Positions 1-58,764 of a stretch of 58,764 nt of DNA are shown here, piece after piece; the first letter of the stretch is position 1; each line of letters begins with the position of its first letter. Under the pieces are notes generated by a model that saw only the letters and a program-made list of their open reading frames with translations, did no database searches and was not told where the DNA came from. The position numbers and the translations under genes were made by a program. Origin of the DNA: an uncultured Clostridia bacterium (GTDB lineage: Bacteria > Bacillota > Clostridia > Christensenellales > Borkfalkiaceae); contig CANQQD010000008.1 of assembly GCA_947625865.1 (NCBI GenBank), positions 1 to 58,764 of the forward strand. Direction: 5' to 3'.

Positions 1-91
1 GTGGGAGATGTGGTTTGCGTTTTTTACCCCTCCCATCACCCGCTACGCGGGAGCTTCCCCCCCCCAAAGGGGGAAGAAGCCAAGGATATTT
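1..91. repeat. hairpin-rich repeat, left edge of window
   Basis: Non-coding repeat sequence continuing off the left edge. It holds a CCCGCTACGCGGG hairpin at about 39-52 and a CTTCCCCC/GGGGGAAG hairpin at about 53-77. Closely related sequence occurs at about 27600-27655 and 34720-34750. Open frames here are incidental. Confidence 0.7.
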
Positions 92-236
92 GCAATTACG
101 AAGTTGGCAACGGGGCAGAAACGAGCAAGACAAGGAGCGTGCGTAAACGACGACGGGCGCGTACACAGACGTACGCAACCGAGGAGTGCGCAAACGCAAC
201 ACAGTATTGCGAAGTTTATCACCCGTTGGCGGGAGC
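92..236 (-). repeat. post-stop module behind rpsI
   Basis: Copy of the post-stop module, sense to rpsI (minus strand). It starts GCTCCCGCCAACGGG, has a CGCAA/TTGCG hairpin and a GCGTAC/GTACGC hairpin, and ends with the tail GACTTCGTAATTGC-like sequence. The head strand (222-228) can pair with the tail strand (108-114) to close the structure. Very similar to the copy behind nrdD. Here it is separated from the rpsI stop by a terminator and a mirrored copy of the rpsI tail. Confidence 0.8.
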
Positions 237-307
237 CAGCAAACGTTAAACAGAAAAAAGCACCTGCAGCGGCAGGTGCTTTTTGATTCTCTGTTTAACG
301 TTTGCTG
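237..307 (-). terminator. rplM-rpsI terminator with mirrored gene tail
   Basis: The inner stem is 13 bp (255-267 with 272-284, loop AGCG), with A/T runs on both sides, and works as a Rho-independent terminator for the minus-strand operon. Outside it, 18-nt perfect arms (237-254 and 290-307) extend the palindrome. The right arm is the last codons and stop of rpsI, and the left arm is an inverted copy of them. Confidence 0.9.
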
Positions 308-708
308 AATTGGGGTGCGCGGCGCGCCTTCTTCAAGCCATACTTCTTTCTTTCCTTTACGCGGGGGTCGCGCGTTAAGAAGCCTGCTTTTTTAAGCGCG
401 GGACGGGAGCCCTCTTCCGCCTGAAGAAGCGCCCTCGATATGCCCAGACGGATGGCTTCCGCCTGACCGGTGTAGCCGCCGCCGTAAACATTTACCAGAA
501 CGTCGTACTTGGAGGTAACTTCCAAAAGCTCAAGGGATTGTTTTACCTTGTATTGCAGAACGGACTGAGGGAAGTAGTCCTCAAAGGCTCTGCCGTTTAT
601 CTGAATAACACCCGTTCCTGCGGGGATGAGGCGTACGCGGGCGATCGCCTTCTTTCTTCTGCCTGTCCCCCAGAATTGCAGCTTTTTCTTTAAATTAGTT
701 TTAGCCAT
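295..708 (-). CDS. rpsI: 30S ribosomal protein S9
   Basis: Small-subunit protein S9 (uS9), whose C-terminal tail reaches toward the P-site tRNA. The 137-residue protein has the family core ([15 protein letters not shown] near the N terminus, [19 protein letters not shown] in the middle) and ends in the family-typical basic tail finishing SKR. It is translated 20 nt after rplM on the same strand, the standard L13-S9 pair. A GGAGAGG sequence lies about 10 nt before the ATG. The reading frame is intact despite the repeat insertion just beyond its terminator. Confidence 0.98.
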
Positions 709-728
709 ATAAAACTATACCTCTCCCC

Positions 729-1160
729 TTAAAATAATTTGAGTTCCTCGGGCTTCTGCGCCGCATGAGGATGCTCCGCGCCCTTGTAAACCTTTAACTT
801 TGTTATCATATCTCTCCCGAGCGAGTTCTTGGGAAGCATGCCCCTTACCGCCTCATATACGGCAAGGTCGCTCTTTTCGGCAATCATCTTCTTATATGCT
901 ACTTCCTTAAGACCGCCGATATAGCCTGTGTGATATCTGTAATATTTATCGGTAAGCTTTTTGCCGGTAAGAACTACCTTATCGCTGTTCACGACAATGA
1001 CGTAGTCGCCCGTGTCCACATTGGGCGTAAACGTGGGCTTGTTCTTGCCGCGAAGTATGGCAGCTACCTTAGAAGCAAGTCTGCCGAGGGGAACGCCGTT
1101 TGCATCGACGACGTACCACTTTCTTTCAACTGCCTCCGCCTTTGCCATATAGGTTTTCAT
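729..1160 (-). CDS. rplM: 50S ribosomal protein L13
   Basis: Large-subunit assembly protein L13 (uL13), 143 residues, normal length. The family signatures [19 protein letters not shown], the [12 protein letters not shown] stretch and [11 protein letters not shown] are present. The chosen ATG (MKTYMAK) is preceded by AAGGAG at good spacing. An internal ATG four codons later is possible but lacks as good a site. First gene of the rplM-rpsI operon. Confidence 0.98.
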
Positions 1161-1226
1161 TTTCTACTCCTTGAAATTGCCGCAAAATGTGCGGATTTTT
1201 CTATCTCAATGTTGCAATGTAAACTT

Positions 1227-1255
1227 ATTTTATTATTTTATAAAATATCTGTCAA
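1227..1255 (-). promoter_or_regulatory. promoter of rplM-rpsI
   Basis: On the minus strand TTGACA (1250-1255), a 17-nt A/T-rich spacer and TAAAAT (1227-1232). The -10 box ends 66 nt upstream of the rplM start. Confidence 0.8.
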
Positions 1256-1395
1256 GCTGTTTTGAGTTGCGTTTACAAAGTTTTTTATAAATTTTGAATT
1301 AATTTTATTCATACCCGCGTCCGGAAATTCCGCACGCGTTTTTGCCCGAATTTTTGCGGTTTTAGCGGGTTTTTGAGCCATTATGCGGCAATTTT

Positions 1396-3198
1396 TTAAT
1401 CGTTCACGAGAACGGCTTTTATTCTCTTTATGCCTGCGGAAACGTTTTCCTGCTTGACTATTTTGAATTTGCCGAGCTCGCCCGTCGTCGCCGCGTGGGG
1501 TCCGCCGCATATCTCCTTTGAGAAATCGCCTATGGTATATGTTTTTACCCGCTCGCCGTACTTGCTTTCGAAAAGCCCCGTGAAGCCCTCCTTTTTGGCT
1601 TCCTCCAGACTCATCTCCTTCATGACTACGGGAACGTTCATATCTATCTGACCGTTTACGAGCCTCTCGACCTCGGCAACCTCCTCGGGCGTGAGCTTGC
1701 GGGGGAAGTTGAAGTCGAAGCGGAGCCTCTCCTCGGTTATGTTGCTGCCTTTCTGCTCCACGTCGGGAGAGCACACTATTTTTAAAGCGGCGTGCAGGAG
1801 GTGGGTGGCGGTGTGGAGCCTTGTGGTCTCCTCCTTGTGGTCGGCAAGCCCGCAGGCGAATTTTTGCTCGCTGCCCGCGCGGCTCTTTTCCTGATGCTCG
1901 GCATAGGCGGCGTTATAGCCCTCCACGTCCACTTTGAGGCCGAGTTCGCGCGCCATTTCGCCCGTTATCTCAACGGGAAAACCGTAGGTGTCGTACAGGT
2001 GGAAGGCGGTGACGCCGTCTATCTCCCCGCCGGAGGGAAGGTTTGCGGCGACCTTTTCGAACTCGCGTATGCCCTGCTGGAGGGTCTTGGAGAATTTGAG
2101 CTCTTCCTTTTCGAGCTCCTCCTCTATCTTTGCTTTGTTAGCCGCAAGCTCGGGATATACGTCCGCATATTTATTTATTATTGTATAAGCCACCTGTTTT
2201 AAGGAGCCTTGGGGAAGACCTATGTTTCTGCCGAAGCGCACGGCGCGGCGGATTATCCTCCTTAAAATATAGCCCTGGTCGGTGTTGGAGGGAACTACTC
2301 CCTTGGGATCGCCGAGCATAAAGGTTGCGGTGCGGACGTGATCCAACACAACGCGGAACGCGCGGGTCACTTCGCCGCCCTCGGAATATTTTTTGCCGGT
2401 CAGCTCCTCTATCTTTGCTATGGCGTTTTCGAACACGTCCGTTTCGTACACGCTCTCCTTGCCGCCCAAAATGCAGAGGGTGCGCTCCAAACCCATACCT
2501 GTATCCACGTTTTTCTGCTTCAACGGCTCGTACTTGCCGTCGGCGTTTTTATTGTACTGCATAAACACGTCGTTCCATACCTCGAGAAAGGTGCCCGCGG
2601 GAGCCTTGTCGAAGTCGTAGGGTCCGAGCTTGTCCGCCTCGGCGTGGTTGCGGATTATGTGCATTTCGGTGTCGGGACCGCAGGGGCCGGTTGTGCCCGC
2701 GGGACCCCACCAGTTGCCCGATTTGGGCAAAAAGAATATGTGGTTTTTCTTTATGCCGCACTTCTCCCAGAGAGCCGCGCTCTCCTCGTCGCGGGGGCAG
2801 TCGTCATCGCCCGCAAAACAGGTTACGGCTATGTCGTCCACGGGAATACCGAGGTAGTCGGGCGAAGTTAAAAACTCGAACGACCACGGGATCATCTCCG
2901 CCTTGAAATAGTCGCCCAGCGACCAGTTGCCGAGCATTTCGAAAAATGTGCAGTGCGAGGAATCGCCAACCTCGTCGATATCGCCCGTGCGGACGCACTT
3001 CTGCACGTCGGTGAGCCTGTTGCCCGCGGGGTGCTTCTCGCCCAAAAGATAGGGCACCAAAGGGTGCATGCCCGCCGTCGTGAACAGCACGGTGGGGTCG
3101 TTTTCGGGAATGAGCGAGGCAGAGGGGATTATCGCATGCCCCTTGCTCTGAAAAAATTTAAGATAGGTTTCTCTCAATGTTTCGCTTGTAAACTTCAT
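1396..3198 (-). CDS. alaS: alanine--tRNA ligase, short form lacking C-Ala domain
   Basis: Charges tRNA-Ala with alanine. The 600 residues hold the class II catalytic domain (from MKFTSETLRETYLKFFQSKGH), the tRNA-recognition region and the editing domain, whose metal site is visible as HTATH (about residues 457-461) and CGGPH near residue 565. The protein stops just after GIKRIKAVLVND. Usual bacterial AlaRS is about 870 residues and continues with a linker and the C-Ala (DHHA1-like) domain. Here none follows, and the next 230 bp are non-coding, so this is a natural short form and not a frameshift. The editing motif has P where CGGTH is usual. Last gene of cysE-cysS-alaS. AAGGG precedes the ATG. 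Confidence 0.93.
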   Translation of the reverse strand: MKFTSETLRETYLKFFQSKGHAIIPSASLIPENDPTVLFTTAGMHPLVPYLLGEKHPAGNRLTDVQKCVRTGDIDEVGDSSHCTFFEMLGNWSLGDYFKAEMIPWSFEFLTSPDYLGIPVDDIAVTCFAGDDDCPRDEESAALWEKCGIKKNHIFFLPKSGNWWGPAGTTGPCGPDTEMHIIRNHAEADKLGPYDFDKAPAGTFLEVWNDVFMQYNKNADGKYEPLKQKNVDTGMGLERTLCILGGKESVYETDVFENAIAKIEELTGKKYSEGGEVTRAFRVVLDHVRTATFMLGDPKGVVPSNTDQGYILRRIIRRAVRFGRNIGLPQGSLKQVAYTIINKYADVYPELAANKAKIEEELEKEELKFSKTLQQGIREFEKVAANLPSGGEIDGVTAFHLYDTYGFPVEITGEMARELGLKVDVEGYNAAYAEHQEKSRAGSEQKFACGLADHKEETTRLHTATHLLHAALKIVCSPDVEQKGSNITEERLRFDFNFPRKLTPEEVAEVERLVNGQIDMNVPVVMKEMSLEEAKKEGFTGLFESKYGERVKTYTIGDFSKEICGGPHAATTGELGKFKIVKQENVSAGIKRIKAVLVND

Positions 3199-3217
3199 AT
3201 ATATACCCTTTTTAAGA

Positions 3218-4621
3218 TTATTTTTTTACTATTTCGTAGCCGTCCCTGCCGTCCTTTACAAGATAGCCGAGGTTGTCGATTTCGGCGCGCAGGGCGTCGG
3301 CGGAAACCCAGTCGCGGGCCTTTTTTGCCTGCCAGCGTCTTTCGGCAAGCTCCGCGACGTTTTGGGGAACCGCCCCGTCCGAGGCGGGTGATTTTGCGGC
3401 GGCTTCCCTTAAATATGCCTCCGCGTCCTTTTTGAAGAGCCCCAAAAGTGAATACGTTTTGCGTATCTGCGCCACGTCGGCGGCGCACGAGGAGTCGCCC
3501 GCGGCGAGCTTGCGGGAAATTTCCCTGAACAGCGAATATAGCTCCGAGAGGGCGAGGGCGGTGTTGAAGTCCTCGCTCATGTCCTCGTCGAACTTCTTGT
3601 CGATCGCGGGGTTGGAACCTTCCTTGCCGTACCTCTCCTCTGCCTCTTTTATAATTTTATAAAATTCCGTCAAATGCCTTTCGGCTTCGGGGAAGAGGTC
3701 GTCGGTTATGTTTATATCGTTGCGGTAATTGTTCTGCAAAAGGGCGAACTTTATCGCCTCGTTGGTGTATTTTTTGAGGAGATCTTCCAAAAGGAGGGAG
3801 TTGCCGAGGCTCTTTGACATTTTTTGTCCGTTTACCTTTATGAGCCCGTTGTGCGTCCAATATTTTGCAAACTGCTTGCCCGTCAGGCTCTCGGTCTGGG
3901 CTATCTCGTTCTCGTGGTGGGGAAAGATAAGGTCGCGCCCGCCGCCGTGTATATCTATGCGGTCGCCGAACGCCGCCATATTCATTGCCGAACACTCTAT
4001 GTGCCAGCCCGGTCTGCCCTTGCCCCACGGGGAATCCCAGCTTATCTCCCCCTCCTTTGCCGCCTTCCAAAGGGCGAAGTCGGCGGGGGAGCGCTTGCAC
4101 TCGTCGTTTTCCACGCGTACGCCGTTGAGCATGTCCTCCACCGAGCGGTTGGAAAGGCAGCCGTAGCGCTTGAAGCTCTCCACCGAAAAATACACGTCCC
4201 CGTTCTCGGCGGCATAGGCATGTCCCTTTTCGATGAGCTTTTGGATAAAGGCGGTTATATTGCCGATATTTTCGGTGGCTTTGAGCCATATGGTGGGGTC
4301 GTCGATATCCATTTCGGCCATTACGGCGTTGATTTTTTCTATCATCATCGCGGCGTACTTATCGGCGGGAATACCCGTTTCGCGGCTCTTGGCGATTATT
4401 TTGTCGTCAACGTCGGTATAGTTGCGCGCGTAGGTTACGGTATAGCCCTGCTTTTCGAGGAATTTGCGCATTATGTCGTATATCAGCGCCTGATAGCCGT
4501 GCCCGACGTGGGCGTCGCCCGAAACGGTGATGCCGCAAGCGTACATCTTGACCTTGCCGGGCTCCAGCGGCTCGAATTCTTCCTTGCGGCGGGTTAGCGA
4601 ATTATATATTCTCATTGTCAT
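3218..4621 (-). CDS. cysS: cysteine--tRNA ligase
   Basis: Charges tRNA-Cys. The 467-residue class I synthetase has YACGITV...HVGHG (HIGH-type motif with the first zinc cysteine), the GWHIECSAM and HHENEIAQ zinc/cysteine-site motifs, and KMSKSLGN. The C-terminal helical anticodon-binding part is present. The start overlaps the end of cysE by 20 nt, and ATG codons at 4621 and 4615 are both possible. The overlap implies translational coupling to cysE, a known Bacillota pairing that ties cysteine synthesis to its use. Confidence 0.96.
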   Translation of the reverse strand: MTMRIYNSLTRRKEEFEPLEPGKVKMYACGITVSGDAHVGHGYQALIYDIMRKFLEKQGYTVTYARNYTDVDDKIIAKSRETGIPADKYAAMMIEKINAVMAEMDIDDPTIWLKATENIGNITAFIQKLIEKGHAYAAENGDVYFSVESFKRYGCLSNRSVEDMLNGVRVENDECKRSPADFALWKAAKEGEISWDSPWGKGRPGWHIECSAMNMAAFGDRIDIHGGGRDLIFPHHENEIAQTESLTGKQFAKYWTHNGLIKVNGQKMSKSLGNSLLLEDLLKKYTNEAIKFALLQNNYRNDINITDDLFPEAERHLTEFYKIIKEAEERYGKEGSNPAIDKKFDEDMSEDFNTALALSELYSLFREISRKLAAGDSSCAADVAQIRKTYSLLGLFKKDAEAYLREAAAKSPASDGAVPQNVAELAERRWQAKKARDWVSADALRAEIDNLGYLVKDGRDGYEIVKK

Positions 4622-5276
4622 CCTCTTCCATTTTGCCGAGCCGCCTTTTCAGCTCGCCTATTTCTTTTTCAAGCATGAACGTGCGCTCGCGCAGGGCGCA
4701 GAGTTCCTTTAAAAGGGGGTCCGAAATGTCCTGCCTGAGGTCTGCGGGAACGGGCGCGCCGTCTATTCTCACAATTCTTGCGGGAACGCCCACTACCGTT
4801 GCGCGCGGCGGGACGTTCTTCAAAACCACGGCTCCCGCGCCGATCTTGGCATAGTCGCCTATTACTATGTTTCCGAGCACCTTTGCGCCCGCAGAAATAA
4901 CGCAGTATTTGCCTACGGTCGGGTGGCGCTTGCCCGTCTCCTTGCCCGTGCCGCCCAGGGTGCAGCCCTGATACAGCACGGTGCCCTCGCCCACCTCCGC
5001 CGTTTCGCCTATCACTACGCCCGCGCCGTGGTCTATGAACACGCCCGCGGCGATTTTTGCGGCGGGATGGATCTCTATCCCCGTTCTGAACTTAGCCCAC
5101 TGGCTTAAGATCCTTGCGGGGAGCCTGAGGCGCATTTTGTAGAGTCTGTTCGCAAAGCGGTGCCACGAGAGCGCGTGCACGCCCGAATATGTAAGCCATA
5201 TCCCGAATTTCGAGCGGGCGGCGGGATCGTTGGACTTTGCTGCGTTTATATCCATGCGGAGACGTTTGAAAAACAT
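4602..5276 (-). CDS. cysE: serine O-acetyltransferase
   Basis: Makes O-acetylserine from serine and acetyl-CoA, the first step of cysteine synthesis. The 224-residue protein has the N-terminal helical domain and a left-handed beta-helix with hexapeptide repeats (GAGVVIGETAEVGEGTVLYQGCTLGGTGK, then GAKVLGNIVIGDYAKIGAGAVVLKNVPP). It has an extra charged helical C-terminal tail of about 40 residues (EIGELKRRLGKMEEDD). No clear Shine-Dalgarno precedes the ATG used. An ATG seven codons inside (5255) is the alternative. First gene of the cysE-cysS-alaS run. Confidence 0.94.
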   Translation of the reverse strand: MFFKRLRMDINAAKSNDPAARSKFGIWLTYSGVHALSWHRFANRLYKMRLRLPARILSQWAKFRTGIEIHPAAKIAAGVFIDHGAGVVIGETAEVGEGTVLYQGCTLGGTGKETGKRHPTVGKYCVISAGAKVLGNIVIGDYAKIGAGAVVLKNVPPRATVVGVPARIVRIDGAPVPADLRQDISDPLLKELCALRERTFMLEKEIGELKRRLGKMEEDDNENI

Positions 5277-5295
5277 AAAAATAAACGGTTACTAT

Positions 5296-5324
5296 ATTAT
5301 ATATAATATTTCGGGCAAATGCAA
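5296..5324 (-). promoter_or_regulatory. promoter of cysE-cysS-alaS
   Basis: Minus strand: TTGCAT (5319-5324), 17-nt spacer, TATAAT (5296-5301). The predicted leader before cysE is only about 13 nt. No T-box leader is present. Confidence 0.75.
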
Positions 5325-5425
5325 TTTATTTTGGGGTGTTTTTTCGCAGGGCTGTAACCAATTTTGAGGGGTTGAAAAATTTTCACACAAGTTTTTATTT
5401 TTTACACGAATGTCCCTCCATTTCC

Positions 5426-5454
5426 TTGACTTTTTAATGTTAAAAGTTTACAAT
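5426..5454 (+). promoter_or_regulatory. promoter of the DeoR-type regulator gene
   Basis: TTGACT (5426-5431), 17-nt spacer, TACAAT (5449-5454). Downstream, at about 5474-5491, the interrupted inverted repeat GTGTtagtttttcACAC could be an operator. A second TTTTCACAC copy lies upstream at about 5380-5388. Confidence 0.7.
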
Positions 5455-5502
5455 AAACTTATTAAAAAATATTTGTGTTAGTTTTTCACACGGGAGTAAA
5501 CT

Positions 5503-6261
5503 ATGAAGCGTGAAAGAATAGAAGAAATTGCCGAAATACTCGACAAGCGCGGCAAAATGACCCTGCAACAGCTTGAAGAGGTGTTCCCCAACGTGTCGCA
5601 AATGACGTTGAGACGCGACCTGTTCCAGCTTGAAGAGGACGGGAGAATAATAAGGATACGCGGCGGCGCCATGTCCGTTAAGGAGGTGCAGAAGGTTTCC
5701 GGCGAGGCATATACCAAAAAGACCACGATAAATACCGACGCGAAGATAGTTATAGCGCAGAAAGCGGCGGCGCTCATTGACGAGGGCACGTGCGTGTTCC
5801 TCGACGGCGGCACCACCGCCATGTATCTCGCAAAGGAAATGCCCGATTTAAAGTGCACGGTGTTCACCAACGGCATTGCCGTTGCAATGGAGCTTGCGCA
5901 GAAAAAAAATGTAAATATAACGGTTGTGGGCGGGCAGCTGATGAAGGACAATCTCTCCACGTCGTCGCCCGTTTCGAAGGATTACTTCGATCTGACAAAC
6001 TTTGAGATAGCCATTGTTTCCGCAACGGCGTTCACGCCCGAGCAGGGCTTTTCGTGCAACAGCCAGATAGAGAGCGACCTTTTGAAGAATGTTTTCAAAA
6101 AGGCAAGGCAGGTTTATATGATGCTCGACAGCTCGAAGATAGGAAAGATCAACCCCTACACCTTTGCGCGCATTGAGGACGTGGACGTGCTTATAACCGA
6201 CGACCATTTCCCCAAGGAATATAAAAAGATTTTCGAGGACAACAATATAGTTGTTATGTAA
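5503..6261 (+). CDS. DeoR-family transcriptional regulator
   Basis: A DeoR/GlpR-type repressor that senses a phosphorylated sugar. The 252 residues comprise an N-terminal winged helix (ERIEEIAEILDKRGKMTLQQLEEVFPNVSQMTLRRDL..LEEDGRIIRIRGGAM) and a DeoRC sensor domain with DGGTTAMYLAKEM and a phosphate-site region. GGGAG lies 7 nt before the ATG. It is a single-gene unit with its own promoter and terminator, so its target is not obvious from neighbours. The GH4, glpK or phosphofructokinase genes elsewhere in the window are conceivable but unproven targets. Confidence 0.9.
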   Translation: MKRERIEEIAEILDKRGKMTLQQLEEVFPNVSQMTLRRDLFQLEEDGRIIRIRGGAMSVKEVQKVSGEAYTKKTTINTDAKIVIAQKAAALIDEGTCVFLDGGTTAMYLAKEMPDLKCTVFTNGIAVAMELAQKKNVNITVVGGQLMKDNLSTSSPVSKDYFDLTNFEIAIVSATAFTPEQGFSCNSQIESDLLKNVFKKARQVYMMLDSSKIGKINPYTFARIEDVDVLITDDHFPKEYKKIFEDNNIVVM

Positions 6262-6277
6262 ATAAAAAAATTATAGT

Positions 6278-6304
6278 GGACGGCAAACGCCGTCCGCTTT
6301 TTTT
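6278..6304 (+). terminator. terminator of the DeoR-type gene
   Basis: Stem GGACGGC/GCCGTCC, loop AAAC, then GC and seven T residues. Immediately beyond it the repeat region (6323-7261) begins. Confidence 0.9.
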
Positions 6305-6322
6305 GTTACGGTGAATGATGTT

Positions 6323-6455
6323 ATACTCGCTGCGCTCGCGCCGATTGCTCGCTGTGCTCGCGTTAAATACTCGCTGCGCTCGTGGTAAATATTTGCTGTG
6401 CAAATGTTAAATATCGGCTCCGCCGATGTGAAATATTTTGCTCCGCAAAATGTTG
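6323..6455. repeat. array of 22-bp hairpin units
   Basis: Six consecutive units of 20-24 bp. Each is a small perfect hairpin around a GCTGCGC-type loop, with linker (g)TTAAATA. Arms differ between units but remain self-complementary: ATTTGCtgtGCAAAT, ATCGGCtccGCCGAT, ATTTTGCtccGCAAAAT. The last three units recur in the same order at 58576-58642. Confidence 0.85.
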
Positions 6456-6555
6456 TGGCGAAGATTATAAGAAGTGCCCCGAGCAGACCACGGGGGGATT
6501 ACCTCGCGCTCCGCGACTCGGAATGACACGGCTTAATGGGCGGTGTAATTATTTA

Positions 6556-6609
6556 CTCCCACCCGTCACTTCGTGACACCCTCCCCCGTCGGAGACGGAA
6601 GAGGGCAAG
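6556..6609 (+). repeat. 54-bp two-hairpin module
   Basis: Copy of a dispersed module with hairpins GTCACttcGTGAC and CCGTCggaGACGG, starting CTCCCACCC and ending GAGGGCAAG. Nine copies are seen in the window, in both orientations. Confidence 0.85.
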
Positions 6610-6854
6610 GGAGGGGACACGCTGTTTGACTTGCGAAAAAGTAAGTTAAGAGCTAACGCAATAAAGAAACCCGCCAGCGGCGACACGCCGCCTCGTCGCC
6701 GCAAACTTTGGCTTTAAGCCGTTTACTCTTCGCGCAAACGGCAAATTTGCCATGTTGCGGCTCCTCTTCCCAAAAATTTCGCTACGCTGCAATTTTCGGG
6801 AACCCTGTGCCTCGGTGACGGAAGAGGACGAGGTTAGGGGTGCACAACCCCTCC

Positions 6855-7002
6855 TGTCATTCTGAGAAGGGCAACGCCCGACGAAGAATCTGTCGCGCAG
6901 CGACTTTTTGTTTACTGTTTCATCGAGCCTCGAGCAGACCACTAGGGGATTCTTTCACTCAATCGCCCGCTTTCAGCGGGTCTCATATCGTTCAAAATGA
7001 CA
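6855..7002. mobile_element. MITE-like element with TGTCATTC ends
   Basis: 148-bp non-coding element bounded by TGTCATTCTGA and its inverse TTCAAAATGACA. An inner GAAGAATCTGTCGCgcaGCGAC hairpin region follows the left end. Same family as 13398-13620, 34748-34968, 49479-49583 and the GIY-YIG element 41395-41815. Confidence 0.7.
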
Positions 7003-7050
7003 ATTAAGTAATTTGCGTTGCAATTATTTAGAATTGCGGGAGCAATTACA

Positions 7051-7104
7051 CTCCCACCCGTCACTTCGTGACACCCTCCCCCGTCGGCGACGGAAGAGGG
7101 CAAG
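7051..7104 (+). repeat. 54-bp two-hairpin module
   Basis: Second copy in this intergenic region, GTCACttcGTGAC plus CCGTCggcGACGG, ending GAGGGCAAG. It lies directly before the tail of the post-stop module. Confidence 0.85.
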
Positions 7105-7112
7105 GTTAAGAT

Positions 7113-7261
7113 TGCAATTACGGAGTTAGCAAGTGCGCAGATACGAGCAGAACGAGGCGCCTGCGGCTTTTGCGAAAGGAGTTTACTAAATGGTAAATGA
7201 CTGAGCAAAAACGCAAAGGCAACAATGTTATGCGACGTATATCCGCGCTTGCCGCGGGAGC
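7113..7261 (-). repeat. post-stop module behind the ABC transporter gene
   Basis: Begins GCTCCCGCGGCAAG on the minus strand at the base after the ABC gene's TAA (7264-7262), that is 0 nt away. The closing stem pairs 7244-7252 with 7129-7137 (GCAAGcGCG with CGCaCTTGC, one mismatch). The internal hairpin is TTTAC/GTAAA (7193-7197 with 7182-7186), where other copies have GYGTAC/GTACRC. Ends with ACTCCGTAATTGCAAT. Confidence 0.85.
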
Positions 7262-10090
7262 TTACTCGGTGCGGAGGGCGACCACGGGATCCTTCTTAGC
7301 CGCCGCTGACGCCGGTATAAGTCCCGAAATAAGCGTAAGTATCACGCTTATGCCTATCATAATGAGCGCCTGCCAGAACGGAAGCGCGGCTATGCCGAAT
7401 ATGCCGAACAGCGAACCTAAGATCACATTCAATATCAATGACAACAGATATGTCACCAGTATGCCCACAATGCCCGCGGCAAGACCTATTATGAACGTTT
7501 CGGCGTTGAACAACCGCTTTATATCCTTCTTCCTTGCGCCGACCGCGCGGAGTATTCCTATTTCCTTTACGCGCTCCACTACGGACACATACGTTATTAT
7601 TCCCACCATTACCGTGGAGACGACGAGCGAGAGCGCGGTGAACGCCACGAGGGCTATGGTTATCATCTGGATCATTGTGTTGACCATTAAAATTATCAGC
7701 CCGACGGTGTCCGTGCAGGTTATCCTCTGGGCTTCGCCTAAATTCTCCACCTTGACGGGTTTGCCCTCGGCGTTTGTATAGTTCAAAACGCCCGTGCCGT
7801 CGTCCTTGCAGGCGTCGTTCCATGCGTCGAGATAGTCGGTTACAAGATCCTTTGCGTCGAAATTCAGCGGATATATTTTGATCCCCGAGGGCAGGTCGCT
7901 GCCCGCGAGCATGGAAAGGGTCACCTCGTAGGGATTTGCCCTTTCTCCGGACGAGGACGAGGCCGAGCCGCCGCCCATGATCATTGACATCATACTGTTC
8001 GAATCCGTAAAGAGAGTGCAGCCCTGTCGTTTTTCATACTTGCCGCCGTCTATAAACGTATATCCGAAATTATACGGCAGAAGAGAAAGGCTTTTATTTG
8101 TGTTTTTATTTACATGGTCCACTATTTCGCTCGCCATGCCGTCCGCAAGGGTATGCTCGGTGAGCGCCCTTGTGTAGTAGAGACCGGACAAAAGGCAGCC
8201 GTAGGATACTCCCTTCTTTTTTTGCAGAATGGCGCGCACGTTCATATCTATTTTGCCCTCGTCGGAAAAGTCCGAGCCCTCCAAATTATAGGTGTACGTA
8301 GCCGGCATAGGCATGGGCGTACCGCTGCCGAGGAGATCGAGATTGAACGTTTCCCCGAGCCTGGTTTTGCGGAATACCGTGTTTGACGGATACCACGTGA
8401 ATTTTTTGGAATCCTGACCGATAAATTTACCGAAGTCCATGCCCTTTTCGAGAAGGTCCTTGCTCAATTCCTCAACGTAATCGGGATCGTCCGCCGCCTT
8501 GAAAGCGAGATTTAAGAACTCCTCCTCGGTGAGATAGCCGAACTGCCCGAAGTTCAGATCGGTAAATTCGTTTTCGTCCACTACCATTATAAGGCTCGAT
8601 TCATCCTCAAAGATCGATTTAAGCTCATCGTCGGTGAGCTTTTCGGTCTTACCCGTATCCGTGGCGAGGATATCGTACTGGGATAAGATATATTCATAGT
8701 TGTCGGGCAGTTCCGAGAATGAGGTGACGGTGCTTATTATGCTCGAATATTTGCCGTACTCGGGCACGTCGCCGAGGATAGCCGTGTACAGCGAGCGGAT
8801 GCCCGTTACGGAGTACTTGCCGCTTGTGTCGGCTTCGGCGTCGATTCCGGCGTCCGATACTTTAAAGTCCGTATATATATAGTTGGACATATCGAATTTA
8901 TATTTAAATTGCAGGGCGTTATAGTACTCGGCGGGCATTGCCGCAACATAGTCGCGGTATTCGGCTGTAATGTCGTTCGTTGTCATCGAGCCGCCGAAGT
9001 TCATCAAAGTGTCGAGGAGGGAATCGACGTACACTTTGTCCTTGAGCTTGGTTATATCCACCTTCCGGTTGGCGTTTTGCGCCGCGTCCATAAGCGAGGT
9101 GAAGTCTATTGCCTGCTCGGTGACCTGAATGGGATAGCCCGAGAGCATGTCGTCCTCCATACTCGCTATGTAGTTCTGCACGCCCGCCGAAATGGCGAGC
9201 ACCATGGAAACGCCTATAATTCCTATGCTGCCCGCAAAGGAGACCATTGCCGTGCGCTTGCCCTTTGACAGTAAGTTTTTGAGGGAGAGCATGAACGCCA
9301 TGCCCATTGACATGGACGTTTTCTTTTTTCTGCCCTTGGATCTGGGTTCCCCGCCGCTTTCGCCCGATATCTCATCCTTCTTTTCGGGCTGCGCCTGAGC
9401 GGCGGACTCGCCCGCGTTGGGTTCGCTGTCGTCCGTTACTTCGCCGTCGAGAAGCCTTATTATTCTTGTGGAGTACTTTTCGGCAAGCTCGGGGTTGTGG
9501 GTGACCATAATTACGAGCCTGTCTTTTGAAATCTCCTTCAAAAGCTCCATTATCTGCACGCTCGTCTTTGAGTCGAGCGCGCCCGTGGGCTCGTCGGCAA
9601 GCACAATTTCGGGGTCGTTTATGAGGGCGCGGGCTATTGCTACCCTCTGCGCCTGACCGCCCGAGAGCTGGTTGGGCTTGTTCTTTATTTTATCGCCCAA
9701 ACCGACCTTTTCAAGAGCCTCTATTGCCCTCTGCCGCCTCTCCTCCTTGCCGACCCCCGAAATGGTGAGGGCAAGTTCCACATTCTGCAAAATGGTCTGG
9801 TGGGGAATTAAGTGGTAGCTCTGGAAAATAAAGCCTATGGAGTGGTTGCGGTAGGTGTCCCAGTCCCTGTCGTTGTACTTTTTGGTGGATACTCCCTGTA
9901 TAAGAAGGTCGCCCGAGGTATATTTATCCAGCCCGCCTATGATGTTTAAAAGGGTGGTTTTGCCGCACCCGGACGCGCCGAGAATGGAGACAAATTCGTT
10001 TTTGCGGAATTTTACCGAGATTCCGCGCAGGGCGTGTACCACCCCGCCCGCAACGGGATAATCCTTTGTGATATTATAAAGTTCAAGCAT
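7262..10090 (-). CDS. ABC transporter, fused ATPase and FtsX/MacB-like permease
   Basis: A 942-residue fusion of a LolD/MacB-type ATPase (residues 1-225; Walker A GASGCGKT at 38-45, signature LSGGQ, Walker B then DEPTGALD) and a FtsX-fold permease. One membrane segment follows the ATPase (about 275-300), then a large extracytoplasmic region of about 450 residues, and three C-terminal membrane segments ending DPVVALRTE. A charged linker rich in E/K and serine separates the two parts. The family exports peptides, lipoproteins or antibiotics, or acts as a mechanotransmitter. The substrate is unknown. Last gene of the HTH-gltX-CmpB-ABC run. The stop codon abuts a post-stop module. Confidence 0.92.
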   Translation of the reverse strand: MLELYNITKDYPVAGGVVHALRGISVKFRKNEFVSILGASGCGKTTLLNIIGGLDKYTSGDLLIQGVSTKKYNDRDWDTYRNHSIGFIFQSYHLIPHQTILQNVELALTISGVGKEERRQRAIEALEKVGLGDKIKNKPNQLSGGQAQRVAIARALINDPEIVLADEPTGALDSKTSVQIMELLKEISKDRLVIMVTHNPELAEKYSTRIIRLLDGEVTDDSEPNAGESAAQAQPEKKDEISGESGGEPRSKGRKKKTSMSMGMAFMLSLKNLLSKGKRTAMVSFAGSIGIIGVSMVLAISAGVQNYIASMEDDMLSGYPIQVTEQAIDFTSLMDAAQNANRKVDITKLKDKVYVDSLLDTLMNFGGSMTTNDITAEYRDYVAAMPAEYYNALQFKYKFDMSNYIYTDFKVSDAGIDAEADTSGKYSVTGIRSLYTAILGDVPEYGKYSSIISTVTSFSELPDNYEYILSQYDILATDTGKTEKLTDDELKSIFEDESSLIMVVDENEFTDLNFGQFGYLTEEEFLNLAFKAADDPDYVEELSKDLLEKGMDFGKFIGQDSKKFTWYPSNTVFRKTRLGETFNLDLLGSGTPMPMPATYTYNLEGSDFSDEGKIDMNVRAILQKKKGVSYGCLLSGLYYTRALTEHTLADGMASEIVDHVNKNTNKSLSLLPYNFGYTFIDGGKYEKRQGCTLFTDSNSMMSMIMGGGSASSSSGERANPYEVTLSMLAGSDLPSGIKIYPLNFDAKDLVTDYLDAWNDACKDDGTGVLNYTNAEGKPVKVENLGEAQRITCTDTVGLIILMVNTMIQMITIALVAFTALSLVVSTVMVGIITYVSVVERVKEIGILRAVGARKKDIKRLFNAETFIIGLAAGIVGILVTYLLSLILNVILGSLFGIFGIAALPFWQALIMIGISVILTLISGLIPASAAAKKDPVVALRTE

Positions 10091-10123
10091 TTAAGCCTCC
10101 CTGCCGCAAAATTGACCGCGGCG

Positions 10124-10852
10124 CTATTTTTCCGGTGTTTCCGGATAGTTTTCTTCCTTATAGCTTGCAAGATTTTCGTTCAAATTGCGGTTGGACTTGA
10201 AGGGGAAAATGAAGCTCGCTTTCTTTTTGTCGAGCGTTTCGGCTTTTTCCTTTACCGTTTCCTTTAATTTTTCGAAGTGCACTACTATATTATGGTGCTT
10301 TGCAAAGGAACGTATCTTTGCCGAAATGTTGAGCGAGTGCCCCAAATCCACGAGGAATATGCCGAGGAACAGACCGACGACAAAGGAAAACTCTATGTGC
10401 TCCACAAACCAGACGACCGCGCCTATTGCGTACGGGCGTATGACAAAATAGTAGAACGCCGAGACAACAAGCCAAAAAAAGGAAAACAGCGGGCAGATTA
10501 TGCCCTGTATGTTTCCCCAACGGTCGGAGTAGTCCCAGAGCTTTATTTTCATGCCCTTTATGAATATGAGACCCGCTATGTATTCTATCAGGGTCATCGT
10601 GACGCCCATTATGAGAATTATAAGCAGCGCGTCCAGCCACGCGTAGCCCGTGTATATGGGCAAAAACGATATTGCGAACAGCCCCGCCACCCCGAAACCG
10701 TATAAGGGGAGATACGGACCCGTGAGAAAGCCCGGGTTTATCCATTTTTTTGCGGTGAAAAAGCGGCGGAAGAGCACCTCGGTCACCCAGCCGAGCATGC
10801 TGCCCGTGATGAACAGGAACGCCGCCACGAGAAAAGCGGTTACAGGTTGCAT
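10124..10852 (-). CDS. CmpB-type membrane protein (putative ABC-transporter permease family)
   Basis: 242-residue polytopic membrane protein with about six hydrophobic segments. The N-terminal half matches the family annotated as putative ABC-transporter type IV (CmpB-like): GSMLGWVTEVLFRRFF, WINPGFLTGPYLPLYGFG, LIEYIAGLIF, LWDYSDRWGNIQGIICPLFS. The C terminus is a charged cytoplasmic tail. The biochemical role of the family is not established. It sits between gltX (22 nt upstream) and the ABC transporter (33 nt downstream) on the same strand. Confidence 0.8.
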   Translation of the reverse strand: MQPVTAFLVAAFLFITGSMLGWVTEVLFRRFFTAKKWINPGFLTGPYLPLYGFGVAGLFAISFLPIYTGYAWLDALLIILIMGVTMTLIEYIAGLIFIKGMKIKLWDYSDRWGNIQGIICPLFSFFWLVVSAFYYFVIRPYAIGAVVWFVEHIEFSFVVGLFLGIFLVDLGHSLNISAKIRSFAKHHNIVVHFEKLKETVKEKAETLDKKKASFIFPFKSNRNLNENLASYKEENYPETPEK

Positions 10853-10874
10853 TTACATTCCCTCTTTCAAACGG

Positions 10875-12518
10875 TCATCTTCTTGCAGCCCTTAGCCGCC
10901 CCAGCGTGCGCTCCCTGCCGAGTATGCCCATTATCGTGCACAGGTCGGGGGAGTTGGGGCTGCCGGTTACGGCTATGCGCAGAATTTCGGCTATATCCGA
11001 AACGTTGCCCCCGTATGCCCCGGGGTTGGCTTTATATTCGCCCATATCCGCGGCGAAGCCTACGCGGGGCGCCAGCGACTTGACCTTTGCAAACCATACG
11101 GAATTGTCGTCCGCCGGATCGTAGATTTCGGCAAAGCCGTCTAAAACGGCGTTGACCGTGCCGTCGCCGAAGCGGAAGGAATAGTCGGGGTTGAACGCGT
11201 CGTCGAAGAAATAATCCATCAGCCGCACGCCCTGCTCCGCACGCTCGATGTCCTTGCGGCGCTTTTTGCCGGACGTGCCCATTATCAGATTTAAAATCTT
11301 TATAATATATTCGCCGTCGGCAAAATGGAGCTTATCCGCCTCCGTGCCGAATTCCTCCACCCAACCGCGCAAAAATTCATAGCACTCCTCCGCGGAGAGC
11401 TGCGAGATGCGGGTGCGGGAGATATCGGAGAGCTTGTCGAGGTCGAAGAGAGTGCCGCTGCGGCTCATTTTATCTATTTTGAACTTGAAATCGCGCCAGT
11501 CCGACCGGGGGTTTTTGCGTTCCCACTCCTCGAAATTGGAATTTAATATTGTGAGAAGATAGCGCACGACAGCGTCGGGATAGTAGCCGGCGGAACGGTA
11601 ATAATCGAGGGACAGCTCGGGATCTTTGCGCTTTGAGAGCTTGCGGCGGGCGCCGCCGTCTGTCTTCATGAGCGAGGACGTATGCGCGTAAACGGGAGTT
11701 TTGAAGCCCAGCGCCTTGAAGAGCTCGAGGTGGATGGGCAGGCTGGAGAGCCACTCCTCGCCGCGGATAACGAGAGTTGTGCGCATGAAATGGTCGTCTA
11801 TGGCGTGCGCGAAGTGATAGGTGGGTATGCCGTCCGACTTTATAAGAACTATGTCCTGATCGTTCTCGGTGACGGTGATGTCGCCCTTTATCGCGTCGTG
11901 GAAGGTGTGTTTTACGTTTACGTCACCCTCCGATCTGAGGCGGATAACGAAGGGCTTGCCTGCGGCGAGGTTGGAATAGATCTGCTCCTCGCTGAGGCTG
12001 CGGCACTTTGCGTATTTGCCGTAGTAGCCCGTTATGAGCTTTTGGGCGTTCTGCTCCTTCCGCACCTCGTCCAGTTCCTCCTCAGTGCAAAAGCACGGGT
12101 AGGCGCGCCCCTCTTCTATGAGGCGTTTTGCGTATGCGCGGTAGATCTTGGCGCGCTGTCTTTGATAGTAGGGGCCGTATATATTGAGTTTGGACTCGAT
12201 TTCGGCGCCCTCGTCGAATTTGATGCCGAAGTAATTGAGCGAGCGTATAACGCTCTCCACCGCTCCGTCCACCTTGCGCTTTAAGTCGGTGTCCTCTATT
12301 CTCAGATAGAACACGCCGCCCGTAGTGTGCGCCATGCGCTCGTCGGCAAGCGCCGAGAAGAGATTGCCGAGGTGGATAAAGCCCGTGGGCGACGGCGCAA
12401 GGCGGGTCACCTGCGCTCCCGCGGGCAGATCGCGCGGGGGATAGATTTCTTCATATTTGTCGGGGTCGATGAGGTCGTCGTCGGGAATGAGAGCCGACGC
12501 AAGCTTTTTTAAATCCAT
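10875..12518 (-). CDS. gltX: glutamate--tRNA ligase (Clostridia-type, 547 aa)
   Basis: Charges tRNA-Glu (in many Bacillota also tRNA-Gln for later amidation). The class I motifs are APSPTGFIHLGNL (HIGH) and RRKLSKRKDPE (KMSKS). The 547-residue protein has an N-terminal extension of about 40 residues (MDLKKLASALIPDDDLIDP..) before the catalytic core, as in a divergent Clostridia subgroup, and is longer than typical 480-residue GltX. The cysteine pair in YPCFCTEEEL is kept. Whether a second synthetase exists cannot be judged from this window. Confidence 0.93.
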   Translation of the reverse strand: MDLKKLASALIPDDDLIDPDKYEEIYPPRDLPAGAQVTRLAPSPTGFIHLGNLFSALADERMAHTTGGVFYLRIEDTDLKRKVDGAVESVIRSLNYFGIKFDEGAEIESKLNIYGPYYQRQRAKIYRAYAKRLIEEGRAYPCFCTEEELDEVRKEQNAQKLITGYYGKYAKCRSLSEEQIYSNLAAGKPFVIRLRSEGDVNVKHTFHDAIKGDITVTENDQDIVLIKSDGIPTYHFAHAIDDHFMRTTLVIRGEEWLSSLPIHLELFKALGFKTPVYAHTSSLMKTDGGARRKLSKRKDPELSLDYYRSAGYYPDAVVRYLLTILNSNFEEWERKNPRSDWRDFKFKIDKMSRSGTLFDLDKLSDISRTRISQLSAEECYEFLRGWVEEFGTEADKLHFADGEYIIKILNLIMGTSGKKRRKDIERAEQGVRLMDYFFDDAFNPDYSFRFGDGTVNAVLDGFAEIYDPADDNSVWFAKVKSLAPRVGFAADMGEYKANPGAYGGNVSDIAEILRIAVTGSPNSPDLCTIMGILGRERTLGRLRAARR

Positions 12519-12530
12519 ATTCTCCTTCCT

Positions 12531-13142
12531 TTACTTTTTTCTTGACATATACCAACGGTAGATAAACCAGACGATAATGAGTATTTCAAAGACAGCCGCA
12601 ACGATATAGATAACGAAAATCGGCTTATATGAGGGCGCAAAAGCCCAGACGTACACGCGGACTATTATGACGCACGCCCACAATATGAGCGACGACGAGA
12701 GCGCGCCGGTTATTCTGCTGCCCCACAGGGACGAGAATACGGTGAGGACGATGCCCGTGGGCAGGGGCGCAACCACGAATGTAAGCCACGCATAGCCCGA
12801 GGTTACGGGTATGAAATACAGCAGCGCGTATAAGCCCGTAGCTATGAACCACACGAGAATTACGCTCAAAGCCGTTATGAATGCCCGCCTTGAAATTATG
12901 TGCTTTTTGGGCTTTGCCTCAGCCGTAACGCCGGTGCCCTTTACTAAGGTATCCAGCGAGATGCCGTAGATCTCGCTCAGCTGTATGAGAACGCGGAGGT
13001 CGGGAATGGCTTCCCCCCTCTCCCATTTGGAAACGGCTTTATCCGAATAATTGAGCATTTCGGCAAGCTGAAGCTGGGTGAGGTGCGCTTGTGTGCGCAG
13101 TTCCGTTAAATTTTTTGCAATTGTAGTTTTTAATTCATCCAT
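12531..13142 (-). CDS. XRE-type HTH regulator with membrane domain
   Basis: 203 residues. The N-terminal Cro/CI-type helix-turn-helix covers about residues 1-65 (LTELRTQAHLTQLQLAEMLNYSDKAVSKWERGEAIPDLRVLIQLSEIYGISLDTL), followed by four hydrophobic segments. This architecture is common in Bacillota, where membrane anchoring may link envelope signals to DNA binding. The ATG at 13142 was chosen because the longer open frame upstream contains the operator-like palindrome at 13191-13211 and has no homology. It leads a run with gltX, 12 nt downstream. Confidence 0.88.
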   Translation of the reverse strand: MDELKTTIAKNLTELRTQAHLTQLQLAEMLNYSDKAVSKWERGEAIPDLRVLIQLSEIYGISLDTLVKGTGVTAEAKPKKHIISRRAFITALSVILVWFIATGLYALLYFIPVTSGYAWLTFVVAPLPTGIVLTVFSSLWGSRITGALSSSLILWACVIIVRVYVWAFAPSYKPIFVIYIVAAVFEILIIVWFIYRWYMSRKK

Positions 13143-13190
13143 ACGGGAATATTTTAACACGTGTCCGCAGAAAATACAAGCAAAATGAGC

Positions 13191-13211
13191 CACTCTACTG
13201 TGAGTAGAGTG
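13191..13211 (-). promoter_or_regulatory. operator-like 21-bp palindrome upstream of HTH gene
   Basis: Perfect 9-bp arms CACTCTACT / AGTAGAGTG around GTG, centred 59 bp before the HTH start codon. A third half-site (GGTAGAGTT, about 13223-13231) lies one to two helical turns upstream. A weak promoter (TTGTTT, 17 nt, AAAATT) would place the palindrome near the transcription start. Autoregulation by the HTH protein is an inference. Confidence 0.65.
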
Positions 13212-13397
13212 TGAAATTTTGGCGGTAGAGTTGTTAAAAACAAAAGTATAGTTTAGGTTCGGCTTTGTGGAGAGGAATGAGTATATTCGGACAAAATTTT
13301 GGTTTATACTGTTATCAGACGCAAGCGCAAGGCAGTAATTATTTAAAAATTGCGGGAGCTGCAATTACGGAGTTGACGAGCGCGCTCCCCCCATCTT

Positions 13398-13620
13398 TGT
13401 CATTCTGAGGAGGGCAACGCCCGACGAAGAATCTGTCGCGTGGCGACTTTTGGTTTGCTGTTTCAAACAGCCCCGCCCGAGCGTAGCGACGGCTTTGTGT
13501 GCGTTTCAACGCACCAAAAGCAGACCACGGGGGGATTACCTCGCGCTTCGCGACTCTGCCGTTTCCCGCAAACGGGAACCCTCGGCAGAGCAGCGGGCAA
13601 AGCCCTCGCGCGGAATGACA
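13398..13620. mobile_element. MITE-like element with TGTCATTC ends
   Basis: 223-bp non-coding element with exact 8-bp inverted ends TGTCATTC / GAATGACA and the family's GAAGAATCTGTCGC motif near the left end. It contains further small palindromes, such as GCCGTTTCCCGC...GCGGGCAAAGC. A left-end fragment of the same family lies at 13751-13800. Confidence 0.7.
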
Positions 13621-13645
13621 AGGCTTAATGGGCGGAGCAATTATA

Positions 13646-13698
13646 CTCCCACCCGCCCTTTCAGGGCACCCTCCCCCGTTACCACGGAAGAGGGCAAG
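13646..13698 (+). repeat. 54-bp two-hairpin module, variant stems
   Basis: Same module, but the first stem is GCCCTttcAGGGC in place of GTCAC/GTGAC, and the second is CCGTtaccACGG in place of CCGTC/GACGG. Both stems are preserved by paired changes. Confidence 0.8.
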
Positions 13699-13838
13699 AT
13701 TGGGGGTGGCGTTGCAATTACGGAGTCAGCAAGCGCGCTCCCCCCTATTCTGTCATTCTGAGGCGTTAGCCGAAGAATCTGTCGCAAAGCGACTTTTGGT
13801 TTTTCGTCTTATCCTACCTCAACCAGACCACGGAGGGA

Positions 13839-13981
13839 CGAGCGAGGCATTTCATAGCACAGCCTAGTAGCGCTGTGCGTGCCGAAGCGAGATGAGCGAG
13901 CGCATAGCGCAAGGCGCAAGCGGTGTCGTACCGAAGGCGACAGCCTTACCGAACACGGCGTTGTCATTACACCGTGTGAGA
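13839..13981. repeat. nested repeat module with ACACGG hairpin
   Basis: Begins GCGAGGCATTTCATAGCAC with a GCACAGC/GCTGTGC stem and ends in an ACACGG/CCGTGT hairpin. It interrupts a TGTCATTC-type element fragment. Near copy at 34443-34563. The final hairpin also occurs inverted at 27391-27423 and 58692-58722. Confidence 0.75.
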
Positions 13982-14021
13982 AGCAGAGCCGCCAAAAATC
14001 ACGAAAAAGCGCAGGCACGGC

Positions 14022-14050
14022 TTGCCGAGCTTTTTGTAAACAAACATAAT
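14022..14050 (+). promoter_or_regulatory. promoter of the degV gene
   Basis: TTGCCG (14022-14027), 17-nt spacer, CATAAT (14045-14050), then AAGGAGC before the ATG at 14071. It begins where the repeat sequence ends. Confidence 0.55.
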
Positions 14051-14070
14051 AATGCATAAGGAGCAGAAAA

Positions 14071-15024
14071 ATGACTTATTTTGATATTTACTGCGATTCG
14101 GGGGCGAATATACCCTATGACATCGTGAGGGAGCGCGATATCCATATTATCCCCTACTCCTTTACCGTCAACGGCGCGGAGCAGACGTGCTACACGGAGG
14201 GGGAATTCAAGGATATAGCCAAAAAATTCTATGCCTATGTGCGCGAAGGCGCGGACGTAAAGACCTCGCTTATCGGCATGCAGAAGATAATTGACGCGGT
14301 CACACCCTCCCTCGACAAGGGCAGAGACGTGTTGATCACATTCATTTCTTCGGGCATAAGCGGCACCTATAATCAGGGAAAAGAAGCGGCTAAGGAGCTT
14401 TCGAAGGCGTACCCCGACCGCAAAATTATGGTAGCGGACGCCGCCAACGCCTCTATGGGCGAGGGCTTGCAGGTGCTTAAAGCGTGCGATCTGCGCGATA
14501 TGGGGCAGAGCGTGGAGTCCTGCGCCGAATGGATAGAGCAGAATAAATACAATATCAACAGCTATCTGACGGTGGAGGATCTGAAATATCTCAAAAAGAG
14601 CGGCAGAATTTCAGGGGCGGCAGCCTTTGCGGGCACGATATTGAACATAAAGCCCGTTCTGAAGGCGGACGGCGGGGAGAACGCCAAGATAGTTCCGCAC
14701 AGCAAGGTGCGCGGCAGAAAAAAAGCGCTTGCCGCGCTTGCCGAAAACTTTGCCCTGAACGCCGTGGAGCCCGCCAACCAGACGGTGGCTATCTGCCATG
14801 CCGACTGCGAGGAGGACGCGCTTGCGCTTGCGGATATGATCCGCGAAAAGGGCGCAAAGGATATCATTATTGAATATTACGATCTGTGCACGGGCTCGCA
14901 CGTGGGTCCCGGCACGGTGGCTCTCTTCTTCTACGGCAACGACAGAAAGACGGGTGTGAAGCCTAAAGAGGGAGTGCTGGAGAGGCTGAAAACCCTTTTG
15001 AAGCGCAAGGAGACAAACAACTGA
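14071..15024 (+). CDS. DegV family fatty-acid-binding protein
   Basis: 317 residues with the DegV fold: N-terminal FDIYCDSGANIPYDI, the VKTSLIGMQK segment, FISSGISGTYNQ (serine-rich lipid head-group site), DLKYLKKSGRISG and a C-terminal GPGTVALFFYG. DegV/FakB proteins bind a fatty acid. FakB members present it to the kinase FakA for phosphorylation and use in phospholipids. No fakA is next to it, so the role as a FakB is only possible. AAGGAGC precedes the ATG. Single gene with its own terminator. Confidence 0.92.
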   Translation: MTYFDIYCDSGANIPYDIVRERDIHIIPYSFTVNGAEQTCYTEGEFKDIAKKFYAYVREGADVKTSLIGMQKIIDAVTPSLDKGRDVLITFISSGISGTYNQGKEAAKELSKAYPDRKIMVADAANASMGEGLQVLKACDLRDMGQSVESCAEWIEQNKYNINSYLTVEDLKYLKKSGRISGAAAFAGTILNIKPVLKADGGENAKIVPHSKVRGRKKALAALAENFALNAVEPANQTVAICHADCEEDALALADMIREKGAKDIIIEYYDLCTGSHVGPGTVALFFYGNDRKTGVKPKEGVLERLKTLLKRKETNN

Positions 15025-15095
15025 CGTTTCGCGCGGGCATGCGCATCTCCTTTTTAAACGGATATTGTCCGCAGATCACAGCATGACCGCGGGAG

Positions 15096-15130
15096 GCGGC
15101 GGGCGCAAAACGCGCCCGCCGCATTTTATA
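15096..15130 (+). terminator. terminator of the degV gene
   Basis: 11-bp stem GCGGCGGGCGC / GCGCCCGCCGC, loop AAAAC, followed by ATTTTATATT. The identical hairpin is used again at 16133. Confidence 0.9.
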
Positions 15131-15169
15131 TTATTGCAGCCTTTTTATATTAATGCCGCATTTTATCGG

Positions 15170-15198
15170 TTGACAGCCTTTCGCCGCTGTGATAATAT
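15170..15198 (+). promoter_or_regulatory. promoter of the 299-aa membrane protein gene
   Basis: TTGACA (15170-15175), 17-nt spacer, TAATAT (15193-15198). GATAAT preceded by TGT overlaps it and is an alternative -10. AGAAGG follows before the ATG at 15218. Confidence 0.8.
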
Positions 15199-15217
15199 GA
15201 CTCGAGAAGGTTTAACA

Positions 15218-16117
15218 ATGAAAAACGGTCTGATAAAAAACTCGGTAAAAAACTTTGCCGTGAACGCTGTGTACATATTCATTCCGATGGGAATTATCTA
15301 CCTGTTCCTGATTGTGGCGATCGTGACGTTTGCCTCCGCGCTTTTTTCGGGAGTGGGCGGCGCTATAAGGGAGCTCGGCGCTCTTATCAGGGATTCCGCG
15401 GAGCAATCGTCCGTTTCCGTGAACGAGTTTATCTCCTACACCCTTACCCAATTGCAGGACGAGGGGGATATCGTGGAAATACTCAAAAAGCTTGTAAACC
15501 CGCAATGGGTGCGCGCGACGCTCGAGGGGTTTTTCGGAGTGCTGAACCAGACCTCGGAGGGCTTCGAGGTGCAATTCACGGAAATTGTAAATGATTTTGT
15601 TTCGACGGTGGGCGCATGTCTTACGGCTGCCATATGGCTGTGCGCGGCGGGCATGGTGCTGGCAAATTTTGCAACGGGATTTGCCATAAGACGGCGCACG
15701 GCAAGGCGGGACGTTAAAAAATTTTTAATAGCGCACACAATAGTGCCCATAGTGCAGTCTGTAATTATAGTGGGCGCGGTGTTCCTGCTCTCGGTGATAA
15801 AGCTTTACGGGCTGCTGCTCTTTGCGGCGATCCTGCTCATAATGAGCGGGATCTCGCTGATAACGGCGTGGATGATACACAACGACGGGTCGATGAAGTT
15901 AAAGGACGTGCTTTCGCCCGCCAACATACTTTCGCAGCTTGCGGTGACGCTGCTCGCGCTGCTCTTCAACGTGGTTACAGCCCTTCTGCTGCTTTGGCTC
16001 AATCCCCTGCTCGCAGTGCTGATAATGCTGCCCGTATTTATTTACACGCTGAATATAGCGGACGTGAACGCGGACTCCTTTATCTGCTCCCAAATGGAAA
16101 ATGCGGGATCATTTTGA
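15218..16117 (+). CDS. polytopic membrane protein of unknown function
   Basis: 299 residues, not recognised. About six hydrophobic segments: one near residues 12-40 (VYIFIPMGIIYLFLIVAIVT), a soluble loop of about 80 residues with predicted helices, a segment near 130-155, and three in the C-terminal half. It resembles YhjD/YihY-like or other inner-membrane proteins only in general layout. The ATG at 15218 was chosen for its AGAAGG site and because the promoter lies inside the longer open frame. Single-gene unit bounded by two copies of the same hairpin terminator. Confidence 0.75.
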   Translation: MKNGLIKNSVKNFAVNAVYIFIPMGIIYLFLIVAIVTFASALFSGVGGAIRELGALIRDSAEQSSVSVNEFISYTLTQLQDEGDIVEILKKLVNPQWVRATLEGFFGVLNQTSEGFEVQFTEIVNDFVSTVGACLTAAIWLCAAGMVLANFATGFAIRRRTARRDVKKFLIAHTIVPIVQSVIIVGAVFLLSVIKLYGLLLFAAILLIMSGISLITAWMIHNDGSMKLKDVLSPANILSQLAVTLLALLFNVVTALLLLWLNPLLAVLIMLPVFIYTLNIADVNADSFICSQMENAGSF

Positions 16118-16132
16118 AAAGTTCATACAGAG

Positions 16133-16165
16133 GCGGCGGGCGCAAAACGCGCCCGCCGCATTTTT
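16133..16165 (+). terminator. terminator of the 299-aa membrane protein gene
   Basis: Same 11-bp GCGGCGGGCGC hairpin with AAAAC loop as at 15096, followed by ATTTTTG. May also serve the convergent phosphatase gene. Confidence 0.9.
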
Positions 16166-16209
16166 GTATTATTGCCGCAGTTTTTATGTTGTTGCTTTTA
16201 AACGCCCCG

Positions 16210-16692
16210 TCAGTGACGGCTGTCATAGTCGAGCGCGGCCGCCTTTTCGCGCTTTATGTACTCCAAAAACGCACGGCAGCCGTCGGTTATGTCGGCATAC
16301 GCCCGCTCGAAGTCGCGCGTGTACCATGGGTCGGCTATGTCGCGCGGGTCTGCCGTGAACGAGCACAGCTTGAATATCTTTTCGCCGAACTTGCCGCCCG
16401 TAAGGCGCAGTACGTCCATGAGGTTCTGCGTATCCATAACAAGGATATAATCGTTATTTATAACGTCGTGCAAGGTCATGATCCGCGCCCTGTGCGCGCC
16501 GACGAGACCGTGGCGGGCAAGCGTTTTTTGCGCGGGCGGATAGATGGGGTTCCCGTCCTCGTAGTCCGAGGTGCCGCACGAGGTTATGTTAAAGCTCGCC
16601 GATAGCCCCTCCTTCTCCACCATATCTTTGAATATTATCTCCGCCATGGGAGAACGGCATATATTGCCGAGACATACGAAGGTTACGTTCAT
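16210..16692 (-). CDS. low-molecular-weight protein-tyrosine phosphatase
   Basis: 160 residues. The catalytic loop is CLGNICRS right at the N terminus (CX5R) and the general-acid motif is ADPWYT (Asp) near residue 115, both diagnostic of LMW-PTP. These enzymes dephosphorylate tyrosine on bacterial kinases or, in some members, arginine. The ATG at 16692 was chosen because it overlaps the upstream stop as TGATG and leaves the standard N terminus MNVTFVCLGN. Second gene after the LOG-family gene, with which it is translationally coupled. Confidence 0.94.
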   Translation of the reverse strand: MNVTFVCLGNICRSPMAEIIFKDMVEKEGLSASFNITSCGTSDYEDGNPIYPPAQKTLARHGLVGAHRARIMTLHDVINNDYILVMDTQNLMDVLRLTGGKFGEKIFKLCSFTADPRDIADPWYTRDFERAYADITDGCRAFLEYIKREKAAALDYDSRH

Positions 16693-17276
16693 CAGTCCCC
16701 TATCTTCCTGTTGCGCCACGTCGTGCCGTTGGGCTTGTAGTTTTCGAGATATTTGACTATATCGCCCGAACCGTTAAAATAGCTGTAGAGCTCATAGCAG
16801 GCAAAGGTGATGAATTTACGTTCGGTCACCTCCTCCATAAATTTCTCGAGGTTGTCGTAGTAGCCGTCGATATTGTAGATGGCGATTGCCTTGTCGTGCC
16901 TGCCGAGTTGCTTCAATGTGAGGACCTCGAAAAATTCCTCGAACGTGCCTATGCCGCCCGGGACAACGATAAACGCGTCCGCCTCGTCCTCCATCAGCTT
17001 CTTGCGGGTAGACATGCTCTCGGTGTAGCTTACCTCGTCGCAGGCGGAATATAATTCCTCTATCCCCTCGTCGCGGAAAAACGAGGGCACCACGCCGTGG
17101 ATATATCCGCCGCCGCGCTTGAAGCCGCGGGCTGCCGCACCCATCAGTCCCGTGCCTCCGCAACCGAAAATAAGCGAATGTCCGTGGCGGGCGAGTTCTT
17201 CGCCGAGAGCCTCCACCTTGTCGATATACTTTTTGTCAATGTGCGCGCTTGCCGCGCCGAAAATACAGATCTTCAT
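16692..17276 (-). CDS. LOG-family Rossmann-fold protein (TIGR00730-like)
   Basis: 194 residues. The motifs are those of the LOG / lysine-decarboxylase-like family: FGCGGTGLMGAAARGF, MSTRKKLM and PGGIGTFEEFFE. Characterised members are cytokinin riboside 5'-monophosphate phosphoribohydrolases, and bacterial members may hydrolyse nucleotide monophosphates to base and ribose 5-phosphate. Decarboxylase activity is not expected. The start is the ATG with GGGAG upstream. The longer frame contains the promoter. Confidence 0.9.
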   Translation of the reverse strand: MKICIFGAASAHIDKKYIDKVEALGEELARHGHSLIFGCGGTGLMGAAARGFKRGGGYIHGVVPSFFRDEGIEELYSACDEVSYTESMSTRKKLMEDEADAFIVVPGGIGTFEEFFEVLTLKQLGRHDKAIAIYNIDGYYDNLEKFMEEVTERKFITFACYELYSYFNGSGDIVKYLENYKPNGTTWRNRKIGD

Positions 17277-17324
17277 AATTTTTTTCTCCCTATCATTTGC
17301 AGTTTTATGTAGCCGCAGTCTATT

Positions 17325-17353
17325 ATTGTAACACACCTGTCGGATTTTGTCAA
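17325..17353 (-). promoter_or_regulatory. promoter of the LOG-phosphatase operon
   Basis: Minus strand TTGACA (17348-17353), 17-nt spacer, TACAAT (17325-17330). Confidence 0.85.
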
Positions 17354-17441
17354 TATCCGATTTTTTACCGCGGGCATAAAAAAGCGGGCGAAATTCCACC
17401 CGCCGCTTTTTGCGCATGAATATTTGATTTTCCGTCTTGCG

Positions 17442-18020
17442 TTACTCGGACTTGCCGTCCCCGCCGTCGGCTTCGGGCGCAGCGGGCTCGCCCACCGTTT
17501 CAACAAATGCGACGCCCTTCTTTTCGGCTGCGAGCATTTCCTTTGCAAGCTTCTTTACGGGGTAGATCCTGCCGCGGTAGAGCGTGCCCGTAAGGTCGAC
17601 GGCATAGAGACGGAGAGTTTTTAATACCTTTTTGCCGTCGTTTTCGATTATTATTTTGCGCAGCTCGTCGCAGCCCAGATCGAGATTTATGGAACTGCGC
17701 TGCTCGAGCACTATACGCGTGTCGGGCTGCATTTTCTTCTCGAGCTTGTATTTTTCCGTAAGCGGGAAATTGACCTTGCCGTTCTGGATGCCGAGCTCGG
17801 TTATGCCCACGTCGTTTAAAGATTTGTTTCCTATAGTGAGACCTGCATAGCGGCGGCGCGTGCTGTCATCGACCGAATAGAAGCCGAGGAAGTTGAGCCT
17901 CTGCACGGCGATCTTGCTGTGCAGGCGCAAAAGAAGCCATACCACAACGCCGATGAGCGCAACCAGAATGATAGAGGCTATGAGCACGATAATGCCGCTG
18001 TTTTCGTTGAGCCATTCCAT
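17442..18020 (-). CDS. single-span membrane-anchored protein, unknown function
   Basis: 192 residues. One N-terminal membrane segment (GIIVLIASIILVALIGVVVWLLL, about 9-31) is followed by a soluble domain of beta/alpha character ending in an acidic tail (EPAAPEADGGDGKSE). The soluble part has RYAGLTIGNKSLNDVGITELGI, suggesting a beta-sandwich, but I do not recognise the family. AAGGTAGG precedes the ATG. It lies between the ssrA repeat array and an imperfect hairpin (17380-17410) that may end its transcript. Confidence 0.75.
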   Translation of the reverse strand: MEWLNENSGIIVLIASIILVALIGVVVWLLLRLHSKIAVQRLNFLGFYSVDDSTRRRYAGLTIGNKSLNDVGITELGIQNGKVNFPLTEKYKLEKKMQPDTRIVLEQRSSINLDLGCDELRKIIIENDGKKVLKTLRLYAVDLTGTLYRGRIYPVKKLAKEMLAAEKKGVAFVETVGEPAAPEADGGDGKSE

Positions 18021-18047
18021 ATGGATACCTACCTTGATTTTTATATT

Positions 18048-18076
18048 ATAATAGTTACTTTACGGCGCTAAGTCAA
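18048..18076 (-). promoter_or_regulatory. promoter of the 192-aa membrane protein gene
   Basis: Minus strand TTGACT (18071-18076), 17-nt spacer, TATTAT (18048-18053). Confidence 0.7.
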
Positions 18077-18144
18077 TAATATGACGGAAAAAAATAAATT
18101 AATTTTCCGTCGGACGACGGAATTAAGAAATGTGTGGAATAACT

Positions 18145-18511
18145 GGGCTTCGGTACGACGGGACACAAGTCCCTCCGTATATCCACCAAGCGGGCGCGGC
18201 AGAGATGCAAGCAAGACAAGGAAACGGCGGAATGTGGACGAGTAAGCCCTGCGGGCTTCGGTACGACGGGACTCAAGTCCCTTCCTGTATTCCACCACGT
18301 CGCCCCGCCGCAGAGATGCAAGCAAGACAAGGAAACGGCGGAATGTGGACGAGTAAGCCCTGCGGGCTTCGGTACGACGGGACTCAAGTCCCTTCCTGTA
18401 TTCCACCACGTCGCCCCGCCGCAGAGATGCAAGCAAGACAAGGAAACGGCGGAATGTGGACGAGTAAGCCCTGCGGGCTTCGGTACGACGGGACACAAGT
18501 CCCTCCGTATA
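18145..18511 (-). repeat. tandem 111-bp array behind tmRNA
   Basis: Repeat heads GGGCTTCGGTACGACGGGAC fall at 18145, 18253, 18364 and 18475 (intervals 108, 111, 111). The two middle units are essentially identical, and the outer two share a variant segment (CCTCCGTATATCCACCAAGC). Read on the minus strand (the tmRNA sense) the units contain CTTGTCTTGCTTGC, GGATATACGG and an AAGCCC/GGGCTT hairpin, matching parts of the post-stop module. Open on both strands because 111 is divisible by 3, but not credible as protein. Confidence 0.85.
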
Positions 18512-18558
18512 TCCACCAAGCGGGCGCGGCACAAAAAGTGCCGCGCCCGCTTGGTGGA
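18512..18558 (-). terminator. long palindrome at the tmRNA 3' end
   Basis: Perfect 21-bp arms (18512-18532 and 18538-18558) with a 5-nt A/T loop. The right arm includes the mature tmRNA 3' end UCCACCA, and the left arm is its mirror image. The T run lies in the loop and not after the stem on the tmRNA strand, so action as a normal terminator is uncertain. Confidence 0.75.
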
Positions 18559-18939
18559 CGAGTCGGGACTTGCACCCGAGTCTTACGAGGTTCGAAAAAG
18601 GGTTCTACATACTTAGTCTTTCATTAAGCTTGGCTTCCGCACCCGAAAGACAGGGTGAATGAAGCGCATGCCGTTTTAATTAAACCGCAAAGCGCTCACG
18701 GCAGAAAACGCTTTGGGCGCTCCGTTTAAATGACGCCCCGTAACGCCAACGGAATACGTTACGGAACGGACCGCTTATACTTAAGCGGCGAGGGCGCAGC
18801 CTGCCACGCGAGCAGCGGGGAAAGCTACAACCTTTTCAGATTTGGTATCTGCGTTTAAATTTAATTTCCGTTTTTACAAAGCCGTGCCTTTGGTATGCTT
18901 TTCTTCCTCTCCTCCCGCAATCGAATCTGAAACTCGCCC
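18552..18939 (-). ncRNA. ssrA: transfer-messenger RNA (tmRNA)
   Basis: 388 nt. The 5' GGGCGAG pairs with the 3' CUCGUCC (7 bp, one G-U), followed by ACCA. Near the 3' end the conserved GACTAAGTATGTAGA and the T-arm CGGG-TGCAAGT-CCCG are present. The tag reading frame resumes at GCA and runs 23 codons, starting ADTKSEKVV and ending GCALAA before TAA. The ALAA end is the standard degradation signal read by ClpXP. The stop codon lies in a CCGCTTAA/TAAGCGG hairpin, as in helix 5. Rescues stalled ribosomes with SmpB, which is not in this window. The tag is longer than the common 9-15 residues. Confidence 0.96.
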
Positions 18940-18957
18940 GTGCGGATATCAATTAAT

Positions 18958-18987
18958 ATTATACAGACTGCGCGGCAAAAAAATCAA
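18958..18987 (-). promoter_or_regulatory. promoter of ssrA
   Basis: Minus strand TTGATT (18982-18987), 18-nt spacer, consensus TATAAT (18958-18963). The predicted start is about 12 nt before the mature 5' end. Confidence 0.8.
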
Positions 18988-19007
18988 GCGGTTTATTTTG
19001 TTTTTTA

Positions 19008-19036
19008 TTGACATTTTTTCACAAATGTTATAAATT
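19008..19036 (+). promoter_or_regulatory. promoter of the pfkB-type gene, very short leader
   Basis: TTGACA (19008-19013). The -10 is TATAAA (19029-19034, 15-nt spacer) or TAAATT (19031-19036, 17-nt spacer). The start codon is at 19045, leaving a leader of at most a few nucleotides and no Shine-Dalgarno. Confidence 0.6.
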
Positions 19037-19044
19037 GATTATGT

Positions 19045-19956
19045 ATGATCTACACCGTTACTTTTAATCCGTCGCTGGATTACTATGTAAATGTGAATAA
19101 TATTAAAAGCGGAATAATAAACCGCACGACCTCCGAAAGACTGGCTGTGGGCGGCAAGGGACTGAACGTTTCCCTCGCCCTCAAGGAGCTTGGCGACAAA
19201 ACGTTCGCGCTCGGGTTCGTGGCGGGATTTACGGGCAAGTATATCCGCGACAAGGTAACGGAGCTCGGGCTCGACTTCGAATTTATAGAGGTCGGCGGGC
19301 AGAGCCGCATAAACGTTAAGGTGAAGAGCAACACCGAAACGGATATAAACGGCTCGGGCGCGGTCATAACGCAAAACGACGTAAATAAACTTGTTAAAAA
19401 GCTGAAATCCCTTTTGAAAGAGGACGACTGGCTGATAGTTTGCGGGAGCGTGCCCACCACCCTCGACGAGTTTACCTACGCGAATATATTTAAAAAGCTG
19501 AAGACGATAAAGGGCGTGAATCTCGTTGTGGACGCATGCGGCAAACTCTTGACGGACACGCTGAAATATAAGCCCTTTTTGATAAAGCCGAATATATACG
19601 AAATGTGCGAGGTGTTCGGGCTTACGACGATACCCGACCTCGAGGGCATTTACGCCTGCGCGAGAGAGTTGCAAAAGATGGGGGCGAGAAACGTGATAGT
19701 CTCCATGGGCTCGGCGGGAGCGGCGATGGTCACCGAGACCAGCCAGTCGATGTATGTGCGCGCCGCGCGCGGCCAACTCGTCAATTCGGTGGGCGCGGGC
19801 GACACGATGGTCGCGGGATTTATACACGAATATCTCAATACAGGTAACTATTTTAAGGCTCTGAACTTTGCTACCGCTGCGGGAAGCGCGTGCGCCTTCA
19901 CAAAAAATCTTGCCACCAAAGAGCAGATAGAGTATGTGGAAAGTCTGATGCTATGA
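19045..19956 (+). CDS. 1-phosphofructokinase / hexose-phosphate kinase (PfkB family)
   Basis: 303 residues. PfkB-family features: N-terminal YTVTFNPSLDYYV, AVGGKGLNVSLAL (substrate site) and the catalytic NSVGAGDTMVAGF near residue 253. This subgroup (FruK, LacC, PfkB) phosphorylates fructose 1-phosphate, tagatose 6-phosphate or fructose 6-phosphate. FruK-like 1-phosphofructokinase is the best guess from the opening residues, but no fruA or fruR lies beside it. First gene of a five-gene run to apgM. Its stop overlaps the next start by 4 nt (ATGA). Confidence 0.85.
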   Translation: MIYTVTFNPSLDYYVNVNNIKSGIINRTTSERLAVGGKGLNVSLALKELGDKTFALGFVAGFTGKYIRDKVTELGLDFEFIEVGGQSRINVKVKSNTETDINGSGAVITQNDVNKLVKKLKSLLKEDDWLIVCGSVPTTLDEFTYANIFKKLKTIKGVNLVVDACGKLLTDTLKYKPFLIKPNIYEMCEVFGLTTIPDLEGIYACARELQKMGARNVIVSMGSAGAAMVTETSQSMYVRAARGQLVNSVGAGDTMVAGFIHEYLNTGNYFKALNFATAAGSACAFTKNLATKEQIEYVESLML

Positions 19957-20420
19957 TAGAAATGTATCTTACGGACGGCAACCCCCGCGAAACGCTCGAT
20001 AATATTCTGGGGCAAAGGCTCGGAAATTACGAGATAAAAAGGACGGAGAACGGAAAACCGTACATCGACGGCGATCCACTCTTCTTTTCCTATTCGCACA
20101 GCGGCGGACGGGGGCTTATAGCTATAAGCGACGCACCCGTGGGGGCGGACTTGGAGGCTTGCCGCGGAAAATCGGGACAAAGCGTTTTTTTGCGGTTTTC
20201 GGAGCGCGAGCAGGCGGAAATCGCAGAGGAGCGCGATTTTTTATATCATTGGACCGCGCGGGAGGCTTACATTAAGCTTTACGGCTTAAAATTGGCGGAA
20301 ATGTGGAGACGTATTGAGTTTTTCGGCGGGAAAATTTATGTTGACGGGCAGGCTATGCCCGTCAGGATACGCACCTACGCCTTTTGGTTCGGAGTGGGCG
20401 CGGTGTGTACGGAGGAATAA
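19953..20420 (+). CDS. Sfp-type 4'-phosphopantetheinyl transferase
   Basis: 155 residues. Transfers the phosphopantetheine arm of coenzyme A to a carrier protein. The family motifs are VGADLEAC (metal site), FSEREQAEI and WTAREAYIKLYG (usual WxxKEAxxK, here R replaces the first K). Short compared with Sfp itself (about 225), in the range of the compact AcpS/HetI-like bacterial forms. ATGA overlap with the kinase gene indicates coupling. No polyketide or peptide synthetase is near, so the target may be the fatty-acid acyl carrier protein. Confidence 0.85.
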   Translation: MIEMYLTDGNPRETLDNILGQRLGNYEIKRTENGKPYIDGDPLFFSYSHSGGRGLIAISDAPVGADLEACRGKSGQSVFLRFSEREQAEIAEERDFLYHWTAREAYIKLYGLKLAEMWRRIEFFGGKIYVDGQAMPVRIRTYAFWFGVGAVCTEE

Positions 20421-20421
20421 A

Positions 20422-21075
20422 ATGAAGTGCTTTATAATTGCGATGGAAAAGGAAGCCGCACCCATTTTTGAGGCGGCGGAGATACATAAGGACTACACGG
20501 CGGGCAACAAGCGGGTGGTTTTATGCAGCGTTTACGGCAGGGAAATCGCCGTTGTCGTCTGCGGCGTGGGCAAGGTGAACGCGGCAAGCGGAACGCAGTA
20601 CGCCATAGACTGCCTCGGCGCGACCGAAATAATTAATTTGGGAGTCGCCGGCGGGCTGCATGGCGGCGTTGAAGTTGGCGGCATATACTCCGTGTTTTCC
20701 GCCGTACAGTACGATTTTGACCTTGTGGAGTTAAACGGCGGAAAGATTGGCACGCTCGACGGCTTTGACGACAATTATCTGCCCCTCGCCCCCACGGACG
20801 GCTTTGAACTCAGAAGAGTGGGCACAGGCGACAGATTTAACGACGACTATGACGACTTTTTGCTTTTGACCGAAACGCTCGGCGCGGATATACGGGATAT
20901 GGAGCTCGGCGCGATAGCGCAGGTGTGCATGCTTTCAAATGTGGAGTGCCGCGCGTTTAAAATAATTTCGGACATCGCGGGCAGCGGCTCCACGACCGAA
21001 CAGTACGCAAAAAACCTCGATACGTGTTTTGTTTCGCTTAAAAATAATCTTGAAAAAATTATCGGGGCGGTGTGA
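20422..21075 (+). CDS. 5'-methylthioadenosine/S-adenosylhomocysteine nucleosidase-like
   Basis: 217 residues of the PNP/UDP phosphorylase fold. FIIAMEKEAAPIFEA at the start, NLGVAGGLHGG (ribose/phosphate loop) and DMELGAIAQV with IISDIAGSGS near the end match the MTA/SAH nucleosidase pattern (catalytic Glu in the ME segment and Asp in SDxA). Cleaves adenine from methylthioadenosine or S-adenosylhomocysteine in methyl-cycle salvage. GGAGG lies 6 nt before the ATG. Divergent from MtnN, so a related nucleoside hydrolase is possible. Confidence 0.85.
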   Translation: MKCFIIAMEKEAAPIFEAAEIHKDYTAGNKRVVLCSVYGREIAVVVCGVGKVNAASGTQYAIDCLGATEIINLGVAGGLHGGVEVGGIYSVFSAVQYDFDLVELNGGKIGTLDGFDDNYLPLAPTDGFELRRVGTGDRFNDDYDDFLLLTETLGADIRDMELGAIAQVCMLSNVECRAFKIISDIAGSGSTTEQYAKNLDTCFVSLKNNLEKIIGAV

Positions 21076-21076
21076 A

Positions 21077-21745
21077 ATGAAACCTTTGGGCGGCGGCTGG
21101 GACGAGCTTTTGTCCCCCCTGTTTTCGGACGAAAAATATCTTAAAATACGCGAATTTCTGAAGTACGAATACTCGCACTATATCGTATATCCCGATATGT
21201 ACGACCTGTACAACTGTTTCCGCTTTACCCCGCTTGAAAAGCTGAAGGCGGTGATATTGGGGCAGGACCCTTACCACGAGCCGGGGCAGGCGCACGGGCT
21301 GTGCTTTTCGGTGAAACCGGGCGTGCCCCTTCCGCCTTCGCTGCAGAATATTTACAAAGAAATAGAGAGCGATTTGGGGATAAGGGAGCCCGACTGCGGC
21401 GATCTGACAAAGTGGGCTGAAGAGGGCGTGCTGCTTTTAAATACCACCCTTACGGTGCGCGAGCACATTGCCAACTCACATTCAAAGTGCGGCTGGGCGT
21501 GGTTTACGGACAGCGTTATAAAGCTTATTTCGGAAAATACCGAACACACCGTATTCATTTTATGGGGCGGCAACGCCCGTGGAAAGGCGCCGCTTATAGA
21601 CCCCGCCAGACACCTCATTTTGCAGAGCGCGCACCCCTCGCCCCTCTCGGCGTACAACGGGTTTTTCGGGAGCAAGCCCTTTTCAAAGACAAACGATTAT
21701 CTTATATCGCACGGCAAAGCGCCCGTCGATTGGAATTTGAATTAA
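21077..21745 (+). CDS. ung: uracil-DNA glycosylase
   Basis: 222 residues, family 1 UDG, which removes uracil from DNA. The catalytic motif GQDPYHEPGQAHGLCFSV (water-activating Asp) and the leucine-loop motif HPSPLSAYNGFFGSKPFS are present, as is LLLNTTLTVR. It starts 1 nt after the nucleosidase stop, in the same run. Full length and apparently normal. Confidence 0.97.
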   Translation: MKPLGGGWDELLSPLFSDEKYLKIREFLKYEYSHYIVYPDMYDLYNCFRFTPLEKLKAVILGQDPYHEPGQAHGLCFSVKPGVPLPPSLQNIYKEIESDLGIREPDCGDLTKWAEEGVLLLNTTLTVREHIANSHSKCGWAWFTDSVIKLISENTEHTVFILWGGNARGKAPLIDPARHLILQSAHPSPLSAYNGFFGSKPFSKTNDYLISHGKAPVDWNLN

Positions 21746-21757
21746 CAGGATCCGGTT

Positions 21758-22969
21758 ATGAAATATATTGTAGTTTTAGGCGACGGAATGGCGGACCGGA
21801 AGATACCGGAACTCGGCGGTAAGACCTGCCTCGAAGCCGCAAAGACCCCCAATCTCGACAGAATAGCCCCTCTTTCGGAGGTGGGACTGTGCAAGACCGT
21901 GCCCGACGGAATGAAGCCCGGCTCGGACGTTGCCAATATGTCGGTGATGGGCTTCGACCCGAAGCTGTATTACACGGGGCGTTCGCCGCTCGAAGCCGTT
22001 TCGATGGGCATAAATTTAAGCGGCACGGACGTGACGTTAAGGTGCAATCTCGTCACGCTCTCGGACGACGAGCCGTACGACAAAAAAATAATGCTCGACT
22101 ACTCGGCGGGAGAGATAACCACCAAAGAGGCGGCGGAGCTGATAAATTATCTGAAAACATATTTCGACGGGGACAAGTTTCATTTTTACCCCGGGATATC
22201 GTACAGGCACTGCCTTGTGGTGAAGGACGGGTGCACGGGGCACGAGCTGACGCCCCCGCACGATATCTCCGACAGACCAGTGACGGGACATCTGCCTAAG
22301 GGCAAATACGGGGATATATACCGCGGATTTATGGAAAAAAGCTATGAACTTTTAAAAAACCACCCCGTAAACCTCAGACGTATCGCCGAAGGCAAAAGGC
22401 CCGCAAACAGCATTTGGCTGTGGGGCGAGGGCACAAAGCCGGACATGGACGATTTTGAACGGCTGCACAATCTCAAGGGGGGCGTGATATCCGCCGTCGA
22501 CCTCGTGAAGGGCATTGCCCGTACTGCGGGCATGAGGTGCATTGAGGTTGAGGGAGCGACGGGGGATTATAATACCGACTTTAAGGGAAAGGCGAACGCC
22601 GCCTGCGACGCGCTTTTAAATGGCGGGCTGGACTATGTTTATATACACATGGAAGCCCCCGACGAGTGCGGGCACCACGGCGACTACAGGCACAAGATCT
22701 ACTCCATTGAGCAGATAGACGAAAAAGTTGTGGCGACCGCTTTGAAGAGGCTCGGGAACGTGCCGTTTGCAATGCTCGTGTGCCCCGACCACCCCACTCC
22801 CTGCGCCTGCAAGACGCATACGTCCGACCCAATACCCTATCTTTTGTACACGAACGTCAGGGATTTGGGGAACGGCGCAAGGCGTTATACGGAGGACGAG
22901 GCGGCCTCAACGGGCGCGTATGTGCCCAACGGCTACCAGCTTATAGATAAACTCACGGGATTGAATTGA
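21758..22969 (+). CDS. apgM: cofactor-independent phosphoglycerate mutase (ApgM family)
   Basis: 403 residues. Interconverts 3- and 2-phosphoglycerate without 2,3-bisphosphoglycerate. The archaeal-type iPGM hallmarks are present: VVLGDGMADR at the start (metal-binding Asp), GSDVANMSVMGFDP with the nucleophilic Ser, DECGHHGDYRHKIYSIEQID, and the HPTPCACKTHTSDPIP metal site near the C terminus. This form is common in Clostridia. Last gene of the plus-strand run. A hairpin terminator follows at 22990. Confidence 0.93.
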   Translation: MKYIVVLGDGMADRKIPELGGKTCLEAAKTPNLDRIAPLSEVGLCKTVPDGMKPGSDVANMSVMGFDPKLYYTGRSPLEAVSMGINLSGTDVTLRCNLVTLSDDEPYDKKIMLDYSAGEITTKEAAELINYLKTYFDGDKFHFYPGISYRHCLVVKDGCTGHELTPPHDISDRPVTGHLPKGKYGDIYRGFMEKSYELLKNHPVNLRRIAEGKRPANSIWLWGEGTKPDMDDFERLHNLKGGVISAVDLVKGIARTAGMRCIEVEGATGDYNTDFKGKANAACDALLNGGLDYVYIHMEAPDECGHHGDYRHKIYSIEQIDEKVVATALKRLGNVPFAMLVCPDHPTPCACKTHTSDPIPYLLYTNVRDLGNGARRYTEDEAASTGAYVPNGYQLIDKLTGLN

Positions 22970-22989
22970 TTTTAAAGCGCTTTATAAAA

Positions 22990-23020
22990 GCGGCGGGACG
23001 GATAACAGCCGTCCCGCCGC
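22990..23020. terminator. bidirectional terminator between apgM and engB
   Basis: 12-bp stem GCGGCGGGACGG / CCGTCCCGCCGC with a 7-nt loop, flanked by AAAAG on the left and TTATATTGTTT on the right. The two genes converge here. Confidence 0.85.
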
Positions 23021-23046
23021 TTATATTGTTTATACAAACTGTATTT

Positions 23047-23628
23047 TTACAAGGATATTATCTGTTCTGTTTTTTCGAGTACGTCGCCCAGCCCCTGACG
23101 GGTCTCGGAGGATACGGCAATTATATTTCCCGCGCCGCATTTGAAGGCTGCGGCGATATTGGTTATGCTGCGCTGGGCCTGCGCGCGGGAGAGTTTGTCC
23201 GCCTTGGTGGCGATCACCGTAAACGGAATTATGCGGTAATTTAAAAATTCCACCATCTGCCTGTCGTCGGCCGTGGGGTCGTGGCGGATATCGACAAGAC
23301 TGAAGACGTGGGATATGCCCTGCTCCTGACCGAAAAAATCGTCCAAAAGCTTTGCCCACTTCAATTTTTCCGCCTGTGATACGCGCGCGTAGCCGTAGCC
23401 CGGGAGGTCGGCGAGAATAAATTCGCCCATGTCGAAATAGTTTATGAGCCGCGTCCTGCCCGGCTCCTTGGAGACCTTGGCAAGTTTTTTTACGTTGGCG
23501 AGCATATTTATAAAACTCGACTTGCCCACGTTCGACCTTCCGCACACGGCGATTACCGGCTTATCCGGTTTTATAAACTGTGCGGCGGAAGCCGCGCTCG
23601 TTATAAACCGCGCATTTATTTTGAGCAT
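23047..23628 (-). CDS. engB: ribosome biogenesis GTPase EngB/YsxC
   Basis: 193 residues. TRAFAC GTPase needed for large-subunit assembly. G1 is GRSNVGKSS, G3 is DLPGYGYA and G4 is TKADK, with the family's KEPGRTRLINYF switch I region. It starts right after the lon stop on the same strand. The lon-engB pairing is conserved in many Bacillota. Confidence 0.96.
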   Translation of the reverse strand: MLKINARFITSAASAAQFIKPDKPVIAVCGRSNVGKSSFINMLANVKKLAKVSKEPGRTRLINYFDMGEFILADLPGYGYARVSQAEKLKWAKLLDDFFGQEQGISHVFSLVDIRHDPTADDRQMVEFLNYRIIPFTVIATKADKLSRAQAQRSITNIAAAFKCGAGNIIAVSSETRQGLGDVLEKTEQIISL

Positions 23629-23629
23629 A

Positions 23630-25942
23630 TCATATACCTATTATCGCCGTTTTAAAGACCGTATCCACCTCGGTCACGGGAATGAAATTGAGCCTTTCGC
23701 GCACCGATTTTGGGATCTCCTCCAGATCCTTTTTGTTGTCGGCGGGGATTATGACGTCGGTCACGCCCACGCGGTAGGCTGCGAGCGCCTTTTCCTTTAA
23801 GCCGCCTATGGGCAAAACCTTTCCGCGCAGCGTTATTTCGCCCGTCATTGCGACGGAGCTTCTCACGGGCTTGCCAGTGAATGCCGAAAGAATTGCGGTC
23901 GCCATGGTTATGCCCGCGCTCGGTCCGTCCTTGGGCGTTGCGCCCTCGGGCACGTGAATGTGGATATCTGTCGTTTCAAAGGCGTTTTGGTCGATGCCGT
24001 ATTCCTCGCTGTTGGAGCGGATATAGCTTATGGCAGCCCTCGCGCTCTCCTTCATGACGTCGCCGAGTTTGCCCGTCAAGAGCACCTCGCCCTTGCCGTG
24101 CATCGCCGAGACCTCTATGGTGAGCGTAGTGCCGCCGACCGCCGTCCACGCCAGTCCCGTTGCCGCCCCGACCTCGTCCTTTTGGATAAAGCTGTCCCTG
24201 TCGAAGCGGCGGGCGCCCAAAAGCCCCTCCACCGTTCTGGCGGTGACGCGCATCTTTTTCACCTTGCCCGAGGCAAGTTTTACGGCGGCTTTGCGGCAGA
24301 TGGAGTCTATACTGCGCTCCAGATTCCTGACGCCCGCCTCCATAGTGTAGCCGTTTATTATTTCGTCGAGGGCGTCGTCGGTTATTACGAGCTTGCCCTC
24401 CTCTATTCCGTTCAGCTTTGCGCGCTTTGAAACAAGATAGCGCTTTGCTATCTCGCGCTTTTCCTCCTGCGTGTAGCCGTTTATCTCGATTATCTCCATT
24501 CTGTCCAAAAGCGGGCGGGGGATAGTATCCAGCCCGTTCGCCGTGGTGATGAACAGCACCTTGCTCAAATCGTAGGGGACCTCGAGATATCTGTCGCGGA
24601 AAGTGGAGTTCTGGGCGGGATCCAACACCTCCAACAAAGCGCTTGCGGGGTCGCCGCGGAGATCGGAGGAGAGCTTGTCTATCTCGTCTAAAAGGAACAC
24701 GGGGTTTGAGGTGCCGGCGTTCTTTATGCCCGCTATTATTCTGCCCGGCATTGCGCCTATATAGGTCTTTCTGTGGCCGCGTATCTCGGACTCGTCCTTT
24801 ACGCCGCCCAGCGACATTCTTACGAATTTTCTGCCGAGGCACCTTGCGATAGAGGTCGCGATAGAGGTCTTGCCCACTCCCGGAGGACCCACAAAGCACA
24901 AAATCGGCGCGTTCAGACCGCCCGTGATCCTGTGGACGGCGAGATATTCGGTGACGCGCTCCTTTATTTTTTCAAGACCGTAGTGGTCCTCGTTCAGAAT
25001 TTTGACGGCCGCGTCCAGATCCTTGTTGTCCTCCGTCGTTTCCGACCACGGCAGATCCAAAAGCCAGTCGAGATACATTCTCAAAACGTTGTAGTCCGGC
25101 GAGGAGGTCTGCATTTTATCCATGCGGGAGAGCTCCTTTAAAGCCTTTTCCCTGACCTCTTCGGGCATGCCCTTTTCGTTTATTTTGCGCTCGAGCTCCT
25201 CCTTTTCGCTCTCGTCGTCGCCGAGTTCGGTGTGAATGGCGCGGAGCTGCTCGCGCAAATAGTATTCCTTTTGGTTTTTGTCTATGTTCTGGCGGACGAG
25301 CGCGTTTATCTTGCGCTCCAGCCGCATTATTTCAAGCTCGTCGTTTAAGATCTTATCGAGCTGCTTCAGCCTGTCTATCACGCGCTCCTTTTCGAGCAGC
25401 TCCTGCTTGGGGACGACGCCTATCTTGAGGTTAGCCGCGGCTATGTTCACAAATTCGTCGGGGTCGGAGCAACGGTCGAGCGCGGCTGCCGCCTCCTTGG
25501 ATATGCGCGATTCGCCCTGACAGATATCGCTCATTATGTCCTTTGCCGTGCGGAAATATGCCTCGACGAGCTCGTCGTCACGGTTGTCCGGTACTATTTC
25601 CGCCACGTCGCAGCAGGCTATCTCGCCGACTATCCCCTCTCGCACGATTATCGCGCGGAAAAGCCCCTCGACAGTGAGCCTTATGGTGGAGCCGGGGAGA
25701 CGGGAGATCTGGCGGATACGGCAGACCGTGCCCACGGCGTAGAGCTCCCCGAAGGAATCCACTTGCTCCTTTTCGGCGTCGCGCTGGGCAACGAGCAATA
25801 TATAGGAATCACCGTCGGTCGCCTTTTTTACCGCGTTTAAAGAAATCAGCCTGCCCACGTCTACCGAGGCGTTTGTGCCCGGGAACATGACTCTGCCGCG
25901 GAGAGGCAGAACGGGTATGTCGTTTAAAGTCCTTTTAGGCAT
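23630..25942 (-). CDS. lon: ATP-dependent protease Lon
   Basis: 770 residues, full length. Degrades misfolded and regulatory proteins. The N-terminal substrate-binding domain opens [12 protein letters not shown]. The AAA+ module has GPPGVGKTS (Walker A) and [10 protein letters not shown] (Walker B). The protease domain has the catalytic Ser in [14 protein letters not shown] and the Lys in [17 protein letters not shown] lies before the ATG. It lies 89 nt after clpX within the proteostasis cluster tig-clpP-clpX-lon. Confidence 0.98.
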
Positions 25943-26031
25943 TTTATCTCCTTTGAATAAAGCGCAATTTCTCCGTGAAAAAGAAATTGCGCGATGGTTG
26001 TTTTTGTAAAATAATTATCCTGTTCAAAACG

Positions 26032-27255
26032 TTAAGCCGATTGCTTATAGATAATTTTGGGCTCCGCCTTGTCGGTCACGCACTCCTTGGTTACGATGAC
26101 CTCCTCGACGTTCTTTTCGGAGGGGATCTTATACATGACCGAGGTCATAAAGCCCTCTATTATAGTCCTCAGACCCCTCGCGCCCGTCTTTAAGCGGATG
26201 GCGGTGTTGGCTATCTCGCGCACGGCGGAGTCCTCCACCGTAAGCTTTACGCCGTCCATGGCTATTAGCTTTTGGTACTGCTTTATTATGGCGTTCTTGG
26301 GCTGCGTCAGAATACTTACGAGCGCGTCCTCGTTCAGAGGATGCAGGCTCACAACTATGGGCACCCTGCCCACGAACTCGGGAATGAGCCCGAACTGCGT
26401 GAGATCCTGGGGCTTTACGTCCGAAAGCATTTCGTATATGTTATCGTCGGTCTGCTTTACCGTGCCGCCGAAGCCCAGAGAGGTGTTGTCCTTGCGCTTC
26501 TGCACTATTTTATCCAGCCCCACGAACGCGCCGCCGCAGATAAAGAGAATGTTTGTGGTGTCTATCCTCAGGCACTCCTGCTGGGGGTGCTTTCTGCCGC
26601 CCTGCGGGGGAACGTTGGCTACGGTGCTCTCGATTATTTTCAAAAGCGCCTGCTGTACGCCCTCGCCCGATACGTCGCGGGTGATGGAGACGTTTTCGCT
26701 CTTTCTTGCGATCTTGTCGATCTCGTCGATATAGATTATGCCGCGCTCGGCACGGGCGATATCGTAGTCGGCGTTCTGAATTAATTTGAGAAGAATATTT
26801 TCAACGTCCTCGCCTACATAGCCCGCCTCGGTCAGGGTTGTTGCGTCCGCCGCGGCAAAGGGCACGTTGAGTATCTTTGCAAGCGTCCTTGCAAGGAGGG
26901 TCTTGCCGCAGCCCGTGGGACCGAGAAGAAGAATGTTGCTCTTTTCTATCTCCACGTCCTCGTCCTCGGCGGCATTGCCCAGATTGTTTATGCGCTTGTA
27001 GTGGTTATATACGGCAACCGAAAGAACGCGCTTTGCCTCGTTCTGACCTACGATGTACTTGTCGAGCTCGGCTTTGATTTCGGCAGGCGCCTTCAAGGGC
27101 ACGGATACGGCTTCCTCAACGTCCAGATCCTTTACCATGTCGCGGCAGATTTCAACACATTCGTCGCATATGCATGCGCCGTTTCTGCCCTTTATTAATC
27201 TTTTGACCAAATCCTCGGTTTTTCCGCAGAATGAACAATATTGCTGATCTTTCAT
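26032..27255 (-). CDS. clpX: ATP-dependent Clp protease ATP-binding subunit ClpX
   Basis: 407 residues. Unfolds substrates, including tmRNA-tagged proteins, and feeds them to ClpP. The N-terminal zinc-binding domain has CSFCGK and [10 protein letters not shown]. The AAA+ part has [12 protein letters not shown] (Walker A), [10 protein letters not shown] (Walker B) and the ClpP-docking loop region. The ATG at 27255 gives the standard [12 protein letters not shown] start. A longer open frame runs upstream into repeat DNA and was not used. Between clpP and clpX, normally adjacent, lie 582 bp of repeats. Confidence 0.98.
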
Positions 27256-27660
27256 ATAAAATAATTCCTTATGTTCACAAAATTCTCGCGACATTGCGGA
27301 AGCTGTAATCACACTCCCCTCAGTCTCGCTTTGCTCGACAGCTCCCCCCAGAGGAAGGAGCCAAGGCTGGGGTGCGCTGCTCGACAGCTGTCTCACACGG
27401 CGTAAGGACAACGCCGTGTTCGGGCACCGTTCGCGCGGCAAAACAGCGCACCGTGCTGTTTTGAGAATTCCGCGCTCGTCCTCGCAAGCGAAAGGCGCCA
27501 AGGTGGTTGGGAGCCGCCCGCTTTTCCTTGCCCTCTTCCGTCGCCGACGGGGGAGGGTGTCACGAAGTGACGGGTGGGAGAGGTGGTTTGCTTTTTATTA
27601 CCCCCTCCCATCACCCGCTGCGCGGGAGCTTCCCCCCCCCATTGGGGGAAGAAGCCACGG
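27256..27660. repeat. composite repeat block between clpP and clpX
   Basis: No gene. It holds a CTCGCTTTGCTCGACAGCTC unit (27326-27346), the ACACGG hairpin in inverted orientation (27391-27423), a 54-bp two-hairpin module in reverse orientation (27527-27580), and the CCCGCTGCGCGGG and CTTCCCCC/GGGGGAAG hairpins (27607-27655). Likely transcribed as an intercistronic spacer if the operon is still read through. Confidence 0.75.
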
Positions 27661-27837
27661 GCAACTGCTCTTACGAAGTCAACAAGCGGTTAGAAGCGAG
27701 CAGAGCAAGGAAAGCGAGTACCGTCTGCAGGGAGTGTACAAAAGACGTACACGTCGCACCGAAGGCGTTTGCCTTACCAAAGCGGCACGGAGCTTGACAC
27801 AGCTATGCGACGCTTATAATCCGCTTGCCGCGGGAGC
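27661..27837 (-). repeat. post-stop module behind clpP
   Basis: Begins GCTCCCGCGGCAAGCGG on the minus strand at the base following the clpP TAG (27840-27838). The closing stem pairs 27821-27827 with 27683-27689 (CAAGCGG/CCGCTTG). The internal hairpin GTGTAC/GTACAC (27747-27752 with 27734-27739) is followed by CTCC. A further AAGGC/GCCTT hairpin and the tail GACTTCGTAAGAGC are present. The closest relative is the copy at 35218-35381. Confidence 0.85.
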
Positions 27838-28452
27838 CTATCTTTTATAGAATACGCGGTCGATAAGCCCATACTCCAACGCCTCCTGCGCGGACAGATA
27901 ATTGTCGCGGTCGGTGTCGCGCTCGATGACCTCCAGGGGCTTTCCGCTGTTTTGCGAAAGTATTGTATTTAACTTCTGTCTCGTTTTAAGTATGTGATCC
28001 GCGGCGATCTTTATGTCGCTCGCCTGTCCCTGTGCGCCGCCCAGCGGCTGGTGGATCATAATTTCGCTGTTGGGAAGGGCGAAGCGTTTGCCCTTCTGCC
28101 CGCTCGACAAAAGGAACGCGCCCATGCTCGCCGCCATGCCTATACATATCGTGGATACGTCGCACTTGATATAGTTCATGGTGTCGTAGATGGCAAGCCC
28201 CGCCGATACGGAGCCGCCCGGGCTGTTGATGTAGAGGGAAATATCCTTGGAGGGATCCTTTGCCTCAAGATATATGAGCTGGGCTACGACCGTGTTCGCA
28301 ACGGCGTCGTCTATCTCGCCCGTGAGAAATATTATTCTGTCCTCCAGAAGTCTGGAATAAATGTCGTACGAACGCTCGCCGCGCGAGGTCTGTTCGACTA
28401 TATAGGGCACCAAAGCGCCTTTTACGTCCTGCATATTTATCTCCTTGATCAC
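27838..28452 (-). CDS. clpP: ATP-dependent Clp protease proteolytic subunit
   Basis: 204 residues. Serine peptidase that assembles as a tetradecamer with ClpX or ClpC. The catalytic Ser is in [11 protein letters not shown], His in MIHQPLGG, and Asp in the [11 protein letters not shown] segment. N-terminal [23 protein letters not shown] matches the family. The start overlaps the tig stop as ATGA. The C terminus ends normally (LIDRVFYKR), and the stop codon directly abuts a post-stop module. Confidence 0.98.
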
Positions 28453-29837
28453 TCGGCGTCAGCCTTTTTTGCCGTCTTTTTAGCCGTCTTTTTGGGCGCG
28501 GGCTTCTCTGCGCTTTCCTCTGAGCCCTCTCCGGACTCCCCGCCGACGTACATCTCGTTGTTGGCCTCTAAGAAATCGAAAAGCTTGGTGACTATTATGT
28601 CGTTGCGGATATATTCGACCTGTCTCGGATCGATGGTCTTTTTGTACTCCTCGAGGGTCTTGTCCACCGACTTTGCCTGCTCCTCTATCTTGGCGTCGAG
28701 TTCCTCGGGCGAAGCCTCAAACTTCTCCTCGCGGACTATCTTGTCGACGATGAGCTGGCACAAAACGCGCCTGTGCGCCTCTGTTTTATACTGCTCGCGG
28801 AATTGCTCCATTGTGGCGTTCGTGTACTTTAAGTAGTCCTCCATCTTGAGGCCCTGATACATGAGACGGTAGGAGAAATCCTGCACTATCCTGTCAATTT
28901 CGCTCTCGATCATGGCGTCGGGTATCTCGACCGTGGCGTACTTGGAGATAGAGGCCAAAATGCTGCCCTCCGTCTCGTCCCTGCCGCGGCTTTCAGCCGA
29001 CTTTTCGAGCCTTTCGCGGAGCTTTGCCTTGTAGGCTTCAACGCTCTCCGCGCCCGCGTGCGCCTTGACGTATTCGTCGGTGAGCTCGGGGTATTGCTTT
29101 TCGGTTATTTTGTTCACCTTGACCGCAAACACCGCAGCCTTGCCGCGGAGATTGTCAGCCTGATAATCTTCGGGGAAGGTGACGTTTATGTCCCTGCTCT
29201 CGCCCTTGTTCATGCCGACGAGCGCGTCCTCGAAGCCGGGAATAAAGCTGCCGCTGCCGAGTTCCAGATCGTAGTCGTCCGCCGTGCCGCCGGCAAATTT
29301 TTCGCCGTCGACCGAGCCCGAAAAATCTATGTTTACCACGTCGCCGAGCTTGCAAGCCCTGTCGGTGACCTCAACCGTCTTTGCCTCGGAGGCGACAAGC
29401 TTCTTCGCTTCCTTTTCAACGTCCTCGTCGGATACATTATACTCAAACTTTTTGATTTTTAAACCGGTGTACTTCTCGATTTTTACTTCGGGCTTTACGG
29501 GCACTACGGCGGAAAGCACTACGCCCTTGCCCGCCTCCATCGACTCCACCCCGAGCTCGGGTTCGCCGACTGCGGTGAAATTATCCTTTTCCTTGTCTAG
29601 AATGGCGAAGTAATGCTCGGAATAGAGGTAATTGAAAGCCTCCTCGAAGAATACGCCCTTGCCGTAATAATTTTCGAGTACGGGACGGGGCGCCTTGCCC
29701 TTTCTGAAGCCGGGCACGGTGTATTTGCCGCGGGTCTTGATATAAGCCTTGGCGATTGCGTTCTGCCACTCCTCCTCCGTGAAGGTGATTGTGAGCTTTA
29801 CCGTGCTCTTTTCTCCGGTAGCTTGCGTGTAATTCAT
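28449..29837 (-). CDS. tig: trigger factor
   Basis: 462 residues. Ribosome-associated chaperone and peptidyl-prolyl isomerase. The N-terminal ribosome-binding signature [14 protein letters not shown] is followed by an FKBP-like domain ([31 protein letters not shown], roughly 150-240) and a helical C-terminal chaperone domain. It ends in an Ala/Lys repeat tail ([11 protein letters not shown]), a low-complexity extension. First gene of the proteostasis cluster, with a promoter at 29884-29911. Confidence 0.97.
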
Positions 29838-29883
29838 AAAAAACTCCTAAAATATTATAATTATATAATTTTGTACAAAGGCT

Positions 29884-29911
29884 ATTTTAACATATTACTT
29901 TTGTTTTGCAA
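29884..29911 (-). promoter_or_regulatory. promoter of tig-clpP
   Basis: Minus strand TTGCAA (29906-29911), 16-nt spacer, TAAAAT (29884-29889), leading to AGGAG before the tig ATG. No CtsR or HrcA site was recognised. Confidence 0.6.
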
Positions 29912-29989
29912 AGCGATTTTTCGGGGTAATCAATTTACTTTTTATTTTTTTTGAGTTATAATAAGCAAAATTCCGCACGGAGCGACATT

Positions 29990-31657
29990 ATGCCACAGGA
30001 CGCTTTTACAATCAAATACGTTGCGGACGAGCTGAACGGAAGGCTTGCGGGCGGGAAGATCTCGAAGATAGTCCAGTATGACCGCGACAGCCTTACGTTT
30101 ATTATATACACCCGTAACGGCACGGTCAAACTCGATATTTGTCTTTCGGCGAGGGCGTGCAGGATGAGCCTTACGGACGGCGAACGCCCCGTGCCGCGCA
30201 CCGCGCCCGCCTTTTGCATGCTTTTGAGGAAGCACCTCGCCAACGCCGAGATATTAAAAATTGCCCAGCTGCCCTTCGAGCGCGTGGTCACCGTGGACTT
30301 TTTGTGCACCTCGGAGTTCGAAAAGCTGGAGATGCGGCTGTATGTGGAGCTGATGGGCAAATACTCCAACGCCGTGCTCACCCAAAACGGAGTCATTTTG
30401 GGTGCTTTAAAGACGACCGCGATAGGAGAAAACACGAAACGTGTGCTGTTTTCGGGGGTGAAGTACGTTCTGCCCGAGCCGCAGGACAAGATATCCCCGG
30501 ACGATCTGGGCGCGCTCGAAGAGGCTTTTAAATACGCCTCGGGGGATATGGCGGCGTTTATCTCGCAAAAGGTCAAGGGAGTAGCCTACTCCACCGCCCT
30601 CGACATTGCGGAGACGTACGGCGAAAATATCACCGCAAAAGACGTTCATTCCTATATATGCGGGGGGCAATGCAGCCCGTGCGTGACTTTTGCGGACGGC
30701 GAGCCAAGCGATTTCAAGGCGAGATGCGCCTCCCAAATAAAACGCGACTATCCCACCGTTTTGGAGGCGCAGACGGCGTACTACGACTACGTTTACGCAA
30801 AGCAGACCTTTACGGAAGCGCAGAAGAAGTTGCTTTCAGCGCTTGCGGGAGCACAAAAAAAGATAGAAAAGCGGTTGCAGATAATACACTCAAAGCTCTC
30901 CGAGTGCCTCGGCGCGGAGGATATAAAGTTAAAGGGCGAGCTTATAACCGCATACATGTATGCAATTCCGCGGGGAACGGACAGCTTCGAGGTGGTGAAT
31001 TACTACGACGAAAAGGGCGGAAAAATAAAGATCGCGCTGGACAAGACCCTCTCCCCCGCGCAGAACGCGCAGAGATACTATAAGAGATACGCAAAGCTGA
31101 AAAGAACGCAGGAGAGCGTGACCGCGCAGAAAACGGAAGCCGCGGAAAGGCTGGACTATCTGAAAAGCATTGAGGCGCACATATGCTCCGCCGAAAATCT
31201 TACAGACCTCGGCGGGACGGCCGAGGAGTTGGCGGCGATAGGGCTTATAAAGGACGAAAGCAAGGGCAAAAAGACAAAGTCCGCGCCTGCGCCTTTCCGC
31301 GAATTTGAGATCGGCGGCTTCAGGGTGCTGGCAGGCAGGAACAATATGCAGAACGACAGGCTGCTGAAGGCCGCTTCGGGCTCGGACATATGGCTGCACA
31401 CGCAGGGCTACCACTCCGCGCACGTGGTGATAGCCTGCGGGGGCGGCGGGGTGCCGGAAAAAGTGCTGCTTGCCGCCGCAGAAATTTGCGCGTACTACTC
31501 CGACGGGCGGGGCGGGACGAAGATACCCGTGGACTACACGCGGAGGAAATACGTAAAAAAACCGCCCGCCTCAAACGCGGGGTTCGTTATATACACCGAC
31601 TACAAAACCGTTCTTGCGGAGCCGGACAGCCATATTGCGGAGTGTAAGGAATTATGA
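29990..31657 (+). CDS. rqcH: Rqc2 homolog RqcH (NFACT family)
   Basis: 555 residues. Binds stalled 50S-peptidyl-tRNA complexes and recruits tRNA-Ala to add alanine tails that mark the peptide for degradation. NFACT-N domain (DAFTIKYVADELNGRLAGGKISKIVQ), a central coiled coil (about 270-400) and the C-terminal NFACT-R/DUF814 domain (FRVLAGRNNMQNDRLLKAASGSDIWLHTQGYHSAHVVI) are all visible. Annotated elsewhere as fibronectin-binding protein. ATG at 29990 chosen with CGGAG upstream. ATGA overlap with the next gene. With tmRNA and ClpXP, this gives two ribosome-rescue routes in the window. Confidence 0.93.
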   Translation: MPQDAFTIKYVADELNGRLAGGKISKIVQYDRDSLTFIIYTRNGTVKLDICLSARACRMSLTDGERPVPRTAPAFCMLLRKHLANAEILKIAQLPFERVVTVDFLCTSEFEKLEMRLYVELMGKYSNAVLTQNGVILGALKTTAIGENTKRVLFSGVKYVLPEPQDKISPDDLGALEEAFKYASGDMAAFISQKVKGVAYSTALDIAETYGENITAKDVHSYICGGQCSPCVTFADGEPSDFKARCASQIKRDYPTVLEAQTAYYDYVYAKQTFTEAQKKLLSALAGAQKKIEKRLQIIHSKLSECLGAEDIKLKGELITAYMYAIPRGTDSFEVVNYYDEKGGKIKIALDKTLSPAQNAQRYYKRYAKLKRTQESVTAQKTEAAERLDYLKSIEAHICSAENLTDLGGTAEELAAIGLIKDESKGKKTKSAPAPFREFEIGGFRVLAGRNNMQNDRLLKAASGSDIWLHTQGYHSAHVVIACGGGGVPEKVLLAAAEICAYYSDGRGGTKIPVDYTRRKYVKKPPASNAGFVIYTDYKTVLAEPDSHIAECKEL

Positions 31658-31971
31658 AAAGGAACGCCGAAACACAGAACACGGGCGGAGAAAACGCAGA
31701 AAACTCAACACGTATTTACTTTTATATCGCTTTGGGGGCGCTCGTTGCGGCAGCCGCCGCGTTCGGCTGCGCGTTTATCCCGCGGATCGGCGTGTATATG
31801 CTTATAGCCGCCGCGCTTTTGGAGCTTGCCTCCCTCGCCTTTTTGTCGACGCAGAAAAAGAAACGCCCCTTCAAAGGCGTGAAGTACCTGACGGTGGCGG
31901 CGTACGCGCTCTTCGGCGCAACTTTGGCGCTGTTCCTCGGCGGCGCGATATATGCCGGACTGAGGGGCTGA
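31654..31971 (+). CDS. small three-span membrane protein
   Basis: 105 residues, not recognised. A hydrophilic N terminus of about 20 residues precedes three hydrophobic segments (roughly 22-45, 46-66, 78-102). Start overlaps the rqcH stop by 4 nt, so it is probably co-translated. Nothing in the sequence tells its role. Confidence 0.7.
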   Translation: MKRNAETQNTGGENAENSTRIYFYIALGALVAAAAAFGCAFIPRIGVYMLIAAALLELASLAFLSTQKKKRPFKGVKYLTVAAYALFGATLALFLGGAIYAGLRG

Positions 31972-32008
31972 GGTATAATTTGAGGCGTTTTCCGCCATTA
32001 TAATTTAT

Positions 32009-32404
32009 ATGGACGGAATACGCAGCGCTGTTTTGAACAAGCTATTTGCGCTCGGCGACGCCGGGCGCTATTTTGTGCTCTCGGAGGAGGATTTTTTCGA
32101 GGCGTTCCCGGAGGACTGCCCGCACGACGGCGGGGAGCTGAAAAAGGCTATCGAAGAGCTTGCCGCCGAGGGATATTTAGACGTTAAATACAGTGGCGGG
32201 AATATGTACTGCACGGCGCTTCTGAGGGAGCCCTGCGGCGAGCCCGACGGCATTGCCCCGGAAGAGAACGACGGGCTTGACGATATATACGAGCCCGAGG
32301 AAAAGAAAAGTACAAATATGTCCGCATTTTGGGGGGCGTTTGCGGGCGGAGCCGCGGGAAGCGCGATAATCTCCCTGATATGGCTGCTGATAAATTTATG
32401 CTGA
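32009..32404 (+). CDS. winged-helix-like protein with C-terminal membrane anchor (copy 1)
   Basis: 131 residues. N-terminal part (LNKLFALGDAGRYFVLSEEDFFEAFPED...LKKAIEELAAEGYLDVKYSGGNMYCTALL) has the pattern of a small winged helix. An acidic linker follows, and a C-terminal hydrophobic segment (FWGAFAGGAAGSAIISLIWLLINL). It is a diverged paralogue of the next gene, with which it overlaps by 7 nt. Function unknown. Confidence 0.7.
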   Translation: MDGIRSAVLNKLFALGDAGRYFVLSEEDFFEAFPEDCPHDGGELKKAIEELAAEGYLDVKYSGGNMYCTALLREPCGEPDGIAPEENDGLDDIYEPEEKKSTNMSAFWGAFAGGAAGSAIISLIWLLINLC

Positions 32405-32757
32405 GCAAGAACGAAACAGAGGTAATGTCCGCCGTATATTGTCTGTGCGACGGCACCGACGGGTGCCTCATCTCCCCTCTCGATATCATGGCTGTGCTGC
32501 CGCAGAACAAAAAGCTGAACACCGAGGAGCTCGACGTTATTCTGAACGGGCTGCAGTTGGACGGGTATTTCGACCTCATATACTCCGAGAGAAAGGGCGA
32601 GAGAATGTACGTGATACGCCTTAAGGAAAACGGGTTTGCGTGGAAGCGCGCGGCAAAGCAGAAGCAGCGGGATATATCGTTTAAAATATTCCTTGCGTTT
32701 TTGGGCGCGCTTGCCACATTTGTCTTCGGGCTTATTTTAAAAGCCATCTCGGGCTGA
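32398..32757 (+). CDS. winged-helix-like protein with C-terminal membrane anchor (copy 2)
   Basis: 119 residues, same plan as the preceding gene: VMSAVYCLCDGTDGCLISPLDIM..LDVILNGLQLDGYFDLIYSERKGERMYVIRL followed by a C-terminal hydrophobic helix (FKIFLAFLGALATFVFGLILKAI). Conserved positions between the two include LDGYFDL/AEGYLDV, YS and MY. The ATG at 32398 lies inside the end of the upstream gene. Tail-anchored DNA- or protein-binding domain is a guess. Confidence 0.7.
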   Translation: MLSKNETEVMSAVYCLCDGTDGCLISPLDIMAVLPQNKKLNTEELDVILNGLQLDGYFDLIYSERKGERMYVIRLKENGFAWKRAAKQKQRDISFKIFLAFLGALATFVFGLILKAISG

Positions 32758-32824
32758 CGCTCCGTCCGCAGCGCGGGCGGGCGATTTTTATATACGCTAA
32801 AAAATGCAATAGTTGTATTTATAC

Positions 32825-32853
32825 TTGATTTTTTCGTTCGCGTTTGTTAAAAT
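32825..32853 (+). promoter_or_regulatory. promoter of the 418-aa anchored protein gene
   Basis: TTGATT (32825-32830), 17-nt spacer, TAAAAT (32848-32853), 42 nt before the start codon. Confidence 0.7.
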
Positions 32854-32894
32854 AAATGTATCTACAATAATTTATCCGATGACGGAGCTTTAAG

Positions 32895-34151
32895 ATGAAG
32901 CACAAAAAACTCTTGATCGCCGGCGTTGCGGTCTTTACGGTGATCGTATTTTTAGCCACTTTCATTGTCATATGGTTCTGGGGCGACAGCTATCCCGACT
33001 TTACCGACTTCAAGCCGGCTGTGGAGATCCCCGGACTCAAGGAGGGCGCGGTGCCCCAGGGACTTGCGAACTACGAGGGCGAGTACACCGTTACCGACGC
33101 GGACGGCAAGGAGACAAAATATACACAGGACTACTTTTTTATAAGCTCGTATATGAAAAGCGGACCTTCGAGGCTCTATGTTACGGGCAAAACCACGGGA
33201 TATGTTGGGTATGTCACGCTTAAAAACACTGACGGCTCGGACTACACCGAACACGCGGGCGGCGTGGCGACAAACTGCAAGCGCGGCGATCGCTACGGAA
33301 CGCTGTGGGTGGTTTCCGAGGGCACCGTTTACTGCGCCCAAAAGTCAGACACTCCCAATAAAAATATCGCCGACGAAATAATCGCGAGGGCGGCTATGGA
33401 CGAGGGCGAGAACGTTATATCCTTTACCGCCTCATTTAAGGCAAATAACAGGGCTTCGTTTTGCTACTTCTACGAGGACGGCACCTCGAGTACCTCCAAC
33501 GACAAACTGTACGTGGGGGAATTTTACCGCCCGAAGGACAAGAATTACCGGACGGACGAAGAGCACCACATAACCACGGGGAACGGCTATGAGCAATACG
33601 CGCTCGTAAACGAGTACACCTCGAACACGAGTTCCTCCAACAAATACGGGCTGACGCTCATTTCCTCATCAAGCGTGGAAACGGAAAATTACGTGCCCAA
33701 AGTGCAGAATATATATTCCATACCCGACCTCGTGCAGGGCTTTGCAAGAATTGCCGACCGCACGGACGACGGCTCCTCCTCTTCCTCAAAGGGCAAACTT
33801 GTGCTTTCCACCAGCTACGGGCTGGCCGACTCAAAGCTTTACTACTACGACTGGGCGGACATAAGCAGCACGAGCAACAGAAAGACATATGCAAGTTTCC
33901 CCGATCACAACAATTTTGAATACGAGGACGTCGTCACCAAGTATGGCACGCCCTACACCGACAGCAGCGTGTATGTATATTTTGTCGACGGCAGCAAACT
34001 CAAAAGAGAGTATGCAATTCCCTCGATGTCAGAGGGGCTGTGCGTGAAAAACAACACCGTGTTCGTGCTGTTTGAGTCGGGGTGCTATAAGTACAAGACC
34101 TTTGTGCGCCAGATACTGACCGATATTTACAGCTTTGTGCCGAGAGTGTAA
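32895..34151 (+). CDS. membrane-anchored extracellular protein, propeller-like
   Basis: 418 residues. An N-terminal signal-anchor (KKLLIAGVAVFTVIVFLATFIVIWFW) is followed by an extracellular domain rich in Tyr, Ser and Thr. PGLKEGAVPQGLANY...DYFFISSYMKSGPSRLYVTGKTTGYVGYVTLKN and later repeats (GKLVLSTSYGLADSKLYYYDW, KLKREYAIPSMSEGLCV) suggest beta-propeller blades. Runs of serine (SSSSSSKG) look like loops. I cannot assign an activity. Single-gene unit. Repeat DNA follows its stop. Confidence 0.75.
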   Translation: MKHKKLLIAGVAVFTVIVFLATFIVIWFWGDSYPDFTDFKPAVEIPGLKEGAVPQGLANYEGEYTVTDADGKETKYTQDYFFISSYMKSGPSRLYVTGKTTGYVGYVTLKNTDGSDYTEHAGGVATNCKRGDRYGTLWVVSEGTVYCAQKSDTPNKNIADEIIARAAMDEGENVISFTASFKANNRASFCYFYEDGTSSTSNDKLYVGEFYRPKDKNYRTDEEHHITTGNGYEQYALVNEYTSNTSSSNKYGLTLISSSSVETENYVPKVQNIYSIPDLVQGFARIADRTDDGSSSSSKGKLVLSTSYGLADSKLYYYDWADISSTSNRKTYASFPDHNNFEYEDVVTKYGTPYTDSSVYVYFVDGSKLKREYAIPSMSEGLCVKNNTVFVLFESGCYKYKTFVRQILTDIYSFVPRV

Positions 34152-34345
34152 ACGCTGATTGCTCGCTGCGCTCGCGTTAAATACGCCTTCGGCGTGCAGC
34201 GTGTCGCTGCAGCCAAGTATCTTAATTGCGTTGGTTATTGACTTACTTTTATGCAAATCAAACAGCGTATCGCTGCAAGCGTATCGCTTGACCTTAGTTT
34301 CTTTATTGCGTTTGCACTTAACTTTCTTTTACGCAAATCAAACAT
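34152..34345. repeat. degenerate repeats after the 418-aa gene
   Basis: No gene. GCTCGCTGCGCTCGCGTTAAATACGCC resembles the start of a 22-bp hairpin array. Two imperfect direct copies of ATTGCGTT...CTTTTAYGCAAATCAAACA lie at about 34226-34265 and 34307-34345. Confidence 0.6.
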
Positions 34346-34374
34346 AGCGGCGCGCCGAATGGCGCGCCGCTTTC
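34346..34374 (+). terminator. terminator-like hairpin
   Basis: Stem AGCGGCGCGCC / GGCGCGCCGCT, loop GAAT, followed by TTC. About 200 nt after the plus-strand gene stop. The T run is short. Confidence 0.6.
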
Positions 34375-34394
34375 TGTATAATGTGAATTGGTTG

Positions 34395-34448
34395 CTCCCA
34401 CCCGCCCTTTCAGGGCACCCTCCCCCGTTACCACGGAAGAAGGCGAGC
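34395..34448 (+). repeat. 54-bp two-hairpin module, variant stems
   Basis: Same variant as at 13646 (GCCCTttcAGGGC and CCGTtaccACGG), here running straight into the nested module at 34443. Confidence 0.8.
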
Positions 34449-34563
34449 GAGGCATTTCATAGCACAGCACTGTGCGCTGTGCGTGCCGAAGCGAGATGAG
34501 CGAGCGCATAGTGCAAGGCGCGAGCGGTGCCCGAACACGGCGTTGTCCTTACGCCGTGTGAGA
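34443..34563. repeat. nested repeat module with ACACGG hairpin
   Basis: Near copy of 13839-13981: GCGAGGCATTTCATAGCAC, GCACAGC/GCTGTGC-type stem, and a final ACACGG/CCGTGT hairpin. Confidence 0.75.
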
Positions 34564-34638
34564 ACTCCCCTCAGTCTCGCTTTGCTCGACAGCTCCCCTC
34601 GCAAGCGAAGGGCGCCAAGGGGCGGCGTGCCCTCACCG

Positions 34639-34692
34639 TGCCATCTTCCGTCGCCGACGGGGGAGGGTGGCGACGTAGTCGTCGGGTGGGAG
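34639..34692 (-). repeat. 54-bp two-hairpin module, reverse, third stem variant
   Basis: Reverse orientation. One stem is GTCGCCGAC as usual. The other is GGCGACgtaGTCGTC in place of GTCAC/GTGAC, a third paired version of the same stem. Confidence 0.75.
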
Positions 34693-34747
34693 TGTTGTTT
34701 GGGTTCCCCCCCCTCCCATCACCCGCTACGCGGGAACTTCCCCCCCC

Positions 34748-34968
34748 TGTCATTCTGCGCGAGCGTTAGCGTCGTACCGAACGCGTAAGCGTTACGCCCT
34801 GCCGAGGGTTCCCCAAAGGGGAAACGGCAGAGGAAACGGCAACGCCCGACGAAGAATCTGTCGCGCAGCGACTTTTGGTTATGTCATTCCATCGAACCTC
34901 AAGCAGACCACGAGGGGATTCTCTCGGTCAATCGCGCGAAACCCGCGCTCATATCCCTCGAAATGACA
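34748..34968. mobile_element. MITE-like element with TGTCATTC ends
   Basis: 221 bp, starting TGTCATTCTG and ending GAAATGACA, with the GAAGAATCTGTCGCgcaGCGAC hairpin inside. No coding capacity. Same right-hand portion (CAGACCACGAGGGGATTC) as 6855-7002 and 13398-13620. Confidence 0.7.
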
Positions 34969-35007
34969 CGGTTTAATGGGCGAAGCAATTATTTAAAAAC
35001 TAAATTA

Positions 35008-35217
35008 CCGCTTGAAAGGAACAATCTCCTATCAAGCGGTTTTGCTTTTAAGATACTCGGATCAAACGTCACGTTTGCCGCTTGATTGGAGTAAACACCT
35101 GTCAAGCGGCTTTGCTTTTAAGATACTCGGATCAAACGTCACGTTTGCCGCTTGATTGGAGTAAACACCTGTCAAGCGGTTTTGCTTTTAAGATTCTCGG
35201 ATCAAACGTCACGTTTG
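35008..35217 (+). repeat. three tandem 70-bp units
   Basis: Units at 35008-35077, 35078-35147 and 35148-35217. Each has a CCGCTTGA/TCAAGCGG stem followed by TTTTGCTTTTA (terminator-like, plus strand) and a second palindrome CAAACGTcACGTTTG. Units 2 and 3 differ at two positions. Unit 1 has a different loop (AAGGAACAATCTCCTA) that itself pairs. Confidence 0.9.
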
Positions 35218-35381
35218 TGAAGTTAACAAGCGGTTAGAAGCGAGCAGAGCAAGGAAAGCGAGCACCGTCTGCAGGGAGTGTACAAAAACGTACACGTCGC
35301 ACCGAAGGCGTTTAGCCTTACCAAAGCGGCGCGGAGCTTGACACAGCTATGCGACGCTTATAATCCGCTTGAAGCGGCAGC
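35218..35381 (-). repeat. post-stop module containing the RND gene stop codon
   Basis: Head GCTGCCGCTTCAAGCGG ends at 35381, inside the RND reading frame. The gene's TAA (35360-35358) is the module's own TTATAA. The closing stem pairs 35365-35371 with 35227-35233 (CAAGCGG/CCGCTTG). Internal hairpin GTGTAC/GTACAC (35290-35295 with 35278-35283). Confidence 0.85.
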
Positions 35382-38300
35382 TGAGCCGTTGGGGCGTCTC
35401 TCCGACAACCTGTGCACCGCGCAATATACCGCAGGCACGAGCAACAACGTCACAAGCGTGCCGATGAGAAGTCCGCCGATAACCACTATACCGAGCGGCT
35501 GCATGAGTTCGGAGCCCTGTCCTATGCCTATGGCAAGGGGTATGAGCGCCAGAATAGTTGTGAGCGTGGTCATAAATATCGGGCGCAGCCGCACCTTGCA
35601 CGCCTCCTGCACTGCCTCAAAGTGGGTCATTCCGCCGTCGTGGAGTTGCTTGATCTTTTCGAGCATGACTATGGCGTTGTTGACTATTACGCCCATCAGC
35701 ATTATAAGACCTATGAACGAGACCACGTTCAGCGTGGTGCCCGTCATCACGAGCAGAAGGAACCCGCCCGTAAACGAGAACGGTATGCTCGCCATAATTA
35801 TCAGCGGCTTCACCGCCGAAGAGAACTGTATTGCCATAACGGCATACAATAGGAAGAACGATATCACAAGAGCTACGGCAAGCCCGCCGAACGCGTCGTT
35901 GAGATAGCTGGATATGCCGCTCTGCTTGAAGGCGTAGCCCGCATTGTTTTCGCGCTCCAATACCGACCTTGCTATTTCCTTCATTCTGTTGCCAGCGGTG
36001 CCCGTATCGGCGCCCGGCAGAGCCGCCGAAACGGAGACCATCTTCTTGCCGTCGGAGCGGCGTATGCAGGCGTCTACCTCCCTCGGCTCGCCCACTTCGG
36101 CAACCTGACCCAGCTTTACCGCATTCCCGTCCGCGTCCCTGCCGACGGTGAATTCCCTGAGCGAATTTATGTCGCTCAAGGCGTCCTTGTCAAAGCTGAC
36201 GTTTACCGAGCACTCCCTTCCGTCTATCGTTGCCGTGCACGCCGTGTAGGAGGCTATGCCTATGCGGAGAGTGAGCACTACCGTCTGGTAATCTATCCCG
36301 TAGTCCGCGAGGGCGCGCCTGTCAAAGTTTATGTCGGTCTGCCACTCCTTGTCGGCAGCCGAGGACTTTACGTCTGTAAAGCCCTCTTTTTTGAGCTCCG
36401 CGCCTATTTCGTCGGCTATCCGCACGAGCTCGTCGTTGTCCTCGCCGAGTATGGTCACGGACAGGTCGTCCGAACCCGACATGAGCGAGGCGACCACGCC
36501 GTCTATCTGCTTTACGCTCAACCCCGAACGCTCGGGAGCCGCGTTCCCGTCGTTTTCTGAGAGCTCGCGTATCCTGCGCACGTAGTCGTCGGTGCCGCGG
36601 TTGGTTTTAAGCTGCACCGTTATTATTCCCGTGTCCGTGAGCGCGAGAAGCCCGTGCTTGCCCACGCTTACGGAAATATATTCCAGATTATCTTTAAACT
36701 CCGACTCTATCTTTTCGGCGAACAGCGACACGTCCTCCTTTATGACGCCGAGCTCTGTGCCCGCCTCGTAGGTGGAGGTCACCTCTATCTGTCCCTTGTC
36801 GATGGAGGGCAGGAACTCCGTGCCCGTCAAAAACAACATTCCGACGCTCGCGCCGAAGATGATGACCGCAGCCAGAATAGTCACCGCCTTGTGGTTCAGA
36901 ACCTTGGGGAGAATCTTGCCGTAGAAATTTATGACGCCGTTCATCAGCCTCGGCTCTTTCAGCGCGGCAAGTCTGCTCTTTTTGCCCGTATTCTGCAATA
37001 CAGGTTGTTCTTTTCCCTCCGCGGTCACGTCTGCGGGAAGGGCGCCGTCGGCGTTTTCGGCCGCGGGCTGAATTTCGGCTTTGACTTCGGGATATGCGGA
37101 AATAGTAGCCTCGGGCAGAGATTTCGAAAGCCTTCCGCCCCTCAACATTCTCTTTTTGCCGCACAGCATGGCATACAGCGCGGGAATTACAGTTACCGCC
37201 ACTATCAGCGAGAACGCCAGCGAGAATATTACCGCAAACGAAAGGTCTGTGAATATTTCGCCCGTGAGCCCGCCCGAGAAGATTATGGGAATGAACACGC
37301 AGACGGTGGTTATTGTGGAGCCGAAGAGCGCCCCGCCCACCTCGGCCGTGCCGTCCACCGCCGCTTCGAACGCCGATTTATCCATTTCGCGGTGCTTGGA
37401 AATACTCTCTATGACAACTATGCTGTTGTCCACGAGCATGCCTATGCCCACGGCAAGCCCGCCGAGCGAAACCATGTTAAGCGTTATGCCCATAAGATAC
37501 AGGCATATCATCGCCGCAAGCACCGAAAGGGGCATCGTGACGGCGATTATGAGGGACGTCTTCACTTTTTTAAGGAATACGAAAATTACCAGCACCGCCA
37601 GAAGCCCGCCTATGAGCATGCTTATGAGTACGTTCGAGATACTGTCGGAAATAAACTGCGACTGGTCGTCCAGGAGCTCTATGCGTATGCCGATCTCCGC
37701 CCCGTCCCCGCCGAGATATTCGCCGTAGACTGCCTTGACGTTCTTTACCACCGCCGAGGAATTGGCGCCGTTTGATTTATATATTTCTATTGTGGTGCCC
37801 TCTATTATTTCGGGCATGGCTCCGTCGCCGAAGTACACATAGGAGGAATATTTTTCCTCCTGCTCCACCGTAGCTATGTCGGAGACGGCTACAACTATGT
37901 TGCTATCGCCGCTCTTTAAAATTATCTGCTTTAAAAGTACGTCGGGAATATTTGCGCCCTGCGCCTGTATCTGGCTTTTTATCAGGCTGAAAAACATGGG
38001 CGTATCCACGATAAGCTGCGCCGTTGCGGGGTCGTCTATATCGTAGCTGCTCATGACCGCCATAATCCCGTCCCGTATTTTGTCGCGCACAGACTTGAAG
38101 GTCTTTGCGGGGATCTCCAGCGGCATTGCGGTTATGTCGTCGACTGTCTTTATTTTGGAGTTGTTCTTTATCTGCACGTCCCTGCCGCCGTCCGCGAGGT
38201 CGCCCAATGGAAGGTCGAGCGCGTCGTACGAAAAAGCCTGCACTATTACGGGCGCAAGCAGCTCGAGACCATTGAACGGGCGCACCGACCATATTTTTTC

Positions 38301-38837
38301 CGACCCGCCCTTTATCTCCACGCTCTCCACGCCGTCTATCGCCGAGAGCTTTGCCGAGAGCTCCGTGGCGGCATTGTATGCCTTTTCAAGCCCGTTTTCG
38401 GCGTCGGACGAGGTGACCGAGAGCACGGCAAGCGCCTCGGAATTAAGGTCTATGTCATAGACGTCCGAGGTCACACCGTCGGGAAGCCCTATCGCGGAGA
38501 GCTTACTTTGTATTTCATTTTCCTTTTCGCCCGTATCGGTGCCGTAGGCAAAGGAGAGGACAACCGCCGAAAGGTTGTCGTAGGAGTAGCTGTCGACCGC
38601 GGTCACGCCGCCTATCGACGAAAGCCCCTCCTCGAGCTTGCCCGTCACGTCCTCCTCCACCGTCTGCGCGTTCGCGCCCGCGTAGATGACCTGCACGCAC
38701 ACCATGGGCACGTTTATGTCGGGAAGTAGGTTTATCGGCATCTGCATAGTGGCGTACACGCCGAAGCCGAGCACGAGAGCTGTAATCAGAACTATAGCCA
38801 CCGATTGCCGTATTATAAATGAAAAAAACCTTTTCAA
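35358..38837 (-). CDS. RND-family efflux transporter permease
   Basis: 1159 residues, HAE/AcrB-like with two homologous halves of six membrane segments. QMPINLLPDINVPMVCVQVIYAGANAQTVEEDVT near the start and GIGMLVDNSIVVIESISKHREM (TM4 proton-relay region) are typical, and GLIMLMGVIVNNAIVMLEKIKQLHDGG is the second-half counterpart. A cytoplasmic insert of about 70 low-complexity residues (near 575-640) separates the halves and adds length. In monoderms such transporters work without an outer-membrane channel, and no adaptor gene is adjacent. The last seven residues (AAASSGL) are encoded by a repeat module. Confidence 0.93.
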   Translation of the reverse strand: MKRFFSFIIRQSVAIVLITALVLGFGVYATMQMPINLLPDINVPMVCVQVIYAGANAQTVEEDVTGKLEEGLSSIGGVTAVDSYSYDNLSAVVLSFAYGTDTGEKENEIQSKLSAIGLPDGVTSDVYDIDLNSEALAVLSVTSSDAENGLEKAYNAATELSAKLSAIDGVESVEIKGGSEKIWSVRPFNGLELLAPVIVQAFSYDALDLPLGDLADGGRDVQIKNNSKIKTVDDITAMPLEIPAKTFKSVRDKIRDGIMAVMSSYDIDDPATAQLIVDTPMFFSLIKSQIQAQGANIPDVLLKQIILKSGDSNIVVAVSDIATVEQEEKYSSYVYFGDGAMPEIIEGTTIEIYKSNGANSSAVVKNVKAVYGEYLGGDGAEIGIRIELLDDQSQFISDSISNVLISMLIGGLLAVLVIFVFLKKVKTSLIIAVTMPLSVLAAMICLYLMGITLNMVSLGGLAVGIGMLVDNSIVVIESISKHREMDKSAFEAAVDGTAEVGGALFGSTITTVCVFIPIIFSGGLTGEIFTDLSFAVIFSLAFSLIVAVTVIPALYAMLCGKKRMLRGGRLSKSLPEATISAYPEVKAEIQPAAENADGALPADVTAEGKEQPVLQNTGKKSRLAALKEPRLMNGVINFYGKILPKVLNHKAVTILAAVIIFGASVGMLFLTGTEFLPSIDKGQIEVTSTYEAGTELGVIKEDVSLFAEKIESEFKDNLEYISVSVGKHGLLALTDTGIITVQLKTNRGTDDYVRRIRELSENDGNAAPERSGLSVKQIDGVVASLMSGSDDLSVTILGEDNDELVRIADEIGAELKKEGFTDVKSSAADKEWQTDINFDRRALADYGIDYQTVVLTLRIGIASYTACTATIDGRECSVNVSFDKDALSDINSLREFTVGRDADGNAVKLGQVAEVGEPREVDACIRRSDGKKMVSVSAALPGADTGTAGNRMKEIARSVLERENNAGYAFKQSGISSYLNDAFGGLAVALVISFFLLYAVMAIQFSSAVKPLIIMASIPFSFTGGFLLLVMTGTTLNVVSFIGLIMLMGVIVNNAIVMLEKIKQLHDGGMTHFEAVQEACKVRLRPIFMTTLTTILALIPLAIGIGQGSELMQPLGIVVIGGLLIGTLVTLLLVPAVYCAVHRLSERRPNGSAAASSGL

Positions 38838-38839
38838 GG

Positions 38840-39121
38840 CTATTCTGCCCCCAGTTTTTTAAGTTTGTTTAAGTTTACCTTTGCAATTATAAGGCAGATG
38901 AAGGAGCCCGTTATTGCCGCAAGCGCAAAAAATCCCGTCACCGCAACGCCCGTTACCAGCCCCGCAAGGTTGGTATCCTGCATGCGCGTACCCGCCGCAA
39001 CGGCTATAAATATAAGCAGGGCGGCGACGGCGGCGACGGCGCAAATTACGAATATCTTCGTAATAAAAAGGCACCTCTTCAGCCGTAAAACACAGACCTT
39101 TGCAAGTTCTTCCTTTTCCAT
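38840..39121 (-). CDS. small two-span membrane protein
   Basis: 93 residues, unrecognised. Hydrophobic segments at about 22-45 and 53-80, basic C terminus (KVNLNKLKKLGAE). It lies 2 nt before the RND gene and 7 nt after rex, so it is part of the ROK-rex-RND run. Confidence 0.75.
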   Translation of the reverse strand: MEKEELAKVCVLRLKRCLFITKIFVICAVAAVAALLIFIAVAAGTRMQDTNLAGLVTGVAVTGFFALAAITGSFICLIIAKVNLNKLKKLGAE

Positions 39122-39128
39122 AGTTTAC

Positions 39129-39740
39129 CTATATCTGGCTCGAGAGTATCGCGAGATTCGCCGCGACGTCTATATTCCTCACGTTTACGCCTGCGGGGAC
39201 CTTCAAGAGCACGGGCGCGAAGTTCAGAATCGCCGAAATCCCGCACCCGACCAGTTCGTCGCACACGCTCTGCGCCACATTGGCGGGAACGCAGACCACG
39301 GCAAGGCGCGCGCCCGTATTTTTTATTACTTCGTCCGCTTCGGAGGCGGAATATATTTTGCAGTCAGCAACGAATTTATCTATCTTCGCGGGATCGGTAT
39401 CGAAGGCGGCGACGATGTCTATGCCGTAGTTTTTAAAGCCGCCGTAGGACATGAGCGCCCTGCCGAGCGCGCCCGCGCCGAAGATAACCGCGGGCAATAT
39501 GCGGTTGCAGCCGAGATATTCCTCGATCGCCGCTATCAGCTCTCCGCAGTCGTATCCCGTGCGCGTCCTGCCGCGGGCGGAGGTGTACGCCAGATCCTTT
39601 CTCACAAGCACCTCGCCCATGCCGAGCGCGCGGGCTATCGCACCCGAGGAAATATTGCCCTCGGGCTTGCCGAGCGATTTCAGATAATTCAGATAGACGG
39701 GCAGCCTCTGGAGGGAGGTCACCGGTATTTCCTTTTCCAT
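39129..39740 (-). CDS. rex: redox-sensing transcriptional repressor Rex
   Basis: 203 residues. Binds DNA at low NADH and is released when NADH rises, controlling fermentation and anaerobic genes. N-terminal winged helix (SLQRLPVYLNYLKSLG...ISSGAIARALGMGEVLVRKDLAYTSARGRTRTGYD) then a Rossmann NAD(H) domain (AVIFGAGALGRALMSYGGF). The ATG at 39740 gives the canonical N terminus. Cotranscribed after a ROK kinase. No Rex box (TTGTGANNNNNNTCACAA type) was spotted at the operon promoter. Confidence 0.95.
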   Translation of the reverse strand: MEKEIPVTSLQRLPVYLNYLKSLGKPEGNISSGAIARALGMGEVLVRKDLAYTSARGRTRTGYDCGELIAAIEEYLGCNRILPAVIFGAGALGRALMSYGGFKNYGIDIVAAFDTDPAKIDKFVADCKIYSASEADEVIKNTGARLAVVCVPANVAQSVCDELVGCGISAILNFAPVLLKVPAGVNVRNIDVAANLAILSSQI

Positions 39741-39763
39741 TTTATCATCCGTCCGTATGGGGT

Positions 39764-40687
39764 TTACATGAACAGCGCCGCTGCGCCGTAGGCCCCGGCA
39801 CGGTTGCCGAGCGAGGCGCACCTTATTTCCACAGGCGCATAGTCAGCGGCAAAAATTTCCCTGTCCGCGAGAGCCTGCAAGGGCTTTGTGAGCCTTGTGC
39901 CCTGCGCCGCGACCCCGCCGCCTATCAGAATGACCTGCGGGCGGAATATGTTTGCAAGATTCGCAATGCCGCAGGCGAGATATTTCATATATCTGTCAAC
40001 TACGCGCCTTGCAGAGTCGTCCGAGTCCATATACTCGAACGCCGTTCTGCCGTCCGCGGTGTCGTGCGTGTAGGTCTTCCACATGCCCGAGGCTGTGTCG
40101 AGCAGCATCGCCTCGCGCGTGCTCTCCGTCAATGCCTTTGCCGAGCAGTACGCCTCGAAGCAACCGTATCTTCCGCATGTGCAGCGCGCGCCGCCGCGCT
40201 CTATCACCATGTGTCCGATCTCCGCGCCCGCCTTTTTATTGCCCTCGAAGAGCTTGCCGCCCAAGACGATCCCGCCGCCGACGCCCGTGCCGAGGGTTAT
40301 CAGAATACTGTCGTCCGCGCCCTCGCCCGCGCCGAACCGCGCCTCGCCCAATGCAGCCGCGTTTGCGTCGTTGCATACTTTGACGGGCAGGGAGAGCTTT
40401 TCTTCAAGCAATTTTTTTATGGGATAGTTCTCAAGCCCGAGATTTGCCGCCTTTACTATCTCCCCCTCCTCGCTTATAACTCCGGGGCAGCACACGCCGA
40501 CGCCCGAAATTTTTGAAAATGTGACGCCGCAGCCCGAGGCAAGCTTTTCCACAAGCTCCTCTATGCACCCTGCGAGTTCATCGCCTGTGCGGGTGGGGAT
40601 ATCCTGTTCGAACACGGCTTTGCCGTCCTTTAAAACAAGCCCCTTGACGAACGTCCCGCCGACGTCCAGCCCGAGAATATAACTCAT
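39764..40687 (-). CDS. ROK-family glucokinase
   Basis: 307 residues. LGLDVGGTFVKG is the ATP phosphate loop, and the ROK zinc motif appears as CTCGRYGCFEAYCSAKAL around residue 174-191, with the catalytic Asp in VCNDANAAALGE. Phosphorylates glucose or a related hexose. The intact kinase motifs argue against a ROK repressor, and no HTH is present. First gene of the ROK-rex-small membrane protein-RND run. GGAGG precedes the ATG. Confidence 0.93.
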   Translation of the reverse strand: MSYILGLDVGGTFVKGLVLKDGKAVFEQDIPTRTGDELAGCIEELVEKLASGCGVTFSKISGVGVCCPGVISEEGEIVKAANLGLENYPIKKLLEEKLSLPVKVCNDANAAALGEARFGAGEGADDSILITLGTGVGGGIVLGGKLFEGNKKAGAEIGHMVIERGGARCTCGRYGCFEAYCSAKALTESTREAMLLDTASGMWKTYTHDTADGRTAFEYMDSDDSARRVVDRYMKYLACGIANLANIFRPQVILIGGGVAAQGTRLTKPLQALADREIFAADYAPVEIRCASLGNRAGAYGAAALFM

Positions 40688-40716
40688 ATCGACCTCCGAG
40701 CAAATTATATAACTAT

Positions 40717-40745
40717 AGTTTATTTATTTTTTGGCAAACTGTCAA
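40717..40745 (-). promoter_or_regulatory. promoter of the ROK kinase-rex-RND operon
   Basis: Minus strand TTGACA (40740-40745), 17-nt spacer, TAAACT (40717-40722). Confidence 0.75.
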
Positions 40746-40765
40746 GGCTTTAAATAAATTTAACG

Positions 40766-40788
40766 CAAAAAGGCGCCCCAAGGCGCCC
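40766..40788 (-). terminator. terminator downstream of dut
   Basis: Minus strand GGCGCC-TTGG-GGCGCC followed by five T residues. A GTGCCGCGGCAC palindrome lies between it and the dut stop. Confidence 0.8.
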
Positions 40789-40834
40789 GACCTCTGCCGT
40801 GCCGCGGCACGTTGCGCCGTTTACGCGGTCATTT

Positions 40835-41272
40835 CTACTTCGAGCCGGTGGAGCCGAAGCCGCCCGCCCCGCGCGCCGTTTCGGAAAGCTCCTCCGCAAC
40901 CGTAAATTCGGCGGTTATATAGGGGGCTATCACAAGCTGCGCCACCCGCTCGCCGCCGGAGACGGTCTGCGGCGCTTCGGAGTGGTTGTGCAGAGCCACC
41001 TTCACCTCGCCGCGGTAGTCGCAGTCAATAACACCCACCTTGTTTGCGGGGGCAAGCCCTTTTTTTGTGGCGAGCCCGCTCCTCGCGTATATGAAGCCCG
41101 CATAGCCTACGGGCAGTTCTATGGCGATCCCCGTGGGTATTACAGCCGTCTGATGGGGGGCTATGGTCACGCCGCCGTCAACGCAGGCGTAAAGATCGGC
41201 GCCCGCCGCATACGCGCTGCCATATGCGGGCACAATGGCTTTTTCGTTCAGTTTTTTTATATTGACCTTCAT
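40835..41272 (-). CDS. dut: dUTP diphosphatase
   Basis: 145 residues. Trimeric dUTPase, hydrolyses dUTP to dUMP. All five motifs are seen: AGADLYA, ARSGLATKKGL, NKVGVIDCDYRGEVKV, GGERVAQLVI, and the C-terminal ARGAGGFGSTG. The ATG at 41272 gives the normal start. The upstream open frame runs into a duplicated nrdG fragment. It follows nrdD-nrdG on the same strand, a sensible dNTP-metabolism grouping now split by a mobile element. Confidence 0.96.
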   Translation of the reverse strand: MKVNIKKLNEKAIVPAYGSAYAAGADLYACVDGGVTIAPHQTAVIPTGIAIELPVGYAGFIYARSGLATKKGLAPANKVGVIDCDYRGEVKVALHNHSEAPQTVSGGERVAQLVIAPYITAEFTVAEELSETARGAGGFGSTGSK

Positions 41273-41302
41273 AAAAGCTCCAAAAACCCAATACGTATTG
41301 AG

Positions 41303-41383
41303 TTTTACACAAAATCCTTTTCGTTCCAGAGGGTAACTTCGTCCGTCTCCAGCGTCGGCTTCATAAGAATTATCCGCTGGTTC
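41303..41383 (-). pseudogene. duplicated 3' end of nrdG (81 bp)
   Basis: Perfect 81-bp copy of 41845-41925, which encodes the last 26 residues and stop of NrdG (ending LWNEKDFV). It has no start or remaining gene. The two copies bracket the GIY-YIG element as direct repeats. Confidence 0.92.
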
Positions 41384-41394
41384 CACCTTTTTTC

Positions 41395-41815
41395 TGTCAT
41401 TCTGAACGCAGTGAAGAATCTATTATTCCCAGTCAATGGATAAATCTCTCCATTGGGGATTAGCTTGATTAACAAGTTCATCTTTCTTTTTCCTAATCAA
41501 GCCCTTTAATTGTTTTTCACGCGCTATTGCTTGCCTGATATCGCCAAAAACCTCATAGTATATCAGCTTTTTTAAATTATATCTGCTTGAAAAGCCATCA
41601 ACAAGCTTATTTTTATGCTCATATATTCGCCTTTCAAGGTCATTTGTTACCCCAACATAAACGACTTTATTTAAATAATTTGTCAGCATATATACATAAT
41701 AATACTTCATTTGTTTCAAATTCAATTTTACTTGTTTTTAACGCAAGGAAAATCTTTGCCATGCGGACAATTTTAAACAGATTCTTCGTCGGGCTGCGCC
41801 CTCCTCAGAATGACA
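41395..41815 (-). mobile_element. GIY-YIG element with TGTCATTC inverted ends
   Basis: 421 bp. Left end TGTCATTCTGAACGC...GAAGAATCT (41395-41421) and right end AGATTCTTCG...CCTCAGAATGACA (41779-41815) are inverted repeats of the family found without genes elsewhere in the window. A single GIY-YIG nuclease gene fills the interior. Bracketed by 81-bp direct copies of the nrdG end. Separates nrdG from dut. Confidence 0.8.
41423..41710 (-). CDS. GIY-YIG nuclease family protein
   Basis: 95 residues, a single GIY-YIG domain: YYVYMLTN (GIY position), VVYVGVTNDLERRIYEHK (YIG, with the catalytic Arg in the ERR segment), a conserved Glu near IAREKQLKG, and the basic ending typical of small stand-alone proteins. 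Such proteins are widespread but mostly uncharacterised, and the domain cleaves DNA in homing and transposition enzymes. The ATG at 41710 was chosen; a TTG at 41725 is possible. Its stop codon lies 1 nt from the element's inverted end. A/T-richer than its neighbours, which suggests acquisition. Confidence 0.9.
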   Translation of the reverse strand: MKYYYVYMLTNYLNKVVYVGVTNDLERRIYEHKNKLVDGFSSRYNLKKLIYYEVFGDIRQAIAREKQLKGLIRKKKDELVNQANPQWRDLSIDWE

Positions 41816-41846
41816 GAAGGAAGGGTACTGTGACAGGCGGTACATT

Positions 41847-42380
41847 TTACACAAAATCCTTTTCGTTCCAGAGGGTAACTTCGTCCGTCTCCAGCGTCGG
41901 CTTCATAAGAATTATCCGCTGGTTCGCCGAGCCGCGGAAGAGTAAATTCAGATCCTTAAGGGCTTCCACAAATCTGCCGTCCACCAGCACGTCGAGAGTG
42001 TGCAGAATACGCATATTCGTCTCTAAATTCCCCAGTTTGCCCGTCAAAATGTCCCGCTCGAGGTCGTAGCCTGTGAACGACCAGAGCGATTTCTGCGGAT
42101 ACGCGTTGCGCAACCGTTCCATAAACGGGGCGAGACGCTCCGCATTTTCGGGCTCGAACGGGTCGCCGCCGAGGAGCGTAAAGCCTTTTATGTAGTCGGG
42201 CTCCATTGACTTTATTATTTTATCCTCCACCTCTTCGGTGAAGGGTTCGCCGTAGCCGAAGTCCCACGTTTCGGGGTTGAAGCAGTTTTTACAGTGGTTG
42301 CGGCAGCCGCTTACGTACAGCGACGTGCGCACCCCCGGCCCGTTGGATATATCGAAATATTTTATCTTTGCATAGTTCAT
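41847..42380 (-). CDS. nrdG: anaerobic ribonucleotide reductase activating protein
   Basis: 177 residues. Radical-SAM activase that installs the glycyl radical on NrdD. The cluster motif CRNHCKNC (CX3CX2C) follows NGPGVRTSLYVSG, and LLGGDPFEPEN is the SAM-binding GGE-type region. Its last 26 codons are duplicated at 41303. It lies downstream of nrdD, 397 bp away, with a repeat block in between. Confidence 0.95.
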   Translation of the reverse strand: MNYAKIKYFDISNGPGVRTSLYVSGCRNHCKNCFNPETWDFGYGEPFTEEVEDKIIKSMEPDYIKGFTLLGGDPFEPENAERLAPFMERLRNAYPQKSLWSFTGYDLERDILTGKLGNLETNMRILHTLDVLVDGRFVEALKDLNLLFRGSANQRIILMKPTLETDEVTLWNEKDFV

Positions 42381-42437
42381 AAAAAATCTCCCGTAAACGC
42401 AGGGACGTGTTGAGTTTTTCGCCCCCGAACGGTTTAT

Positions 42438-42467
42438 TTAAGCCGCTTTGTGCACAAAGCGGCTTAA
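42438..42467. repeat. 30-bp perfect palindrome before nrdG
   Basis: TTAAGCCGCTTTGTG followed directly by its reverse complement, no loop, centred at 42452/42453. It lies in the nrdD-nrdG spacer. An AACTCAACACG motif lies closer to nrdG (about 42404-42416). Confidence 0.85.
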
Positions 42468-42535
42468 GTTGAATATGGATTTTTGACACTCCCCTCCCAT
42501 CACCCGCTACGCGGTGAATTGGTTACTCCCACCCG

Positions 42536-42589
42536 TCACTCCGTGACACCCTCCCCCGTCGGCGACGGAAGAGGGCAAGTTTTGGGATT
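42536..42589 (+). repeat. 54-bp two-hairpin module
   Basis: GTCACtccGTGAC and CCGTCggcGACGG stems, CTCCCACCC start, GAGGGCAAG end. It lies just beyond the nrdD post-stop module. Confidence 0.85.
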
Positions 42590-42631
42590 GCAATTACGAA
42601 GTCCTGCGGTGGGTAGAAGCGAGTAAAACTT

Positions 42632-42777
42632 TACAATTACGTAGTCAGCAACGGGTCAGAAACGAGCAAGACAAGGAGCGCGAGCATTGGCAAGGGGAGC
42701 GTACATAGACGTACGTGACCCGCTGACAAGCGGAGCGCAACACAGTATTGCGAAGTTTATCACCCGTTGGCGGGAGC
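42632..42777 (-). repeat. post-stop module behind nrdD
   Basis: Begins GCTCCCGCCAACGGG on the minus strand at the base after the nrdD TAA (42780-42778). The closing stem pairs 42762-42769 with 42649-42656 (CAACGGGT/ACCCGTTG, 8 bp). CGCAA/TTGCG hairpin, and CGTAC/GTACG hairpin (42711-42715 with 42700-42704) followed by CTCC. Tail GACTACGTAATTGTA. A second partial tail lies at about 42590-42631. Confidence 0.85.
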
Positions 42778-44904
42778 TTAGAGGTGCAAAACGCGCGCTT
42801 TGATTTCCTTAGTCTTCCCCACATTCCAGAAGTTTTCGCCGAGATATCCGCAGGTGCGGCGCGTAACGTTCATCTTGCGCTGGTCCTTGTTGTGGCATAT
42901 GGGGCACTCCCATTCGTTGTCGTCGTTTATTATTATCTCGCCGTCGAAGCCGCAGACGTGGCAGTAGTCCGACTTGGTGTTGAATTCGGCGTATTGGATA
43001 TTGTCGTAGATAAACTTGACCACATCCTCCAACGCCTGCAGATTGTGGCGCATGTTGGGTATTTCCACGTACGATATCGCGCCGCCCGAGGAAATCTTCT
43101 GGAACTGGCTCTCGAACGTGAATTTAGAGAACGCGTCTATGTGCTCGCGCACGTCAACATGGTAGCTGTTGGTGTAGTAACCCTTGTCGGTCACGTCGGG
43201 AATGGTGCCGAAGCGCTCCTTGTCTATCCTTGCAAAACGGTAGCAGAGGGACTCGGCGGGCGTGCCGTAGAGCGCAAAGCCCAGCCCCGTCTCCTTCTTC
43301 CACTTGTCGCAGTGGTCCCTGAGGCACTTCATTACCCTTACGGCAAACTCCTGCCCCTCGGGAGTGGTGTGCGACACGCCCTTTACGAGCTTTGTCACCT
43401 CGTAAAGTCCTATATATCCCAACGATATCGAGGAATAGCCGCCGTGCAAGTATTTGTCTATCTTTTCGCCCGGCTGAAGCCTTGCGATCGCGCCGTACTG
43501 CCAGTGCACGGGAGAAACGTCGCTCGTAACTCCCTCCAAAGCCTCGTGGCGGCACATAAGAGCCTCGAAGCAGAGCTGCAGCCTGTCCTCCAAAATCTCC
43601 CAGAACTTCTTCTCGTCGCCCTTGGCAAGTATTCCGCACTGGGGAAGGTTTATAGATACGACGCCCTGGTTGAATCTGCCCTCGAACTTATAGTTGCCGT
43701 TTTCGTCCTTCCACGGTGCGAGGAAGGAGCGGCAGCCCATGGGCGAGAACACGTTGCCCTCGTAATTTTCGCGCATCTTTTTTGCGGAGATATAGTCGGG
43801 GTAGAGCCTTTTGGAGGAGCACTTTACCGCAAGCTTGGTGAGATAGTCGTACTTGCCGCCCTTGAGGCAGTTGTTTTCGTCCAGAACGTAGACGAGCTTG
43901 GGGAAAGCGGGGGTGATATACACGCCCTTTTCGTTCTTTATGCCCTGATAACGCTGGTTTAAAATTTCCTCTATTATCATGGCGTTCTCTTCTATGTACT
44001 CGTCCTTGTCGTCAAGATACATAAATATCGTGACGAACGGGGACTGGCCGTTGGTAGTCATGAGGGTGTTTATCTGGTACTGTATGGTCTGCACGCCGGC
44101 CTTTAAGGCCTCCCTTATGCGCATATCCACAAACTGTTTTTTGGTTTCGGCGTCTATTTTATCGCCGAACTTCTCCTCGCACTGCTGCATATACTTGTCG
44201 CGCGTGCGCCTTAAATATTTGCCGAGGTGCGCTATATTCACCGACTGCCCGCCGTACTGCGACGAAGCGACGGAGGCGATTATCTGCGTGGTTATGGTGC
44301 ATGCCGTCTGGAAGGACTTGGGGCTCTCTATCATTTTGCCGTTCATTACGGTGCCGTTTTCGAGCATGTCCTTTAAATTTATAAGGCAGCAATTGAAAAT
44401 GGGCTGCAAAAAGTAGTCCGCGTCGTGGAAGTGTATGGCGCCCTCGTCGTGCGCCTTGGAGATTTTTTCGGGCAGAAGAATACGGCGGGTGAGGTCCTTT
44501 GAAACCTCGCCTGCGATAAGGTCTCGCTGGGTGGACGCCGTGCGCGCGTTCTTGTTGGAGTTCTCCTCCATTACGTCCTTATTCTTGTTGCGTATGAGCG
44601 AGAGTATGCTCTCGTCGGTGGTATTCGCCTTTCTGATGAGGGCGCGCTCATAGCGGTACAGAATGTACGCCTTCATGAGCTGGAACTTCTGCAGTTCCAT
44701 CAGCTGCTCCTCCACCATGTCCTGAATATCCTCGACGAGTAATCTCGATCTGTGGCGGCTGGCAATATTGTCTACGATCGCCTCTATCTGCGAGTCGGTT
44801 ATCCTGTCCTCGAAGTCAACCGCCTCGTTTGCCTTTGAAATTGCCTTTACTATCTTGCTCCTGTCGAAATCGCAAGTTGTTCCGTCACGCTTTATAACCT
44901 TCAT
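42778..44904 (-). CDS. nrdD: anaerobic ribonucleoside-triphosphate reductase
   Basis: 708 residues, class III reductase making dNTPs without oxygen. N-terminal ATP-cone (MKVIKRDGTTCDFDRSKIVKAISKA, residues 1-90), glycyl-radical barrel, zinc site CHVCG...CPIC, and the radical loop RRTCGYLGENFW near the C terminus. An intact C terminus (ARVLHL) ends at a stop that abuts a repeat module. Its promoter carries two NrdR boxes. Partner NrdG lies downstream. Confidence 0.98.
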   Translation of the reverse strand: MKVIKRDGTTCDFDRSKIVKAISKANEAVDFEDRITDSQIEAIVDNIASRHRSRLLVEDIQDMVEEQLMELQKFQLMKAYILYRYERALIRKANTTDESILSLIRNKNKDVMEENSNKNARTASTQRDLIAGEVSKDLTRRILLPEKISKAHDEGAIHFHDADYFLQPIFNCCLINLKDMLENGTVMNGKMIESPKSFQTACTITTQIIASVASSQYGGQSVNIAHLGKYLRRTRDKYMQQCEEKFGDKIDAETKKQFVDMRIREALKAGVQTIQYQINTLMTTNGQSPFVTIFMYLDDKDEYIEENAMIIEEILNQRYQGIKNEKGVYITPAFPKLVYVLDENNCLKGGKYDYLTKLAVKCSSKRLYPDYISAKKMRENYEGNVFSPMGCRSFLAPWKDENGNYKFEGRFNQGVVSINLPQCGILAKGDEKKFWEILEDRLQLCFEALMCRHEALEGVTSDVSPVHWQYGAIARLQPGEKIDKYLHGGYSSISLGYIGLYEVTKLVKGVSHTTPEGQEFAVRVMKCLRDHCDKWKKETGLGFALYGTPAESLCYRFARIDKERFGTIPDVTDKGYYTNSYHVDVREHIDAFSKFTFESQFQKISSGGAISYVEIPNMRHNLQALEDVVKFIYDNIQYAEFNTKSDYCHVCGFDGEIIINDDNEWECPICHNKDQRKMNVTRRTCGYLGENFWNVGKTKEIKARVLHL

Positions 44905-44982
44905 AATCTCTGTGCCTGCCTTATGTATATATATTATATGGAAAAAGAAACAAAGCTCCCCTTTCCGAATGTGAACGCTGAT

Positions 44983-45011
44983 ATTTTAGCACACCGTTCG
45001 GGGATTGTCAA
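44983..45011 (-). promoter_or_regulatory. nrdD promoter
   Basis: Minus strand TTGACA (45006-45011), 17-nt spacer, TAAAAT (44983-44988). Confidence 0.8.
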
Positions 45012-45019
45012 CACGCTCC

Positions 45020-45066
45020 ACACAATATATTGTATGAAAATTTTTAACTCTCTAACTATATATTGT
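45020..45066 (-). promoter_or_regulatory. tandem NrdR boxes
   Basis: ACACAATATATTGT (45020-45033) fits the known NrdR box consensus. A second, weaker copy, TAACTATATATTGT, lies at 45053-45066, 33 bp away (three helical turns), directly upstream of the -35. NrdR represses reductase genes when ATP/dATP levels signal sufficiency. Confidence 0.85.
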
Positions 45067-45192
45067 GATTGAAAATTTCTCACACTAAATAAAAAAACGG
45101 CTGAAAAAGGTCGCTTTTTGCCTCATTTTCGCCGTGGAACATAACACTTTATAAAACATTTGAATTTGTAACACCTTTTTTTGCTCAAGTTA

Positions 45193-45621
45193 TCACAAAA
45201 ATTTTTTAAGATAAGTCAGATCGAGCTTCCATTCCGGCACGAGGTTGCGCCGCCTGTGCTCCTCGTTCGCCCTGCCGAGCGCGCGCCTGTACTCCGAGTA
45301 GCTGCAGCCGTTCACCTTCATAAAGTGCTCCGAAGCCCTCTCCTCCCCGCCCAAAAGCTGGGTCCTGCCGATATGTATGACCTCGTGGCAACTGCGGCAC
45401 ACGGCAATAACGTCAACAAGCTTCTGCACGGCGTTCTTTTCGTCGTACTCCCACCTCTCGTGCGCTTCCAGCCTTTTTGACGGCGCGCCGCAGATCATGC
45501 ATCTGCCGTTTGCGCGCGCATATGCGTCCTTTCTTATATAGTCCCACTGCGCGGGGGATAAAATACTTCTTAAATTGGAGTACCAGCAGCTATCGGGCAC
45601 AAGCTCAAAATTCAGCTTCAT
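45193..45621 (-). CDS. HNH-type nuclease domain protein
   Basis: 142 residues. A treble-clef HNH pattern is visible: CMICG, then LEAHERWEYD (HxxW) and AVCRSCHEVIHIGR, giving two CxxC zinc pairs and the histidines of the active site. Such small proteins are often annotated HNH endonuclease. The biological target is unknown. Its ATG lies only 6 nt after a consensus -10 box, so the message is probably leaderless. Divergent from the SPFH operon, with -35 boxes only 4 nt apart. Confidence 0.82.
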   Translation of the reverse strand: MKLNFELVPDSCWYSNLRSILSPAQWDYIRKDAYARANGRCMICGAPSKRLEAHERWEYDEKNAVQKLVDVIAVCRSCHEVIHIGRTQLLGGEERASEHFMKVNGCSYSEYRRALGRANEEHRRRNLVPEWKLDLTYLKKFL

Positions 45622-45627
45622 GCCCGC

Positions 45628-45656
45628 ATTATATCATTTTTCAAAATATATTTCAA
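45628..45656 (-). promoter_or_regulatory. promoter of the HNH gene, leaderless
   Basis: Minus strand TTGAAA (45651-45656), 17-nt spacer, TATAAT (45628-45633), then GCGGGC and the ATG. The expected transcription start falls on or next to the start codon. Confidence 0.8.
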
Positions 45657-45660
45657 CCTG

Positions 45661-45689
45661 TTGACAAAATTTAACAGCCGCCGTATAAT
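45661..45689 (+). promoter_or_regulatory. promoter of the SPFH operon
   Basis: Fully consensus TTGACA (45661-45666), 17-nt spacer, TATAAT (45684-45689). Confidence 0.9.
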
Positions 45690-45694
45690 ATTTG

Positions 45695-45713
45695 TGATAT
45701 CAAAATGATATCA
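45695..45713 (+). promoter_or_regulatory. paired TGATATCA operator
   Basis: Two 8-bp palindromes TGATATCA at 45695-45702 and 45706-45713, 11 bp centre to centre, placed at the predicted transcription start. The layout resembles tandem boxes bound by ribbon-helix-helix repressors such as MetJ. Such a protein is encoded in this operon (47585). Confidence 0.6.
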
Positions 45714-45733
45714 ATGATTTTTGGAGGGAATTT

Positions 45734-46690
45734 ATGCAGAACATTGAAGAAAGAGAGCTTAAAGGCTTGAACGGCTGGGTTATGTTGTTTGCGTGCATAC
45801 TCGGCATACTTTTGGGCGTGGCGCTCACTATAATCGGACCCATGGCGGCAATGGGCTTCAACTCAAACAATTTCGAAACGGACACGGTAACCGCGCCGGG
45901 CTGGTTTGCCTTGCTTGCGTTGGGCATACTGCTCATCATTGTTTCATCCGTATCATTCGGCGGGCTGAAGGTGCTTGCGCCCAACGAGGCGTTGGTTCTG
46001 ACGCTGTTCGGCAAGTATCACGGCACGTTGAAAAGGGACGGCTTCTTTTTTGTAAACCCCTTCTGCGCGGCGCAAAATCCCGCGGCGGGCGGCGTTTTGA
46101 GCAAGAAGATAAGCCTCAAAGCCATGACATTGAACAACGACAAGCAAAAGGTGAACGACGAGGACGGCAACCCCATTGAAATTTCGGTTGTAGTCATATG
46201 GAAGATAGACGACGCGGCAAAGGCGGTGTTCGCCGTGCAGAACTATATGACCTTTATATCCACGCAGTGCGACTCGGCAATAAGACAGGTCGCGCGGCAG
46301 TACCCCTACGACGTGAGCGACAACGGCGACGAAAAATCGCTGAGGGGCTCCTCGGTGGAGGTTGCCGAAGAGCTCAAAAAGGAATTGCAGACCCGCTGCG
46401 ACATGGCGGGCGTGGACATTATGGACGTGAGAATAAACAACCTCGCCTACGCGCCCGAAATTGCGGCGGCGATGCTCCAGCGCCAGCAGGCGGGGGCTAT
46501 AATCGCGGCAAGGCAGAAGATAGTTGACGGCGCCGTTTCCATGGTGGAAATGGCATTAAAAAAGCTCTCGGACAACGACATCGTGGAGCTTGACGACGAG
46601 CGAAAGGCGCAGATGGTATCCAACCTCCTCGTTGTTCTCTGCGGCAACCGCGACGCCCAGCCCGTGGTGAACAGCGGCTCGATATATTGA
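45734..46690 (+). CDS. SPFH/Band 7 domain membrane protein
   Basis: 318 residues. Two N-terminal membrane segments (about 15-38 and 57-78) and then an SPFH domain: [98 protein letters not shown] proteins form ring-like scaffolds in membrane microdomains and often associate with proteases. GGAGGG lies before the ATG. First gene of a five-gene operon. Confidence 0.92.
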
Positions 46691-46749
46691 CGTGAGCGGC
46701 AAAAACTCAATACGCATTGAAAAAAGCTCATAAAAACGCAACATATATA

Positions 46750-47583
46750 ATGAAAAACGCATTTATATTCGACATAAGGTCGGGCGAGGCAACCGAAAAT
46801 AAATTTTTCGTGAACAGACCCTCGGCGCAGTCCAAAAGCAAAATAGACGGCGCGCAAAACGAAATTCTCGGCTTCAAAAAAAGAGCCGCGCCCGCGTGGA
46901 TATACCCCGTCGCGTGGGTCATATTCGGCATAGGCTTTGTATTTTTGGAGAGCTTTACGGATGAAGCGATAGATTCGGGATTTTACAGCGCATATTCCTT
47001 ATTTCATTATTTCTTTTACATAGGCATAGTCCTGTCGGTTTTGGGTGTGGGTCTTATAATAATTATGACCGTCAGGCTCAGGCGGGCGGACTCCGACCCC
47101 GTGTTGGCGGAGATGCTTAAAAGAGCCGACGGACTGACCTTGAAAGCTTTGGAGGAGATGGGCGTGCCCGAAACGGCAAAAAAAATCGACGTGCTTATGC
47201 CCATGCAAAGGACGACCAAGTCGGGCATAATAAAACCGTACGCGGCATATTTCAAGTATATTAACTGCGCGATGTGGGTGTATGAGGGAAACGGCAGCCT
47301 GTATTTTGCCGATTCCGACGGGGTGCGCGCCATACCGCACGGCAGAATAACGTCGGTGGTGAAAACGGACAAAAAGGTCGCCTGCTTCGGCTGGAACAAG
47401 GAGGGCGGCATAAAGCACGGAGAATACAGCGGCTCTGCAAAGCGCGCCCCAACGGGAGTATATAAAATAAAGGGATATTATTCGATCGTGTTCAACGCGG
47501 ACGATGAGCCGCGGGAAATTATTTTCCCCGCATACGAAAGAGATATTTTGGAAGCCTTGCACGGCATAACGCTGCCCGGGTGA
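46750..47583 (+). CDS. two-span membrane protein in SPFH operon
   Basis: 277 residues, not recognised. A hydrophilic N terminus is followed by two hydrophobic segments (about 50-72 and 88-112) and a C-terminal cytosolic domain with a beta-rich, PH-like look ([43 protein letters not shown]). The ATG at 46750 lacks a good Shine-Dalgarno, and a TTG at 46717 would extend it by 11 residues. It ends 1 nt before the ribbon-helix-helix gene. Known pairing with SPFH genes suggests a joint membrane role. Confidence 0.75.
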
Positions 47584-47584
47584 T

Positions 47585-47776
47585 ATGGAAAAGAACGGAA
47601 AAAAACAGATACCCTTGAGGATATCGGAAAATTTATACGCAGAGCTCGAAAGATGGGCAGACGATGAATTCCGCTCGGTCAACGGACAGATCGAGTATCT
47701 TTTGAACGCGTGCGTAAAATACCGCAAAAAGGGCAAAAAGGGCTTGACGGACGGCGACGGCGGGGATAAAATATAG
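47585..47776 (+). CDS. Arc/CopG-like ribbon-helix-helix protein
   Basis: 63 residues. KKQIPLRISENLYAELERWADDEFRSVNGQIEYLLNACVKYR fits the Arc-type ribbon-helix-helix: a beta strand with alternating DNA-contact residues (QIPLRI), helix A, turn, helix B. Basic/acidic C-terminal tail. Inside an operon whose promoter carries paired TGATATCA sites, it is a plausible autoregulator. No toxin gene is evident, so an antitoxin role is not supported. Confidence 0.82.
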   Translation: MEKNGKKQIPLRISENLYAELERWADDEFRSVNGQIEYLLNACVKYRKKGKKGLTDGDGGDKI

Positions 47777-47789
47777 TTGAGGTGAAAAA

Positions 47790-48407
47790 ATGGCTCGACC
47801 GGACGCGCAAAGGATAAAAAAACTTAAAACGGGCGAAAGGCTCGGCGTCGTTGCAACCGTTTTTTGCGGCGCGGTGCTCGTCTATGGCATAGTAATGTTT
47901 GTCTTGTCGCTCACGCGGGACGACGCGCTTTTGCAGACGGTGCTCTGGTCTACCGCCCCCGCGCTGCTCGTTTTGGGCGTTGCCGCGGCGGCTTTTTGCA
48001 ACCTGAAGTTCGGAGGCGAGCTCGACAGGATAACCGAGGATTTCGTCAGGGATACCTTTATAGAAAACGCAGCCCTGATGCACCCCGAGAGAAGCTCGCT
48101 GTCATTCTTTATAGAAATAAAGGACAGCACGGCGGAAATTTCCGTGAACGGATATAAGGAGATGATAATTTTCGATTTTTCGGACTTCGGCAAGCTCTCC
48201 GTATTCCGCAAAATGACCATATCCAAGGCAATAACTGACAGGCTGACCTGCACCTTCTGCAGGCTCTACGAGCGCGGCGCAAGCTATAAATCGGTGGACT
48301 ACCGCGAAAAGGTAAGCGCCAAAAAAAAGACGGGCAAGCTGATACCCGTGATCATAGACGGCGTGCCCGAGAAAAAATCATATAAATACTATCTTAAAAA
48401 CAAATGA
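47790..48407 (+). CDS. two-span membrane protein, unknown function
   Basis: 205 residues. Hydrophobic segments at about 19-42 and 52-70, then a soluble alpha/beta domain (SLSFFIEIKDSTAEISVNGYKEMIIFDFSDFGKLSVFRKMTISKAI). GAGGTG precedes the ATG. The stop overlaps the ATP-grasp start by 4 nt. Unrecognised, but clearly part of the SPFH operon. Confidence 0.75.
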   Translation: MARPDAQRIKKLKTGERLGVVATVFCGAVLVYGIVMFVLSLTRDDALLQTVLWSTAPALLVLGVAAAAFCNLKFGGELDRITEDFVRDTFIENAALMHPERSSLSFFIEIKDSTAEISVNGYKEMIIFDFSDFGKLSVFRKMTISKAITDRLTCTFCRLYERGASYKSVDYREKVSAKKKTGKLIPVIIDGVPEKKSYKYYLKNK

Positions 48408-49282
48408 AGGGACTGATATTAAACAACGCTTACTACGAAACGCCCTCCACGAGCTATCAAGGAGAGCGGCTTGCCGCCGAGCTTAAAAAGCTCGGCGTTT
48501 ATTGCGACATAAGGAAAAACGACTTTTTCGGGGCGGAGATTTCGGACGGAAACCTGAAAAACGTTGCAATGGGGTACGATTTTTGCATTTATCTCGACAA
48601 GGACAAGTATGTGAGCTACGCCCTCGAGAGGTGCGGCGTGCGGCTCTTCAACCGCCACGCGGCAATTGAGCTGTGCGACGACAAGGCCCTCACCTTCGTG
48701 CACCTTGCGGGGAACGGCATACCCATGCCCGAAACGCTTCCGGGGCTGTTATGCTACGACCCCACCGCCGCCGTTTTGCCCCAAACGTATGAAGTTTTGG
48801 AGCAAAAATTGGGCTATCCGATGGTCGTAAAGCAGTGCTTCGGGTCGCTCGGAAAGTTCGTGTACAAAATAGACGGCCGCGAGGAACTGGAAAGGAAGTG
48901 CGAGGAGCTCAAATGCACCCCGCACCTCTTCCAAAAATTTATTGCAAAAAGCGCGGGCAGGGATATCCGCGTTATAGTGATAGGCGGGAAAGCCGTCGCG
49001 GCTATGGAGAGAAGTTCTAAAACCGACTTCCGCTCAAACATTGAACTCGGCGGGGTCGGCACGCCCAAAGAAATAGACGAAAAACTCAAAACACTCTGCG
49101 AAAAGGCGGCAGATCTGCTCGGGCTCGACTACTGCGGGATAGATATTTTGTACGGCGACGGCGGTTATCTTTTATGCGAGGTAAACTCCAACGCCTTTTT
49201 CGGCGGAATGGAGCGAGTGACGGGGATAAACGTCGCCCGCCTCTACGCCGAACATATAATAGCTACCGTGCGGCGTGTATAA
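48404..49282 (+). CDS. RimK-like ATP-grasp ligase
   Basis: 292 residues. ATP-grasp fold: GYPMVVKQCFGSLGKFVYKI (lysine of the ATP site), FQKFIAKSAGRDIRVIVIGGKAVAAMERSS, and CGIDILYGDGGYLLCEVNSNAFFGGME (metal-binding Asp, Glu, Asn). RimK relatives add amino acids, often glutamate, to proteins or small molecules by acyl-phosphate chemistry. The acceptor here is unknown. The last gene of the operon. Its TAA coincides with the TAA at the start of a post-stop module. Confidence 0.88.
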   Translation: MKGLILNNAYYETPSTSYQGERLAAELKKLGVYCDIRKNDFFGAEISDGNLKNVAMGYDFCIYLDKDKYVSYALERCGVRLFNRHAAIELCDDKALTFVHLAGNGIPMPETLPGLLCYDPTAAVLPQTYEVLEQKLGYPMVVKQCFGSLGKFVYKIDGREELERKCEELKCTPHLFQKFIAKSAGRDIRVIVIGGKAVAAMERSSKTDFRSNIELGGVGTPKEIDEKLKTLCEKAADLLGLDYCGIDILYGDGGYLLCEVNSNAFFGGMERVTGINVARLYAEHIIATVRRV

Positions 49283-49407
49283 ACTTCGTTCTGCTGTGTT
49301 GCGCTGCGGCAACTTTCAGTCATTTACGTTTAAGTAAACTCCTTCAAGTTTTCCTCGCGCGCCTTGCATAACTCGCTTCTGACCGCTTGTAGACTCCGTA
49401 ATTGCAC
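49278..49407 (+). repeat. post-stop module at the ATP-grasp gene end
   Basis: Plus-strand copy. TGTATAAACTTCG aligns with the module's GTGATAAACTTCG, so the gene's stop lies in module sequence. CTGTGTTGCGCT is followed by a TTTAC/GTAAA hairpin (49323-49327 with 49334-49338) and CTCC, as in the copy at 7113-7261. It ends CCGCTTGTAGACTCCGTAATTGC. The first hairpin strand is missing or supplied by coding sequence. Confidence 0.75.
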
Positions 49408-49478
49408 CTCCCGCAATTTAGGATAATTAAAAAACATTAAACCTCGACATTTCGTGCGCACGGAGCAACGCCACTCTC

Positions 49479-49583
49479 TGTCATTCTGAGGCGTTAGCCG
49501 AAGAATCTGTCGCGCAGCGACTTTTTTTTGGTTGCCTTACGGCAACAGATTCTTCGTCGGGCTCCGCCCTCCTCAGAATGACA
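49479..49583. mobile_element. compact TGTCATTC inverted-repeat element
   Basis: 105 bp consisting almost only of the two inverted ends: TGTCATTCTGAGGCG...GAAGAATCTGTCGC on the left and GGCAACAGATTCTTCG...CCTCAGAATGACA on the right. The right end is nearly the same as that of the GIY-YIG element, so this looks like its minimal non-coding derivative. Confidence 0.75.
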
Positions 49584-49686
49584 AGGCGGTGGAGGTGGCG
49601 AACCCTCGCGCAGAAACAAAAAGTAAGCGCGCTCCTCGTTCTACTCGCTTCTCACCGCTTGTAGACTCCGTAATTGCACCCCTAAC

Positions 49687-49740
49687 CTTGCCCTCTTCCG
49701 TCGCCGACGGGGGAGGGTGTCACGAAGTGACGGGTGGGAG
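49687..49740 (-). repeat. 54-bp two-hairpin module, reverse
   Basis: CTTGCCCTCTTCC start and GGGTGGGAG end, with the standard GTCAC/GTGAC and CCGTC/GACGG stems. Preceded and followed by module tails (CTCCGTAATTGC, CTTCGTAATTGC). Confidence 0.85.
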
Positions 49741-49850
49741 TAACCAATCCACAGCGACTGGCGCGCGCCTTGCATAACTCGCTTCTACCCACCGCAGGAC
49801 TTCGTAATTGCAGAAAACTCCGTCATTCCAATCACATAAATTTTTCAATA

Positions 49851-49890
49851 GCGGCGGGCGCAAAATTGCGCCCGCCGCTGTTTGTTTTTT
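49851..49890. terminator. bidirectional terminator downstream of glpK
   Basis: 13-bp stem GCGGCGGGCGCAA / TTGCGCCCGCCGC with a 2-nt loop, T-rich on both outer sides (TTTGTTTTTT on the plus strand). Same GCGGCGGGCGC core as at 15096, 16133 and 51496. Confidence 0.85.
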
Positions 49891-49948
49891 CGTAAAATCT
49901 CAATCTGAAGATGCGGCAGACCGTGGAAAAAGCCGACGCGTATTGACT

Positions 49949-51430
49949 TTAATTCAATCGCGCCCTCTCCACCGCCTTTTTCCAGCCCGAAAGAAGGGAT
50001 AATCTTTCCCCCTCATCCATGCCGGGCAAAAATACTCGGCGCGCGCCGCCCCCGAGCAGTTTCAAAACGTCCCCCTCGCTCCATACGCCCGCGCTTATCC
50101 CCGCTAAAAACGCCGCGCCGAGCACGGTGGATTCGCCGCTGCGCGAGCGCACCACCTCCGCGCGGAGGATATCGGACTGGAACTGCATCAAAAATCTGTT
50201 AGCGCTCGCCCCGCCGTCCACCGAGAGGCGGGTTATGCTTATGCCCGCGTCCTTTTCCATAGCCTTTACAACGTCGTACACCTGATAGGCTATGCCCTCC
50301 AGCGAGGCGCGTATTATCTGGTCTTTGGTCGTGCCGCGGGTTATGCCCGTTATTGTGCCGCGCGCGTTGGCGTCCCAATAGGGCGCGCCAAGCCCCGTGA
50401 ACGCCGGAACGACGTACACCCCGCCGCTGTTTTTTGCACGGAGCGCGGCTCTCCCGCTCGCCGCCGCCGACTTTATGAGCCCCATTCCGTCCCTGAGCCA
50501 CTGCACAACCGCTCCGCCGACAAACACCGAGCCCTCCAAAACATAGCACGGCTTTCCCCCTGCCGTTGCGCCGAGGGTGGTGACGAGCCCGTTTTCGCTC
50601 TTCACGGGCGCGCCGCCCGTGTTCATCAAAAGGAAGCACCCCGTGCCGTATGTATTTTTTATATCGCCCGCTTCAAAACAACCCTGTCCGAACAGCGAGC
50701 CCTGCTGGTCGCCCACGACCGAGTGTACGTGCACGCCCTTCAGCGGCTCTGTTTCTATTTCGCCGAAGTCGTGCGCCGAGGGATATACATGCGGCAACAT
50801 GCCCGAAGGTATATCGAAGAGCCGCAAAAGCTCCTTATCCCACTCCAATGTGTGAATATTGAAGAGCATCGTGCGGGCGGCGTTCGTGTAGTCCGTAGCA
50901 AAAATTTTGCCGCCGGAGAGCTTGAAAAGTAAATATGTATCCACCGTTCCGAAGCAAAGCTCGCCCCGCTCGGCGCGCTCCCGCGCCCCGTCAACGTTGT
51001 CAAGTATCCACTTTATTTTTGTCGCCGAAAAGTAGGCGTCGGGCACGAGCCCCGTCCTGTTGTATATCCTCTCGGAAAAGCCGTCGTGCACCAGCTTTTT
51101 GCAGTAATCCGCCGTGCGGCGGCACTGCCACACAATGGCGTTATACACCGGCTCGCCCGTGCGCCTGTCCCATACGACGGTCGTTTCGCGCTGGTTGGTT
51201 ATGCCCACAGCCGCAATGTCCGCAGCCGCAAGCCCCGCCCCGTTCAGCGCAAGCTCCACCACCGAGCGCACCGAACTCCAGATATCGGCGGGCGAGTGCT
51301 CCACCCAGCCGGGTTTGGGATATATTTGGGGAAATTCGCGCTGATAGCCGCACACGCACTCTCCCCTTTGTCCGTAAATATGGGCGCGCGTGGAGGTCGT
51401 GCCCTGGTCTATTGCAAGTATGTATTTCAT
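49949..51430 (-). CDS. glpK: glycerol kinase
   Basis: 493 residues, FGGY family. Phosphorylates glycerol to glycerol 3-phosphate. ILAIDQGTTSTRAHIY at the start, GITNQRETTVVWDRRTGEPVYNAIVWQCRRT (substrate site), the GTGCFLLMNTG ATP loop and VDGGASANRFLMQFQ-DIL are all standard. The ATG lies 9 nt after a consensus -10 box, with no Shine-Dalgarno. No glpF or glpD is adjacent. Confidence 0.97.
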   Translation of the reverse strand: MKYILAIDQGTTSTRAHIYGQRGECVCGYQREFPQIYPKPGWVEHSPADIWSSVRSVVELALNGAGLAAADIAAVGITNQRETTVVWDRRTGEPVYNAIVWQCRRTADYCKKLVHDGFSERIYNRTGLVPDAYFSATKIKWILDNVDGARERAERGELCFGTVDTYLLFKLSGGKIFATDYTNAARTMLFNIHTLEWDKELLRLFDIPSGMLPHVYPSAHDFGEIETEPLKGVHVHSVVGDQQGSLFGQGCFEAGDIKNTYGTGCFLLMNTGGAPVKSENGLVTTLGATAGGKPCYVLEGSVFVGGAVVQWLRDGMGLIKSAAASGRAALRAKNSGGVYVVPAFTGLGAPYWDANARGTITGITRGTTKDQIIRASLEGIAYQVYDVVKAMEKDAGISITRLSVDGGASANRFLMQFQSDILRAEVVRSRSGESTVLGAAFLAGISAGVWSEGDVLKLLGGGARRVFLPGMDEGERLSLLSGWKKAVERARLN

Positions 51431-51439
51431 AACGCAATT

Positions 51440-51468
51440 ATTATAGCATATGCGCCGCTCTTTTTCAA
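51440..51468 (-). promoter_or_regulatory. glpK promoter, leaderless
   Basis: Minus strand TTGAAA (51463-51468), 17-nt spacer, TATAAT (51440-51445). The predicted start lies only about 2-4 nt before the glpK ATG. Confidence 0.8.
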
Positions 51469-51495
51469 TACCGATTTTGATTTAATGGTAAAAAT

Positions 51496-51530
51496 GCGGC
51501 GGGCGCGAATTTCCGCGCCCGCCGCAACAC
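51496..51530 (-). terminator. terminator of the 54-aa gene
   Basis: 12-bp stem GCGGCGGGCGCG / CGCGCCCGCCGC with loop AATTTC. On the minus strand it is followed by ATTTTTACC. Confidence 0.85.
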
Positions 51531-51532
51531 CT

Positions 51533-51697
51533 TTATTCAATTGAATCGTGCCCGTCAATTTCGTTATACATTTTGTGGAAAAGCGCCACCTCGTCCGGGT
51601 CCAGCGAAACCTTCTGGAACAGCCCCGTGCACTCGTTCGCCGAGGCGCAGCCCTCCATAAGCTCCTCTATCTGCTTCTTTGATTTACGTTTGCTCAT
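51533..51697 (-). CDS. 54-residue conserved-looking small protein
   Basis: Small ORF, MSKRKSKKQIEELMEG at the start, then CASANEC, GLFQKVSLDPDEVALFHKMYNEIDG, ending HDSIE. Basic N terminus, acidic C terminus, two cysteines 6 apart. Followed 3 nt later by a strong terminator, which supports it as a real gene. The ribosome site is weak. It may be cotranscribed after the GH4 gene (43 nt upstream). No family recognised. Confidence 0.65.
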   Translation of the reverse strand: MSKRKSKKQIEELMEGCASANECTGLFQKVSLDPDEVALFHKMYNEIDGHDSIE

Positions 51698-51740
51698 ACC
51701 ATAAGCTTGCGCAAAAACTCAACATATATCCGCAAAAGGC

Positions 51741-53138
51741 TCAAATTTTACTCAAATCGTAAAAATCCTTAAGGTAGGGCTCCGTTGCGCCTGTCATCTC
51801 TTTAAACAGCGCATACCCCTCGTCAACGGAGAGCTTTGAGCACAGCGGCTGGTTTATAAACGACGCAAATATCTCGTTTAAATCCCTGTGCTTTATGCCC
51901 GAGTAGCACGCCTCTATATTCATTCCGTTGCGGTAGACGAGGTTTGTGACCGCGGGCGGAAGCTTATTGGCAACTACGGGCTTTACGGAGTCCGCGTCGA
52001 ACACGCAGTTTGTCTCCACCACCATTCCCTGCGGCATATCGGGCATCTGCCCGCGGTTGGGCATGTTTACGTTGGAGACTAATTTGCCGCCGCCCAAAAC
52101 CGCCTGCATGAGATAGGTGGCTTCCTCGTCCGAATGTATGACGTCGACGGGCTTTTTGCCCTCCGCCATAAGTTCGCTTTCCTCTATTTTCTCCCTTTGG
52201 TCGGCTCTGCGGTAGTCAACGCTCGTCAGATGGTACAGCCACTCTTTCACCTGTGCGGGGTCGCGGATATACCAGTCGTTGTTCATAAACTCCACAAGGT
52301 GCCTGTCCCCCGCCGCGGCAAGCACGCCGTAGCGGCGGTACAGATCGAACTTCACCTTGTTTCCGTAGAGGAACGGGTCGCTGCCCAAATGGTCGCATTT
52401 GCCGTGCCCGAGCTGTTCGCAGTAGCCTTTTTCGTAATACATATCCATAAAACGGGGCAAAAGCGCTAACAGATCCACGCCCTTGTAGCGCGCCTCGGTT
52501 ATCCACGTGAAGTGGTTTATGCCGCTTGCGTCTATGGTTATCTCGTGCCTGTCGGGACGGGGAATTTTTAAAATCTCCGCAGCAACGCACGCCAGAAGTT
52601 CCTGCGCGTGGAACACCTCGTGGCAGCACCCGAACGCCTTTATCTGCGGGAACACGTCGTAGAGGGTCTTCGTGCATATCGACATGGGATTAGTGAAGTT
52701 TATCACCCACGCCTTGGGGCAAGCTTCGGCTATAGCCTCGGCAAAGCCCTCGTATAAAGGCACGGTGCGCATAGCCCTGAGCACTCCGCCCGGTCCCACC
52801 GTGTCGCCCACGGCCTGGTATATGCCGTACTTTTCGGGCAGATGCACGTCCGCCGCCATTTCGTCGAACGTCCCCGGCAGAATGGAGCAGACGACAAAGT
52901 CCGCGCCCTTTAACGCCTCTTTAAGCGTGTCGCACACGGTGTATTTCCACTTGGAGACGGTGCGGACGTCCCCGTTTATCCTCTCGCCTATCCGCATATT
53001 GCGTATAGCCGCGGGCTTATCGATATCGTAGAGTGCGATCTCTCCGCATAAGCCCTCCGTGAGCGCGAGGTCGTACATAAACACCCTCGCCCACATCTTG
53101 GAACCGCCGCCTATGTAGGCGATCTTTATATCATTCAT
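51741..53138 (-). CDS. GH4 glycosidase, probably alpha-galacturonidase-like
   Basis: 465 residues, glycoside hydrolase family 4, which uses NAD+ and a divalent metal in a redox elimination mechanism. KIAYIGGGSKMWARV is the NAD-binding Rossmann start, NFTNPMSICTKTLY the substrate loop, and GCCHEVFHAQE the metal-binding Cys-His. The INHFTWI-type segment (GINHFTWITEARY) resembles the LplD/alpha-galacturonidase branch more than MelA (CHSVQ), but substrate is not certain. The ATG at 53138 has a G-rich Shine-Dalgarno. No transporter is adjacent. Confidence 0.85.
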   Translation of the reverse strand: MNDIKIAYIGGGSKMWARVFMYDLALTEGLCGEIALYDIDKPAAIRNMRIGERINGDVRTVSKWKYTVCDTLKEALKGADFVVCSILPGTFDEMAADVHLPEKYGIYQAVGDTVGPGGVLRAMRTVPLYEGFAEAIAEACPKAWVINFTNPMSICTKTLYDVFPQIKAFGCCHEVFHAQELLACVAAEILKIPRPDRHEITIDASGINHFTWITEARYKGVDLLALLPRFMDMYYEKGYCEQLGHGKCDHLGSDPFLYGNKVKFDLYRRYGVLAAAGDRHLVEFMNNDWYIRDPAQVKEWLYHLTSVDYRRADQREKIEESELMAEGKKPVDVIHSDEEATYLMQAVLGGGKLVSNVNMPNRGQMPDMPQGMVVETNCVFDADSVKPVVANKLPPAVTNLVYRNGMNIEACYSGIKHRDLNEIFASFINQPLCSKLSVDEGYALFKEMTGATEPYLKDFYDLSKI

Positions 53139-53195
53139 TATATCCCCCCCTTTGAATTTTCCGCCGTATTTTTGCAAAAAACTCAACACGTACGG

Positions 53196-53354
53196 CTATT
53201 TTTCGTTTTCGCCGTCCTCTTTTTCGGCAGACGGCTGCTCTTCCTTGTCGCCGTCCCGAAGCTCCGCGAGCATCTTTAAAATTTGCTCTTCGGAGAGCTC
53301 CTCGCTCGTTTTTTGAAGTTTGCCGTAGGCAAGTTTGTCGTGGTGGATTGTCAT
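53196..53354 (-). CDS. 52-residue acidic small protein, coupled to bcp
   Basis: Starts 1 nt after the bcp stop (TAATATG). MTIHHDKLAYGKLQKTS at the start, then a predicted helix (EELSEEQILKMLAELRDG) and a strongly charged tail (KEEQPSAEKEDGENEK). The tight spacing argues for translation. No family recognised. Confidence 0.65.
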   Translation of the reverse strand: MTIHHDKLAYGKLQKTSEELSEEQILKMLAELRDGDKEEQPSAEKEDGENEK

Positions 53355-53355
53355 A

Positions 53356-53814
53356 TTATATCCCCAAAAGCTCTATTATCTCGGCGGCGTTGGTGTCGGG
53401 CTTGACTTTGGGCATTATATGTGCGATCTTCCCCTCTTCGTCGATTATGAAAGTGGTGCGCACAACGCCCATGGAGGGCTTGCCGTAAAGCTTTTTCTCC
53501 TGCCAAACGCCGTAGTCCTTTATGGCTTTGAGCTCCGGGTCGGAAAGCAGAATAAAGGGCAAGCCGTATTTTTCGGCGAATTTTTTGTGCGATTCCACGC
53601 CGTCCTTGGATATTCCTATCACAACCACGTCCGCCGCCTTAAAGCGGGAGTATGCGCCCGCGAAAGCGCACGCCTGACGGGTGCAGCCGGGGGTGTTGTC
53701 CTTGGGATAAAAATAGAGCACAACCTTTTTGCCTCTGAACGACGAAAGCCTGACCTCCTCTCCCCCGCCGTTCAAAAGGCATATTTCGGGAGCCGTATCG
53801 TTGATATTCAGCAT
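53356..53814 (-). CDS. bcp: thiol peroxidase, Bcp/PrxQ type
   Basis: 152 residues. Reduces hydroperoxides using thioredoxin. The peroxidatic site is YPKDNTPGCTRQACAF (Thr and Cys of the PxxxTxxC motif). A second cysteine of the classical Bcp pair five residues later is absent, because the first Cys of the motif region (PGCT) is the peroxidatic one and QAC provides the nearby resolving Cys. N-terminal LNINDTAPEICLLNGGGEEVRLSSFRGKKVVLYFYP is typical. Followed by a 52-aa gene. Confidence 0.94.
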   Translation of the reverse strand: MLNINDTAPEICLLNGGGEEVRLSSFRGKKVVLYFYPKDNTPGCTRQACAFAGAYSRFKAADVVVIGISKDGVESHKKFAEKYGLPFILLSDPELKAIKDYGVWQEKKLYGKPSMGVVRTTFIIDEEGKIAHIMPKVKPDTNAAEIIELLGI

Positions 53815-53852
53815 AATTTCTCCTCCGGCCCGTTAAGGGCTTAAAATGGGTT

Positions 53853-55232
53853 TTATATTTTTTCGAGACAAACGAGAGTTTCGACGTGGCGGGTTTGGGG
53901 AAACATATCGAAGGGCGTTACGGAAAGTATTTTATATGGTGAAGAGGGCTCCTCACGTTTAAAGCCCTTTTCGCCGCCTAAAATAATGCCCGTATCCCGC
54001 GCGAGCGTTGCGGGATTGCAGGATATCAATATTATCTTGTCCGCGCCGCAGCTTGCCAGCTTTTCGCACACGGATCTCTCCATGCCCTTTCTGGGCGGGT
54101 CGCACACTATTACCCTCTTCCCCACGGCTCTATGCAGAACCTCGCCGAGCTTTTCCTCCACCTTGCCGCAGATATTGAACATTTTTCCCTCAAGCCCGTT
54201 GCGCCGCCTGAGTTCCTCCGCGCACAGCGAGGCTTCCTTTACCACCTCCACACCGAATGCCCTGCCGCATTTTTTTGCAAGCATGGCGGTCAAAAGCCCC
54301 CCGCCCGAATACAGATCTATCGCGGTGGCGTTCTCTCCGACCTCGGCGAGCACGCGGGCATAGAGCTTTGCGCGCATATCGTCGTTCACCTGCACGAAGG
54401 TCTCGGCGCCCGCGCCGTAAAATATACCCCCTTCTTCGGCTTCGAAACGCCCTTCGCCGCGGCATATGTGCCACTCTTCCGAAAAAATGACGTTTGAAGT
54501 GGAGTTGTTCACGTTTAAAAGCAGGGTGAAGTTTGAAAAGTATTTTTCAAGCTCCGAAACGAGCGGCTTCACGTCCGTTTTTCTTGTGGCGACGAGGGCT
54601 ATAATAAACTTCCCCTTTATTTCCCTGACCACTATCTGCCGCAGTTCGCCGCTGCGCGTTTTTTCGTCGTAGCCCTTTAAACCGCACACGTCCGCGTATT
54701 TTTTTACGGCCGAGATTATATTTTTTACCCATTCGGACTGTATAAGGCAATCCTCCGCGGGCACTATCCTGTGGCTGCGCCGCGCGTAAAAGCCCAAAAC
54801 GGTATTCCCATCCCCGTCCACGCCTATGGGCAGGGCGAGTTTGTTGCGGTAGCGGTATTCCCTTTCGCAGGGCACGGTTGCGTTCACGGGGGCATATATG
54901 CCGCCCAATTTCTTCAAGGTGTTCTCCACGAGCGTCCTTTTGAACTCAAGCTGGGCCGAGTAAGCCATGTGCTGGAGATCGCAGCCGCCGCACCTTTTGA
55001 AGAGCGGGCAGGGCGCTCCGGTTCTCACGGGCGAACTCTTTAAGATCTCCTCGGCTTTGCCGTAGGCGATCCTGCCGTCCTCCTGCGTTTTCAGAACCCT
55101 GAAGCGCACCTCTTCGCCAACGTTGCAAAAGGGCACAAACGCCGTTGTGCCCCCGCATCTTATTATTCCTTCCCCGCCGCTGCCGAGCGCCTCCACCGTG
55201 CCCTCGTACAGCCCGTTTTTTTCCACGTTCAT
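53853..55232 (-). CDS. 23S rRNA (uracil-C5)-methyltransferase, RlmD/RumA family
   Basis: 459 residues. SAM-dependent m5U methyltransferase of 23S rRNA. N-terminal TRAM domain (GTVEALGSGGEGIIRCGGTTAFVPFCNVGEEV), the [4Fe-4S] cysteine cluster (CPLFKRCGGCDLQH with an earlier Cys), SAM-binding DLYSGGGLLTAMLAKKCG, and the catalytic VCDPPRKGM...LISCNPATLARD. The ATG at 55232 overlaps the upstream stop as ATGA. Bacillota carry several paralogues (RlmCD type), so the exact uridine is not certain. Confidence 0.93.
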   Translation of the reverse strand: MNVEKNGLYEGTVEALGSGGEGIIRCGGTTAFVPFCNVGEEVRFRVLKTQEDGRIAYGKAEEILKSSPVRTGAPCPLFKRCGGCDLQHMAYSAQLEFKRTLVENTLKKLGGIYAPVNATVPCEREYRYRNKLALPIGVDGDGNTVLGFYARRSHRIVPAEDCLIQSEWVKNIISAVKKYADVCGLKGYDEKTRSGELRQIVVREIKGKFIIALVATRKTDVKPLVSELEKYFSNFTLLLNVNNSTSNVIFSEEWHICRGEGRFEAEEGGIFYGAGAETFVQVNDDMRAKLYARVLAEVGENATAIDLYSGGGLLTAMLAKKCGRAFGVEVVKEASLCAEELRRRNGLEGKMFNICGKVEEKLGEVLHRAVGKRVIVCDPPRKGMERSVCEKLASCGADKIILISCNPATLARDTGIILGGEKGFKREEPSSPYKILSVTPFDMFPQTRHVETLVCLEKI

Positions 55233-55789
55233 TTTCTTATCCTGTATATAAGCGCGTTCACCATTATCTGGCACCTGAAGATGAGATAGTCATACACCAA
55301 AAACGCTACCGCCCCCACAACGGGAATGAGGATATATATGTAGTTTTTGATGTTTTCGTACGTCTGCGACCCCGCAAAGCCCACGCCTATGAAGCCGTAC
55401 AGGATCATAAAATATCCCGCGAACAGCGTGCCGACGAACCACACCGCCTTTATGGCGTAAGCTACCCAGCGGTTTATTTTGAATTTTATCTGCATGGCGT
55501 TTGCCAGAGGGTGCAGCCCGAAAAACATTATAAAGGGCAGCAAATCCCAGAATTTTGCCGCCGCGCCGAGCACAACGGTAAGTATGCAGGTGCCGAGATA
55601 GGCCAGAAAGCCGCCGAGATAGAACTGCTTTGAAAGCGGCACCATCAGCGCAAGTATGGCTATCAGATACCATAGCCCCAAAAAATAGCCGCCCGCGAAA
55701 ATGCCCATTGACAGCGAGAGGACCGCCACGGAGCAGGATATGGCGGACAGGGCTATCTCAAATGATCTTGAGTACTTTTGTTTTCCCAT
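55229..55789 (-). CDS. six-span membrane protein, unknown function
   Basis: 186 residues, almost entirely hydrophobic, with five to six predicted membrane helices. GLHPLANAMQIKFKINRWVAYAIKAVWF in the middle and a basic C terminus. Likely a small Bacillota integral membrane protein of unassigned role. It is 1 nt after the J-domain-like gene and overlaps the methyltransferase gene by 4 nt. Confidence 0.78.
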   Translation of the reverse strand: MGKQKYSRSFEIALSAISCSVAVLSLSMGIFAGGYFLGLWYLIAILALMVPLSKQFYLGGFLAYLGTCILTVVLGAAAKFWDLLPFIMFFGLHPLANAMQIKFKINRWVAYAIKAVWFVGTLFAGYFMILYGFIGVGFAGSQTYENIKNYIYILIPVVGAVAFLVYDYLIFRCQIMVNALIYRIRK

Positions 55790-55790
55790 T

Positions 55791-56429
55791 TTAACGGCAG
55801 CAAGCGTCGCACATACAGCTCAGGCACATATATGTGTAGCAGCAATCTATGCAATTTGCGCAAAATCCGCCGCCCATTTGGTCCTGCGGACCCACGCTGT
55901 TCATATCCTGTCCCTGATACTGGCTCTTATAGCCTTGCCCGCTCTGCCCTTCCTGCCCGCTCTGGGCGCGTCCGGCGTTTATATGATTGTTGAGCTTGTT
56001 GTAATCGCTCTTGTATTTTTCGTTGCCGGGGTCGAGCTGAATGGCTATTTCAAGCTGCTTCTTGCTCTCGTTTATCCAGTTTTTACGGTAGAAAACCACG
56101 CTCTGCAGATAGTGCCACTGCGCGTTGCGCTCGTCAAAGGTGTCGAGCACGCGCTGGGCCTCGGCTATATTCCCCGCCTTTAACAGCTCCTCCACCTTGC
56201 GGAAGGAGGCGCCGCCGTCTGCCGCGGTGGCCGTCTCGTTGAGCTCCTCCAGGAGCTCCTGATATGCCGTCTCTATCTTCGTGAGCATCTTTGCGGCGTT
56301 ATTGCCCGCTTCGCCGTCCATAAAGCGCTCTTCGGAGTACTTTGCCTTTAAGCTCTTGTAGGCGGCTTCTATGTCCTGTGCCGTCGCGTCCTCGGACAGC
56401 CCCAAAATTTTAAGATTCTTCTTGTTCAT
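55791..56429 (-). CDS. J-domain-like/TPR protein with cysteine-rich C terminus
   Basis: 212 residues. Residues 1-60 read like a diverged J domain (LKILGLSEDATAQDIEAAYKSLKAKYSEERF), but the HPD loop is not apparent. A TPR-like helical repeat follows (FRKVEELLKAGNIAEAQRVLDTFDERNAQWHYLQSVVFYRKNW). A Gln/Gly/Ser linker leads to a C terminus with nine cysteines in 23 residues (CANCIDCC, CLSCMCDACC). The cysteine cluster suggests metal binding or membrane attachment. Start overlaps the DUF5685 gene end by 20 nt. Confidence 0.8.
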   Translation of the reverse strand: MNKKNLKILGLSEDATAQDIEAAYKSLKAKYSEERFMDGEAGNNAAKMLTKIETAYQELLEELNETATAADGGASFRKVEELLKAGNIAEAQRVLDTFDERNAQWHYLQSVVFYRKNWINESKKQLEIAIQLDPGNEKYKSDYNKLNNHINAGRAQSGQEGQSGQGYKSQYQGQDMNSVGPQDQMGGGFCANCIDCCYTYMCLSCMCDACCR

Positions 56430-57288
56430 TCTGAACCCCTTTTTCTCCGCACTTGCCGTAGAATATCCGCCTCGATTTAAGGGGGATCCCGCGGAGAATT
56501 ATATTGTCCGTTAAATCGTGGTTGAAGTTGAACTTTATGCCGCAAAGCCCCTCGCGCATGTCGGCAAATATGTTGTCGAGGATGAATTTCAGCTCTTCAC
56601 CGTGCTCCTCTATGACCTTATTTCTGTCCTTTTGCCCATACGTGTTGAGTATTACGTTATATCTGCCCTTTTTTACGTCCTTTTCGAAGTCGTCAAGGGC
56701 GTCGATTATATATACCCACTTGCCTATGGCGTAAAACAATTCGTCGGTGGACGGCGTTGCCGCCTCGCCCAAAACATAGCGGGAGAGCGACCTCATCATC
56801 TCCGCAGTCGGCTCCGCCGCCTCGTCTATAATAGCGCAGCCGCGCTTTTCCAGCTCCGCTTGCCTGTTTGTCTGCTCCCCGATTATATCCACTATCGCGG
56901 GGTGCAGCTTTTTGGCTTTTCTGAAGCCGCGCTTATAAAAATGCCTGAGCGCCGCCCGCTTTTCGCCGTCGCGCTTGTCGTCGCAGAGCTTATAATATGC
57001 AAGCGCGGTGTTCGCGCAGCCGAGCATTACGGTCAGGCCGTCGGGCTCTGCCATGGGACGGCGGCGTATCCAGTGCACCGCGCACCTCTTTTTTTCTATT
57101 TTTACGTCCTCGCCGCGGATATTATGAACGAGAGCCGACACAAACGCCATATCGTAGGTGAGCGCCGTGCGCGCGCACTGTCCGCAGCCCCTGCCTATGC
57201 TCTTGCAAAGCCCGCAGTACATGGCGTTGTAGAGCGTTTCGTCCTTTTTGAACAGGTAGGGCGTATCGGGGGAAATATATCCGAACAT
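56410..57288 (-). CDS. DUF5685 family protein
   Basis: 292 residues. MFGYISPDTPYLFKKDETLYNAMYCGLCKSIGRGCGQCARTALTYDMAF matches the start of DUF5685 proteins of Clostridia: CGLC and CGQC cysteine pairs, then a mostly helical domain. Function unknown. A J-domain-like gene directly downstream is a recurring neighbour, so the two probably act together, perhaps in metal or cofactor handling (inference only). Confidence 0.82.
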   Translation of the reverse strand: MFGYISPDTPYLFKKDETLYNAMYCGLCKSIGRGCGQCARTALTYDMAFVSALVHNIRGEDVKIEKKRCAVHWIRRRPMAEPDGLTVMLGCANTALAYYKLCDDKRDGEKRAALRHFYKRGFRKAKKLHPAIVDIIGEQTNRQAELEKRGCAIIDEAAEPTAEMMRSLSRYVLGEAATPSTDELFYAIGKWVYIIDALDDFEKDVKKGRYNVILNTYGQKDRNKVIEEHGEELKFILDNIFADMREGLCGIKFNFNHDLTDNIILRGIPLKSRRIFYGKCGEKGVQNEQEES

Positions 57289-57296
57289 AGCCCTCC

Positions 57297-58295
57297 TTAG
57301 ATTTGGTAAAACCCTATCTTTTTATACACCTTGGAGAGCGTTCTCCCCGCCGTGTGCGCGGCGCGTTCCGCACCGTTTTTGAGGACTGTATTGAGATATT
57401 CCCTGTCGGCAAGTATTTTTGCCTGCTCGCTCTTTACGGGCGCGAGCCTATCCGAAACAACCTCGCCCACGGCAAGCTTGAAGTCGCCGTAGCCCTTACC
57501 CGCAAACTCCGCCTCGGCTTCGGGTATGGTCTTATCCGCAAAAACCGAATATATCGTGAGCAAATTGGAGACCCCGGGCTTGTTTTCGGGATCGTATTTT
57601 ATCTCCGAGCCGCTGTCGGTCACGGCGCGCTTGAACTTGCGGATAACAGTATCCCTGTCGTCCGACAAAAACACCGAGCCGTTGGGATTTTCCGCCGATT
57701 TGGACATCTTTTTTACAGGCTCCTGCAAATCGTTTATCTTTGCCCCCACCTTTAAAAACAGCCCCTCGGGCACGGTGAAGGTCGGCGAATATATGTTGTT
57801 GAAGCGTTGGGCGATATCCCGCGCTATTTCGAGGTGCTGGCGCTGGTCCTCGCCCACGGGCACATACTCCGCCTGATATAAGAGTATATCCGCCGCCATT
57901 AAAACGGGGTAGTCCATAAGCCCCATGTTCACGTTTTCGGCGTGGCGGGCGGATTTATCCTTGAATTGCGTCATTCTCTCCATCTCGCCCACATACGTGA
58001 AGGTATTCAGAACCCAGCACAACTCCGCGTGCGCGGGGACGTGGGACTGGATATAGAGGCAGCACTTATCGGGGTCGATCCCGCAGGCGATATACAGCGC
58101 GAGCATGGAAAGGGTCTTTTGCCTGAGCTCGGCGGGATTTTGCCGCACCGTTATGGCGTGCATGTTGGCTATCGCAAAATAACAGTCGTAGTCGTTTTGC
58201 AGCTTGAGCCAGTTGCTTATAGCCCCCGCATAATTGCCTATTGTTAAATTGTTGGTAGGCTGGATAGCCGAATAAAGCGTCTTTTTACCGTCCAT
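57297..58295 (-). CDS. trpS: tryptophan--tRNA ligase
   Basis: 332 residues. Class I synthetase for tryptophan. TLYSAIQPTNNLTIGNYAGAI contains the HIGH-equivalent (TIGN), DYPVLMAADILLY is the substrate region, and KKMSKSAENPNGSVFLSDD is the KMSKS loop. The ATG at 58295 gives the standard start. A TTG at 58310 is the only upstream alternative. No T-box leader or trp regulatory element was found upstream. A promoter lies at 58326-58354. Confidence 0.97.
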   Translation of the reverse strand: MDGKKTLYSAIQPTNNLTIGNYAGAISNWLKLQNDYDCYFAIANMHAITVRQNPAELRQKTLSMLALYIACGIDPDKCCLYIQSHVPAHAELCWVLNTFTYVGEMERMTQFKDKSARHAENVNMGLMDYPVLMAADILLYQAEYVPVGEDQRQHLEIARDIAQRFNNIYSPTFTVPEGLFLKVGAKINDLQEPVKKMSKSAENPNGSVFLSDDRDTVIRKFKRAVTDSGSEIKYDPENKPGVSNLLTIYSVFADKTIPEAEAEFAGKGYGDFKLAVGEVVSDRLAPVKSEQAKILADREYLNTVLKNGAERAAHTAGRTLSKVYKKIGFYQI

Positions 58296-58325
58296 TTCAA
58301 TACGACCCAAAATTACTTCAATTTA

Positions 58326-58354
58326 ATAATAGCATACCGCTTTAAAAAAAGCAA
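58326..58354 (-). promoter_or_regulatory. promoter of trpS
   Basis: Minus strand TTGCTT (58349-58354), 17-nt spacer, TATTAT (58326-58331), about 30 nt before the start codon. Confidence 0.65.
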
Positions 58355-58458
58355 AGATTTTTTCGGTCACTTTTGTGCGGCATAGACTTATTTCACCTTG
58401 CGTTCACACCGTTTTCGCACAGAACGCCAAAGGAGGGGTGGGAGCGACGGGTCTACCC

Positions 58459-58511
58459 GTGCCCTCTTCCGTCGCCGACGGGGGAGGGTGTCACGAAGTG
58501 ACAGGTGGGAG
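58459..58511 (-). repeat. 54-bp two-hairpin module, reverse
   Basis: Standard stems GTCGCCGAC and GTCACgaaGTGAC, ending GGTGGGAG. Confidence 0.85.
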
Positions 58512-58537
58512 TATGGGTGATTTATTGCTCCCCTCAG

Positions 58538-58642
58538 TCTCGCTTCGCTCGCGTTAAATATGCTGCGCATTTTAAATATTTGCTGCGCAAATGTTAAATA
58601 TCGGCTGCGCCGATGTGAAATATTTTGCTCCGCAAAATGTTG
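58538..58642. repeat. array of 22-bp hairpin units
   Basis: Five units. The last three (ATTTGC..GCAAAT, ATCGGC..GCCGAT, ATTTTGC..GCAAAAT, 58576-58642) repeat those at 6389-6455 in the same order. One short unit (TATGCtgcGCATT) is unique to this copy. Confidence 0.85.
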
Positions 58643-58691
58643 TGGTGGAGATTATGAGAAGTGGTTTTTCCCATACCCTCCACTCCCCTGT

Positions 58692-58722
58692 CTCACACGG
58701 CGTAAGGACAACGCCGTGTTCG
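58692..58722 (-). repeat. ACACGG hairpin of the nested module
   Basis: ACACGGCGTaaggacaACGCCGTGT, inverted relative to 13953-13981 and 34533-34563, near the right edge of the window. A GCGCAGGC-type stem follows. Confidence 0.7.
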
Positions 58723-58764
58723 GTCACCGCCTGCGCCTTTCTCTTTGCGCAGGCTCATCTCGCG

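Follow-up and report, generated by a model that had tools for sequence, protein, structure and literature searches.

Why should genes as unrelated as clpP, nrdD and an ABC transporter gene be followed, from the very base behind their stop codons, by copies of the same repeat? The question is raised by a stretch of 58,764 nucleotides from an uncultured Clostridia bacterium (contig CANQQD010000008.1), the whole of which is called the window here. An earlier, sequence-only reading had noticed that sequence starting with GCTCCCGC begins right after these three stops on the minus strand, that an RND gene and an ATP-grasp gene end inside the repeat, that rpsI carries one behind its terminator and that all six lie in sense orientation to the gene. 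All six cases were recovered in our analysis, with the gene names checked against NCBIfam (the RND gene encodes an RND-family transporter and the ATP-grasp gene a RimK-type protein), and the repeats proved to belong to imperfect, rod-like hairpins, hereafter rods. The relevant features of the window are the following (scores in bits refer to the covariance model R1 described below):

27665-27837, minus strand: rod behind clpP, starting 0 nt after the stop (27838); 147.8 bits
42631-42777, minus strand: rod behind nrdD, starting 0 nt after the stop (42778); 141.4 bits
42594-42623, minus strand: tail-only unit behind the nrdD rod, consisting of the right lower arm and ACTTCGTAA
7112-7261, minus strand: rod behind the ABC transporter gene, starting 0 nt after the stop (7262); 139.4 bits
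35209-35381, minus strand: rod at the RND gene, its head encoding the last residues and the stop (24 nt inside); 136.5 bits
90-236, minus strand: rod directly behind the rpsI terminator palindrome; 146.4 bits
237-307, minus strand: rpsI terminator with outer 17-nt arms at 291-307 and 237-253; the rod begins at its foot
49262-49407, plus strand: rod at the ATP-grasp gene, supplying its stop (21 nt inside), of the arm-swapped type GTTCTGC/GCATAAC; 101.3 bits
49644-49673, plus strand: tail-only unit
49778-49807, plus strand: tail-only unit
18195-18527, minus strand: three 111-nt tandem repeats behind the tmRNA gene, each with the rod right-arm sequence CCTTGTCTTGCTTGCATCTCTGC; a fragment with no R1 match

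Other repeats lie close by. Three 70-nt tandem repeats behind the RND rod (35005-35217) each hold a CAAGCGG-type inverted repeat resembling a rod lower stem, and an exact 81-bp duplication occupies 41303-41383 and 41845-41925, one copy overlapping the 3′ end of nrdG. At 6320-6480 and 58573-58663 lie further intergenic repeat families, namely 22-nt tandem GCTCGC hairpins, GTCATTCTGAG and CTTGCCCTCTTCCG repeats, which come after the rods in the rod-bearing spacers read.

The rod module is about 150 nt long (approximately 145-170 nt), is repeated across the genome and folds into a single long rod. Its internal mismatches are conserved; an inner hairpin may or may not be present, and many copies carry GTAC...GTAC at the tip. 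All 24 aligned copies fall into one family, in which arm variation is matched on both sides at 14 of 25 consensus pairs (RNAalifold). When the structure was held fixed, 98.5% of 599 cells were paired, while slid versions of it reached 24-47%; two-sided cells numbered 83 against a shuffle mean of 23.8, and none of 500 shuffles came as high on these measures or on the covariation score. On one covariation measure, further pair types were not above shuffles (154 of 500 as high). The outer arms pair with each other even as their sequence varies by genome and locus: lower stems are alike within one genome and different between genomes or loci, arm types swap out as pairs, one type having both arms swapped, and a few copies have unmatched arms. 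The GCTCCCGC octamer is itself enriched in the window (15 occurrences against 3.6 expected; none of 100 shuffles reaches 15), yet it is not the element, and in distant relatives it is the paired lower stem rather than GCTCCCGC that abuts the stop. An Rfam search of the window at gathering scores returned the tmRNA as its sole match, and a search of 27640-27860 gave no match at E ≤ 1.

The window's own genome (G000) is 94% complete, and G013 and G016 are its sister genomes. A BLAST search with a 198-base query found 47 matches in G000, and the covariance model R1 found 93 hits at E ≤ 0.1, of which 55 score at least 80 bits; the other genomes of the genus have between 0 and 71 R1 hits each. At E ≤ 0.001, hits occur in 24 of 41 genomes, namely 22 of the 25 of the genus (including G000) and two of 16 from other families of the order. 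A scan of GTDB with a right-arm pattern, which is blind to upstream context, gave at least 118 matching stretches, and the 80 that were analysed hold 90 R1 hits at E ≤ 0.001. Among the matches listed, Clostridia or Clostridiales MAGs predominate by label, Candidatus Coproplasma and Ca. Ornithoclostridium among them, and a few records are labelled otherwise (Oscillospiraceae, Bacillota, Clostridiaceae, Fibrobacter, Alphaproteobacteria, Diapherotrites); the Diapherotrites record matches the pattern without an R1 hit at E ≤ 0.001. The rod family is present in many uncultured gut Clostridia. Four viral contigs also carry the right-arm pattern and one of them has clear rods, two in number (5286-5434 and 10107-10245 of IMGVR_UViG_3300009826_001444, our locus L391), in DNA that could be of phage or of host.

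How consistently rods mark gene ends was assessed with 119 strong copies, around which genes were called with a codon model trained on the window. For G000, 38 of the 93 hits fell below 80 bits and were left out, and one (C11:47760) did not map to a region; the sisters contributed 47 of 71 hits in G013 and 18 of 25 in G016. Where an upstream gene was called, the rod is sense to it in 112 of 117 copies. No fewer than 34 of the 119 begin 0 or 1 nt behind the stop, as against 0.45% of oriented intergenic positions in the window (a null drawn from its 9,662 intergenic bases); 47 begin between −1 and +1 (27 at exactly 0, 13 at −1 and 7 at +1), and the class from −5 to 10 comprises 57, the window null being 2.3% for 0 to 10. 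In a further 14 copies, the rod head supplies the stop codon, 18-24 nt inside. Another 24 lie behind a terminator whose T-run ends no more than 8 nt away; the T-run touches the rod in 14 of these, distributed as 12 of 15 in G013, two of eight in G000 and none of one in G016. The remainder are six copies behind another copy's tail, five antisense to the upstream gene, two without a gene in the region and 11 others, nine of which by eye follow what resemble terminator hairpins, other copies' tails or rpmJ, leaving two; rpmJ had been overlooked by the gene caller at two copies and its identity was then confirmed. In terms of neighbourhood, tandem gene pairs hold 68 sense copies and one antisense, 26 copies lie between convergent and three between divergent genes, 18 are sense with no downstream gene seen and three are incomplete. 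The ratio of 68 to 1 is probably higher than leading-strand gene bias would give.

The terminators in front of rods deserve a remark of their own. At five loci (L051, L149, L168, L192 and L198), they share a TTCACAAAAA-like lead and a GACATTCGxCGATGTC-like stem, and they look as if they, too, were a dispersed module.

The GTDB sample agrees with the picture from the three genomes. Position and pairing were scored for 74 of the 90 hits, those left out being G013 records or near copies and truncated or low hits; nine of the 74 had no called upstream gene, leaving 65. Here, 61 of 65 are sense, compared with 51% for random intergenic positions at the same loci, and the core lies within 40 nt of a same-strand stop in 44 of 65, compared with 8.9%. 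Mostly, the core is found 14-34 nt behind the stop; three distances above 1,000 nt probably reflect missed genes, because the caller was trained on another genome. The sequence-only reading had held that such exact junctions could not be chance, and that a broad spread of distances and orientations across copies would turn them into coincidence or a selection of examples. The 119-copy classes, the GTDB sample and the positional null bear out the former and rule out the latter. Its 0-nt junction is indeed the commonest class, but not the sole one, given the 24 copies behind terminators and the six behind other copies.

Sense orientation is less of a hallmark than it might seem. Relative to the upstream gene, some other repeats in the rod-bearing loci are mostly sense as well (CTTGGC family 53 of 56, CTTGCCCTCTTCCG 21 of 39, GTCATTyyGAG 56 of 75, CGTGG family 19 of 22 and GCTCCCGCAATTT 10 of 12, next to 69 of 70 for the rod core), which makes sense orientation less distinctive of rods. 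It is nearness to the stop that distinguishes them: 46 of 69 sense rod cores lie within 30 nt of a stop, compared with one of 159 sense copies of the five other repeats, a weak control in that the loci were chosen for holding a rod.

If rods are placed at gene ends, orthologous sites should reveal when. In a quick, single-protein NrdD tree of 25 genomes, the nrdD site is occupied in six (G000, G013 and G016; G018; G015 and G002), and three changes of presence are needed, all three forced by the starred branches. Three gains are the simplest reading, since fewer gains would require losses; G017, which is absent from the tree, has no hit at nrdD either. Behind clpP, a rod is found in four of 16 genomes (G000, G013, G008 and G009), again with three changes on the NrdD tree. 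The nrdD and clpP rods begin at the stop or within a few bases, and no rod is present at nrdD in 19 of 25 genomes or at clpP in 12 of 16, the spacers read there being unrelated to rods. Even neighbours differ: G000, G013 and G016 differ in the rods and mosaics that lie between the nrdD stop and a common anchor, each stretch beginning with a different rod type, and in G016 a head-only remnant was seen by eye behind clpP, where R1 gives no hit. That presence has changed several times, in separate events, at one and the same post-stop site supports the view that rods are placed at gene ends again and again.

The closest approach to an empty site is the clpP-clpX spacer of G004, in which the stop is followed by 26 nt and the likely clpX start, with no rod. 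Its sister G008 has a rod and other repeats between the two genes, and a similar ribosome-binding region before clpX. Judged by eye, this pair would put the insertion approximately 10 nt or less from the stop. Precise empty sites with target duplications, which the sequence-only reading had named as support for insertion, were not found: the G004/G008 pair, the best available, is approximate, and no target duplication was seen by eye at rods.

Some gene ends appear to have been rewritten. The RND gene of G016 has no rod and a longer C-terminus, whereas G000 and G013 have rods at different codons and both lack the G016 tail; the gene downstream also differs between G016 and G000, so rearrangement may be part of this history and either state could be the older. 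At queA, five genomes (L146, L302, L316, L313 and L127; NCBIfam-confirmed) have a rod at the same place, in which the coding end forms the left lower arm and the right arm is, by eye, complementary to each genome's own codons; this looks like long maintenance. Rods also occur at rpmJ in at least three genomes. Hairpins other than rods behave similarly in the window: the perfect 17-nt outer arms of the rpsI terminator repeat the last codons and stop of rpsI, and the terminator palindrome behind the tmRNA gene (18552-18939, minus strand; region 18195-18620) repeats the gene's 3′ end including CCACCA. Thus, stop codons and last residues can come from a repeat, and the right arms of hairpins can match coding DNA.

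Are the arms kept matched as RNA or as DNA? Pair counts, whose scoring treats G-U and A-C alike, gave 109 G-U, 58 A-C and 5,093 Watson-Crick pairs for the 119 copies of the three genomes and 40, 44 and 3,215, respectively, for the 74 GTDB copies. Requiring two flanking pairs left small and inconsistent numbers (25 G-U and 8 A-C in the own set; 10 and 20 in GTDB), and requiring three left small counts that lean toward A-C (0 and 6; 2 and 13). As a control, 11 tRNAs from the analysed loci had 17 G-U, no A-C and 215 Watson-Crick pairs, a contrast biased by the tRNA finder, which itself favours G-U. On the wobble counts, selection on a sense RNA is not clearly indicated. We infer that the arms at queA, rpsI and the tmRNA gene are best explained by one arm being copied from the other in the DNA, much as in template switching, which is reported to create and maintain RNA hairpins (PMC8794818).

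The search for a mover returned little. Y1_Tnp (PF01797) was found neither in the 94% complete G000 nor in G013, with seven of 25 genomes having one, and RVT_1 (PF00078) was not found in G000, again with seven of 25 having one, G013 included. This speaks against a RAYT or a reverse transcriptase of these domains as the present mover in G000. Fixed rod termini across genera were not found, and a lower stem that differs by genome or locus is unusual for a transposon end. Plain insertion at TA targets was also considered, as stops contain TA and some relatives have, by eye, TA at both feet of the rod; 12 of the 15 post-terminator copies in G013 start at the T-run, and TA-target insertion therefore does not cover the data.

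A precise gene-end position together with near-constant sense orientation means that something places the rod there or keeps it there. Building on what is directly observed, namely structure, copy number, position, orientation and patchy presence on the tree, we give an even chance to the reading that the rod is a REP/MITE-like palindrome, dispersed and non-coding, that unrelated genes have acquired at their 3′ ends time and again, in independent events. New copies would land with the head toward the gene, either right at the stop codon or on the far side of an intrinsic terminator, or else a few codons short of the stop, in which case the rod head would supply it. The arms would be kept matched mainly at the DNA level, either because one arm is copied from the other, as in template switching, or because the hairpin is recognised as single-stranded DNA, and the position would reflect insertion directed to gene 3′ ends and made sharper by selection against copies lying elsewhere. 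Some factor would have to move the rod, and the absence from G000 of Y1_Tnp and RVT_1, the domains searched for, is the main gap in reading rods as mobile. As a side effect, each copy would set a stable hairpin next to the ribosome as it terminates, and between the genes of an operon; from there it could influence the mRNA in the manner of E. coli REPs. The sequence-only reading had proposed a mobile element with a stop codon or transcript 3′ end as its target, or else a 3′-UTR element copied between genes. Repeated placement at gene ends is upheld by the present data, but the stop codon itself is not what is recognised, because 24 of 119 copies sit behind a terminator, 14 begin in the last codons and a right-arm fragment lies behind the tmRNA gene.

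Ranking next is a functional 3′-UTR hairpin, spread by recombination and kept by selection, that folds from the transcript behind the stop and controls ribosome release, RNA decay or operon read-through. This account is strong on position and orientation: copies are almost all sense, their core mostly lies 14-34 nt past the stop, close to where a terminating ribosome would have its edge, and several sit between close co-oriented genes. The covariation of the arms, the rods found at queA (five genomes) and rpmJ (at least three), and the precedent of E. coli REPs within 15 nt of stops (PMC12306157) also speak for it. We nevertheless consider it a secondary possibility, given that G-U pairs show no clear excess over A-C, that the 24 copies behind a terminator fall outside most of the transcript and that occupancy of orthologues is patchy (nrdD 6/25, clpP 4/16). 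That there is no real mobility at all seems unlikely. Gene-end hairpins would then be ancestral in compact genomes, with homologous recombination and gene conversion homogenising their sequence within a genome; this would accommodate the different arm types at orthologous sites of sisters, the resemblance of lower stems within a genome and an rpsI terminator that likewise reaches into the gene end, but it has to contend with the 19 of 25 nrdD and 12 of 16 clpP sites without a rod and with unrelated spacers in those read.

A different kind of account looks to the transcript. It is rather improbable, in our judgement, that the element targets the gene 3′ end as a functional unit and owes its fixed orientation to a process that reads transcripts—such as reverse transcription joining the rod to mRNA 3′ ends—so that the rod replaces the native end and supplies the stop. 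A specific version appears very unlikely: a reverse transcriptase would run off the 5′ end of rod RNA onto an mRNA 3′ end, either the U-tract of a terminator or an end left by decay at the stop codon or ahead of it, and recombination would then bring the chimeric cDNA into the chromosomal gene. Copying coupled to transcript ends would unite the junctions at stops, T-runs and last codons, and it would yield sense orientation and loss of the native tail. The sense orientation and head-to-tail chains of rods fit this version, as do the T-run contacts in 12 of 15 post-terminator cases of G013, the RND junctions, which fall within the coding end and come without the G016 tail, and the rod fragment behind an RNA gene, the tmRNA. 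Against it stand the absence of an RVT_1 protein from G000, the T-run contacts in just two of eight G000 cases and the nrdD-nrdG anchor that is kept behind the mosaics, which means that downstream DNA is not always lost.

Compared with known systems, rods resemble REPs and BIMEs in being extragenic, non-coding palindromes at high copy number (93 R1 hits in G000), but REPs are several times shorter and are accompanied by RAYT (Y1 tyrosine) transposases, whereas Y1_Tnp is absent from G000. REPs alternate in orientation within BIMEs (PMC2817692), unlike rods, which are nearly fixed in sense and have conserved internal loops; the GT(A/G)G head given for REPs in PMC2817692 was not seen by eye at the rod foot, rod heads being mostly GCT(C/G/A)CCG or locus-specific. 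Proximity to stops itself has a published precedent in E. coli, where an earlier study placed 260 of 496 REPs near enough to a stop to act on translation and a newer one places 446 of 4,072 within 15 nt (PMC12306157). MITEAba12 is non-coding, 111-114 bp long (rods, ~145-170) and able to end a gene by supplying a stop, but it has no orientation preference and has 9-bp integration sites (PMC6382973), while rods are nearly all sense and no target duplication was found. Group IIC introns, which target intrinsic terminators and attC motifs (PMC4424553), share with rods the aim at gene 3′ ends; rods have no Rfam match and occur more often at stops than behind terminators. Accordingly, the parts have precedents, in E. 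coli REPs near stops (PMC12306157) and group IIC introns at terminators (PMC4424553). No precedent for fixed polarity, junction precision and breadth taken together was met in the open-access literature searched, which likewise held no description of the rod family, although this is not proof of its absence in print.

Two orthologous sites that each changed state at least three times, in a family with strict polarity and base-level gene-end position across many Clostridia genomes, make rod sites a natural experiment on what renders a stop codon or terminator a target. If the position is aimed, a targeting mechanism awaits discovery; if it is selected, gut Clostridia possess a widespread, unrecognised 3′-end device. 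Repeats of the REP, MITE and BOX-like kinds in bacteria are as a rule regarded as intergenic debris. The pneumococcal BOX and RUP elements are like rods in being modular intergenic repeats, and we know of no stop-codon junction in them; group IIC introns are far longer than rods. Integron attC sites—covarying imperfect palindromes with conserved mismatches that lie in sense behind the stop of each cassette gene—resemble rods in these respects; rods, for their part, are scattered behind chromosomal genes such as clpP, nrdD, rpsI and queA.
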